Shown here piece by piece: positions 1-64,000 of a stretch of 64,000 nt of DNA (its first letter is position 1; every line of letters starts with the position of its first letter). Both the position numbers and the translations under genes were made by a program. Under the pieces are notes generated by a model. That model saw only the letters and a program-made list of their open reading frames with translations. It did no database searches and had not been told where the DNA came from. Source of the DNA: Brugia malayi (Eukaryota; Nematoda; Chromadorea; Rhabditida; Onchocercidae); NCBI RefSeq assembly GCF_000002995.4, contig NW_025062475.1, positions 3,316,528-3,380,527 on the forward strand. Direction: 5' to 3'.

Positions 1-1837
1 GAAAATAAAAGATGAATTTTTATTTAATAATTCCACTATTTAATTTAAAAAAAAATTGTAAATTTGAATTTGAAATTGTAAATTAATTCAGAGTATTGAT
101 AAGATATTTTTATTAAACAATTCTACAATGTACACTGTTTTCTTAGATGATAAATTTGTTTAAGTGTTTTAAATTCAATTATCATATCATCCTGTAATTT
201 AAGTTCTTATCATTTCTATTTATTATTTTGATTAGTTTCTTTAAAAAGCTAAGCTTTCATTTACAGTAATCGAAATGAATGAACAATAATAATTAACCAT
301 TCTCATATGTACGAGAAATTCATTTTTCTAGTAGATATTGTTGTTAATATTAATAATTATTATCATAATAATTACTGTGGAATAAATTTAAATTTGAAAT
401 TGTAAATTAATTCAATACTGTTATATAGAAATGATCAAAGTTAAATTTGTGATGCTAACAAAGTTTTATTTTGATTTGTGATAAAAGTATAATAAATGAA
501 TTTTTGTTAATGTTATGATTTATTCTTGAAAAAACAAGCAAAAAAAAAAAAAAAAAATCTTTGATTTCTTTTTTTATTAAAAGCAATTCTTCAAAGATAT
601 TTAAGCATTTTTCTTCCTTTTTTTTTTCTTCTTTTTAGTGCTTACATAACATTTATATTATAATCGTATCATCGATGGAAAAATCCATTTTTATGAGTCA
701 TTTTTTCATTCTGTAATTTTTGAACTAAAATTAAAATACCTTTAACACTTTTCGTAGTAATCATTTTTTTCTTTCCTTTTTGTTTTTATTTTATCACACA
801 TCTAAACCAATTAACTCTTCCAGCAACTTTCACTGTTTAAATTTATTTTATCATATACCAAAAAAAAAAAAAAAAAAGCTATAGTTTTTCAGATTACTTT
901 GAAATTAAGCAAATAATGTCACTATTTTTGGACTTAAAAAAAAACAGAATAAATTTGAAATATTTCAATAATAATTTTTAAAAAAAAAGAAGAACTAAGT
1001 TATAAGAAATGATTTATAAATTACATATAAAAAAAATTTTTTGATTTTTTCAAAAATTAATACCATTACTCTTTAACTTTTTTTTTTTGCAGTAATTTAA
1101 AACTGTATTAGTAAAGTAATAATACTCCCTTGAATGAGCTCTAAATTTATTAAATTAATGTTAGATGTCAAAAGGTAAAGAGCACACAGTTTCTTTCGCT
1201 TTTGTTGACGCTATCAATTCTTGCCTACAGGTTTGCATTCCATGGTTCAGGTATTTGCAGGTAACTGCACTCGCTAATCATTAGATTTCTCGTCTTTTCA
1301 AATAAAATTCTCCTCTTCTTTTCTTTTTTTTTTTTATTTTCTTCCTCTATAACTACCCTTTTCATCCAGTTTAGTTCCCTTACATACCTTTTACCTTTAC
1401 CTTTACGGTTCTATTACCATCTTCTCTTATGATATATACTTTTGATGCTTTTCTTTCTTCACTGTTAAATTTTTCTTTTTTTTAGCAAAAAAAAAAAAGG
1501 AAAAGAAAAACTATTAGTAATACTTTTTGTATTGAATAGTATTTTTATTAATATAAAATAAATGTTTTTATATATTAGTAAATAAAAAAGTTTTAAATTT
1601 ACAAAAAAAAAATCATATATGATTATTAATAAAAATTTTGCTTTATTAATTTTTTAGAATAACATTTTTCTATGAAAAATTTAACAGAAATATAATTGAG
1701 GATATCTAAAACATCACTGTAATGACCTCGAAATTGTCATATGAAGAAGTCATTCTGCGCATCTCCTATCTACTACTATTACTACTATCATTGATTTCAA
1801 TACCGCTTTTACTGACATTATCAAATATTTGTATCAG
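1..1837. other. AT-rich spacer, no gene seen
   Basis: No coding signal. A copy of about 24 bases (TTTGAAATTGTAAATTAATTC core) occurs at about 67-90 and again at about 391-414. A less AT-rich patch at about 1,165-1,285 contains three AGGT-centred words in 50 bases (TACAGGTTTG, TTCAGGTATT, TGCAGGTAAC) but no frame worth calling. Confidence 0.6.
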
Positions 1838-1976
1838 TAAACAATGATCAATAACCATCTAAGTATCACACATTATATTTATATTTGTAAACAACGATCA
1901 ATAACTATCTAAGTACCACACATTATATTTATATTTGTAAACAACGATCAATAACCATCTAAGTATCACACAGTAT
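1838..1976. repeat. 50-bp tandem repeat, about 2.8 copies
   Basis: Copies start at 1838, 1888 and 1938. The unit begins TAAACAAYGATCAATAACYA and ends TTATATTTATATTTG, with only a few substitutions between copies; the third copy is cut after CACACA. The surroundings are noncoding. Confidence 0.9.
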
Positions 1977-4900
1977 TTGTTTGAGAGCGTTAATCAAATT
2001 TTGTTATGCTCAAAAAAAGAAGAAGAAAAAGTTTTGTGTTTGAAATAACAAACAACATATGATCATTTAGGCTTTTTTTCCATTTCTATTTTCTGCATTG
2101 CCTCATTTCCATTCTTTTTCTTTTTTTTTTTTTTTTTTTCATAGTTTTTTCTGATAAAAAACTTTCAGTGTTATACAATTGCACTTTTTCAGGCAAATTT
2201 TCAAGGTTTTCCATTTTTTTTTTTTTTTTAAATGATCTAGCAAAATTTCATTTGCTAAAAATTTATTTCATTATAATGTCATTGGAATACTGAAAAATGA
2301 AAGGAAATTTTTGCCTTTCAGAATTACCTTTTACTCTTACATTAATGAAAAAAAAAAAAAGTTTTTAAAGAGCTGAAATATAAATGAAATAATCATACCA
2401 TATTATTAAATTTTATTTTGTTAAAGAATGAATTTATTTCATTTCAAAATAAATTTTTAATTTCCAAAAAAAAAAATATGATGTTTTTTTGTTTGTTTGT
2501 TTTTTCTTTTCTTTTTGTCATATGAACAATTTGCTTAGAATGATAAGAAAATGATAATATGGTTTAGAGGATCAAACGGAAGAAATATTTCATTTCATTG
2601 CTCAAAATATCATTCTATCAAATTTATTCATTTTTTTTCTTGCATTTACAATTGTGGAATAAATCGTTCTTTTTTTCTTTTTTTTTTAGTGAATTCTCAT
2701 GAATCTTTTCTTACTACACATTGATGATTGTGATTTTGTGACATCACAAGCATTTATCGTCATCTGTTCTAATTTTCTATTTCAAATTTTTGAAATGACC
2801 TTCTTCTTACGGTTTGAATGCTTAATATATGATTTGAAAATGTTAAGTTTATGCAAGAAAATTATTCCACTTTTGGTTGATTAGCAATTTGTACAAATCA
2901 TATGAGTGAAAAAGAAAGATTAAATTACCATCACATTTTTTTTTTTTTTTTTTTTAATCAAAACATATGGCAATAATTAAAATTGTCCATTTACTAATTA
3001 TTATTGTTGTATAATTATTTCTATTATGTTAAATTCAGTAACAAAAAGGAGGAGTAATTATGACAAATGCGCTAAATGGTAAAATGTATTAGATTTTTTT
3101 TTTTTTGAAAAAGATATATGATTATCTGATTTTCGATTGAAAGACCGGTTAAGATCACTTTTAATATCTTTTTAGCGTACCACTTTCAAATTTTGACAAC
3201 AAAAAAAAGAAAAAAAAATGCCTCATTTTGGGCGCTCTTTTCTATTCGTAATGTATGGCTGAATTATTGCATACTATTTTCTAATTTTTACTAAGAATTG
3301 TTTGTTTTTCTATTCTTCCTACTATCCATCCATTCATCGTTTAGAAAAGTGCGTCTCTTCAAATTACACTGTAATTTCTTTAAACTTTAAATTATAAAAA
3401 TTAACAGTGAGGCAAAAAGAAAAAAAAATATATATATATATTGATGCAAAAATTTGCCTCAAGCTATGACTAAAAAACATATTAATATTTGATACGTTCA
3501 TACTGAAATTTAATTTGAAAAATTCCATTCAAAAAAAAAAAAGAAAAAAAACTGATGAGAAATTTTACAGTTAATAGAATAAAAATTGAGAATTAATAAG
3601 TGAATCTGATGAAGCAAGAGAAATATTTCGAATTATTCTGTAGCAGTGAAAAGATAAATGATGCGACAGATTTGAGAATATTTGTAGTGAAATTCCTTCT
3701 TAACCTATTCATCAGGAAATTAGGACTTTGATTATTATGACTAAATTCTTTACATTTTTATATATGACAATAACAAATTACTAAAGAAAAACATAATTAT
3801 TTATTGCTAATAGCTCAAAATTTTCAAAGTAAAAAAAAAAAAACTTAAAAAAAAAACTGAAGAATGATTAATGGTAGATAAAAAAGTAAAATTAGTAATA
3901 AAGTTACTTAATTGATTTTCATTTCAATTTACAATGTACAACAAAAGTTACTAAATTGTATTGTTTTAAGTTAAACAGTAAGAGAGAAATGGTCACTCAA
4001 ATTGACACTCTATCATGTCATTATAATTTATATTCTCGACTTTTATTTCTCGATGTCTTCATAATATCCGTTTCATAGAACTCTAGTTATCATTATCATA
4101 TCATTTCATTAGTAATCTAATCGATGAATATTATAAGTAGTAAACAAGGAATATAATTTGATCTATTATCGAACTAAAGTAGCTATGTGATCAGTCAAAT
4201 TATAAGAAATCATATATGTTGAGCTAATTTAGAATTTTTAATTTAAAAAATTTTCGGATGGATATGTTAGAAATTTCTAATTTAAAAAATTTTCAGATCG
4301 ATAATTTTTTTGTAGAATGTCATAAAGGTTACACAACTTTTATATCTATCGATAAAGCACGTAGAGAATTAGCAAATAATATGCAAATTAAGTTATTCCT
4401 CAGAATATTCACCGTAGATTCCATAGTTCTAGATGATCTGTGATAAAAAAAAAAGAAAAAACTATTTGCTTATCGTAGAATAATGGGAAGAGAAAATTAT
4501 ATTTTGCATAAACTATAAGATAGTTTTATTCATTTTATATTTGGGCAATTTTTTTCTTTTCTAAAGGTAAATTTGCTACTTTTTCATGCACTTCTTCAGT
4601 TAAATCTATTTTCTTCCTTAAACTTTATCAAAATTTAGGCTTTTCTTTTGTTGAAATGTTAATTCTAAGTGACAAAAGCAGAAGATGTTTTTTAATAATT
4701 AAATTTTAAAGCTATTAGATTTTGGGTAATTGTGACTAATAGGAAATCTAGGAGTTCAGAGAAATATGCTAGAAATGAAATGTGTTAGAACTTTATTTCA
4801 ATTATTCCTGAAATTTTGGTTGTCTGTTTGAAAATTTGCAGATTTTTTTTTCCTTTTTCTTTTTTTGACTAAGATTAGGGCATATTATTACTTTTAATAT

Positions 4901-5449
4901 TAAAAGAAAAAAAAAATGGGAAAAGCAAACATTTTTAAAAGTGAAAGATTTTTGACTAATTTTTTAGTAATTTTTATTTTCCTAGAAATGTCAACTATTT
5001 TCCAAAAATATCAATCTAAAAAATTTCATTTTCTTTTTTTTCCAGAAATATAAGTCTATGAGTCTTTCAGACTATCAATTTTTCTTTTTTTTTTTTTTTT
5101 TTTTTTTTTTTGTTTTTTCTAAATATCAAATAATTTTTATCAATGAGTAAAAATAATCATAGTTGATTTGATTTCTGATTTCAGATATATTAGATTAATT
5201 TATTAGCACTTTTCGTATAGCTTTATTAGTTCATTTGTTTGATAAAAAAATAAAAATTAAATGAATGAGTTATTCAATTGAATTATTTAAATGTGTTTGT
5301 TGATTGATAATCTCAACTTATCATCTACTATCATTGCTTGTATTATTCAGCAATTGATGATAATTATCATTCATTAGATAAATTTTATCAATTGATAAAA
5401 TCTTTTGCTCATTTGGTAGATACTCAATCAGTCAGTTCAGTAGTCATTT
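1977..5449. other. AT-rich spacer, no gene seen
   Basis: Long A and T runs. Short ORFs at 2699-2884 and 4258-4443 are of AT-driven composition without a recognisable domain. At 4230-4297 a stretch with AATTTAAAAAATTTTC occurs twice about 40 bases apart. ATTTTATCAATTGATAAAAT at 5382-5401 is a perfect 20-bp palindrome. Confidence 0.55.
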
Positions 5450-5640
5450 CATTGCGCTCATCTACGATACCCGCAAAATCAATTGATGGCGGTGCTGGCG
5501 AATGCTGGCGGTGATGGCGGTGGCAATGCTGCTGATTGTTGTTGTGAAGATAAATGCGCGAGGAAGGGCAATGAGATGTCGTGCTTTTATGTTGTATTAA
5601 ATTCTGTCACCGATCGAGAAAGGATACGAATGTAGAAGGA
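5450..5640. other. GC-rich block with a 49-codon ORF
   Basis: This is the most GC-rich block in the first 15 kb, with repeated GGCGGT/GCTGGC words. On + an ORF from ATG 5486 to TAG 5635 encodes 49 aa (starts MAVLANAGGDGGGNAADCCC, later CARKGNEMSCFYVV). On the opposite strand the same block is open as a His/Gln-rich peptide. It could be a first exon, a regulatory element or a decayed repeat; I cannot choose. Confidence 0.3.
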
Positions 5641-7049
5641 ATGGTGACATGAAAAGTTTTACCTACCCTACCAAACCCTAAAACTATACAATCATGATTC
5701 ATGTTCATTTGTCATCAAATAAATAGTAACTAACAGTAGGAGGTCAATCTTGCGCATTTTGCTACCGATATAAGTATTTTCTAGTTTAATTAATCTTAAT
5801 TGACATTCTTTTAATTTTTATTGGTCAACTTTTTTTTTTTTTTTTTTACACCATTTTGCTTTCATTAAGAAAATCTATTCAGATTTAATTAGTTTTTTTT
5901 TTTTTTTTCAGTTAAATTTTGTCATTGGCAAAATTTGGAAATTTCATTTTTTTTTTTTGATTAATAGAAAATATGGAATTGATATTAAAAATGATATAAG
6001 TTTTAAATTAAGATTAGAATAATTTAATTATCATTTAAGAATATATAGTTATTGCAAAAATTATTGATAATTATACTTTATGTGTGAATTTTTTCAATCT
6101 AAAATTAATTAAAAGAAGTCATTTTTAAGAAAATTATCATTTTTATCACTATCTTACATTGATATATTTATTTGCAGTAATTGAACAAATTGATAATATA
6201 TGTAAAACTTATGTAAATTGTCTAAAAATAAATAAATAAATAATTTTTTATATGCATTGTATTCTTTTGGGAATTCAACTAATTCTCACTTTCTCACTAT
6301 GAAATGAAAGAATTTTAATTTTATGAAATTAAATTAATTTAAAAAAGGCATAATCATTGATAATAATTATTAACATAAATAATATCAATTAGGTTTTTCT
6401 TTTAATTTGCACAGGTGAATAATAATAAAAGCATTTCATTAAGTTTTATCAATTAATTTACTTTTATATCAGATTTTCTATTACATTTTATCTATCAATT
6501 GAAACTTGGAAAAAAAAAAAACGAAATCTTTTTCATTTAATGTTTTAAATTTCAATATTCAAATTGTACAAGTTATTTTTACTTTACTATTGTTTTTTCA
6601 TCGCAAAATAAGCTTAACATACTATAAAAATGAAAATTCTTCTTGTTATTATTTTTAAACTAACTGTTCTCACTTATTTCATTTTTCTGTTTGTACTTTT
6701 CAATGATGCAAAATTCTATCGAAATGAAACATTCAGCAAAATTGTCATCATAAAAAAAAAATGAAAAATGAAAAAATGAAAATGAAAAGAAATGAAATGA
6801 AACTTGTCAGGAAATATTTCTGATTCATATTTTTCATCAAAATATTTTAAAACATTTATTTCAATTCCCATTTCATTTATTCATTTCCTCATCCCATCAT
6901 TCTTTTCAATTTCACTTCCACAAAATGCAAGCATATAAAATTTTTTAGTTGATTAACATGAACTTGAATTGTGATCTATCTTAATAAATATGAATATTTT
7001 TTGAACTTGTTCCAATTATTATCATCTTTTTCTTCCTTATCTTTTCCCT

Positions 7050-7081
<32 letters not shown>

Positions 7082-9270
7082 TTCTCTTTCTTTAATTCAT
7101 AATTCAAAAGAAAGAAAAGAAAGGAAAAGAATGATGAGCTTTTTATCAATTATCATTTGATATAATAATGAAAATTAATTCCAATTTATTTTTCATCATT
7201 CTAAAAATTTAACAAATGAACCATTAACAATGAATGATTTAAAAGTTTGAAAGTTTAATAAAATAACTTTCTAAAAATTACTTTTCTCTTTTTTTTTTCT
7301 TGTTTTTAAAAGTGAACATTTTGATAGCAGTAGTAATTTCCTTAATTTTGATTTCCTTGTAGCATAAAATGATATAAAGAAAACAAAGATAATAAATTTA
7401 TTTTCCTTTAATTAACATTTTAGTATCTTCATTGCTACCGCAATCTTTACGCATCGCAAATTTTTCCGCTTCACTAAATATTGCTAAATAAAGCAATATA
7501 TTTTGATAATCGAACAGCAAGCTAAAGTAATGTAATTGATTATTTGATAATATCATAACCTGTTATCATCGAAACTTGTTTATTTTGTTTACAACTATAA
7601 TATCACTTAGGTTTTGTTCAAATCAAAATTTATACCATGCCAAAAGTCGAAATAAAACGAAAGGATAGATACTACCAACCTGCTCATTGGAATGTCATTA
7701 ACTAGTAAGAATGATATAATGATAAGAGAATTATCAAATGTGATAAAATTGTGATATTTCACTGTTTAAATCCATTTGTATAATTTTTATTGCTCATTAA
7801 AAATTCATTTCATCCATTAAAACTCTCTCTCTCTGTCTTTCATTAATTCTCTGAAATTTTTATAATTATCATTTCTTAACTTATTCATTTATTTCATTAT
7901 TTTTTGTATATTAAAAAAAAAAAAAGATTAAATAAAAGTAAAAAATAATCGTTTGATTATATTTTGTAATGCAAATAGTAAGCATTAATTTGTAATTAAT
8001 TAAAATTTATCATCATATTTGTCATTTTAAAGCAACTTTTATCTTTTAAAATTTGCTGCTGTAAAATTTTTGAAATATCTTCTCTCTCTTTATTTCTCTC
8101 TTCTCTTTTCTCTCCCTCTCTCTCTCTTCTCTTAACTTTGAACTCATTAATTGATGCTACTTTAAAGAGAGAAAAAAAAACCTTTTATTTCTTCTAATTT
8201 CATTAGTTTCCGAAAAAATTTTTTTTGCAAATTTAAAAATTCGAAACATAACGACAATTGGTAATTTCATTTTGTTGTGTAACATTTATTTAATTTTAGT
8301 ATTTTTCATCAGTTTAAATGCAAAAAGTGAATAGGTAATAAAATTGATTATTTGTGAATCAATAATTTAAAAAAAAATTTTTTTTTAATTTTAAAAATTA
8401 ATTTTTTTTTTCTATTTACTTTTTGATAAGGTCATAAGTGCTAATGAACGAAATATAAACATTTTGAATGTGACAATGACAATGTATTGCTCTAATGTTA
8501 TCAAATTTTATAATTTATAAGATAACATTGAAATTTTCATACTTACCTTCTTCGTTTCAATTTAATTAAATTTTACCCATCTATTTAATTCCAATTATAT
8601 TAACTTTTGTCAATATGAAAGTTTAAATAAGGTATAACAGAATAATTTTTCAAAAATACTAACTCAAATACTTGTACACGCTTAAATTATTTGCTTCATT
8701 TTCCATCAATAACGTTTTGTTTACTTTTCTTTTTTTTTTCTCTCTCTCTCTCTCTCACCCTCTCTCTTTAATCTATATGAAATTTTTATGTTTAAATTTA
8801 AACATACCACTAGTTTTTATTTACCAAAAAATAAAAATGATAATAAAAAAAAAACAAATTCGAAAAGAAAATGAAAATGAAAAAATGTTTTTGCATGAAA
8901 TTTTCTTTTCTATTTATCAATGTTCTATTTTAAAAAAAAAAGTTCACTTTCAAAATGAAAAATAAAAGGTATTTTCTTTCTTCTTAACTAATTCACATAT
9001 TTGCTAATCATTTTCTCTCTCTCTTTCTCTCTTTCCCTCTCTCCCTCTTTCTCTCCATCTCTATCTCTCTTCATTCTATCATTACAATAAACAATCTCAA
9101 ATATATCTTTCTTTCTTTCATCCCATACAGCAATACTTCAATTTAGCATTTTCAAAAAAAAAAAAAAAAATCCCAGAAATATCTAAAATATTGCATTGAT
9201 CAATATTTGTTGTACGGTGTGAACATAATTTGTACATAGCATTGATCTTTTTTTCTTTCTTTTTTTCTCT
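5641..9270. other. AT-rich spacer with pyrimidine tracts, no gene seen
   Basis: Contains CT-rich microsatellites at about 7045-7090, 8090-8130, 8741-8768 and 9013-9070. An ORF at 8672-8965 is the translation of such tracts (Ser-Leu-Ser-Leu and poly-Lys) and is not a gene. Confidence 0.55.
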
Positions 9271-9516
9271 TTCTTTTTGGCTCAATAATTCTTGGCTTTT
9301 TTAAAGGTATTTCAATTATATGTCTAATATACTTTACCTAATTTTCATTTTTTTTCTTTTTGGCCCAATAATTCTTGGCTTTTTTAAAGGTATTTCAATT
9401 ATATGTCTAATATACTTTACCTAATTTTCATTTTTTTTCTTTTTGGCCCAATAATTCTTGGCTTTTTTAAAGGTATTTCAATTATATGTCTAATATACTT
9501 TACCTAATTTTCATTA
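9271..9516. repeat. 83-bp tandem triplication
   Basis: Three consecutive copies aligned on GGCYCAATAATTCTTGGC at 9279, 9362 and 9445. Copies 2 and 3 are nearly identical and copy 1 differs at a single visible base (GGCTC against GGCCC), so the duplication looks recent. The unit includes TTTTTTAAAGGTATTTC and ATATACTTTACC. Confidence 0.9.
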
Positions 9517-11804
9517 TTCATAATTTAATCTCAATCAAATATATGTTGTGTATGTAATGAAATTATTTAATTCAAATTTATAATTTAATTTATTACAAAA
9601 AAAAGAAATAAATTTTTTTTTTTTTTTTTTGGAATGGAAAGTTTACCTAAAATATTTGAGTAAACTGCAAAAACGTTAAAGTACACAAATACAATTATTT
9701 CTATTAAATAAACATTTTTCTTTGTTTTTTTTCGTCTTTCTACCAAAATTGATTTTGTGTAGTTTACAAAATATATTTGAATAAAACTATGTAATACAAA
9801 GAATAAAGAGAAGAGATGAGAGAAAGAGAAATGTAGAGAGAGAGAGAAGAGAGGGAGAGAGAGAGAAAAAAACCTTACTTTGTTACTTATTGAACATAAC
9901 GTCTATTATATAATATCTATTAATAAAACTCACTGTTTGCACTTTTTTTTTGTCAAAATTTTTTTGATAATTAAATTGTATTATACAATTTAGGATATTT
10001 CACATTTTACTTTTTATTTTTAATTTACTTTTTAATATTTACTTAACATCCACATTAACAATTATAATTTTTTTTTAATTGATCGAAAATTTAAAAAAGA
10101 AAAATTTATTTAATCTAATTTACTTTGGCACTTTTTATACAAATTAACTGTGAATGATTAATTTAAAATGTTTTGTTATATTATAAGCCCCAATTGGCAA
10201 TATGTTTTAAATTTTGACAACTTATTTGTCCAATAATAAATTTTATAAAAATAAATAGAAAAAAAGGACAAATTAAGCGCTAATGTTTTTATGGAAGAAT
10301 TATTTTTATTATAACATGATAAAATGATAATTAAGTATAGCAAAAGAATTGTGATAATTTTATAAATATCTTAACTAGTTGATATCAGATGATAATATCA
10401 CAATAAAATTAATAACCATATCAATTCTTTCATTTTTTTCTTCTATTTTAGTTATTACATTATAGGTCGATTGTTTTTTATGCAAAAGATTACTTATAAT
10501 TTACTAATTTAAAAAAATATTTTTTTCTCAAATATTCAAATATTACAACTATTTTTCTTACATATACTACTTTACTGCCGAAATGTTCTTGATGGAACTA
10601 TTCGTCTCAACAGATGTTATTTATAGTTGTTCATATAAAATAATTGCATATTTGTTGTTATTATTGTTAACCTTGACTTATTTATTTCATTCTTGGAAAT
10701 AACATTTGACAGTTATACCGTAAAGTAACCTTTTTACAATACATCACTATGCCTTTTATTATTGTTGTTGTTACTGTTATAGTTTAATAAACAAATATAA
10801 TAGAAAGGTCATATGGTTTGTCCTCTTATAGTAAGTTTTTTTTTTTTTTTCTCTTCTTTTCATGACATTGACAAATTCAATCAGTGTCAGATTCCATCGT
10901 TTTGTTGATGGAAAATTTTTCATATTCCTCAAAATAAAACTTTATGCTTACAATATACAAATGATTTTATTCAAAAGAAAAAAAAAATAAATAAAAACGA
11001 TAAATAAAATTTAAGAAAGTATTTGGAAATTAACAAATGATAAAAAGATAAGCTGCTTTATTAAAATGAAATAAGAAGGTAGAATTAATCCTTTTTTTTG
11101 ATAAACTTTGATTAAAAAAAAAATATAATATATACTTATCATTGATAGATTATTTGATTATATTTATCATTGCATGATTATTTGAAAAAGTTTTTTTTGT
11201 TACTGATAAGTGTTAGCTGATACGTGATGAAAATTTTTTAATTATACAATGAACTAAACATTTTCTATTTAACTTTGATATAAACATTGCTATTGAAATG
11301 TGTTCTATATGAAGAAAGATTGTTTAATTTCAAAGAAAAAAAAAGATATTAAGTGATATGATAAAAAGATTAATGTTATCAGTGATGAAAGTACGAAAAT
11401 ATCAAAGTTATAAATATGCACTTAAAATGACATTTATTAAAAATTTTCCACTGAAATGAACAATGGAAAGTTAATATTTCTATTGCATATTTTCATTTCT
11501 TTAACAATTTTTAATGGCTACAATTTAAAATGTTCAACAGTCCATGAAATGATAATTTATTATTACTTTTTTGTGCCATCTATGAAAAATATATGTCTTT
11601 TCTTTCTTTCGTTTTTTTTTTTTTTTTTTTTGTTAGATTGCGCTTTTGGGGTTTTTTTATGTTTTTTTTTTTTTTTTGATGGTACAATGCCTAACATTAA
11701 TATGAATGATGGAAGAAGGAACAGATGTTTTACTTGAATTATTTTATTCACTAATTTTCTCTTTTTCTCTCGAACATTGTGATCACCCTCCATTTTTGTA
11801 GTAT
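9517..11804. other. AT-rich spacer, no gene seen
   Basis: A purine (GA) tract lies at about 9808-9870. Overlapping ORFs on both strands at 11456-11832 are translations of poly-T and poly-A runs (poly-Phe, poly-Lys) and are not supported as genes. Confidence 0.55.
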
Positions 11805-12058
11805 TTTTACGTAAATGCGCTTCATATATCACTCTAGATCACGTAAATACATGCGTGTATTACTCTAGATCACGTAGATGCACTTCGTATATCACTCTAG
11901 ATCACGTAAATGCACTTCGTATATCACTCTAGATCACGTAAATGCATTACGTGTATTATTCTAGATCACGTAAATGCATTACGTGTATTATTCTAGATCA
12001 CGTAAATGCACTTCATATATCACTTTAGATCACGTAAATGCGTTTCATGTATCACTCC
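11805..12058. repeat. 32-bp minisatellite, about 8 copies
   Basis: Units aligned on GATCACGTA start at 11837, 11868, 11900, 11932, 11964, 11996 and 12028, with a diverged copy before the first. Most steps are exactly 32 bases and one is 31. Each unit holds a TCTAGA-type palindrome next to TCACGTAAATG. Variants alternate between CACTTCGTATATCAC and CATTACGTGTATTAT. Confidence 0.9.
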
Positions 12059-13257
12059 AATCAATAAGCTCTTCATTACTTGAAGTATTGTCTAGTAAAG
12101 TATCATAACACGTAAGTAAAACGTTGTTTTCTTTACAATTATACCTAGGGATTATAATAAAAATAAAAAATTAGTTTAATAACAATGCATGGAATGGAAC
12201 TTTAAAATTTTCATTTTTAAAAAAAGATATTCTCAAAAAAAAAAAGTGTAAAAATGTAAAAATGGATTAAATTTAATGTCCAAAAACTTTTCAAAACAAT
12301 GCATATATGATAAAAAATCTCAAATTTTAGTGCTACAAATGAATCCTTTACTAATCGCATTAACATTTTATTAAAATTAAATTGAATAAAACCATCGCTT
12401 TATGAAAAAGATTTATTATAGTCCAAAATTGAGTGTGGAAAAAGTACATATATGGTAGTCTCAGTATTATAGCAACTTAATTAACAATCATTAAAATATT
12501 TTTTAAAAAATTTAATCGATCAACGTAGTATCAACTACCTGAAGTGTATCCTTTTGCTTTTTATCATTGGATTTTTTCTGAAAAAAAACTATGAAATTTG
12601 CATTTAATTGAAAGAAAGCAAAATTATAAATTTATTTTATATTATTGTTAATAATCTATAAATTATGAATTATATCAAAAAAAATTTTTTTAAATGTAAA
12701 TTCTAATAATTTGTCTGTCTGTTATGTAATCTCAAAATTTATTCTTAACATCGAATACAGTTTTTGTTGTCATTAAAAAATATTTTTTATTGAAAATTCT
12801 TGTAAAAACGAGAAAAAAAAAAGTGATAATTTATGAATTCGTTGGAGATAGATTTAGCAATATTTTTTCATTTCTTTATTTTATTTTAATTTAAAACTAC
12901 AATTAGATGAATTCAAGAATAATTATGAAATTTATTTTAATGTTATTTCACTATGAAATGTAAAAAATTTGCAAATTAAAATTTTATACAGATAAATCTC
13001 AAATGAAAATTAAACAATAAAAACTAACATCGTTTTAATTTTCAAAATTTTTAATAGAAATTTGTTAAATTTTGCAATATTCTATTTTTTTTTTTTTTTT
13101 TTTTTTGTATTTCAACAATTGCATTTGTATGCTTAAAGTACATACAACAAATCTCTAATAATACCAAAATTTCATTTTCAAGATTTATTACTGTTGAAAA
13201 CTTTCAATCTATCATTATTCATCGATATGAAATTGAATGGTTGCAAATATTTTTTCA

Positions 13258-13297
<40 letters not shown>

Positions 13298-13747
13298 TTA
13301 TCATCAAACATACTAAAAGGAAATAAATGATTCAATCAATCATTTTATTTAGCGAACATTATCATTTGTTTTGCTTTTTTTTTTTAATTCTTATTTAATT
13401 CGTTCCTAAACATTTATTTTTCATTATGTACTATTTCTATTCTTTCTTCTTATCTTTTCTATCAGTTGCAGTATGTTAAATCAATTCATTGATTGAATTC
13501 AATTAATGTATTAGTAAATAAGTGATCTTATGTGATTTTATTCTCTAAAAATAATTATATTATTATTATCGAAATATTAATTACTCAATTTCATTTCCAT
13601 TACATCGTTTCTTTGTAATTTTTGAATAAATTTATTTGAAAATTAAAACAATGGAATTATTTATTTATTTTTTTTTTAAATATAAGTGTTTATAAATTAA
13701 TTCTAGAATAGATTTGTATCATTCACAAATCATTTTTTGATAATTAT

Positions 13748-13781
<34 letters not shown>

Positions 13782-15479
13782 GAAAATACATATTGCTTAA
13801 AAATGCTAACAAAATATATTTTGGCGGAAATTAAATTTCGAAAATTCATTCATTCCAAAAATTTTAATTTTGTTGCAGCCATTGAGAGTAATAATGAGTT
13901 TTTAAAAGGAATTTTTGCATTTTTATTTGAATTTATTGATGAATTTTTCATTTTTTCTTCTTCTTTTCTTTTCTTTTTGCACTATTACAAAATTAGTAAA
14001 ATTTATCTGTCATTTTTTTCTGTATTCATTTGTTAGAAGAAGTTCAATTTGTAAAAAGTTCACTATAAAAGTTATTTGAATAACATTTTGCGCCGCTATT
14101 TGAAGTTGCATTTTTTTTTCACTACCGAAAATAAATTATATTATGCATACATAACTAATAATAATATCTTATAAATATTTCGTTTAATCCAAATTAAATT
14201 TTAATAATGAAAATTATGAAAAAATATTATTTGCATTACTTACAAAATGTTTTGCAATGGAAAAACTTTTGAATAGCTAAACTCATTGTAAGTTATAATT
14301 AATGAAATTTAGTTATTTTCTATTCAAAAATTAGTGGGAAAAAAAGAAAAAGCGAAAAATTTTGGACAAAAAGAAAAAAAAATTAATGAAAATTATAAAA
14401 AGAATTCTTATCACTTTGAGTTTACTAGCATTTATCATAATTTCTTTATGATACTTTTATTGTTTTTGTATAAAATTGGATCTTAAAATTAGTAAAATAT
14501 TCCTGCGACAATTTCCCTAAATAAATGGCTGCTATTAAAAAATGATAAATTTATAAGTTTTTTTTTTTTTTGTTCAATTTATTTTTGTTTTATAATCATG
14601 CAATTCTTATAATTGATTGATTACGCATTGATAATAGAAATTATTAAACTTCAATTAAAATGATTATCATTTCACCAATGGAATTTCTTCTTCGTCATAA
14701 TTTGAAGAGTGGAAATGAACTTGAATGGGTAATGAAAGTTGTCAAGCAGAAATATTTTCTATCATTTCATATTTACAAATTAAAATGTTAAATTCCACGC
14801 ACGTAAATAAATAAAAAATTATCAAATGATTCATCAATTTTTAAGCGTTATTTACATATTTATTTCAGCAATTTCTCGTAGAATTTTAATTATCAGGAAA
14901 ATGATATTATCATAGTTTTAAACATTTGTACTGATAAATTGAATAAATAATCGTGAATTAAAATTAATTCATTAATTGCATAAAATTGAATGTTGTAAAA
15001 AAAAAAATAAAGTATTTTACATTTTATTGTTAGCTAGCCGTTTCATTCCATGTAATTTTTATCTTTGCTACCAAACATAATTATCAAATCTGTCAGAATA
15101 TTTAAATTTATGCTTTAATTTAAATTAAAATTCTTAATTAATTCTATTAAAAAGTTATTAATCAAAAAGCAATGATAATTTAAAAAAAAAAAAAGTAGCA
15201 AAGAAAAATTATAGAGAGGCAACTTTTTTTCTTTTCTTTTTCTTCCTTTCAATAAAATTTCCTTTAATATAACAAATAAATTAAAGAAATTACAAAATTT
15301 AAGACTTTATTTTTTTCTAAATCTGTAAATTTAATTTTATTGTAGTAGCATTGATTTAATGGTTTCCATACTTTTTTTTCATTTATTTTAATATTTTATT
15401 AGCTAAATAAATCTCGCTTATATGTTCAATTTAATTTAAAATGCATTACTAAAAACTAAATTTTTTTTTTTTTAATTTC
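12059..15479. other. AT-rich upstream region of let-805, no gene seen
   Basis: Includes a (TC)n tract at 13261-13295 and an unbroken A run at about 13748-13780. An ORF at 13737-14036 begins inside that A run and has no recognisable domain. The let-805 promoter probably lies here but no specific element can be named. Confidence 0.5.
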
Positions 15480-15549
15480 AGGATGAGCGCGTATGCGGCG
15501 AGCCTTCAAAAGCTCATCGTCGCGTTAATTCTCATTTATGCGATAAGAG
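15480..15549 (+). other. let-805: let-805 exon 1: trans-splice acceptor, start codon and signal peptide
   Basis: A T-rich tract ending TTTCAG (AG at 15480-15481) leaves a one-base leader before ATG at 15483. This is the arrangement expected for spliced-leader addition, although an upstream cis-spliced exon cannot be excluded. Exon 1 (15483-15549, ends in phase 1) encodes MSAYAASLQKLIVALILIYA and then IR-G. The short polar start followed by a hydrophobic core from LIVALILIYA reads as a secretory signal peptide, needed for a type I receptor. The exon is unusually GC-rich for this neighbourhood. Confidence 0.7.
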
Positions 15550-18500
15550 GTTTTGTTAATTTGAATACTTCTTCAGCTTTTTCTCTCTATTTATTTTTGT
15601 AAATAACAACAATTTCCATATGTCTTCTCTATTTATTTATCACATACCATATGGTTTCAATAATTTTTTTTTAAATGATATAATTAAAATGAATCATTTT
15701 ACAATCAATGGTATGTGTAATAGTTATGTCAACTTTTCATCCATTTATGGCTTTCATCCACTTCAAATTCTTTTTCAAATTTCTAAAAACTTTCGTTTAT
15801 TCCAAAAGAAAAAAGAGAAATAAAGGAAAAATAGAATTTTAATTAATTAATATGACAAATAACAAAGGTAAAATGTGAAAAAAATGATAGAAAATGTTGA
15901 CTTTTTACATGCATATAACATGCTAAAAGCTAAAAAAGTAAACTAATACTTTTGATTAATTAGAGGAAATATTTAATTGTTTAATATATCACTAAGGTAT
16001 ATTTCATTTATTCAAAGTTATCATTCATCGATGAGTAAATCATTTAAATTTTACTAGGTAACGAACCTCGCATTCGATTGCGACGAGAAATTGGTGGATC
16101 GCAAAGTTTGCTAACCGTTGAATGGGAGGGTATTCAAACCGGTGATCATCCGGATGATAGTGTTGGAGGATTTGCGGTAGAATATCGTGCCGAAAAAGAC
16201 ACACAATGGCATGTTCATGATGGTATAATTCCTTATAAAGGACCTAATTTACAGTATAGAGTGCAGGTAATTCTCATATTCTTTTAAAAAATAAAATAAA
16301 ATTATTTTTTTTTTTTTTATGAGAAAATTTATTTGTGAAAATATCTAATGAAAAAAAATCAAATTTTACATTTATCAATCATAACAAAATTTTTTATTTC
16401 TTGCAAAAAAAGAAAAAAAAAATTACTTTACATTTATTATTCCTCATTAATTTAGTTAAAATTATTAAACTGAAGAAGAAAGAAAAGCAATAATTAAATT
16501 ATTTAATCATTTTTGAAAAAATTTTTAGATTCCTCGTCTACCAACTGGTATAGCTTACTTTGTACGTATCAAAGTATTAGGTAAAAATGGTAAAATTCTG
16601 GTTGAGACGCCAGAAATACGCGCACGTAATGAAATGGTTAGCATTAAATGTGAATCAGGTTTGTTCACTCTGATCATTTAATTTTTAATTTTCAATTCTA
16701 ATTTCTTTAATCGATTAATCCAATCATTCTCAAATGATAAATTTAATGTTTATTTAGTAAATTATTACGTTTTCTGATTTTTTTTTTTAGCTTAATTAAT
16801 TGTGGCTAATTTATGAACTTTTGATATGAACAAAGAGATTGGATTATTTTTATATCAACAAATGTTACTAATTCTAAAAATACTAAATATTCACAATATT
16901 TGTTTTTAAAATTTTCCACTACTGTATGTATGCTTATTTTGAAATTTCAGATGAATTGACAGCTCCACGAAATCTCGAGGTGACACAAACAGGTCAATAC
17001 AGTATTGCAATAGCATGGGAACCTCCAGAATGTGGCTCTGTTGGCGAATATCACATTGAGGTGTGTTCTTTTCTTTTTCCTTTCTCAAAACACAATTTTT
17101 TTTATTTTTACTTTCAATTATTAAATTATACTAAAAATTATAAAAACTTTCATTTTTCAATCATTGGAATTCTACATATAAAGGTATGAATGAAATTTCA
17201 TCTCTTCAAATCTTCACTTATCTTTTTGTTATTTTCGTATTTCTTTTTTTAATTAGAGTTAATTATTTATTTTGTTGTCGTTCAAATAATTTGTTTTATT
17301 AATTGAAATTTGATAGATTTGTTCTAGCTAGCTGGTATTGAGATGAAATTTGACGTTCATCGCCAAACAGTAACGCATCCGTCAGTTAGTGTTACCAGTC
17401 TTTTACCCGGAACGGAATATCAAGTTCGGGTTCGAGCCGCTGATCGTTTACGCATGTTGGGTCCATGGAATGATTACTTACTTGTAGCAAAAACTGAAGG
17501 AGAAGGTTGTTTAGATATTGCTTAAATCTGATTTAATACTTAATCATATCTTTTGTGCATCAATTTTTTTTTTTTTTTTTTTTTTTACTTTAATCTGAAA
17601 AGTTTTAAAAATATTTTTCAGCTCCGAATGAATCAGATGAAATAGAAATCGATTATCGAACAGATTCAGAATTACGCATTAGTTGGCAACCATATGACGA
17701 TGAAAGATTACAACACTATGAGGTATAATTGAGATTAGATTGTAATATCAAAAGAATATCAAAAGTAATAACAAAAGAATTTTAATCATTAATTTTACTT
17801 TGAAATTATCTTATTCTGATACATAATTATTGCAATTTTACTTAATATTTTTTTCTTTCTATTTTCATTGTTGCAGCTTAGATAATAGGTAGATTAGAGG
17901 AGAAAAAGTTAAATTCAATGGATTTTTTTAAATTTTATCAATATATTTCAGGTAACAGCGGTTGAAGTGGATGGTGAGAGTCAAGCGGTTGAACGAGCAC
18001 GTGTAAGTCCCCTGGCTAGCAGTCATATTTTTGTTAGGTTAAAACCTGATACCCAATATGATATAGGTGTAGTAGCATTTGTGGATCATGAACCTAAACT
18101 AGTTTACAAACTACCTGCTAAAACGGTAGCTGATCCGGGTGTAGCATGGAAAGAGAAACCAATGGTTACGCAAGAAAATGCACAACAATTTGCGGTACAA
18201 TGGAAGAAACCATCACTACCTGATCAAATTATTTCCAAATTTATCGTTGAATATCGTCTACCAAATGAAACTGAGTTTGTTTATTTTTGTTAATAGTTAA
18301 TTACTTTTGATTTTTGTTAGCAATTAATTACTTTTGACTGGTTGAATCATTAATATTAAAAGACATATATATATATAAGTACGTAAAATTAAAATTTTGA
18401 ATCATCTAAGAAATCAGTATCACATAAATTGGTATGATGAATCATTTATGCCATCTGAAAAAAAGAAAAAAAAAAACAAATTCAGAAGATTTGAAATCGA

Positions 18501-21500
18501 ATAACAACCAAAAAGTGCTAAATATATTCTGTGTTAACATATCATAATTAAATGAAACTCTCTTAAATAATAATTTCAATTGTATCATTGTAATATCATT
18601 TGTTTAATTTAGTGATAAATATTTTGAGTGCTTCAGATGGCGCAAATATGATGATTTAATGATAGAGGAAGAGACAGATGATTATCATATTCAATTTGAT
18701 GGAATGTATGATGGTTCATTGTATTCATTTCGTATTTTAGCAGTGGATGATCAACTTAAAGTAGCTGCTAAAACAACTGAGGTTTTTAAATTTTTTTTTC
18801 TTTTTTTAAATTAATTAGTGATTAAACAAAGAAAAAAATTTAAGTGTATTATTTAGAAATCATTTTCTTTCCTGTCTTTTTTTTTTTCTGTTTGATATTT
18901 TATTAAATTTTAGATTACGGTTGGATCAGCAGCGTCTAGCTCCTGCGTTGGTGACGCTGGTATCCCGCAAAACGTACGTACCAGCGCCGTATCTGAAGCA
19001 ACTCTTCAGTTTACGTGGGAGAAGCCACGTTGTGATGAAACATTTGGACCAATTGATGGTTATGAATATACGGTTGCAGTTTATTTAATTTTCTAAATTT
19101 TCTCTTTAATTAATTTAAGTGTAGTTTAATTTGAAAAATGAATTCTTTTTTTTTTCTTTTTTCTATCATCAAGGAATAGGAAAATTTAATATGTGATTGT
19201 ATAAAAAGTAAAACTTTTATAAGTAAAAAATATAATAAAGTTTTTTTTTTTTACTTTATTATAAAAAACATTAACTTAATTTTTTTTTTTTTTATTATAA
19301 ATGGTTATTATAATTGATTGATTTTCATGTAGAAATATGCTTTATTTATTTATTTATTTTTTTTTTTATCATTTATTTATTTTTTTTTTTTTAATTTATC
19401 ATTTATTTGTTGAATTCCTGTGGAAAAAATGAATATTGCTTTTAGTTTTGGAGTATAGAAACAGATATGCAACCTGAAACCGCATCATATGTTGGACGGA
19501 ATACCATAGAATTGGATGACTTAAAACCGGCTACACGTTATGCATTCCGAGTTCGTTCACGTGCTGGACACGGACATAGTTCATGGAGTGAGATTGTGAA
19601 TGCTGAAACAGAAGCACATTCAGGATCAAAAGGTAAATTTTAAAAATTTTAAATTAATAATAATATCTTTTAATTAATAATAATATTACACTAATAATGC
19701 AAATCAGTTTTATCTTATCAAAAAAAAAGCAATCATAGATATATTTGAAATTTTATGAATGATTATTGTTATTTTTGCTATATAATGCATAAAATGCATA
19801 AGTTTGACATTATTATAAAATTTTTTTTTCTTTTTACTTCAACAAACACATCGCAGATTTTATGACATTTTTTTCTCGTTCTGTTAGATTATGCACTTTC
19901 ATTGATCAAAAAGAAAAAATGTGTTTTCACATATTAATCTTTGTAAAATCATCGAAAGTTTACGCTAAATGACGTACGTCAGTCGTTTTTATCAGGTAAA
20001 AGCTATTTTATATTTCTATTCCAATATGATTTCTATTTCTCTATGTTCAATTTGCTTTTCTAACTAATATTTCAATAATTTTCTGTCACTTTGGAGATTG
20101 CTTATAGTATCAATTTTAACTTTTTTTAATAACTAATTTCACGTCACACAAACATGCTTAAAACTTCTTTAGCTATGGTAAACAGGTGTAATAGTTAAAA
20201 CTCTTCGTCCGCTTTTTTTTTTTTCATAACTTTTAGGAAATTGTCTCTCTCTCTCTCTCTTTAGTTTTCTAATAATATTTTTTTTTTACTATTTAATGAG
20301 GCTGTATATTATTGTAGTGAAATTTGAAATAGATTTTAAAAAGCAATGAAATCATCAAATTTAAGACGATTCTTTTAATATTGTTATTTAAAGAAATATT
20401 CATTAAGGTAAAATGCTTTACTTACTTTTAATCAAATGTATTAAGGTAAAATGCTTTACTTACTTTTAATCAAATGTATTAAGGTAAAATGCTTTACTTA
20501 CTTTTAATCAAATGTATTAAGGTAAAATGCTTTACTTACTTTTAATCAAATGTAATGCCTTCAAACTTTAACTTTTTGAATGTAAAATGACGAAGTGTTG
20601 TCATTGTGTCACATAATTTTGTTTTTTGTTTTTGTCTGTTGATAATGCTATTTGTTCTTTTTTAACTTTATAGTAAAACTAACATTTAGTATCCACCAGT
20701 AATGGCAATTCTCGTCGATATCACTATCAATCACAATTAACCACAAATAACCCATTATCATTTCATTCAATGTTACACGAAGTACCAACATTTGCACTTC
20801 TTCGACGTTTTAAACGGCAACAAAAAAATCAAATTACAGGTAATTTAAGGTAAATTATACAGTGAAAATGTAATGTTAAAAGTTTAACGAAGTAAAATTG
20901 AAATATTTGCCAATTAATTCTTAAATAAATGTTAGTAAAACGCTTTTTCTATCCTAATTTTATGTAAATTACATAAATTTGTTTTTTTTTTTCTTCAACT
21001 ATGTCTCTCCCTCTCTTTCTCTTCTCTTTTGTCTTTTCATATTTATTCTCTCTCTCTTTCTCTCTCCCTTTTGTCTTTTTATAGTGAAAAAAAAATGTAA
21101 ATTGTTATTTAATTAACAAAAAAATGAGCATATAGCGTATATAATTCACATTACTGATAAAAATATCATTTCATTGCTTTTTTTTTCATACTTTGGTAAT
21201 TAATAATAATTTAATAAAAATACAATGTATATAATTATTGCCTGAAGAATTCAATTTCAAAATTGCCAAAAAATTATTTCATTCCATTACCAATTATCTT
21301 TTAAAGAAAAATTTTAAATGATAATTGATAAGAGAAAATTTTTGATAGCAAAAGAAGAAAGTAAATTGTTATATGAAAAAGTAATAGTATAACTTTTACT
21401 TTCACTCTCTCTAATTTTATCATTTCTTTTTTTATTAGCTATGATAATATTTCAGATGATCATAATATCTATCAACTTCGTATCATTTTGGCACCACCAA

Positions 21501-24500
21501 AATCATACCTAGCTTGGACACCATTACCTGAACATGCTGAAGAAATTGTTAAATTCAAGTAAATTAATTTTCCTTCTATTGTATGCTCTTTCTCTCTTTA
21601 TTAGATGTATTTTATTTAAATTAACATTTTTGTATTGAAGTGAAAGTATTACTACTACTACTACTACTGCTATAGAAGTTTGTTGAAATTTCTTGATCTG
21701 ATCAAAATTTATTTTAGATTATCATATAAAAAGAGTGCTGGTGATCAATGGACACGTATCATCGAAATACCGGAATATTTCAAATGTCCAGAAGGAATTG
21801 CTGATCCGGAAGATTATTGCTATGATTTATCCAAACTTTCATTCGGTATACAATACACTGCTGATGTAAGTTAGAATTTCTGTTGCATGTAAAGAGAGAG
21901 GGAGAGGGAGAAAGAGAGAGAGAGAGAGAGTGTCGTAATTCTTTAACTTTTTTTATTAGTACATAAATTGGAAATTATTTTCAATAATTTCAGTTAATAT
22001 ATGAAATAGAAAATGGTGAATGGACAGCACATGGCAGCCCATTATTCTTCATCCTTGTTGAAGCTGGTACCATTTATAATTTCCATGTCTAATCACATTT
22101 GACTTATACATCACCGCCCGGCGCAATTCTGTTTCATGTTACGCATGCAGTTTCGTTTATGAAAAAGCATGCAATGCTATTTGTTTCTGCTATTTTTTTT
22201 TTCTCTTCTTTTTTTGTTTTTCACTTTCTCAATGTAAACAAGAAATACTTTTCCAACAATAAAAAAAAAAAGGAAAAGCATGCCTTGATGTAGTTGCAAT
22301 AGTAAAATTTTGTCCGTCCCCTTGGTGCTTTTTTTTTTCTTTTTCGAAATTTTTTTTTTTGATAAAAATTCCAATCTACGATGCATTATGAAATAGATTT
22401 CAAAATTTGTGAACCACAGATGAAAAGGATGCTTCGGATTATTTGTAGATTGTTCTGTGGTCCATTTCAGGGGAGCCATCTGTGCCGACATCACCGCACA
22501 ATCTTCAGATCAATCCTCATGATGCATCAAGTATTGAGCTTCATTGGTTACCACCCCTAAACTCGAAGCATATTCCTTTTTATCAGGCACCATTTTCTCT
22601 ACTTTTAACTTTTCATTTTGCACAAATACTATTTTGCATGATTTATACATGTTCCTTCTTGCATATTTTCTGAATCATTTTGATTCATTTTGGGATATTT
22701 TGGGATACTTTTATCAAAAAGTTATTATTTGTTTATATCACAGATGAAAGCACTCTTTCCCTAGAATTATGCACAAGGCATTATAAAAAGAAAGGAAAAA
22801 AAGGAAACCAAATCTAAAATTAGTCGTATTTTGTTAATTAGTTAATTAGTCGGTTCAATTTAGATTGAAATAGAAGATCTGCATACAAGGAAAGTACGAA
22901 CTGAACAGGTACCAGGGTCATTTTTTTCCTCTATCCTTAGTCAACTATCACCATATTCCATTTATAATGTTTCTGTTCGTGCTGGAACCGATTTTGGTGA
23001 ATTAGGTGCACCTATATTCAAGGTTATTTCTTTACAAGGTAACAAGGATGACAAATTGTCACATCATTTATCGGATGAAGAAGACAGATTGAAACAACAA
23101 CAAATTGAACAGCAAAAACAAATGAAAATGAAAGAAGAAAGTGAAAGGAATAAATTTGAGAGAGAACAAATAGAGGAGGAAGAACGGAAACGGAACAGAA
23201 TAAAAGAATGTGAGCGTAAAAGATTGCAAATGGAATATGATAGGTTGAATAGGGAACGTGAGCGTAATCGAGTCACGTATAAGCATGAACGTCCACGTGA
23301 ACATTTAAAATATGAACATATCGATCGAGCAACGGAGCAAAAACAGGAATATGAGCAAACGAAACAGCAACAATACTATGAACGTCAACAACAGCTCGAA
23401 CGTGAACGTATGGAATTATATCAACGGCAACAATGGGAAAGAGAACGTGAACAATGGGAAAAGGAACGTGAACGTAATCATCGATTGATTCATCAACGAC
23501 AAGAGCATGACACGGAACAAAGGCGGAACTCAGTAGCAAAAGAAGAAAATATTGAAGGGGAAGAGAAAGAACGTTTAGAATTGGAACAACAACAACTGGA
23601 TCATATTCAGGTGTTACCGGAAACAAATAACAGACGAGGTGAGAGGACGTAACAACGAACTATGCTGACACGTGTGATTGCTAACAACGTTTAACAAGCG
23701 TGAAATATGAATAAACTTGAGTGTTTCAATAATTTACTACAATGACAAATATTTTTCATCTTTTATTCGATGACATACGTTCATCAAATCTCATCCACTT
23801 TTCTATTCTTTCATAACTTATAAGTAAAGGTGTACTTTCTGTTGAAAAATGTTTTAATCAAAGTGTGACAGTAAATATTTGCTTATTTATTGCATCACTG
23901 CATGCATGCTTAAGTATTTTCTCTATCGCTGCATGCTTATTTGCACATTTTTGCATGCTTTTACACAAATTTGACATCTTTTAATTTATTAGAGTTTTTT
24001 TTTTTTTTTTTTTGTGTGTGATAAATTTTGCTATCAATTTAGACTAATTTAAGTGAAAAAAAAAAAAAGCAAATTAATTTCATTTTGAAATTATTTATAT
24101 AAATAAGCTAAAAATAATTTACTTAGGTGACATACAAAAACCACTTCTTGGTATTGATAAACCACGTATCGAGCAACGTGGATCACGTATTCTGCTATAC
24201 TGGACCGTCGGCGGTGATACGTCAAATGTAATAGCATATCAGGTTTGTTGTAATTTTTTATGAAAATTATTTACAATTCTTACAAGTTCATTGTGCAAAA
24301 TTTTATTGGAATACCAATCACTCATTTGTTATTTAAATAATCAATATAGCCTTTTACCTTATTAATTAATATTAATTTTAAAACAAAGTTAATAAAATTT
24401 CAGTTAACAGTCAAGTTTTCTTTTTTTTTTTGAATTTTCAGATTGATCTTCGTTCAGATTCAGATAATGAATGGAAAACTATTGATGGTTACCTGTCTCA

Positions 24501-26612
24501 TTCACCGTCAGAAATTCATTTTCGACAGGAATTAATTAATTTAGAAACTAATAAACATTATTACGTTAAAGTCTCAGCTATTGATCAATCACGACGCATT
24601 CTTGCGACATCAGAAGCGACAAGTTTTACTGTTCATTGCCAAGGTATATATATTTCTTTGCATTTGTGATATTATCTAGTAAAAATGCTCTCAGAGTATT
24701 CTGTAATGTTCAAAATGCACTTTCACTTTAAAATCACTAAATTTAATTAATTTAACTATATTCTAAGTCGAAAAGCAATTCTATGCATCAAATATTTGTA
24801 ACTTCATTTTGTCTCTTTCACAGTTAATTGTTTAAAATTTCAATATATTAGGTATTTAATTTTAACATAACTTTATCATTATAGCAATAATTTTTTCAGT
24901 GCCTAATAGCTCACCTCAAGATTTACGATTGGAAAATGTAGCGGAAGGAATTCAACTTACCTGGAATTGGTCAGATGAAGAGAATCATGAATGTGAATCA
25001 TATTTTCTAATAACAGGATACCAAAATGGTGTACCATTTTCGGAACGAGTTACGGGTAGGCAGCGTCAATTTACTTTCCGGAATACAAACGCTAACGAAT
25101 GGCATGTGGAAATGCGTGCTGGAAATCGTGCCGGAACTGGACCCAGTAGTGGTCCTGTAAATTTGCAAAGTAATTCAAAAGGTATTGTTCAATTCATATG
25201 ATGTTATGATGATTTTTGCAGAATTTTTTAGCGTTTTTGGCTCAGTATAGTTTTTTTTTTTTTTTTTCTATTTCTTAACTGTAGGAAAAATGGAGTAATT
25301 ACTGTTAAAAATAGAATAATTAAATTTTAAACTTGATTAGATCATTTTCTAATCGTAGAGGACGATTATGAATTATGTGATATTAGTAAGAGACAAAAAT
25401 TAATTAAGATTAACGATTTGTTTAAAACTAATTAATCAATTAAGCATTAATGATTTGTTTAAAATATTCAATCTTTAACAATTTATTATACTTCAGTTTT
25501 CTATTTGTATTTATATGCAATTCAATTGTCAATTTTTAGTCTATGCTCATTCAATTTACTAAAAAAGTTGTTAAATTTTGATTGTAAAATTTTGATTTCT
25601 TCTCAGTTATCAATCCTAATCTTTGATTATTTGATGATTTGCTAATAGTCTTTTGATAATAGGTTATTTTTGTATAACATCTCGAAATTAAACAGTAATC
25701 GTTTTTTGTGTAAACAGAAAGACAAATTAAAATTGTAGAATTAATAAGAGGAACAAGTAGATAAGACAGATAAATGTTAATAGTAGAAATATTATCTTTT
25801 CAGTGATTAGTATGTAATCATAACATAAAAAGTAGATAACATTAGAAAATTGAGATTTATCAAACAAAGTTACTTTTCTAATTATTTTTCTATCTCTTTC
25901 ATCCTACTCCAACAATTCTAAAGCTATATGTGAATGAGAAGAAGCAATGATATCTTCCAGTGATTTTAGCGCTTATTGTCATCATTAAGTCATTTGTCCC
26001 CTTTCCAGTATCCAAAGGTCTTCGTGTTCTACGTAGCATCTGTGATCCACGTGTAGATTTCTGGTGTCGTTCACCGGATGAAACTTACGAAGTTGCTATA
26101 TCTCGTCATCCTAATGAAGGTTTGATTACGTGTGCTGTGGCGTGTCACCTTGATATTATGTTCGCTCCTCTTATCCTATGTTTAAATTAAATAACTTCTT
26201 ATCCTAAGCAATCACCTTTCTTTTTTTTTTTTTTCACTAGAATTGCAATTTTTTTTTAATTTTAATTTTGTTTATTTTTTGCATAACTCGAAATAATTTA
26301 TTCAATACTGGCTTAATTGCACTAATTAGTGCTCATCCATAAATTAAGCACTTTATTTTTATTTATTTAATTGTTTTTCTTTTTTTTTTTAGTTCTGATT
26401 ATGATAAAGCATTCATATCATTTGATAAGGAAATACAATATAAGCTGTATAACCCATTTAACATTTAAATTATCCATTCCATAGTGCTGCACTGATTCAT
26501 CATTATGAAGCAAATGACTTACTGATATGTTATCATTTATTTTTACCAGTTGTGATAATCAAATTTTTGCGATTCCTATGATTTCATTTCTGTTCTTGAA
26601 AATTTTTCGCCA

Positions 26613-26645
<33 letters not shown>

Positions 26646-29600
26646 AAGTGATAAATATAAAAAGATGGCAATGCTATATAATTTGAAAATTATTACAGAT
26701 AATATTAGCATTTTGAAATTATTCTTATTTAGAAAGTATTGTTATATTTTTTTTTTCTTAAATATTTAATTTCAAATATTTGAATTGATGAATTATTGTG
26801 ATATTTGATTTCGTATTATTATATATATATACATATATCATTATATATTTTTCAATAGGAATGATCATAATATTTTCTTGTCTAATGGTAAGTTATTATA
26901 TGATATGAACTAATCATAGCATGATGCAATCTATGATATAATATTGATTTATATGTAACATTAGTACTTATTGTTTATTGTTACTGTAGTTATTGTTATT
27001 GTTATTGATGCTATTGCATGCTCATTATTTTCAAATTTTTTAAAAACAATTTTAAAGAAAACTTCAAATTTATGAATTTTAGAGCTTATTTCGGATCTAC
27101 GGGTATTAGCACATGATGGTGATTTATCTGTTGAATGGAATAGTGAAAGAACCAGCCATGGTATTTTTGGGTATCGTATACAGTATCGAACAGATAATAC
27201 CGGTTGGACATCTTATGGGTAATTTTTCTTTTTGCATAATTTTATTAAATAAATAATTATTTTAAAATTAAAATTAGTAGTGGAAAAGAAAAAGAAGAAA
27301 TAACATTTATAAATTAATTAAAAATTTTTTCTCAAAATTTTATTATAGATTCTTTTTTTTTTTGAAAAATTTTTGGTAATATTTAAGATTTTTATCATTT
27401 TTTTTCAGTCAAATTGTACCATATGTGGGTGATAATAAACGTTATATGCAACAACTAACAGGTTTACAGCAAGGTAGCATGTATTACATACATATTCAAG
27501 TACTTGATAGAAATTCTTATGTTATGTATACTAGTCCGGAAGTATCAGCAAGAACTGTTTGTTCCGGTATGATTTAAAGATTTTTTTTTTTTTTGATATT
27601 AATTACATTAATAGATTTGTTATTATTATCTATGAAATTTTCATTTTAAAAATAATTTGCTAATATTTAATTTGATAAGCTTTATGTTATTATACAAATA
27701 ATGCAATAATTATAATATTTTTTGCATTATTGCATTTTTCTATCTTATCTTTACTTAAATTATAATCTTTTCAATTTTGAAACTATTTTTTGAATTTGAA
27801 ATTGTTTATGTAACTTTGCAAACTTTCATAAATACAACAGAGATTAATTAATTGAAGTCTGAATTTCAATCTTAAAAATGTATAATGAACCAAAATAAGT
27901 CTGTCATTAAGGTTGTTTTAAATTAAATTTTTTAATTTCTTAAATTTTGATTTCAACAAATTCGGTAATTTAGCACCAACGCATCCTCCATCACATCTAC
28001 AACTTCACGCTGCTGACCCACGTCATATCCGAGTTAGTTGGGCGCAACCACCTCAAAGCACCTGGCAATGTAATGATATACAGGTGGAACTTGAGATAAC
28101 AGAACCGCAAGGTATTGCACCGGTGCTTCTGAACGGATATCAGACGTCTCACGTGTTTGATTCGGATGCAAATCAGCAATGGTCTGTTCGAATCCGTACA
28201 AAAAATTCAGCTGGCACATCAGCATGGTCACAAATTGCTTCTGTTCGAACGCCACTTACCGGTGAGCTAATCATTGGACCATCAGTAAGCTATCGACACG
28301 GAATTCCGGTGCTTACGTGGACGAGCAAAGAGCGATTAGATGATCTCATCCGAACCTATCAAATTGAATATCGAACTTCGGTTGACTCAACCTGGCAAAG
28401 GCTACCTGAGCAGGTATGATAATCAATTTTACGTCTTACATTTCAACTTTTCAATAAACTATGACATGATTATGCTATTATTCAGGTGCCATACACAGGT
28501 TGGCAACGACCTTACAGTATCGATCTCAGTGAGCTACCTACTGGTCATAACTATCAAATTCGAATTCATGCAATTGATGCTAATAATGGTGTTGCTTATA
28601 CCTCATCAGCAGTTAATGTGCAAACTCAGGTGAAATGTTCGGTACCACGTCGTGCACCACTTGACGTACAAGCTACCTCACTTGGACCTACACAAATTCG
28701 TGTATCCTGGAAGGTTAATTTTGAAATATGTAACAACAAAATTTTAATTGAATTGTAATATTAATGTTAAGAGATAAGAAATGTTAGACATTAAACAATT
28801 AAATTCATAAAGATTTTAAAAATATACAATCCAAAATTACTGTCTATTTTGATATATAATATGTTGACGATATTATATAAATTTTCAATTTATCGATTAC
28901 TACCCATTTAGCTTATCATTTTCGATGCTTATCTTTGCCTAAATTCATTGTTAATTTCATAATGCAATTTATTAGGTGCATATAAAACAGATAGCAATGT
29001 TAGATGGATGTGTTAATGTTAATAGATAAGAAATATTAGAATATTATCATATCAATGATATCACAGGAATTACATGAGTCAGAGTGGAACTGCAATCGAT
29101 TGTGGTATGTGGTTAAATATAGCACTCCACATAATCAAGGTTTCAAAAATTTAACACGTGGTGAAAATCATGTAATTTTTGATTCGGAACCATATACACG
29201 ATGGACTTTTGAAGTACAAGCTGCTAATCCGGCAGGAGAAACACATTGGTCACGTCCGGTTACTGTACAAACTGAAGGAACCGGTTTGATATTTTTTTTC
29301 TTTTTATGACTATAACCTTTAATTTATATAATTTGCTGGAAATTTTTTAAAATTTAAAAACTAAACTACTTCTTTTTTTCCTTTAAATTTAGAATATTTG
29401 AGGAATTATAGTCGTAATTGAACGAATATTTTTAAAACATCATTTTTTTCTTTTTTGAACTAATACACAGTCTTCTAATTTTTAAAGCACCTGGACCAAT
29501 TTCTGATTTACGAATTTATCCACAATCATCGGATACACTTCAACTTTCCTGGAGACAACCTCAAAATCCCTATGGGCAAATTACAGGTTATGAAGTGACC

Positions 29601-32600
29601 TATCAGTTGTTATCAAAGTGAGTTATCTTAATTATCATCAATAAATTCGAATAATAAATATCATATATAAATTCGTACTTAGCCAGTAATATTTTGATCA
29701 TATTAGCTAGGATCCATTTCAACTATTTTTTAAGTGTTTCAAATAAAATTTTGACATGTATGTGGGAGTTATTTCAGAGGTATGTGTGACCAAGTGACAG
29801 AACGACCAATAACAGTGACAAGTGATAAGCCTTCATTTACCCTTCAAGGTCTACTGCCACATTCGAAATATCGTATTTCTGTTGCTGCAAAAACAAATAT
29901 TGCTGGTAAGTATTTCTGATCTTAAATAGATAACTATCAATTTGTTGAAATTTATCTGAGCAATTAATACAATGTTTTATGATATGTGGTATGATATCAT
30001 ATAATATCTAAGTATTTGCCGCAGTCCTTCTAATGACATTTGCTATGATCATAAATATTTTAGGAAAACCTGTAAGTCAGGAAGTGCAAACTCACGAGGC
30101 TACACCTAGTGGTGCCCCAGTGTATATTCGTATAATAAATGTACTACCTACTGAAGTAGCTGTGATTTGGCAAGCACCTGCATGTTTGCAAACAAATGGT
30201 GAAATAACAGAATATGAATTTGAAGCAACACCTTTGGAACGGCTTGATTATGGAGCTGATAGTACAGTTAGACAGGTTGTCAGAGGTACCAGAACCAAAA
30301 TCACTGGTCTTTCCCCATACACAAAATATTTGGTACGGATACGAGCATTTACACGAAAAGGACCAGGACCATGGTCGGAACCGGTTCAGTTTCAGACTGC
30401 TGCTGCACCTGAAGTATGTTTCATGTAGTAAACGATGCTAAATTTATGAACTGATAAATCAAGGATATATTTTATTGATGAAATTTTTTCTTTTACAGAT
30501 TCCAGCACCACCGATGGTTCGAATTCTAAATACTGGAGTGGATAATGCAGATTTGATTTGGCAAGAACCCTATCCATCATCCGGTTTAATCGACAAATAT
30601 AAATGTAAATATGCAGTAGCAGGTACCAAGCAATATCAAGAACGACAATTTCCCTCATATAATCCATGTGGTGAAGAAGTGATTCGTATGCAGCAATTGT
30701 CACCATTGTCACCAACACCAAGCGGAGCAAAATTACACTGTGGTAGAATTGATGGTCTACAGCCTGAAAAGCAATATACTTTTATGGTTTGAATTTTCAA
30801 ATATTTAAATCTTTTTAAAAAAAATTGTTGGTAATGGATGGTATTTTTTTTCTTTGACATTTCGATCATTGTACTAAACACAAAACTACATACTCATAAC
30901 AAATTGATTATGTTGAAGGTATCAGCTGGTGATCGCAGTGGTACCTGGTCACCATGGAGTGAGCCACAAGTTGGTCATATTAGTGAAGGACCTGTTCAGG
31001 TTATTTCACTGAATAAATTAGGTGGAGGAACGAATAGTGTCTTAATTGCATGGAATGTTCGTCCCACTGATGCAGCTCGTGTTGTTGGCTATCGAATTCA
31101 TGTGACACCGGTGCTACAGCATGGTGCTAAACCGATATCATTTACGGTAGATCGATCAACACTGCAGTACAATATTGATAATTTATCACCTAACACACGT
31201 TATAATATAACTGTAGACGCAACTACTGATGGTATTCATTATCATCCTGGTACAGCGATTGAGGTACGTACCGATTCAGTACCAGTGGACAGTTTAATGG
31301 TTACTCCACGAGTAATTGAAGAACAAGCAACCTCAGTAACTTTGGAATGGAATGCACCAGGTGGTAATGTAAGCGGATTCGTGATCGAATATTGTCTTGG
31401 TGATGGTGTATGGCAGCAATACAGTCGACGAATTCCGGCATATCCTGGACGTCGTGTCTACACCGCTCAGGTTGATCAGGTATCATAATTTTTGCACATT
31501 TTCATTAATTTCCAATGTTTATCAACAGTGCATATAAATATAATATTGGTCAACGTTAAAAAGAGCTGCTATAAAATATTAATCATTTTTAGATTTTTTA
31601 AAATTAAAATTTAAAAATATTACTGATAAAATTATAAACTAAATCAAAATAGATTTTCATATAAAAACGCTGGAAAATTCTGTTGCTTTTTGCAGTTTTT
31701 CATTTTTCTGTTTTAGCTTCCAACAAACAGCGTAGTGGATCTTCGCGTACGTGTCGTATCACCTCAAAATGAACAATCTGCTCCAAGTCCAGAAGTTCGA
31801 GCTCGTACTCGATGTTCAGCACCACCTGCACCACCACAGGCTATTCGTCTGGATGCACCATCCACCAATGAAGTTCGGGTTTCATGGGCTCAACCGGCCA
31901 AAGATACATGGCAATGTGATCAACTAAACTATGATCTTGCTTATCGGGTAGGTGGACAAGCAGAACGTGTTGTACCAGTGCCAGGAGACAGAACCGATTA
32001 TACTTTTCCTTCAGAAGCCAATACTCGCTGGGCTGTTAAATTAAGGTGCACCAATCAGGTAGGATCAAGTCCATGGAGTTCAGAACAAGTAATAACTACT
32101 CGGCAAGGAACCCCAGGTCCGGTTCGAGATTTACGTTTGCGTGCTAAAAGTCCTAATGAAGTACATGTGCAATGGCTTGCACCATTGGTACAACGTGGTT
32201 CTATTGTTGGCTACGATATTAGTTATCGGTTGAAACATCGATTAGCTTGTCCGGATGAGGAACCACGTGACGTCAGTCGTGATTTCGTGACTGTCTATAA
32301 TCATAAAGATTTGGAATATACATTGACTGGATTGCTACCTTTTTCTTTATACGAAGTACGAGTACGTGCACGTACCACGGAATTAGGGCCAGAAGAATCA
32401 AAAGATATTGCAACAGAACAACAACCACCAAGTGCACCACCACTAAATTTACAACTAAGTTATGCTCTGGAACGTTCTATCAGTTTTCAATGGGAGGAAA
32501 TAGAATGTTCACAACGTCATGGACATATTGTCAACTATGAATATGAGATATTGGGACAAGATGATTGGGCAAAATTAGAACGTCAGATTGCGAATACAAC

Positions 32601-35600
32601 CAATACTAAAATAAATATTGAAGGTTTGACACCATTCACCAAGTATATTATGCGTGTGAAAGCTTACAATAGTATTGGTGGTGGTCCAAATACCGAGAAT
32701 TTGGATGCAATGACGGCAAAAGCGGACGCACCATTACCACCACAGGATTTAGTAGTAGCTCAAGAAGGTACTGATTACTTCATGATTTCCTGGCTACCAC
32801 CTTATCCACCATATGGACCACATGATAAATATAAAATTCGATATCAAGTACTGAATGAAACTCGTTGGATGGAAATTGAAAAAGATACCAAAGATCGATT
32901 ATTGAAATGTCCAGCTGAAAGTCCTCGACATTGTTTCAATGTTACAAATTTGGAAAGTGGACGTCAATTTCGAGTTCAAGTTGCAGCTCATATTGTTGGT
33001 GGTTCGTATGGTCCGTGGAGTACGGTGACTATTGCGAACACGTTACAAACTTTACCTGATGCTCCACGTGCTATAGAGTTAATCAAGAAAACTGATCATT
33101 TACTTCACATTCGTTGGATACCACCGCCCGATCCTTTGGGACAAATAACACAGTATAAAGTTGGAATTGTTTCGTTAGATGATCCGCACGATCAATTAAA
33201 AACATTCCTTGTAGATCATCCAACATTGCAACATCTTTTGAATAATCTTCAACCTGAAACTTCTTATAATATCAGTATTTCCGCCGGTACCAAACGTGGT
33301 TTTGGTCCACTTTCTTGGACACGTTATTCCACGGATCCATTCAAGGTACCACCAATAGCAAATGCACCACAAGTTACAGCAGATGGAGCTGATGCATTGA
33401 ATGTTCAATGGAGTGGTATTTTGGATACGAAGAATCAAGTCCATGGATATATCATAGAATTTCGTTCCAGTGATAATCCAACATTTACGGAATACGATGG
33501 AATCATTGAACATGACGCAAACCGACGTAATTACCAACAGCGTTTATCCTTACTGGATGCTGATACATTATATTTCGTTCGTATCAAAGTTGTTGATCAG
33601 AAGCAACGCGTTAGTGAAGCAAGTCCGGAAGGAAGTGCACGAACCGGTTGTGCATGTAAGTACGTTGCATCGATTAAAATAAATTTTAAAATTTTAAATA
33701 TTTCAAAATTTCAGCAGTTCATTGTTATTTTATCTTATTATGCTAGTTCTCTAGTTTAAAATTCAACTAATTTCAAAAATGTTGTCATTATATAATTTCA
33801 ATTAGTTTTTCTTTTGTTTTGAAAGTAAATAATTAATTTAACATTTCTTCAGTACCTCTTGCACCACCATCAAATGTAAATGCTTCTGCACCATCGCCTT
33901 ATCAGGTGCGTATCAGCTGGCAACCACCTAGTCAATCCTCATGGCAATGCTCAAATATCAAATATAGACTGGAATACACCAATGGTTCATCATCCCCCGA
34001 GGAAATTGATGTACCCAGGTTAAACAGTTATAATCAATAATTTTAAACTCTTGAAATTTATCATTTATTTTAAGGATTACATTTCATGAACAAAAAAAAA
34101 AAAATAAAATAATTGTTGATTTAATTCCTGAATTGAGCGGTGAAATATAAAAGCATTTATTATCATTGTTATCAATAAAAAATTGAAATTGCTTGGAGTT
34201 AATAAGATTACAACAATATTACCAAGTTAGCACTAAGCAATTTGATTATTTACTAATTTCAGCGGTATAACTGATCGAGTGCTGGACGCTTCACCGAACA
34301 CATTGTGGCGATTGCGGGTTCGGGTTGAAAATGAAGCTGGTGCTTCAGATTGGAGCAAGGAAGTGACCATTACAACCGCTGAAGGTACCATAAAATAAAA
34401 TAACGATCATTAGCAACACAAACATATGTAACCTCTAATGATAATCTGAAATAAATCATGATATGAAATATCAGTTTAAAAGATAATCATAATTTTTAAT
34501 AAATTAATAGCTATTTCGTTAATCGTTAATGACAAAGCTTAAATCAATTGTAATCATTTATGGAAATGATTAGGATCATATTATCATTACTATCGAATAT
34601 GATCAAAATCATTTGTGATCGATTATGATTGATATTCACATATTATTAATGAGTAATAACAAATGAAAGTTTGATAAGTTTAATGGAGAAATTAATTTTT
34701 AATTTGACTTTATTTCAATTGTTTTAATGTAGCAAATGATTGTTTGATAAATTATTGTTAAACCTACCAGTACTCTTCATCCCTCATTTATTTGAAATCA
34801 TTAAAAATAATTTAATAGTTCTTTTTTTTTTTTTTTGAATTATGCTATAAATGTTAGCTAATTACAGGTGCACCAAGTACAGTAGAAGATCTTGATGCTC
34901 GTCCATATGGACCGGAAGCTGCATCAATAACGTGGCGACCACCTGCACAACCTAATGGACAAATTACCGGTTATACCTTAGTATATAAGCTTAAATCCCG
35001 CGGTGAATGTGGTCCACGTTCTTCACAACCAATTACTCGAAATACTAAGGAAGAAGAAATTACATTGGAAGGATTATTACCTGATTCCACTTATGAAATA
35101 CACGTAACAGCACATACCTCTGAACCTGGACCTCAATCAAATATTATCACTGTTACAACTGATGAAGCTCGTATGTTTCATTTTTCAGATTTTAAAGTTT
35201 AATTGAAATTTTAATTGATTGTGAGCAAAATATACGTTTCTTTCTGCAATGTCAACAAATTAATGAATTTGTTGAGTTTGAAATTGAGGGACTTTAAGTT
35301 TTTCAAAAGGAATTATCTTTAGGACATCCATAATATAAGTTTTTTTTTTTTTTTTTCGATGACAGAACAGGAAAAAAAAGTGCTTTCAAGTTAGATTTAA
35401 ACTATATTTAACAAATTTAAGACTTAAAAGGTTGTTCTAAGAGAATTAATGACATTTCTCATGCGACACTGTATGTTCTGAAATTCCTTGAAACATTTCG
35501 AGAATTGACAAATTGAAAATCACAATTTGGATTAAATTTTCTTTTCATTATTGATTAGATTAGCAAATTGAAGAAAATGCTTACTTTATTTCTTTATTTG

Positions 35601-38600
35601 CACTTATTTTTATTTGCAACAGCTGAATTAATTTTAGATTCAATGATAAACATATTGCTTTCCTGATATGATATTTTTCATCAAAATTTTAGTAAATTTA
35701 ATTTGCAGCTCCTACCGGAGCTCCGTTAAATCCACGTGTAAGTTCGATAACGCAAACACGAAGCGATTTCCTGTGGAACGAACCGGATTGCGAGCTCCGT
35801 AACGGCAAAATAACAGGTTATGAATGGCAACTAGAAAGCCTGGATCCCTGGAGTGAAAGTAAAACTGGTCAAAGTACCACACAACGAATATCCTTCGATG
35901 ATTTGATACCGTATACTCAGTATCGTTTGCGAGTTTTAGCGGAGAATTCAGCTGGACAAGGACCGTGGTCAGAATGGGTTTCATTTAGGACGCAACCTGC
36001 CGGTAGGTTGGTACTTCATTTAGGTTAGGTTGTTTCAAAAGGACAACAACGCTAAGGACAACACTTTTCTTTTAAAAAGAAAAATCGAAATTCAAAGAAT
36101 AGAAATTGTAATTTGATGTTAAGAAATTAACTATAAATAAAGATAGTTAAAAAAAGAGGTTAATATAAGCAAATTATATATATATATATATATACGACTG
36201 TTTATTTTAGCACCACCGGCACCAACAGATTTAACCGAGGAGCAATCATTCCCACATGCCATCGAGATTTCATTCCTGCCACCATCACCGCCTCATGGTG
36301 TTATTAATGAATATCGAATAAGACATACACCATCTGGCCAAGTGAGTAATTTTGTTATTTCGATAATGTTTACTTTTGTATCTTTTTTCAGTCATACTTA
36401 ATTTTAACTTCAAATTGTGTAAATCTTTCTGTCGTTACGGAATTGTAAATCTTTCTGTCTTTCTGTCGTAAAATCTTTCTGTCCTTTTTTTTTTTTTATG
36501 TCATTGTGGATTATAGATTGAACTAAATTCTGTTCCAAGTAAGTATAAATATAATATTGTATACAAAATTTGCTAGATGAAGGACTTAATTTCTATATTA
36601 TTTCCGCTAATTAAAAATAATTATTTAGTAGTGAGATAAAAAGAAATTGAATAAATATAAGATTGAAATTGTTTGAAATTTAAGAACTTTTTTTTTTCTA
36701 AAGATGAATTACAAAGAAGTTCGTGTGCTTGCAAATCGATTGCAATGCTCGGATATATCGAAACGTGATCGGTTATGTTATCGAGTGGTAGATTTGGAAC
36801 CGGAACAGGAGTATGAAATTCAGGCATCAGCCCATACTGAAGGTGGTGCTTGGAGTGATTGGAGTGAACCGTTAGGTGCTCAAACACATGAACAAAGTAA
36901 GTTAATAGAGTTTAAATTGAATAAATTTTTGTATAAATGAAATGAATATAAAAATGAAAATAAAATAAAATTATTTAGATATACCGGTATTAGAACGTGA
37001 GCTAGAAGTAGTGGACAGCAAACCAAATAGTATAACATTACGATGGCAAGGATTGGATGCCGATCAGGTAATTTAAGTAATTGTTTACTTGATTACGCTT
37101 AATTAGTCTAGCTATAAATTCCTAAAAATGTTGTACTTATCAAAATTTACTGCTATTGAAATAGATGACATTTTTTAAGATAGTTTTTATTCATTAATCA
37201 GAAATTAAAGTATATATTTTAGTCAAAACATGTTGTTGGCTACATTCTGGAATATAAATCGGAAGATGATGATTGGAAGGAATATGATGGTATCACAAAA
37301 CATCGTAGTCGCCAGAATGATTATCGTATTCAGGTTAAAGATTTGGAACCTTCAACGGAGTATTTCTTCCGGTTGAAAGTTGTTGGTAAAAATGAAAAAC
37401 GTGGTTCTTCAGGACCCGAATTAAGAGCGATGACAAAATGCGGACGTTAGTGCTACTTTTTCGTTTTAGATTATTTATCACTTTTTTTTTTTATTTCTCT
37501 TTTCACTTCAATTTTATGAAAACAGCTTTTCACTACATGAATATTTCAAATTTTATTTTTAAGGACCCGAGGAACCGCCAACTGATCTACAATTAACATC
37601 TGATTTCGAAAATGTTAAACTCACCTGGACGAGTCCGGACAAAGACTCTTGGGCATGTGATAATGTTGAATATGTAATTGATTTCGTCAACACCACGTCA
37701 CGTGGTATAATGACAGTACCAGCGGATGCACCACCTAAACTCTTGTTGCCATCACTTCCTGGTACCAAATGGGAGATTCGAATGCGTACACAGACGATTG
37801 AGGAAGGTCAGAAACCGTCGTACAGTCCATGGAGCGATCGTGCAACCTTGGTCACTCAAGCTCTTCCCGGAGAACTATTCCTTACAGTTGAACCAAAGAC
37901 ACCTACTTCAGCAATGGTTATTTGGGATCTAGCTGACCAGGACCGGAAATGGAACTACGGCGTAGATATTACTTATCGCCTGAAACAATTAGGTGGTTGC
38001 ATCGAATCACGGAGTGGTAGTCATGAACCGGTGACAAATTACAATGTACAGGATAAACAAATTTTGCTTCATGATCTGACACCTGGTTCAGAGTATGAAG
38101 TGGTTGTTACTCCTCGACGTCCACCAACGTTACGATCATCTATCGCAACGCCAAAAACAATACGTCGCTTCAGGACTAAGGCTACCTTTCCATCTGGTCC
38201 GCCACGTAATTTGCGTGGTGAAGGTCGTCGTGATACTGAAATTTTCTTCAAATGGGAACCACCGGTGTGTGAGGAACAAAATGGCAAAATAACACAATAT
38301 GAATATGAGGTAACAGGTGCTGAGGAATGGAATGATATGAAACGTGAAGGTGTAACACCACGTACCAATGCTGCAGTGGATCAGATGAGCCCTGGCTCCA
38401 CGTATAATATACGTGTGCGAGCATATACCAGTGAAGGACCAGGACCATGGTCAGAACCAATTCAGATTACCACTACAGGTACCGAACTGGGACCACCTCG
38501 AGAGCTTACTGCAGTGCATACAAAACCTAAAATTATTCAACTAACTTGGCTTCCACCGTATCCAGAACGAGCACCAGTAGTTGTTTATAAAATTAGGTAC

Positions 38601-41600
38601 AGCCCGCGTGCCGATGATTCTAATCCAGTGGAGATGGAACTTTCCGGTGATCAGTTGAGCTGTACTGGATACAAAAGTCCTCTTATTACTAATGATAATA
38701 TATGTGCAACAATAAAGTCACTCCAACCGGACACTACCTACCGGTTTGCTGTTCAGGTTTGTGATAACATAAAATTCGAGGTTTGTTAGGAATAAATTGT
38801 GTATTTTCATTTATTTATGAGAAAATTCTTCAACTGAAATTTTGATTTCGTTGCAAAACTCCATAATAAGATTTAAAATAAATTCAAAATATGATCCTAA
38901 AAATTCTAAATTCAAAAGTTTTTTACTTACATCATTTCTCATTACATTAATTTTTAATCTTTAAGCGTATATTGTTATATTTTTATATTTCTATCTTCAG
39001 TTTGAATACTGTAAACTTTTAGGCTCAATCACCGACTGGTAGTTGGGGTGAATGGTCACCAGCATATTTTGCAACCACACGTTCCACTGAAGATGGTCCA
39101 ATACCTGGAAAATTACGATTGGTATCTGCAGGACACGATAACCTTCGTGTGAACTGGACAGCACCGCCAGCTGTTAAAAATGTTGTGGATCAATATTTGG
39201 TACATTTTATTTTATGTAAATTCCAAGAATACTCAAATATTTTTAAAGTTTGATTCAGTTTCTAATTTCTGAATGCTAAATATGAGTTTAATTTTATCAA
39301 TTTCAGGTTAGCATATCATTAGCAAGTTCTTTCGATAAACATCCAAAACAGTTTACTATACGTGGTGAACAAAATGATTATCATTTTCGTGGTTTAGAAC
39401 CAGCAACACATTATAATATTACAATACAAGGCTTATCAGAAAGCAAACGAATGTGGTTCATAACGGAAGTTTTTTCAACTACCGATTATGGTATTTACTG
39501 CTAATAGTTTTCAATCTCATTTCATTTCTTCCTAAAATAATTTTAAATTTGTTGTAAAAAAAAAATGAAACTAGAAGCCTTAAATAATTTTGGTACAATA
39601 ATCTTAACTATTTAGTATTTTATTTTTAGGAACTGGTTTACTTTCCTGGCTACCACCGCCAACAGATTTGAAATTGCTAGAAAAATCAGATCGTTTTTTG
39701 CATGTAGCATGGAGTCCACCGGAAATTTTTGATCCAGCTTATAAAGATTTGATTACTCATTACTTGGTATATTCCTAAATATAAATCTGCTTTTAAATTT
39801 ATTCACTTTGCATAATTTTTCCAGTTAAATCTACTGTTTAGGTTATTTTTTATTTATTTTAGAAATATATTCCTTTATGGTTTGCATGTATTTAAATTGG
39901 AACAATTGAATTTAATGAAATTTTTAGGTAACAATAGCACCATTTGATTCATATACCGGTAGAACTGGCCGACCACGTAACTACTCAGTACCATATCCTG
40001 GTACATCGATCAAGTTTGATAATTTATCACCGAAAACAATTTACAATATTACGGTACAGGCTGGTACTAACAGCGGTTATGGTGAAATATTATGGGGTAC
40101 CTACAGTACTCTTGCACCAGGAGAAAATCATGTATTACGATTACTGGATCGTACGCCGACATCATTGACCGTTGAATGGGAATCATCATTCCTCGGTGAC
40201 AGAGGATATATCGTATGTTTTTCTTTTTTTTTCTCTTTACTGTACCAGTTTTTGATGTAATAATTTGATTAAACTTAAATCAGTCCTTAATTTCGATTAA
40301 TTTCAGTATTTTAGTCGATATAAATACATCTTGAAATTTTCAGCTTTCATGGAAAAGTTTACATTCTGCTTTCAAACATGTTCACATCAATGTAATCCGT
40401 TCAGCTGAAATACCTGCTGGTACCACTCAATATACAATCGAAAATCTAGAACCTTCAACAGTTTACAATGTTACTTTGAAAGCACGACCAAGTGGTAAAA
40501 TAGCATCAGGTGCGTATGCTACTTTACCACCAGGATGGTTCATGGTGCGTAATTTGGTATGGTGCGATCGAACCAATTACGCTCTGTCATTGACCTGGGA
40601 ACCAGTAAACCTAAATAAAGCAACACACTACCAAGTGCGATATCTGAGACTTAAGGAACATGATGTTATCTGGACAGAAGAAAATGAAGCCAAAGCTGTA
40701 GATCTACTTTGTCCCAAAGATGGTTGTAATCGACATTGTTATCTGGTGTTCAATCTTATTCACAATCCAAATGAATATGTTTTCCAAGTACGAGCTAAGG
40801 TAAGTTAACCTTATCATTCTCTTTTCTCTTATCACTTATATTATGTATAGAGAATCAGCAGTGCTATTTCATGGTTATTGAAATGCTTAACTTTTATAAG
40901 TAATGTTTTCAAAATATCTACTAATCTCATTATCATGTGACAATATATTATTATTGGTCATTTCTGATCATTACTACCACAATATTTATTGTTACTTTCA
41001 CAACTGCTGATAACCTTAATAACAATCAGTAAGTTGGTGAAGTTAAAAAGTAGCATGAAATTTAAAAGTTGAATATTTCAGGTGAACAACCAATGGAATC
41101 GATGGAGAACAGCTGGGAAACCAAGCTTTCTTGAGAAATCGGGACAGAAAAAAGGATGTTGCATCGTACCACCGCCATATATGGTTGAAAATATTGGTTT
41201 AGCTGGAACATTTTGGGAAGTGGATATTTCACCGGTTCAATCGCAACCACAAAATGTTTCGTCAGTCTTATATGCATCTTGTCGGCAAATTTAAAAGATT
41301 AACATTTCATAATTATACGTTTTAGCGATTGTAGCAACATCAGTTTGAAATTTTTTTTTTTAAATATTAATCTTTTCGTTTGTCAGAAATCATCTTTGAT
41401 AATTTATAAATGACTTCTTTGGTCTCTTTTATTAGTTATACTCCTATATAATAAATATAACAACAATGCTTCGTTTAGGCGTTACTATGTTGTGGTTGAT
41501 GAACGTGAACCAGCAGGTAGCACTAATTGGACTGAACTAACTGATAAGATTACGGCAAATAAAATGAAGATACCTTACTATGTAGCAGCATCTTTCAATG

Positions 41601-44600
41601 CTGATACATTACCTGGACCACGAAAAGTTCGTATTGGTGATGGTTCCGTAATTGGTGGCTACCTTAATTATCCACTGATTAAGGGTAAAAAATATAATTA
41701 TGAAATTTACTCAGTCTGGGAGCTCAATGGTAAACCAGCTGCTGTAGCACGTCAACGAGGTTAGCTACTTTCAATATTTATATTAAGTATGTCATTTTAA
41801 TGGCATTCCTTGCTTATATTAAGCATGTCATTTTTTTATGGTACTTTTAACAGGTTTGTTTCTAAGTGAGTAATGGACGTATTATATAAACGTTTGTCAC
41901 TAAACTGTCGTCTCTTTATAAGTTTCAAATTTTTCACTCTACTGATCGCTCTACCGGATATCTGAAACCATCCAGGATTCTTCACAATTTATTATATACG
42001 AACATACATCGATGAACTTTTCCATATTTTCTCGGGACTAATAATGTATACTGTGTTATGGTTACGTGTACTGTAATAACGTAATGCAACTAACAATGAT
42101 GTATATTGTAATAACGATAATAATATACTATGATAACACTACTAACAATGATGTACACTGTAATAACACTACCAAAAATGGTGTATACTGTAATAACACT
42201 ACTAACAACGATGCATACTGTACTAACGATAATAACATACTGTAATAACACTACTAACAATGATGTGTACTGTATTAATACTAATAATGTAATGTAACTA
42301 ACAATAAGGTAATATAACTAATAATAATATATACTGTTTTGTGAATTTGCTAAAAGAGTTGAATGAACTGGTGAAAAAATAGACGGGATGAATGTAGGGA
42401 GAAGAATCTACCGAGGAGGTATTCACCATGAAGGAATCTACCGAAAGGGGTTAACCGGAGGAAGAATCTACCAAGGAGGGATTTACCAAAGAGGAATCTG
42501 CCAAAGAAGGATCTACTGAAGGAGAAATCTACCGAAAGAGGAATTTAGCAGGGAGGAATTTACCAAAGAGGAATCTACTGAAGGAGAAATCTACCCGAAA
42601 GAGGAATCTACTGAAGGAGAAATCTACCCAAAAGAGGAATCTACCATCTTACCGTTTCATATTTCTATTTTCATTCATTCGTTCTAAAGAAAATATTAAA
42701 ATATAAATTGCAGAAATTAACGTTGAAGTAGTCATTGAAAGACTTCCTACGACTTATGTATTCATATATATGTAAAAAAAACAGCTTATTCTCGAAAGAT
42801 TAAAATTTTTTAGCTAAATTCTAAGGAGAAGCATGGATGAAAAGAGATCATAAAGGAGTGAGAGAGAGAGAGAGAGAGAGAGAAGAAAAAGAGGAGCACA
42901 AGATGATAGAATGGGATAGTTGAAGTATATTTCTGAAAGTTTAACAGATATTATTGATAAGAGATAAGAAATTTCTTTTTTGTTTTTGAAATTTTGTTAA
43001 ATTTTTGTCAAAATATTAATTATTTCTCAAAACTATTTTTGAGACGATGTCTTTTCTGGACTTAAAATATTCCATCTTGTAAAAAAAGCTATAATTCTAT
43101 AATGAACAATCTTGAAGTTAAAGAATTATATTTAGTTTTAAAAATGATAGCGTTAAAAAAAGCGAATTATTGGAATGACTTTTTTTTTTGTGAAGATTAG
43201 AAAGTATTTGGTTGTGCTGGTATCCAAACATAATGTTTAAATCTTTGGGGACTTTGGTTGACATTTCGTTTTAATTGTTTTTACAGCTGGTTGATAGTAC
43301 TGATCGATTGTAATGTGTAAAATGCTTAAACGCTTTTCAAAACGTTCGTATTGTAGGTATCACACTGGGATATGATTCTATTTGATATGATAAATTAGGA
43401 ATTATTGGGATAAGATTATAACTGATTTGATAAAAGAATTATTACGATAAGATTCCATCTGATTTGATTTGATTTTTTTTTTTTTTATAAGTAAGAAAAA
43501 ATGTACAATAAATCAACGATTTCTTATTGAAAATAAATAAGTTTTGATTATAAGAGATGAAATGTTTTTCTTTGCGGCGTTTTTATTATTATTAGTGTTA
43601 CTGGCGCAAAAAAAAAAAAAAAAAACGATGAAAAAAGGAAAATTCAAATTGGTGGCTTTGAATAATAATAATAATTTGTGGGAGTTTGGTAATATTTAAT
43701 TCAACAATCAAATCAGAAATAAAATATTTTATTTAAAAATTTCAAAAAAAAAAGAAGACTAGTACAGCCTGGTACTCTCTCATCATTATTTGTTGCATAA
43801 TCTGGCTGAATATTGAAATGGGCTTATTATCTGGCAATATCAATTAACTCGACTCATCCTTCCGACCTTTACATTATGAGAGTAGAGAGTAGATCCGATG
43901 GTCTAATTTTTTTTTTTTTAATTCTTTTTATTTAATAGAAGAATTCTCGATGAAAAATAAAGTACTTTTTTTTTTTTTGCATATGTTCAAATTAATATCC
44001 AAATAATTACAGAGTGATGAAAAAAAAACACAATGAAATGACTAGATAGATAAGGTAAGATTGTTCATAAGTTAAAGTTGAAATTACTGCCTAGAATTAA
44101 CTCATATGCGCAAATGTTATAACTTGCGGAAGTATAATTTTAATCAATGAACCATTAAATAAAATTTGATAGAAGTAACTAATATTACATATTATTGCAA
44201 GAAGAACGAATTGGTCGATTGTTTCCTAAAATAATAAAATGCAAAATGATAGAAGTTGAGAGTAAAGAGAAATTCATAAAAAAATATCGTTAAACGACAA
44301 ATATCTCTTTTAAAAAAGAAAAAAAAAGAAGCATTAATGATATTTAATTTACCAACGATTTTTAAAATGATTTTTCGTTTCTTTTCTTTTTGATAGCAAA
44401 TCAGTTTTGTTTCTCTCAAATAATTTTTCCCATTCTCATTTCGATTATCTTAGAAAGTAATCGATCAATTCTTTCTCCTCTCACAACAATAAATAGCATT
44501 TTGGTATTTAGAAAAATAAGAAAAAAAATGGAGAAAGAGAAACTTGAATTATATTTTTTATTTGAAAATGATATAACTTATTGTTGTTTAATTTTAAATC

Positions 44601-47600
44601 TAATATGTGATAATAAATCGAAGAAGATTAATTATACTATAGAAATTAATTTTATATTCAATATTTGTGCTTTCAATATATTCACTCATCTTTTTGAATC
44701 CTTTACGACATCTCTAATGTATCACATCCGCATTCCGTTACTTTAATTTCTTCTTCATTAGAAAACTTGTTATCAGTGTAAGGTGATATTAATTGTTAAA
44801 TTACTGCTAATGAAACTGTATCAATTTTCAAAAAATTAATCAGAATTTTGTTATTCATAAAAAAAAAATTAATATCATTATATATCAATTATATATTCAA
44901 GAATTAAAAATTAGGTATTTTTTTTCCTCTCTCTCTCTCTCTCTCTGTTTCTTTATAAATGATTGTTAATTTTTTTTTTTTTTTTTAAATGCCAATGAGA
45001 AATGATATATTTAATAGATTTTTTCTTGCTATTAAATGATTTTTAGAAATGAAAAAAAATAAAAATATATTGTAGGAAAGGAAAGAATAAAATTGTAAGA
45101 AAAAGGAAAGAAAAAAGTGAAAAAAGTTCACTTTAAAATTACTAATCATTGTTTGCTTATTGCAATGACAAAATTAATATAAGACAAAGCAGACAAATAG
45201 CAAACGCTATTAAAATTTTTTAAAAAAAAAAAGGAAAACAAAAAAAGAAAACAAACTGAAATGATTTCATTACTGTTTCGTATATTGTATTATTACTATT
45301 GTTATATTTCATTTTTTTTTTTCTTTTTGAATAATATATTAAAACAATGACGTATAAATCTTTTACCATCTTCTTCTCATCATTATCACTAATCATCTTT
45401 GATTGGTGATAATGATGAGAAGCAGCTATGGGTGACAATTGTTGATCATTGAGAGTTTGGTGACAACCAGCAACAATATAGTAGTGTGCATTATCCATCT
45501 GAACCAATTGGTTTGCTCGTTGAAGTGAAGTGGAGATATCAATTTTGAATTGAACTCGTTTTTCTATTACCCTACTACCTACTTACTTCACAAACTGCAT
45601 TCCAACAACGATGAGTGTATGGCCTGATGGTACGCCTTTTTTTTTTGAAGTATAAGTTTAATTAGTGGTATTTAATTACAACATAAAATGGTTATATTAG
45701 TTAATCAATAAAATTTATTTCAAATTGATCGTTTCTCAGCACTAACAAATTATATGAGTCATTTTTCATTTATGATTCATCCTCAAATGCTTTTCGCTAG
45801 CGAAACTGTTTACTCTTAAAGCTATTACATTTTTGTTTTCTTTTTTTTTAAAAAAAAAAAAAAAAAGAAGAATGAAATAAGCAGAGAAAGAGATAACCTT
45901 ATTCTCTCGAAAGAGAAAGATTTTTATTTCAATTAGCTAAGCAAATCTTTGAAAAAAAAAAAAAAAGTTAAGCATGAATGAAGTGATATGAATTCTATTT
46001 TTATAAATGTATTAAATAGAAGTTAGCACTGTTAAAGCTTTCCGATAAATAATTACTGAATCAAATACTAACACATTATATTCCTAGGATTGATATAAGA
46101 TTATAGGTTTTTCTCATTCATTTCAACTGTTTTTATTTTTATTTTTTTTTTATGTTTTGAAGCACTTGAAAACATTTGAAATTTATTTCTTATCAGTTTT
46201 TCTCTTATTTAATTAATTAAAAATTAAAGTGTAAATGGTAAAAAAAATACTTTGTACTACTTCTAAGCTTTTGATTGGTAAACTATCTGTAGTAAACTTA
46301 TAACTTTTGAAATACTTTCTCTGAATCTATTCAAATTTTTTTTTTCTTTTTTGCTTTTCATTTTATTTTCAAAATCTTCAAATCTATTATAATTGATCTG
46401 AAGTGACCTTTTTTTTATGTTATTATAGTTGTAATATTGCTGTGTCATTATAATGAAATGATATTTTTCTTTTTTCTTTATGTATAATACTTTTTGCTAA
46501 AACTTTTAGAATGTATTACAATGATTTTTACTCACATATTTTGCTTCACTTTTATTTATTTCCTAATAATTAATTTAAAATAATACTTTCTGATGAAATA
46601 AGTAGTGAAACATTCTTTTGGATTATAACACTACAATTCAATTTATGCTGCTTGGAAAATAATTTCCAACAAATTTCCATCAATATTATCCTAAAAATTT
46701 TTCAATTTTGTGATTTTTTACAAAATGAATTTAAAAAAAAATTGTTTTTTTTTTTTCTTTTTTAAATTAAAAGGATGAAATTTTAGCTAGTCCGTATGCG
46801 ATTTCCGGTTGGCCATGGTGGTGGCTATTACTTTTACTTCTTCTGTTACTCCTGCTCATTCTTCTCACATGTTGCCTACTTTGGTGTTTGCAAGGGTAAT
46901 TTTTTCATCTTTATGAAGAAAAAAGAAAGTTTTCATTTTTCTTTTCTAAAATTTATTATATTTCCGGTAATTCATATCATATTCAATAGTGTAATTTTCC
47001 TTAATTTTAACTTATAAAGCAGTGTTTTTTTTTATTTTTTTTTAAATATATATTTAACAATCATTTTAAAATAATTTGATCAAATAGTAACAAAAATCAT
47101 TTGATCAAATTTAGCATATTCTTAAGAATTCTATTTTAATAGTTAAAATAATACTTATTGAATTTGTATTTCTCTTCTAAATTATCCATTATCAATGAAA
47201 TTTTCATCTTTCAGTTACTCATCTTGCATTTGAATGAGGGAAAATAAAAATGGAGTAATTATCTTAGAAGCATAATTTATTTTAACTAATTTGTTTATAA
47301 TCATCTATCATTTATTGCTATCGTATAATCTTAAAATTTTCAAAATCAAAATTAATAAACAAGAAATACAATTTGACCTCAAAATTATAGCATTCTTTCT
47401 TTTCATAACATTTTGTAGAATAAAAAGAAAATAAATTGGAAAAAAAAAGTGAATTATATCAATTCAATATCAAAAGAAATGACATTGTGCCACTCAATTA
47501 TTCATTTATAGCAGAAAAAAAAGTTTTTTTTTTTTCGTCAAATTACTATTATTATATGAAGTGCGATAATTATTGAAGCAATAAAGAATATTTATTATAT

Positions 47601-50600
47601 TTTTTTGTTTAAAAAAAAAATTAAATCTTTTCAATCTCATTTCATTTATTAATGTCATGAAATGATTGATTTATTTTATTAAAAAGAAAAAAAAAAAAGA
47701 CATATTCGTTTGCTAAATTGCACTAATTGTTGGCAAAAGAAAAAAAAAATTGTCTTTTGAAAATGTGACAAATAAAAAAGATAGGAAAAAAATTTTTGAT
47801 ACAAATATTTTTAAAATTGTTGAAAATTATAATTGACTTCATAGACACAATCATTGCTTACTTCTTTATACTAATTTAATTTGATAATTTTATTTGAATT
47901 ATTACTATGCATGTTTTAATCTATTACTAGTAAATAGTTTATAAAATAAATTATTCTTGTTGTATTGTGTTATTTATAACTTACTACTGATATTGCATGC
48001 TTTCTATCATTTCCTCTTTTCCTCAAATATTAAAATTTTTATTATTATTTGAAAATAAACTGAAATGAGAGATAAAGAAAAAAAAAAAAGAAAACGAAAA
48101 AAATTGAATTACAGACGTTATCGAACACGTAAAGAGCGGCGACGTGTGATTGCGTCAAATGGTCAAACAGTTCCATTACTTTCCGCAGACGTAAGTCTTC
48201 CGCAACTTACATTAATGTTAAGTATTTTTTTGCGTAATTGAGAAGAATTGCTATTAAATTAGATTCAAAATTTATTTCAAAATTGAATTTGTATTGTTAA
48301 TAAGAATAAAGTTTATACCAGTAAAAAAAAAAAAAAATGAGAAATGAAATATTTTATTGATATTTCAATTTAGAATATATATTGATAATTTTGAAATTAA
48401 AAAAAAAATTTTTTTTTCTTTTTTGTATTAAATTTATTCCTACTTTTAAAACATCTTCTTGTCAAATCCTTTTTTTTTTTTTGTTAACTGTCCAAATATT
48501 TCTATGATACTTATATCTGTTAGAATTTCTACTATATTATTGCTTATTTTTTCTTTTTTTTTTTGGTAAATTTTTATGTAATTTAAAATTTGTTTAAATT
48601 TTAGAGTAAATTATAATTTTTTAATAAATTTGTTTAATTTCGAATAAATTATTGAAAGAATATTAAAAATAATTTTATGAGAAAAAAATGCAATATTTTT
48701 CTAGATCGAGAAAAATGGAATTGAGCAAAATATGCAAGCACTTTCATCACGTGTTGATGATATCCGATCATCACTTGATCAAAAAGCAACAGGTATTAAT
48801 ATTTTACAAAAAAAAAAAATTACCGATTCTTTTTTTTTTGCCAATATGATACTGAATTTTTAAGCTCGTGGAGATTTCGAAGATGGTTATGTACGGGGTT
48901 TTCGAGATGCAAATAAATTAGGTACTGCATCAGCAGCACGTCGACGAATGGATGATGATTATGGTAGTAGAGATGATCGATTTCATGAGGGTTATGTGAA
49001 AGGATTAAGGTATAAGTAATTTTATTAAATTATTTGAATTTTGTAAAAGTATGAAAGTTATGAAGCATTTTTGAGAATTATTTTAAACTTTAAATGATTA
49101 AATAAAACTTTTTTTTCTTGTATTTTTGTTTCTGTTTTTTATGTGATTGATAAGATAATTTTGATATAATAAATATTTTAAAAATGATTATGAAATTAAT
49201 TGAAAAATTAAAATTTAATATTAGTTATGATTTCAACTAAATGCAACATTTAGTTGAAATTTCAATCAATTTTTTCAAAACTAAGAGTGAGAGAGAGAGT
49301 GTTTTAGAATTTTTATTTATATTTATTATAGAGATGCCGGAATGACCGGAATGAGTGCATCAATGCGTAATTTGGCACAACGTGGTCAAGGAGCTGGCTA
49401 TTCTTCCGGTTATATGCAAGGTTTCCGAGATGGTAACTCAGGTTTCTTTGGTGATCGGATATCTAATAGTTTATTACGAAGGCTAGAAGAACAGTATCCG
49501 AATCAGGAAGAATTTCGTACCGGCTATATTGATGGATTCAAGGAAGGTATTGCAAGTCGAACTTCCGGACAACGAGTGAGAATTTAAATATTTTTAAATT
49601 TGATATACTCTACAATTTTGTTTGTAATGATATAATTTTATTTATTTTATTATTATATATTAGCCCTTATTTTGCATTTTTCTATTTTATTTCAAATGGC
49701 ATTTTTATTGCTATGTAATTTTGAAAGAATTAAATTTTTTGTAGAGCTTTGAAGAATCTCGACGTTTGCAAGAGAGTCTTACTAAACTTACTGAAATATT
49801 GCAAGACAAATCGAGAGGTGGTGGTGATGAAACGCATACAACTAAGATTTATCATGTTTGTAAGTTTTTTTTTTTTCTTTTTTCTATTTTATTTGTTTCA
49901 TTACTTAATTAATATTATAATAAGCAGTACAAAATAGTTTCCCATCTTCAATATAGTCGTGAATTCCAAATAGTTACCGGAATTATTCCAATAATTTCTT
50001 ATTTTTCTTTTTTATATATTTTTTTTTAAATTTCTAAATTTCTTATTTTTTTTAAATTTAAATTTGACTATCTCAGATAATCAACAACCGGACGGTGTTG
50101 CTGTATCAGCTTATTCATCTACAACCGGTCGTCAACTGGAGCAAGAATTAGAGGAGCTTACATCTTCTTCGAGAAGATCAACCCTTAGGAGACATTATAC
50201 AGTCAATTTTTTTCTATAAATAATTATTTGCTGTATATAATGAAATGTTTAATTTAAGAAATTTTGAAACAATAATATAGCATACTTTTTTGTTTTTATT
50301 ATATTTTTGAAAAGGAATTTTAGAACAAATGTGAAACTTTTTTTTTCTTTAATTTTTTAAATTTTAGCCAGGTGATTATTTGAAATATGGTAGTGAAGCC
50401 GAGGCATATGGTAGCTTAGCAAGAAATCGACGCTCACTTTCTGCATCAGCACTTGGTCGAGAGCTTGCTAGAGGTTTTTCTCTTCTCTCTCTCTCTCTCT
50501 CCTTTTTTGCAATTTTTTAATGAAAAGATATAATGATTCTTTAAACTGTTAATTGATAGAAATATTTCAAGTTGAAAATTTTGATGTGAAAATTTTCAAA

Positions 50601-53600
50601 TAATTAATTAATTTAATCTAATTCGTTTTTTCACTATCAAATTTAATACTAGTTAAATTCAAAAATTAAAATTTTCATGTGTTTATTCATGTGCGAGTAA
50701 AAGTAATAATTACTAAGTGATTTTCAAACAAAAAAAAAAGGAGTAGATAATTTATTTTACTACACCTAAGCACGTGTGGTTTTCTTTTTTTTTTTTTTGA
50801 AATTTTCTTTTTCTTTTATTTATTGGCTATTAACCAATGAAATATAAATTTAAGCAATAAAATGACTGTTTCAAATGAAATGCAATTTTATAAATTAAAA
50901 GAAACATTTGCAATAAATATTAGAATAATTATGAAATTTATACATTAATAATATTATCATTTCGTTATTTATTACAGTCATTTTGTTGCTTTCTATCGCC
51001 AATAATCTTTCATATTCTTTGTTGTTGTTGTTGTTATTATTTCAGGTCTTTCTGGCTAATAAGAATAATTTCTGGCCAATTTATTTTTTAAAGCTTGCTT
51101 CTGCTAAAATTCTTATTTTTGAGTTTTTACTTTTTTTTTTATAATTTTCCTTGAAAATAATTTCAGTTTTACTGTTTACTGTGTGCAATACTTACATTTT
51201 ATATTTCTGTTTGCTGTTTTGTTTGCAGAACAGTCAGAACGTGCTCGTCTGTATTCCGGTACCGGAACATCATATATCAGTCGTGCATCAGCTGCCGAAA
51301 GACCCCTTACTGATACATATTCACGTCGCTACACGTATCGTAGTCGTAGCGATATGGGTAGTCCACGTCATTATGCATCGCAAACATTACTGGACGGAAC
51401 TCGTCCAGGACCTTCAACACCTCACACACGTCGTGATGCACTGCACACTTTACAACGTGAACTTGATACACTATCACGCTCACCGGATCAGTTAACAGCG
51501 CGTGGCTATAGCTCCGACACCGGGTACATGAACGATACAATGCGATCACGTACCCGTGCATACTCAAATTATGACTATGGTTAGCATGCACTCCGCCATA
51601 CCTTTTCTTTTCTTTTTTTTAACGTGACACAAATTATCACGTGACACAATTGTTAAAGCACCACACGTCACCGTACCTACTAAAACACTATAACTTAACC
51701 GAAAGCTTTCAATAAGTTAGATAAAGTATTACTCAGATAGGAACCCTTACTTACTCATATATATGTGATAGCTATTGAATTTATCACTTTCTTTTTTTCC
51801 CTCTTTTCATCTTTTTCTTAAACTTTCATTTAACGCAAATATAGCAAACAGTTTAATTTTCCACTTATCTAAACGAATCAAAGACGCTCACTTTACCAAT
51901 TCCGCCACTTACTTTTCTTAAGTTACTTTCCGCCTACATTTGATACTATATATGCTATCATTATTAGCATGATTTGCTGAGTAAGCAAATTTTTTTTTCT
52001 CCACCAAAATTTTTTACCTTATATTACAAAAAGTTTTACGTTTCTTTCTCTTTTTTTTTGTAGAGAACAAAATTTTTAATGAAAGGAAATAATTGAGAAG
52101 GAAATTAATTTGCAATTCAAAATTAGATAAAACTCGCACTTTTTGCCGATATCAAAAAAAATAGAATCAAAATTTATTACTGTTAATTTATGCATGCTAA
52201 GCACTTCATTGTCCATCTTCTTTTTTTCGAGATTTAAATAATATTTTGAAATGATTTTTAATTGTTAGATACATATCGAACATCGAAGAGTGAAATGAGA
52301 AGTGCCGAAGCATCTGGCGGTGTCATTGGTTCAAGTAGTGGTGCCTCAGCAGGTGTTGGTTATGGTCCAAGAGCCACCGCTTCTACCTCATTCAGTACTC
52401 GTAGAGGAGGTATCTTTGCTAATTGCTGTAATAATTTTTTATTTATAAAATATTACATAGATTTTTATCTAATAATTACTATATATGCTACTAAATGGAT
52501 TATAAGTTTTACAAAAAAAAAAAAAACGAAAACAAATATATATATTATAAATAGTTAATATTTCATTGATACATAATTGCATAATTTTATTTCATTTTTT
52601 TTTTCTTATCAATTATTTATGTTTATTTTTCGTTTTTCTTTTGAAATATTTGAATTGCTTTCTAAAAATTATGACAATTTTGCTTTTTTCACTGCACATT
52701 TTTAAAAGTTAAAAAAGTAAACACAAAAAAAGCGAGTCACGTTTGCAGTTTGCACAATGCCAACTTTTTTTTTCTTTTTTTAACTTCTTTTTTTTTTTTT
52801 TAATTTTTGATATCAGAAATGATATCGAGAATTGTTTGAGTGTTATTGATATGATAATTCAAAGTGTTTAAGCTTAGTTTTAATTTTAGCTTATGTATTA
52901 GATAAGTGTGCTATATTCACAGTAGCTAAATGCTAACGATACTGAAACAGTGAAAAATAAGTTTTTTAGCATTTTAAAATCGATTGCAGCATTAAATCAA
53001 CAAACAAAAAAAAAAACATCAAAAAACAGAATTGCAATACAAACATGCAAGAAAAGAATAAACAAAAACAAAAAACAAAAAAAGTTGCAGAATAAAATTT
53101 GCAGAAAATGAGAGAGGAGCTGGTAGTGGAAGGACAACAGCTTTCTCATCGCATAATTGGCCCGATGATTTAATTGATATTGTCAACGAACCGATGGGAC
53201 AGACATTGGATCGAATGAAAAAATACAGTAACTCGTTGTCACAGGTTGACAGAGGTACGAGAAACTCGTCGTCTAAGAGTTTTGATTACAATTACAACGA
53301 AAAAAAAAAAAAAAAATGGAAAGGATAAAATGAAAATTTTTCTTTTGCTTTAATGAATGCTTCAATTTGCACAATCTGAAATGAATGTTTATAGCTAATT
53401 TTTTTTTAAAAATATCTAATGCTTATAATAAGAAAAATTGATTTTTCTTTTTTTCTTTTTTTTTTTTTTTGTTTGTTTTAATTGATATTTAACTAATTGA
53501 AATTATGTGGAATTTTTTGCTTTGCATAAGTGTGTGATAGCTTTTGTTGAAATAACCTTTGAAAAATATGATTTTTCCCTCACTAAATATAAATTTTATA

Positions 53601-54495
53601 TAAATTAGAATTTTTTTTAAAGGTATTTTTTTCTTCATTATAAAATTGCGTTAGTTAATTTTTTTTTTTTTTTTTTTTTGATTAAAATATTTTAGAAATA
53701 TTATTGGGTGCAAAAAAAAAAAAATGAAATTAATTTTTTAATATTTACACAAATAATTTTTTGAATATTTATAGATGGAACAGAAGAAGGTGGTCCAATT
53801 CGAGAAAGAGTAGAAGAGCGATATCAGCGCTCATACAAAGAAGTATGTTTGATAATTTTGATGTTATATAATTTAAAACAAAAAAGAGTAAAAATAAAAA
53901 TGAGAGTGAATTTAATTAATGATATCATTTTTTTTTTCTTTTTGAAGTGGAAAAGATTTTATGTATTTAATTTCATTTTTATTTATTTCATCGATAATTA
54001 ATATAATATTAGAATATATGATCGAACAATTATTCGGTATTGCATATTTAATAATTATGTAAATTACAACAGAATGTATTGCCGGAAATTTTCCTCATAG
54101 GTTAATGATATCATATATCATACTTAAGTATTTGAGTATGGAAAATTTGCCGGAAAATGCCGGAAATTTTTATTATAGAAAATTTTAGTATAATATTTGA
54201 GTAATGTATAATTTGAATATAGTTATAAATTTCTCATTTTCGATGACTCTAATTACATAAGCTTTGTTTTGTTTTTATAATATATCTCAAATTTTTATTA
54301 ATGCACCATCATTCTACTGTAATTTAATCTCATTTTGTTTCATTAAAAATATAAAATTATATATATATATATATAAAATTACTAATTACTAAAAAATATA
54401 AAAAATAAAAAATTTAAGAAACTAAAAAATATAAAATCACTAATTGTTTATAAATTTTGTTTTAATTTCAGGAATATACAACTGGAAGACGATAA
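15483..54495 (+). CDS. let-805: LET-805/myotactin-like giant FN3 transmembrane receptor (60 predicted coding exons)
   Basis: Joining 60 exons by GT/GC-AG boundaries gives one uninterrupted frame of 14,415 nt, 4,804 aa (4,604 without the optional 200-aa insert). Order: signal peptide (residues 1-22), FN3 repeats over most of residues 25-4,220, one transmembrane segment (about 4,235-4,259), a basic stop-transfer stretch, and a 543-residue tail. The FN3 hallmarks recur at about 100-residue spacing: a Trp in strand B, then GY-x-I/V-x-Y, then L-x-P-x-T-x-Y-x-V-x-V-x-A. In C. elegans, LET-805 (about 4.4-4.5 thousand residues, many FN3 repeats, one membrane span) acts in epidermal fibrous organelles that anchor body-wall muscle to the cuticle; size and layout match. 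The assignment is by architecture, not alignment. Another giant FN3 receptor is possible but less likely. Exon coordinates are given in the block entries that follow. Confidence 0.85.
16058..19632 (+). other. let-805: let-805 exons 2-10: N-terminal FN3 repeats
   Basis: Exons: 16058-16266, 16529-16658, 16951-17060, 17328-17505, 17622-17722, 17952-18274, 18637-18781, 18914-19072, 19446-19632. Phases are compatible throughout (cumulative 92 codons after exon 2, 474 after exon 9). FN3 signatures include TVEWEG, YFVRIKVLG, LLPGTEYQVRVRAAD, LKPDTQYDIGVVAF and LKPATRYAFRVRSRAG. Exon 5 must start at 17328, because the acceptor four bases downstream runs into TGA. Exon 7 must end at 18274 (GA|GTTTGT), because the donor four bases further on puts exon 8 out of frame. 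The introns hold only AT-rich sequence and simple repeats. Confidence 0.8.
20404..20554. repeat. 38-bp tandem repeat, 4 copies, in let-805 intron 10
   Basis: Copies start at 20404, 20442, 20480 and 20518 and appear identical (core TAAGGTAAAATGCTTTACTT). They lie 136 bases upstream of the furin-site exon 11. Identity between copies suggests recent expansion. Confidence 0.9.
20690..20839 (+). other. let-805: let-805 exon 11: non-FN3 linker with furin-like site
   Basis: This 150-nt exon has phase 1 at both ends, so it can be skipped without changing frame. It encodes 50 residues (about 537-586) rich in Ser, Asn, Gln and His that do not look like FN3, ending with LLRRFKRQQKNQIT. RRFKR (about 575-579) fits the R-x-K/R-R recognition pattern of furin/kexin-type proprotein convertases. 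The start follows ACATTTAG; the AG 16 bases upstream would reach a stop in this phase. Function of the linker is inferred, not shown. Confidence 0.6.
21456..23038 (+). other. let-805: let-805 exons 12-16 (proximal part): FN3 repeats with a GC-AG intron
   Basis: Exons: 21456-21558, 21718-21865, 21994-22066, 22471-22586, 22864-23038 (the last continues into the charged insert if the upper donor is not used). FN3 signatures: VKFKLSYKKSAGDQW, FGIQYTADLIYEI, SIELHWLPPLN, LSPYSIYNVSVRAG. The exon 15 to 16 junction joins ...KHIPFYQ to IEIEDL..., a normal FN3 strand C to C' passage, but the donor is CAG|GCACC. I found no GT donor in the required phase 0 between the last clear FN3 codons and the stop at about 22671. 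Confidence 0.75.
23039..23638 (+). other. let-805: let-805 exon 16 extension: 200-aa Glu/Arg/Gln-rich helical insert
   Basis: The reading frame of exon 16 continues without a stop through 600 nt (residues about 792-991) before the donor CGAG|GTGAGA at 23638/23639. The segment is dominated by Glu, Arg, Gln and Lys, with heptad-like stretches such as QQWEREREQWEKERERN, and reads as a long charged helix or coiled coil rather than FN3. Synonymous codons are mixed (CGT, CGG, CGA and AGA for Arg), so it is not a recent triplet expansion. A second donor, CAAG|GTAACA at 23038/23039, has the same phase (1) and would remove exactly 200 codons. Reading past 23638 meets TAA at 23650-23652. Whether both forms are made is unknown. 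Confidence 0.65.
24127..31479 (+). other. let-805: let-805 exons 17-30: central FN3 repeats
   Basis: Exons: 24127-24242, 24442-24643, 24900-25181, 26009-26119, 27083-27218, 27409-27566, 27974-28413, 28486-28713, 29067-29283, 29488-29617, 29778-29905, 30064-30413, 30499-30786, 30919-31479. Every junction keeps the frame (1,920 codons complete after exon 29). FN3 signatures include GIQLTWNWSD, LSVEWNSERT, GHNYQIRIHAID, YGQITGYEVTYQLL, LSPYTKYLVRIRAFTRKGPG and LSPNTRYNITVDATTDG (with an N-glycosylation sequon NIT). Exons 26 and 30 start after AAG rather than the usual YAG; using the nearest CAG instead breaks the frame. Exon 30 contains WSPWS (30946-30960), a tryptophan pair of the WxxW C-mannosylation type. 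Confidence 0.8.
31717..33655 (+). other. let-805: let-805 exon 31: large 1.9-kb exon coding several FN3 repeats
   Basis: This is the longest exon of the gene (1,939 nt; residues about 2,108-2,754) and has no intron between FN3 repeats, unlike the finely split 5' half. Repeats are marked by EVRVSWAQPAKDTW, EVHVQWLAPL, FSLYEVRVRART, ISFQWEEIECSQ, LTPFTKYIMRVKAYNSIGG, YFMISWLPPYPPYGPHDKYK and LQPETSYNISISAGTKRGFG. Recurrent Cys (TWQCDQ, RTRCSA, RTGCA) suggests intra-repeat disulfides. The donor is GCAT|GTAAGT in phase 1. The ORF runs about 100 nt beyond it into AT-rich intron sequence. Confidence 0.85.
33853..37445 (+). other. let-805: let-805 exons 32-39: FN3 repeats
   Basis: Exons: 33853-34018, 34263-34384, 34868-35170, 35709-36002, 36211-36341, 36704-36896, 36979-37067, 37223-37445. 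All phases agree. FN3 signatures: YQVRISWQPPSQSSWQC, LWRLRVRVENEAGASDW, NGQITGYTLVYKL, LLPDSTYEIHVTAHT, GKITGYEWQLESLDPW, LIPYTQYRLRVLAENSAG, LEPEQEYEIQASAHTEGG, LEPSTEYFFRLKVVG. Exon 37 begins after CTAAAG, an atypical acceptor, and encodes WSDWS (36851-36865), a second WxxW pair. Exons 34 and 35 are in phase 1 at both ends. Confidence 0.8.
37564..38756 (+). other. let-805: let-805 exon 40: 1.2-kb exon coding FN3 repeats
   Basis: The second-largest exon (1,193 nt; residues about 3,261-3,658) starts after TTTTAAG, an atypical AAG acceptor, and ends TTCAG|GTTTGT. FN3 signatures: NVKLTWTSPDKDSWACD, TPTSAMVIWDLADQ, LTPGSEYEVVVTPRR, NGKITQYEYEVTG, MSPGSTYNIRVRAYTSEGPG, KIIQLTWLPPYPERAP and LQPDTTYRFAVQV. 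Antisense ORFs over this exon are shadows of the repeat coding. Confidence 0.85.
39023..41759 (+). other. let-805: let-805 exons 41-47: membrane-proximal FN3 repeats and ectodomain end
   Basis: Exons: 39023-39199, 39307-39490, 39630-39766, 39928-40212, 40344-40799, 41082-41260, 41479-41759. FN3 signatures: NLRVNWTAPPAVKNVVDQYL, LEPATHYNITIQG, FLHVAWSPPEIFDP, LSPKTIYNITVQAGTNSG, SLTVEWESSF, LEPSTVYNVTLKARPSG, YALSLTWEPVNLN. Exon 41 has WGEW. The last part, with YYVVVDEREPAGSTNW and YNYEIYSVWELNG, is less typical FN3. Exon 46 must end NVS|GTCAGT so that exon 47 opens as RYYVVVD. The stop TAG lies at 41762-41764, one codon past the exon 47 donor. Confidence 0.8.
42035..42345. repeat. Degenerate tandem array of ACTGTAATAACACTACTAAC-type units
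   Basis: Words such as GTATACTGTAATAACACTAC and ACTAACAATGATGTACACTG recur about every 30-35 bases with substitutions and small length changes. Noncoding, inside let-805 intron 47. Confidence 0.75.
42388..42655. repeat. Purine-rich degenerate array of GAGGAATCTACC units
   Basis: The word GAATCTACC or a near variant recurs about fifteen times at roughly 15-20 base spacing, separated by GAAAG/GAGGA. The strand is strongly purine-biased. An ORF from ATG 42388 to TGA 42519 encodes 43 residues with repeated GRIYxG-like steps, a by-product of the periodicity unless shown otherwise. Confidence 0.75.
45373..45422. repeat. Near-perfect inverted repeat (23-bp stem, 4-base loop)
   Basis: Arms CTTCTCATCATTATCAC (45373-45389) and GTGATAATGATGAGAAG (45406-45422) are perfectly complementary. 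Inside them T45390 faces G45405 (a G-U pair in + strand RNA), then AATCA pairs with TGATT around a TCTT loop. It sits in let-805 intron 47. Confidence 0.85.
46787..46895 (+). other. let-805: let-805 exon 48: transmembrane segment
   Basis: This 109-nt exon encodes ASPYAISGWPWWW, eleven Leu in a row, then ILLTCCLLWCLQ (residues about 4,225-4,261): one long hydrophobic helix with a Trp-rich outer edge. The next exon opens with a basic stop-transfer run, RYRTRKERRRV, which orients the protein as type I. The acceptor is ATTTTAG (46781-46786), needed because the AG ten bases earlier would give TGA. The Cys pair at the inner face could be palmitoylated (inference). The exon is isolated by introns of 5.0 kb on the 5' side and 1.2 kb on the 3' side. 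Confidence 0.85.
48115..50473 (+). other. let-805: let-805 exons 49-55: cytoplasmic tail with GYxxGF repeats
   Basis: Exons: 48115-48190, 48705-48792, 48865-49009, 49332-49575, 49745-49859, 50077-50201, 50368-50473. The tail begins with the basic juxtamembrane stretch and a short predicted helix (IEKNGIEQNMQALSSRVDD). Four copies of a shared motif follow: GYVRGFRDA, GYVKGLRDA, GYMQGFRDG and GYIDGFKEG (residues about 4,323, 4,358, 4,390 and 4,428). Another helical stretch (SFEESRRLQESLTKLTEILQ) comes next. Exon 51 starts after TTTTAAG, and exon 54 ends at the weak donor TACA|GTCAAT, chosen because it alone joins exon 55 in phase 0. No enzymatic domain is recognisable. Confidence 0.7.
51229..54495 (+). 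other. let-805: let-805 exons 56-60: Ser/Arg/Tyr-rich C-terminal tail
   Basis: Exons: 51229-51579, 52269-52409, 53105-53254, 53775-53842, 54472-54495, with TAA at 54493-54495. The protein is low in hydrophobic residues and rich in Ser, Arg, Thr and Tyr, with SRRYTYRSRSD, SRSPDQLTARGYS and SRTRAYSNYDYG, suggesting a disordered, phosphorylatable region; it ends RYQRSYKEEYTTGRR. Exons 56, 57 and 58 are all in phase 1 at both ends and could be skipped singly or together. Retaining the intron after exon 56 would add one Gly and stop at TAG (51582-51584). The last exon carries only seven codons and is the least certain. Confidence 0.65.
54340..54455. repeat. Dispersed AT repeat, copy 1
   Basis: An (AT)n tract followed by AATTACTAATTA..., AAAAAATATAAAAAATAAAA and AATTTAAGAAA. 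The same order of words occurs at 58390-58500. Copy 1 lies in the last intron of let-805. Confidence 0.7.
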
Positions 54496-54519
54496 ACTGA
54501 TATATGGATACATTTGCTA

Positions 54520-54649
54520 AATAAAATTTGAGGGAAAAAAAAAAAAGAAGAAAAGGCCAGAAGAATAGTCGTTGTTATTATCAGTCTAACATTTCTCTTT
54601 TTTTTTTTAAGAAATAATTATTTTAAAATGATATGAATAATAGAATAAA
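54520..54649 (+). terminator. Candidate poly(A) signals for let-805
   Basis: AATAAA occurs at 54520-54525, 25 bases after the stop, and again at 54644-54649. The second would leave a more usual nematode 3' UTR of roughly 165 bases. Both match the canonical hexamer; use is not shown. Confidence 0.45.
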
Positions 54650-57309
54650 AGTGATAACGGTGCTCGATGATATACTGATATTTCATTTTCAATACTTCCT
54701 TATTTCTTCTCATACACATTGTTTTCTTTTCTTTTTGCATTTCTCGAAATGTTATTGCATTCCTATACATACATAGAATTGACCTTTTTGACCTTTTTTT
54801 TTTTCTTCTTCTTTAAAACAAATATTTCTTTAAATTACTATAATAGTATATAAATAGTATTTGATAATCTTTTATTTTAATTTAATTTTTTATCAATTTA
54901 TATAAAAACAAAAACAAAAAAAAAAAAACAAAAACAAAAACGATTCATTCATATATTTGTTATGTATGAATGAAATTTTTTCCACTTTTTTTTCTGATTA
55001 TTAATGATATTAATTAAAATCATTAATGTTTATAATATTTGTAATGCATAATTAATTAAAAATACACTGTTTACCAAGTATAACTAAGTAATTTTTGTTG
55101 TCTTATATACTCCTCATCTAATAATCACTGTCAATTATTATTATTATTTTATTGAAATTTGTACTTTTGCTCACATTTTACTTTCATTAAAAGTTTAATT
55201 TTCTTTTTTTTACTTTAAAGGTTTCAACTTTTTTTTTTTTAAATGGAAATTTTATTATTTTAACTTTTTTATTTTGTTTTGCTTTTGTGAACTGTCGCAT
55301 TTTTGGAAAAACTACGCATAATTTTTTCTTTTTTTTTTTGATATCAGTGTGTTAATTATATGATAATTTTTGATAAGGAATATAGATTAATGTGATATAT
55401 TATTGTGCTTACTAATTTGATCATATGTGGTCTTTATTTTTTTATTTTTATATTTTTCAACTCAAAATACTGCTGCCAATTCATTCATTAGATTAATTTT
55501 TTTCTTTTTTTGGATCTCTGAAGGAGAAAAAAATTGAAAGTTTATTGATTATAAATTGAATTATCATAGTTATATTTAACTGAATTGAAATCATTTTACG
55601 AATAAATCAAATATAACTTTAGTGTGCTCTATCTACTGCATAATTTTTTTTTTAATTTTTATTTTTTTTTTTTTTTAAACGAAATAATTGGTATGCTAAG
55701 TTACTCTTTTTTTTTTCTTCTTATGGTTCAACAATTTATTTGAATTTGTATGCTTTCTAAATAAAAATGATACGATTGTTTGTTGCACAGAATTATCTTA
55801 TGAATTATTAATTAATTTGAAAATATATCAGCAGGCAGCATTTGAGCAATCTAAAGATGAAATGATGATTTAGAGCAATGGGAAATTTAAAATTGGATTA
55901 ATTTAAAATAGTTTTAAAAAGAGTTAATTAATTGAAGAAAAAAGTATAATAAAATCAGGTAACAAACATCGGTGGTGATGACATCGTTAAATTGTCACCA
56001 GATTATTCAATTATGAAACATATAATTCCGTCATTAGTTACTATTAAAAGGATAATTAAATTGTTAGTGTTAAATGTAAAAAAAAAAGAAAAAATTTCTG
56101 TAAAATATTTATTTCATCTTTTTCTTTTTTTTTTTCTACAGCCTAATTAAATCTAACAAAAAATCTAATTAAGTTTACCTAAATCTAACAAAAAAAAAAT
56201 TATCGCGCGATTTTGTTGCGCTATAGAAACCAATAATTAATACGAAAGTAATATTTTCTAATGTATAATTATTTGTCAAAATTGATTGTCACCTTGTTTA
56301 TTGTTCTATGAACTCATTGACCTATTTAAATTATTAGCTTAATCCGTTTGACAATTTTGAGTGATCGCAATGAACTGTTAATACTTCAACAAAGGTCAGT
56401 GATAGCTAAATTGAAATATAATAAAATTTTGAAATGATAGAAAACAAAAAGTATTCACTCTTTCCTACTGTTCCTTCTATTAATACCACTTTTTTTTTTC
56501 ACTCTAACCTAATTTATAATAATTAATTAAAAGAATTTACTCGTAATTTATATGTTAACTTAAATTACTGAAAAAAACATCTAAGCAATGACCAATTTTG
56601 ATGATTCTTTATTTGTAATTATTATATTCCATTTATTCATTATTTACTACCTTTTATCAACTAATGATAATAGTATCAAAAATATTATAAATTTGTATAA
56701 ATTATTAAAAAATAATTATAAATAAATGAATCAAATTGTATCAGTTAGCATTTTTGTTTGATTGAAATAATTCGAACGGTATCATTGACACTTCTGCTTC
56801 TTCTTTTTTTGTTGAATATTTTTAATAATTATAAAATATATATGTATATATTGAATTCATCTAGTTAATGTTTATTATCATCGATCGAATCTTCGACGAC
56901 TTACTTTCCTGTTGTTGATGTCTGCTCTGCTCTAAGGTCAACTGAACTGAAGTCACACTCATGTCTTTCCTTCATTACTTTTTATCTGCACATTCTTTTT
57001 CTGATCTCTTCTCATTCTGACCTTTTTTATTATTTGTATTTAATTTTGGTTGCATAAGATGATGTTTTTGCCTCCATTTTCTATCTTTCTGATAAGTAAA
57101 CTACTGTTCTAATTCAAAACAAAGAAAAGTACTTTTTTTTTTTCTGTCTCATTTTAAATTATTTCAATAATATGTTAAAATGTTTAAGTAATACTTAAGC
57201 AAACAATGATTATAAAAACTTACTATTGATAATAATTAATTATAAACAATTAATGAAATTAATAAACTTTGCAATTAATAATTATATTATTTTCACTGTA
57301 TTTTATAGA
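54650..57309. other. Intergenic spacer between let-805 and the RING-H2 gene
   Basis: AT-rich, with T runs and no coding signal on either strand. About 2.7 kb; any promoter of the RING-H2 gene would lie here, but no element is recognisable. Confidence 0.6.
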
Positions 57310-58746
57310 ATGGTAAATTGTCCAATTTGTTTGGAAGCTGATAATGGACTAATTGCATTTGCAGCATTAAAATGTGGCCATGTATTTCATCGACAGTGCA
57401 TTTCATCGTGGTTAGCGGTTCGTAGAATTATTTTCTTATTTCAGAAATTTTAACAAATTTGAATAATTGCAATTCAGTATTAAAAATGAATATTAGTTGC
57501 TAAAGTATTTGTAAAATTCAAAAAAAAAAAAAAAAAATCTTAGTTAAATCGAACAAACATTTAATTTTATTATTTTTTTTTGTTAATTAAAAAAATAGTT
57601 AAAATGAGATTTTTAAAAATTTTAGTAGATGATATAAGTATTGAAATAAATATAAGAAAAAAAACGGCAGATTCAAATAATATCTATTAGATAATTTAAT
57701 CTTAAATATTAAGGACCAATCTTTGTTATTATTTTTTTTTCTTTTTTTAAATCGATTAATCTGTAGATAAATTAATTTTTATTCATCTATAGCTTTCATT
57801 GATTAATTTCAGATTGATAAAAATACCAAGATTTGCCCAGTATGCAGAAAATCTGCTAATAGCTTTCTAACTTTATATTTTTTTAGCACGGTTAGTCATT
57901 TTATGCTAATTTTGCTTCGCAAATTAAGTTTTATGAATGTGACATAACTTAATTAATTAGCAAATTGTTAATGCTAATAAAATAATCAGCAAATAATAAA
58001 AATTAAATTTTTGTAGAATATAAATTTAATGTTTTCAAAAATTCCTATCAAAATATTGCTTTAAAATTAATTAATTTTGATTTAATGAGTGAAATTTTTT
58101 TTTAAGGTATATGGTTGAAAAATTAAATTAAATATTTTGCAGCAAACTGACAATTATTCTGAAAGTGAAAAACAAATGGAGAAAAAAGTGTCAAAAAAAC
58201 GGTATGAATATTTTAAAATTTAGATTTTTTTTCAAAAAACACAAAAAAAAAAGGTAAATACATGAAAACTGGCTTTGAAAAAATCGTTTTTTTTCTTAAT
58301 TAAAATTATTTAAATTAACATTAACACATTCGTTTCAAAGAAAAAAAACTGTCCGTTAAAGTTTTTTTCAATTTAAAATTTTCTTCTCTCTCATAAATTA
58401 TTATTATATATATATATATATATAATTACTAATTAAAAAATATAAAATATAAAAAATAAAAAATTTAAGAAATTAAAAAATAAATATATATATATATATA
58501 TAAAATTTTCTCTTTCTCTCTCTCATAATTATTTTTAATTCAGTTATTAATTAAATTTTATCACTTTATTCAGTTATTAATTAAATTTTGTCACTTTATC
58601 AGAATTTATCACATTTAATTTTTTTTAGAAATAAGAAAAATTTTCCAACCCACCAACAATCTAGCATACATCACTACGAGCTTCGATCAATCAGTCATAT
58701 TTCAAATACTGGCAATCCTTATTGGCTACGAATTCGACGATCATAA
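57310..58746 (+). CDS. Small RING-H2 zinc-finger protein, probable E3 ubiquitin ligase
   Basis: Four exons (57310-57417, 57813-57890, 58143-58201, 58629-58746) give a 120-aa protein. Cys4, Cys7, Cys22, His24, His27, Cys30, Cys44 and Cys47 form C-x2-C-x14-C-x-H-x2-H-x2-C-x13-C-x2-C, a complete C3H2C3 RING-H2 that would bind two zinc ions and recruit a ubiquitin E2. The RING is split after WLA by a 395-nt intron. Cys44 is followed by PVC, and SFLTLYFF follows the domain, faintly like the start of TRAIP/NOPO-type ligases, but the long coiled coil of that family is absent. The rest is a basic Lys/Ser-rich tail ending YWLRIRRS. TTTATAG precedes the ATG by one base, so spliced-leader addition is likely. 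The substrate is unknown. Confidence 0.75.
58390..58510. repeat. Dispersed AT repeat, copy 2
   Basis: Shares with 54340-54455 the series (AT)n, AATTACTAATTA, AAAAATATAAAA, AAAAAATTTAAGAAA, and is closed by a second (AT)n tract. It lies in the last intron of the RING-H2 gene. Confidence 0.7.
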
Positions 58747-58967
58747 AATTTCATTATTTCACAAAATAATACATTACTTAACTTATTGATTATTTCATAT
58801 TCAGTGCTTTTTAAACATTTCTCATCTTATTTGCTAAGTACTTTTTTTTTTTAGAGAATTTTTTAAATTAACTTTAATATATTGTAAAAATTTTTAATAA
58901 TTATTGAATAATTTCATTGCAATTACATTAACTGTTTACAGGGAATAATGAATTAATGAATGTTCGC

Positions 58968-58973
58968 AATAAA
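58968..58973 (+). terminator. Candidate poly(A) signal for the RING-H2 gene
   Basis: AATAAA lies 222 bases after the TAA of the RING-H2 frame, embedded in an A-rich stretch. It is the first canonical hexamer I noticed downstream. Confidence 0.35.
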
Positions 58974-61376
58974 AAAACGAATGAAAATAAAAAAAAATTT
59001 TTTTTTTTTTTTAAATCGCACTGAACTAGCAAACTTATTTGTATAATTTTCAATGATATCTTTTTTTTTTTTTTTTTGTATAGAACTTACTGATTTCTTC
59101 TTTTTGAAATTGTATTTCAAAACGTTAGGAATGGTATAATTAATTGCATTGATATTACTGATATATCACTGATAATGGAAAATGATGATCTCTTGATGGA
59201 AAATAATAAATGGAAAATTATGATCTTTCTTTTTCGTTTTTTTTAATTTTTAAATGATAGATTATATGATATTGTAATTTGATACTTAATTGATATCATA
59301 TTCAGCAATCTCTCAGTGAATGTACCGAGATTTCTTGTAGTGTTCTAACATTCTGCTAGTTTATTTCCATTACTTTATCATTTCAATCCTAATGATAACA
59401 ATGATTTTACCTCTTCTTTAAACTAATTTTATTCTATTGCCTTTTTTTTTTTTTTTTTTAACTGTAAAAATATAAATTTCAATTATGTGTATGTGCATGT
59501 ATGTGGTGTGTGTATGTGTATGTCTATGTGTCCGTGAATTTATGCATCTTTTGAAAATCCCAATTTTTGATTATTTATTAGTTGGTTATAACAATTGTGT
59601 TCAAATTTAAAAATTATTTTTAAAGTAGTCAGAATTCAGCAAATAGAATGTGAAAAAAAATTTTTTTGGAGACAGAGAAATTCGTCATTTTGCGTCACTT
59701 TAGTAACGTTACAAGTTGCTCTAAAACTGTTCATAACCATTTTAAGTTTTATTAAATGATAGGTTTATCTTTTAATGTTTTGTTTAATTTAATTTAAACT
59801 ATTGTTTAGTAATAGTTTAAATTGATTCTTTTATAGTCGAAAATAGTCACTTAAAGAAAATATTTAAAATATATGTATTATTTAGCAATTGAAGATTGGA
59901 CGAAAATAATTTTTCAATTTAAATTTCATTTTATTTATCACATTTAGATATTCAGATGAAATAAGGTCAAATGTAACAGTCCAAACAGTTTAGACTTAAT
60001 GCAAATTAGTATTTGATACTAATGTTTGTTGTTTATATTTTTAATAAATTGAGATTTCAAAAAAAAAAAAAATGTAGATTTGTTGATTTATTTTTCAATT
60101 GTTATTTAAAGAATTTTGAACTTAACAATATTCTTCCAATTGATAAATTGGTATTTTCAAAATTTATTCAGTATAATCTTCTTAAATACATTTTTTTTTT
60201 TTTTAAATGCACAATGTTTTAGAAGTATTTTAAATTTCAGTATGTCAGAATTAGCTAACTTTTGAAATTAGCTATTACTAGCAATGATTCATAAAATTTT
60301 CATCTAAATTTCGAAATTTATTTCTTATTCAAATTTAAATTATTACATTTTAGAAATATTCAAAAAAAAATTTTTTTTTTTTTTTGAATTTTATAACGAA
60401 CAAAGCAAAAATTGTTTAAATTCCTTATAGTCATTAAATGCCATTTTAAGTAGACATTTCGGCATAATATGCATTTTCACTGCAATTTTCAATTCCATTT
60501 AATAGGACAAATCTATGCAACGATTCCTTTTTGTCTCCTCTCGGTCCTTGGTATTGCCAAAAAGTCTAAATGATAATATACATTTGTTCTTGATAATATA
60601 TGATAATGATAATTGTAGTGATAGCATCAATACTATCACTTTATCACTATTCACATTCATTCTGAGGATTGTACCTTTGACCTTTTGTAAAAGAAGCACA
60701 GTTGGCACAAAGGTAAGATGTTTCAGAAACACTTTTTTTTAAAAAAAAAAAACGTTAATAAACGAACAAAATCACTTTTTCGCATCTCTCTGTATACAAT
60801 TTGAATGAAGAAAAGAGAGAGAGAGAGAGGGAGAGAGAGAGATAGAGAAACAAAGATAAAAAAATTGTAGAAAATTTTTCGATAGAGCTTGTACTATACA
60901 AATATAATTGCTATTCAACAGTTGAAATTTTATTCATGATACTTTTTGCTTCTTTTTCTTTCTCTTGTTTTGAAAGAAAATTTCATATAAAAGAGATAAA
61001 GAGAGAGAGAGAGAGAGAGAGAAAAAGAGAATGAAAATTTTATTTGAAGGACAAAAAAATGAAAAGAGAAAAAATAAAAACAGAAGAAAAAAGTTTGAAT
61101 TATTACTGTTTGAATTTATCATTTAGTTATAGCAATTTAATCTTTTTTCAAAATTTAATTTCAAAGTGAAAAAAAAAAAAAAAGAAAGAAAAAAATTGAA
61201 AGAAAATGAAACGATTCAGCAACATTACCAATTTATTTCCTTCCGTCTCACTATATCGTACAAAATTTTTCTTTTCTGAAAAATTCTTGTTATCACTGTC
61301 GTTTATGCTTCTTTTTTTTTTTTTTTTTCTTTCCAATAATGCAATCAGTTAGATTTATTTTGAAAACTGGTTTGTT

Positions 61377-61411
<35 letters not shown>

Positions 61412-62390
61412 ATCTTCAATGAATATTTGTATTGATGTGGCTAATAAGAAAAAGCAAAATGTGCTTTTTGCATTTTTTTTTTTTTCTTTAAATGAGTTAA
61501 AAAATGATGAAAAATATTTGTGGCAACAATTGTTCTTTTCCATTCAATTCAATAATTCTAATTTCATCTTCGATCATTCCATGAAAATTTTATTCCGAAA
61601 TGAAAATTTTACCTGATTGTACACTTTCCTTGTCTCGTTTTCTTCCAAACATTTTATGTGACAGCAATATGTATTGGGTGGGACATTTCAGCTACCTGTT
61701 ATATACCTTTTTCATAAATATCATTGGTTTTTCAAAAGAGAAATACCTGCTTTATAAAGATGCTGTAAATACTTTTAATGTGAAACAATTTTCTAAAATG
61801 ACATTTTGTACAGTTTCCATTGTATTGTAACAGTAGGTTAGATGGTAAGGTAAGATGAATAAATGCAAAATAATGAATTGAATAATTTCCTTTTCTTATC
61901 AAATTAATCAATCTAATCTTAACATAAAATTTTTATGTTCAAATTTTCTGTATAAAATTAAAATGTTAAAAGTTAGGAAATTGTAATTAAATTTTAGGAA
62001 ATTAAAAAATATATGATAAAATATAATTTATTTAATATTTGAAAATTTTTCAAGTTAAAACACAAAAAAAAAATTTTTGATCTATATTTTAAAAAAAGAA
62101 TGAAAAGAAAGAAAGAAACTACAAATATTTTTTTAGCATTTTGGAAAATTTTAGAATTACATTTTGACTGAGAAAATTTTTCATTTTATTTCAGAATTGA
62201 TAAAAAGTTTAACTTAGCCTGTTTTGGTTGTATTATAAAATGTTATACTCTTTTCATATTATTATCATTTCATCAATTTCAATTTTTTTCTTTCTTAACT
62301 CAAAATTTTGATGTCATAGAATTGGAATTGAAAGGCACTTATTTAATTTAGTATTTAATTAAATTACTGTGATAAGATTACAGGGAAAGA
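58974..62390. other. Intergenic spacer before the collagen gene
   Basis: Contains a TG-rich microsatellite at about 59485-59535, GA tracts at about 60815-60848 and 61000-61030, and many homopolymers. ORFs at 60013-60222, 60499-60742, 61419-61616 and 61600-61830 show no domain and AT-driven composition. ATTACAG ending at 62383 is the likely spliced-leader acceptor of the collagen. Confidence 0.55.
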
Positions 62391-63940
62391 ATGAGCACCA
62401 AGTCAATGATTGGTATTGCAACGGCCAGTTGCGCCTGTATCATTGTCATATCAATGGTCGCTGTTTGTGTAATATTTAATGAAATAAACAATTTGCATGA
62501 CGATGTTATGGATGAAATGGGCGTCTTTAGAGTTAGTAATTTTATGAATGTCAAATTTCTAATTTAGATTTTCATTTTTTTGTTGTTTTATTTGTTTTAC
62601 AATTTATAGCAAGTTTATTTAAGAATAGAATTAAGAAAATGTTAATTATTATGTATTTCGTTTTTTTCAAATAACCATTATCAAATTTGAAATGTGATAC
62701 TATGATAATAGCTATTGAGAATTCATGCGCAAATGATTATGTTTACCGCTAGATTATTTGATCATTTACAGTATTATAAAAAGTTTAGAAGTAGATATAT
62801 GAAATACTATTAGATGAATTAATTAATTATGATAATTTATGAGTATATGATAATTAAGAAGGATCAAATTCAATATTCTTTCAGACAGTTGCAGATGATA
62901 CTTGGGAAAGAATAGTAATGCTTCACTTTGGTCCAGGTGGTCGTCGACAAGAAACATTCTCCTCTTTGATTAACCGATACAAACGACAATTCATTCCACC
63001 ACCACATTGTCGTTCGTTTTCAACTTTTAACATTAAATCAATAAAACAAAGGAAAATTGAATTAAGCCAAGATTGATTTTTTCTTTAAATTCTAGAAATT
63101 ATTTGGAGATCAGTTCCATTCAGAAATGTGCAGTTTGGATAAAATGATAAAATTTATTATAGAATGTCAAGCGCCAGAATTATGTCCACCGGGACCACCA
63201 GGACCACCAGGTGATAAAGGTCTAAGAGGTATTGATGGACCGATTGGCAACGATGGTAGAGACGGTGCCAGTGGTGTATCACTGTTAGCGACATATCACT
63301 TTCCTGGTGGTTGCATAGAATGTCCTCCGGGACGACAGGGACCACCTGGACCTAATGGTTTAGAAGGAGATTATGGAGCCACAGGACGTCGTGGATCACT
63401 TGGAATACCGGGTAAAAGTGGACAACGTGGACCAGTTGGACCACCAGGTGAAATGGGTGAACCAGGACCTGATGGAGCACCTGGAAGGCCAGGATCACCA
63501 GGAAGAGATGGAAAGCGAGGCATTGGACCACAAGGACCGAAAGGACCAACTGGACCAAGAGGACCACCAGGTTTGCCAGGTCCGGATGGAAACAGAGGTG
63601 CCGATGGTGAACCAGGAGAACAGGGAATGGAAGGACGACGAGGAAATGATGGTAGAAAAGGCAATGATGGACGTCCTGGAGCGGTATATTTGACATTTTT
63701 TTTTAAGAATTTTAAAATTACTTAAATTTTTTACATTGCTGTTCTTTTTAAAATGTTTAATGATGTATCATCACATTTAACTTTTTATGGATAAGTAAGA
63801 TATTGTTTCGTTCTTCCACTTGACAACTTCATAATTAGCATATAATATTTTAGCTTGGTAGGCCTGGTCTACCAGGACCAGATGCTCATTACTGCCCATG
63901 TCCACCACGAAGTTCAGCTTACCTAACGAAGATACATTGA
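62391..63940 (+). CDS. Nematode cuticle collagen
   Basis: Four exons (62391-62531, 62885-63011, 63163-63683, 63854-63940) give 291 aa, the usual size of nematode cuticle collagens. Residues about 8-33 are a hydrophobic signal anchor. NRYKRQF supplies the R-x-x-R site cleaved by subtilisin-like proprotein convertases in this family. CQCQAPELC opens a short Gly-X-Y block ([12 protein letters not shown]...), CIEC opens the main block, and YCPCPPR closes it, so the three cysteine clusters flanking the triple helix are present. KRGIGPQG breaks the Gly-X-Y phase once. Exon 2 must end TGTC|GTTCGT to recreate the CQC motif. ATTACAG lies 7 bases before the ATG, fitting spliced-leader addition. The stop is 60 bases from the window end and no poly(A) signal is seen. 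The subfamily is not assigned. Confidence 0.9.
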
Positions 63941-64000
63941 CGATAATCGACTCTCTCTCTCTTTATATATACATATATGCTCATTCAAACGGTGACATGG

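What the first reader, a model, noticed from the sequence alone, without database searches (positions are those of the whole stretch)
23039..23638. Optional 200-residue charged helix inside the FN3 ladder, framed by two same-phase donors
Seen: exon 16 leaves FN3 sequence and stays open for exactly 600 nt of Glu/Arg/Gln-rich coding. Donors CAAG|GTAACA (23038) and CGAG|GTGAGA (23638) are both phase 1 and both join exon 17 (24127) in frame. Known: FN3 receptors of this kind are mainly beta-sheet ladders, and E/R-rich single helices are usually cytoplasmic. Inferred: alternative 5' splice-site choice toggles a long rigid or coiled-coil spacer in the extracellular part, which could change reach or dimerisation of a mechanical linker. 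Mixed synonymous codons argue for protein-level selection rather than repeat slippage.
Basis: partly seen in the sequence, partly recalled or inferred. Interest (0 to 1): 0.75.

Follow-up and report, generated by a model that had tools for sequence, protein, structure and literature searches.

The report
Charged helix inside filarial attachment protein
Filarial worms carry a roughly 200-residue, highly charged, probably rod-like stretch inside a giant protein that anchors muscle to skin; it is real coding sequence found in several filariae, but the idea that a choice between two splice sites switches it on and off does not fit at least two of the other species.

Summary
In detail: exon 16 of a Brugia let-805 (myotactin) gene stays open for 200 codons past the end of FN3 domain 7. 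In-frame read-through after the other 56 modelled donors is at most 49 codons (median 6). The insert is in 6 of 6 filarial protein records that span the site, and in a 7th, unnamed one. A core, RIKECERKRLQM, is identical in the Brugia, Cercopithifilaria, Setaria and Loa records. AlphaFold (one sequence only) gives helices of 72 and 100 residues; charge pairing is in excess and there is no heptad seam, so it looks like a single alpha-helix, not a coiled coil. Donor choice is not supported as a shared mechanism: a phase-1 donor at the proximal codon cannot be encoded in Loa (Asn) or Setaria (His), and the distal donor is far stronger. Best reading: a filarial linker expansion, read with exon 16, acting as a stiff, extensible spacer in a tension-bearing tether. 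If optional, skipping of exons 15-16 together (FN3-7 plus helix) is at least as plausible: it is in frame, exon 15 has a conserved GC donor, and Parascaris has records with and without FN3-7. No RNA data were available.

The parts
21994..22066 (+). exon 14, ends in phase 1 (GCT G|), would join exon 17 in frame if exons 15-16 were skipped
   Evidence: gene model; exons 15+16 = 116+775 = 891 nt
22471..22586 (+). exon 15, first part of FN3 domain 7; donor is GC (CAG|GCACCA)
   Evidence: the frame past it stops at 22671-22673; matches Parascaris P0047 without a gap, by eye
22864..23038 (+). FN3 part of exon 16 (rest of FN3 domain 7)
   Evidence: FN3-7 at model residues 689-771, i-E 3.8e-14
23039..23638 (+). 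charged 200-codon insert (E/R/Q/K-rich), the finding
23039..23044 (+). intron side of the proximal, putative donor CAAG|GTAACA; cannot be encoded at this codon in Loa and Setaria
23197..23271 (+). conserved core RIKECERKRLQM..DRL..ERERNR, with the only Cys of the insert; absent from the Dirofilaria record
   Evidence: alignment
23639..23644 (+). intron side of the distal donor CGAG|GTGAGA, among the strongest of the gene
23650..23652 (+). in-frame TAA shortly after the distal donor; the unnamed filarial record P0053 ends with the same ...RGERT
24127..24242 (+). exon 17, start of FN3 domain 8, accepts either donor in frame
20690..20839 (+). exon 11 with furin-like motif RFKR|QQKN, upstream of the segment
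26009..26119 (+). exon 20 with RVLR|SICDPRVDFWC, R-x-x-R form of a furin-like motif that is R-x-[KR]-R in many nematode LET-805 records, downstream of the segment
46787..46895 (+). exon with the hydrophobic segment WPWWWLLLLLLLLLLLILLTCCLLWCL, taken as transmembrane; the insert lies far N-terminal of it
   Evidence: about model residue 4220; by eye

Best explanation
The insert is a filarial expansion of the linker between FN3 domains 7 and 8 of LET-805/myotactin, carried as a 3' extension of exon 16. It is most likely translated whenever exon 16 is used. It forms a long, salt-bridged single alpha-helix (broken once in Brugia at a proline) that adds about 25-30 nm to the ectodomain at rest (0.15 nm per residue, my arithmetic) and more under load. 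In a protein that holds epidermis to basement membrane and muscle, it would act as a stiff but extensible spacer. Shown here: coding status, presence in several filariae, composition, lack of a hydrophobic seam, predicted helix. Inferred: constitutive use, monomeric helix, mechanical role.
For: Read-through 204 codons against a next best of 49. Insert in P0002 (B. pahangi), P0003 (C. johnstoni), P0004 (Setaria), P0005 (Loa), P0006 (Dirofilaria) and P0050 (B. timori), 6 of 6 filarial records that span the site, plus P0053, an unnamed record that is filarial by similarity. Core identical in the Brugia, C. johnstoni, Setaria and Loa records while the rest drifts. Two ascarid species (P0007, P0047) have about 30 extra residues at the same place, so a longer linker may be older than the filarial form. 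Proximal donor codon impossible in Loa and Setaria. AlphaFold helices 68-139 and 148-247 of P0001, 10-residue means mostly 90 or more, 127 residues at 90 or more. Charge-pair excess z 2.6, reached by 7 of 2000 shuffles; no window with 5 or more of 8 a/d hydrophobics, GCN4 control 7 of 8. 37 FN3 domains and a C-terminal hydrophobic segment. LET-805 sits at epidermal attachment structures and its ectodomain is made of FN3 repeats (PMC5887144, passages). [quoted passage not shown]
Against: The orthologue records are gene models or mechanical ORFs; a predictor includes an open frame whether or not it is spliced out. They are representatives of 90% identity clusters (P0002 stands for 30 sequences) whose members I did not see, so an isoform without the insert could be hidden. 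The proximal donor is ordinary in strength (above 34 of 57) and codon-compatible in Brugia, C. johnstoni and, by eye, P0053. Other phase-1 donors near the site are not excluded in Loa (best possible score 2.94 seven residues on) or Setaria (1.58 seven residues before, 1.4 fourteen residues on). In human genes with several transcripts, 319 of 396 such helix domains are absent from at least one transcript (PMC5812594, section 6). AlphaFold was run without an alignment, left the known FN3 part of the same chain at pLDDT about 40-50, and may favour helix for E/R-rich sequence, so disorder is not excluded. E-to-K/R i+4 pairs alone are not significant (216 of 2000 shuffles reach the value). The Dirofilaria record lacks the core and has a tandem repeat instead.
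Confidence: 0.6

Rival explanations
1. Alternative 5' splice-site choice within exon 16: donor 23038 gives a short form, donor 23638 a form with the helix.
For: Both donors are phase 1 and join exon 17 in frame. The proximal donor scores above 34 of 57 donor scores. It is codon-compatible in Brugia and C. johnstoni (best possible score 3.88) and, read by eye, P0053; Dirofilaria could have one a residue later (best possible 2.11). Such helices are often optional in human transcripts.
Against: Impossible at the aligned codon in Loa and Setaria. Distal donor much stronger. 0 of 6 filarial records that span the site lack the insert, though these are models and cluster representatives.
Confidence: 0.17
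2. The helix is optional as part of a cassette: exons 15 and 16 (FN3-7 plus helix) are skipped together, exon 14 to exon 17, perhaps regulated through the GC donor of exon 15. Not exclusive with the best reading.
For: The 891-nt skip keeps frame, both borders phase 1. Parascaris has two records, P0008 without FN3-7 and P0047 with it. FN3-7 is also absent from 3 Caenorhabditis records (P0013, P0017, P0019: 3 domains in the interval against 4). GC at this donor is implied in the Loa, C. johnstoni and Setaria models, which read YQAPF through it. GC donors are tied to regulated splicing, as in C. elegans let-2, and of 26 C. elegans GC-AG introns only 5 had a GC-AG counterpart in C. briggsae (PMC2490688, passages).
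Against: The Parascaris and Thelazia models without FN3-7 may be prediction errors. The GC donor could simply be slow to change. None of the filarial records seen has the skip.
Confidence: 0.25
3. Intronic polyadenylation: retention of intron 16 ends the protein at ...RRGERT and makes a secreted N-terminal fragment ending in the helix.
For: Stop shortly past the distal donor; P0053 ends with the same ...RGERT. AATAAA at 23710.
Against: AATAAA occurs 148 times on this strand of the window, 2.3 per kb, so one here is unremarkable. P0053 starts inside exon 16 and looks like a mechanical ORF call. A kept donor GTGAG already explains Gly-Glu. The search for shorter relatives (485-1,530 aa or so) returned no filarial protein.
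Confidence: 0.05
4. The segment is a disordered charged linker, or a disulfide- or coil-linked dimer, not a monomeric helix.
For: Cys in the core of four genera; dimerisation or multimerisation of LET-805 has been proposed (PMC5887144, passages). AlphaFold on one sequence may be biased to helix.
Against: No heptad seam; i,i+3/i+4 charge pairing above shuffles; helix blocks mostly at pLDDT 90 or more.
Confidence: 0.25

Closest known systems
LET-805/myotactin (C. elegans transmembrane protein of epidermal attachment structures)
   Same: FN3 ladder (37 domains here; 36 in C. briggsae P0013 by the same profile, 35 of them at i-E below 0.01; 32 + 4 reported for C. elegans in PMC5887144), one hydrophobic segment near the C-terminus, orthologues across nematodes
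   Different: an extra FN3 (number 7, absent from the Caenorhabditis records looked at) followed by the charged helix
Single alpha-helix (SAH) domains, e.g. myosin 10, INCENP, CAF-1 KER
   Same: 50% charged, E/R/K-rich, i,i+3/i+4 opposite-charge pairs, no hydrophobic seam, long predicted helix between folded domains
   Different: extracellular by position and Gln-rich (28 of 200); monomer state and published SAH score not tested
Giant5 of Apilactobacillus kunkeei (PMC12863079, passages)
   Same: an extracellular protein with beta-sheet domains followed by a predicted very long single helix
   Different: bacterial, helix about 2,000 residues, authors think it may be di- or trimeric; no homology claimed
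C. elegans let-2 intron 10 with GC donor (PMC2490688, passages)
   Same: GC-AG intron next to a possibly regulated exon in a nematode matrix or attachment gene
   Different: regulation here not shown

Membership tests
LET-805/myotactin | long FN3 array | tested here: met
   37 domains in the model at i-E below 0.01, with a home-made profile seeded from this protein
LET-805/myotactin | single transmembrane segment and cytoplasmic tail | tested here: met
   WPWWWLLLLLLLLLLLILLTCCLLWCL at about model residue 4220, tail follows; by eye, no predictor run
LET-805/myotactin | signal peptide | tested here: inconclusive
   B. pahangi P0002 and Setaria P0004 start with a hydrophobic leader; the first exon of my model is not trusted
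LET-805/myotactin | sequence orthology across nematodes | tested here: met
   38 of 45 hits are nematode records, Trichinella included at 2e-209; the 7 others are at 1.8e-19 or weaker; no tree was built
LET-805/myotactin | location at epidermal attachment structures | not testable with these tools
   needs imaging in the worm
Single alpha-helix domain | rich in charged residues with excess i,i+3/i+4 opposite pairs | tested here: met
   50% charged; net pairs 26 against 0.4 +/- 9.8 in shuffles, 7 of 2000 reach it; E to K/R at i+4 alone not significant, 216 of 2000
Single alpha-helix domain | no hydrophobic heptad seam | tested here: met
   no 28-residue window with 5 or more of 8 a/d hydrophobics
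Single alpha-helix domain | continuous stable helix | tested here: inconclusive
   AlphaFold without alignment, helices of 72 and 100 residues; not measured
Single alpha-helix domain | monomeric in solution; published SAH score | not tested
   scoring matrices of PMC5812594 not in the text read; monomer state needs bench work
Coiled coil | heptad repeat of hydrophobic a/d residues | tested here: not met
   best window 4 of 8, mean of shuffles 4.9; GCN4 control 7 of 8
Alternative 5' splice-site event | two same-phase GT donors in this genome | tested here: met
Alternative 5' splice-site event | proximal donor kept in orthologues | tested here: not met
   impossible at the aligned codon in Loa and Setaria; possible in C. 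johnstoni and B. pahangi
Alternative 5' splice-site event | junction reads for both forms | not testable with these tools
   no RNA data held

The most novel reading that the evidence does not exclude
In filariae an extracellular single-helix module with a conserved Cys-containing motif (RIKECERKRLQM) was captured into the tension-bearing LET-805 tether, sits between two furin-like motifs, and is included or left out together with FN3-7 through a conserved GC-AG intron, so that worms tune the reach or lateral association of their muscle-skin anchors by stage or tissue.
Probability: 0.12. Interest if true: 0.75.

Novelty: new variant of a known kind. Interest (0 to 1): 0.5.

Why it matters
LET-805 attaches the worm's epidermis to the matrix over muscle, and its activation has been proposed to involve lateral association of its ectodomain (PMC5887144, passages). 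A natural insertion of a long charged helix in that ectodomain, kept in several filarial genera, is a ready experiment on how length and stiffness of the tether matter. I made two searches for extracellular or alternatively spliced single-helix domains (1 paper; 15 of 120 papers listed); the only extracellular long single helix I noticed in those listings was bacterial, which is a thin basis for calling it rare. A record named 'Myotactin form B, putative' (Bm1_53510) was among the listed top adult excretory-secretory proteins of B. malayi (PMC2569413, passages), though I could not show that it is this gene.

Tried and rejected
Rejected: chance open frame; a classical coiled coil; a copy of another gene in this genome (one match only, best candidates scored only); simple repeat slippage as the origin (the tandem repeat scan finds a 21-nt unit in 2.1 copies, a 16-nt unit in 2.6 and a 6-nt unit in 4.3 inside the insert; Dirofilaria does show tandem growth). 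Pfam (on P0001) and PDB sequence searches (on P0001, on the insert) gave no hit. A fold search was not run because a lone helix matches too much. The first refinement of exon 15 was off by one base and gave stops; corrected. My first script of orthologue anchors matched wrong FN3 repeats in several distant species, so absence in those was judged from the sequences around PRIEQ and from domain counts and is not claimed for every species. Uninformative records: P0051 (Wuchereria), P0052 (Onchocerca ochengi), P0054 and P0055 (Gongylonema) do not reach the insert; P0009 (Thelazia) lacks FN3-7 in its model. I made no search for DNA of other filariae: genome contigs is prokaryotic, viral contigs viral, and the metagenome cap was 0. 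Hresko et al. 1999 was not read (known through PMC5887144). Papers seen: PMC5887144, PMC2569413, PMC3617236, PMC12863079, PMC2490688, PMC4183817, PMC7704054 as passages; PMC5812594 as passages plus sections 6 and 14; others as search listings.

Full report
What was checked. The frame that starts at 22864 is open to a TAA at 23650. It leaves FN3 sequence at 23038 and continues for 200 codons to a second donor at 23638. Both donors are phase 1 and both join exon 17 at 24127 in frame. I made a gene model of the whole locus with a home-made splice and codon model: 58 exons, 4,787 residues, a hydrophobic segment taken as transmembrane at about residue 4220, and 37 FN3 domains by a profile seeded from this protein. 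The first exon and some small exons of that model are not to be trusted.

Is it more than chance. For each of 57 modelled donors I counted in-frame codons before a stop. The value is 204 here, then 49, 42, 38; the median is 6. With the stop frequency of this gene's modelled introns, 200 open codons has a probability of about 9e-8. Donor scores by a hand-made matrix: proximal 1.67 (above 34 of 57), distal 4.67 (above 55 of 57).

What the protein is. The first protein search gave 45 hits, 38 of them nematode records, from Brugia to Trichinella; the other 7 are weaker than 1e-18 or so. The window is 99% identical to the B. pahangi record in the compared part, so it is a Brugia. C. briggsae (P0013) has 36 domains by the same profile (35 at i-E below 0.01) and lacks FN3-7, the domain made by exons 15 and 16. 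The insert sits between FN3-7 and FN3-8. C. elegans gain-of-function alleles lie in repeats 9+10 and 14+15 of that protein's numbering (PMC5887144, passages); if my count matches theirs, that is downstream of the insert's position.

Conservation. The insert is in the B. pahangi, C. johnstoni, Setaria, Loa, Dirofilaria and B. timori records, 6 of 6 filarial records that span the site, and in P0053, which starts in exon 16 and ends at ...RGERT just like the Brugia frame. RIKECERKRLQM is identical in the Brugia, Cercopithifilaria, Setaria and Loa records; P0053 keeps MKECERKRLQ; the Dirofilaria record lacks it and has a tandem EEQKRRQQ-type expansion instead. Window-to-orthologue identity in the insert, over aligned residues: 196 of 200 (B. 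pahangi), 122 of 180 (C. johnstoni), 87 of 153 (Setaria), 104 of 150 (Loa), 68 of 178 (Dirofilaria); over 42 residues of left FN3 flank 42, 35, 32, 36 and 31. So the insert drifts faster than the FN3 flank except for its core. Toxocara P0007 and Parascaris P0047 have about 30 extra residues, with Cys and Pro, at the same place. A longer linker may thus be older than filariae, the charged helix being the filarial form, as far as these records go. Each record stands for a 90% identity cluster whose other members I did not see.

Test of the toggle. A phase-1 donor needs a codon NGT, so the residue must be Arg, Gly, Ser or Cys. At the aligned place Brugia and C. johnstoni have Gly, Loa has Asn, Setaria has His. 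A donor at that codon is impossible in Loa and Setaria. Dirofilaria could have one a residue later (best possible score 2.11). Donors further off are not excluded: in Loa up to 2.94 seven residues on, in Setaria up to 1.58 seven residues before and 1.4 fourteen residues on. These are the best scores any synonymous coding could give, from protein letters, not DNA. The toggle may exist in Brugia, but a donor at this place is not shared by all filariae.

A second way to be optional. Exons 15 and 16 together are 891 nt and flanked by phase 1 on both sides, so the unit FN3-7 plus helix could be skipped. Parascaris has one record without FN3-7 (P0008) and one with it (P0047). Exon 15 ends in a GC donor: the frame after it stops in Brugia, the FN3-7 sequence across it matches Parascaris without a gap by eye, and the Loa, C. 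johnstoni and Setaria models read through it as YQAPF, so GC is implied in all three. GC donors have been linked to regulated splicing in nematodes, and only 5 of 26 C. elegans GC-AG introns had a GC-AG counterpart in C. briggsae (PMC2490688, passages). This is a lead, not a result.

Structure. AlphaFold on P0001 alone gives helices at 68-139 and 148-247, with a break at HERPREH; the proline is absent from Loa. The same run left the FN3 part at pLDDT about 40-50, so it says little beyond the helices. Opposite-charge pairs at i,i+3 and i,i+4 exceed shuffles (z 2.6), E to K/R at i+4 alone does not (z 1.4), and no 28-residue window has a hydrophobic seam. There are no N-glycosylation sequons in the insert; the rest of the ectodomain model has 24, about 1.2 per 200 residues, so this absence is weak. 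The simplest reading is a single alpha-helix domain. Such domains act as connectors and constant-force springs (PMC4183817, passages; PMC5812594, passages and sections 6 and 14).

How it likely works. Muscle contraction pulls on the ectodomain. FN3 domains resist; a charged single helix would extend first, at low force, and refold. The insert would thus set slack and reach of the tether. That step is inference from the anatomy and from other proteins.

Limits. All orthologue evidence is protein records, mostly gene models. No RNA, no peptide and no DNA of other filariae was used. The single most useful test is counting four junctions in existing filarial RNA data.

Noticed in passing
window 26009-26119 (exon 20) and orthologues: A furin-like motif directly before a CDP..DFWC block in nematode LET-805. 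The block was found in 33 of 48 records scanned (the window included): 19 have R-x-[KR]-R, 13 have R-x-x-R (filariae, ascarids, Gongylonema, Necator), 1 neither. In print: 'cleav' does not occur in PMC5887144, and a search for let-805 with furin listed 5 papers that I did not open.
   Followed up: partly
window 20690-20839 (exon 11): A second furin-like motif (RFKR|QQKN; RVKR|QAKH in C. briggsae) upstream of FN3-6: 13 of 26 records with the WTP block have R-x-[KR]-R there. It is missing from the Toxocara, Parascaris and Dirofilaria models, so the exon may be optional.
   Followed up: partly
window 22587 (intron 15): GC-AG intron, conserved by implication in Loa, Cercopithifilaria and Setaria, whose models read through it; the B. 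pahangi and Dirofilaria models avoid it by other joins.
   Followed up: partly
Parascaris P0047 against P0008: Two records that differ in FN3-7 and in the exon with the CDPRTDFWC block; suggests alternative splicing of this region in ascarids, if the models are right.
   Followed up: partly
cytoplasmic tail, model residues about 4311-4425: Four copies of a GY..GFRDG-type repeat in the tail (DGYVRGFRD, EGYVKGLRD, SGYMQGFRD, TGYIDGFKE); the same pattern finds two in C. briggsae P0013 and two in Cylicocyclus P0020, none in the B. pahangi record P0002.
   Followed up: no
window 63096-63722: A collagen-like Gly-X-Y open frame, from its look a collagen gene; not checked against a family library.
   Followed up: no
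B. malayi literature, PMC2569413 and PMC3617236 (passages): A record named 'Myotactin form B, putative' (Bm1_53510) is among the top adult excretory-secretory proteins listed and is also in a table of proteins recovered with a Wolbachia surface protein; whether it is this gene was not shown.
   Followed up: partly
Dirofilaria P0006: The insert has grown by tandem repeats of about 8 residues (RRQQIEEQK type) while the core that other filariae share is absent from the record.
   Followed up: no
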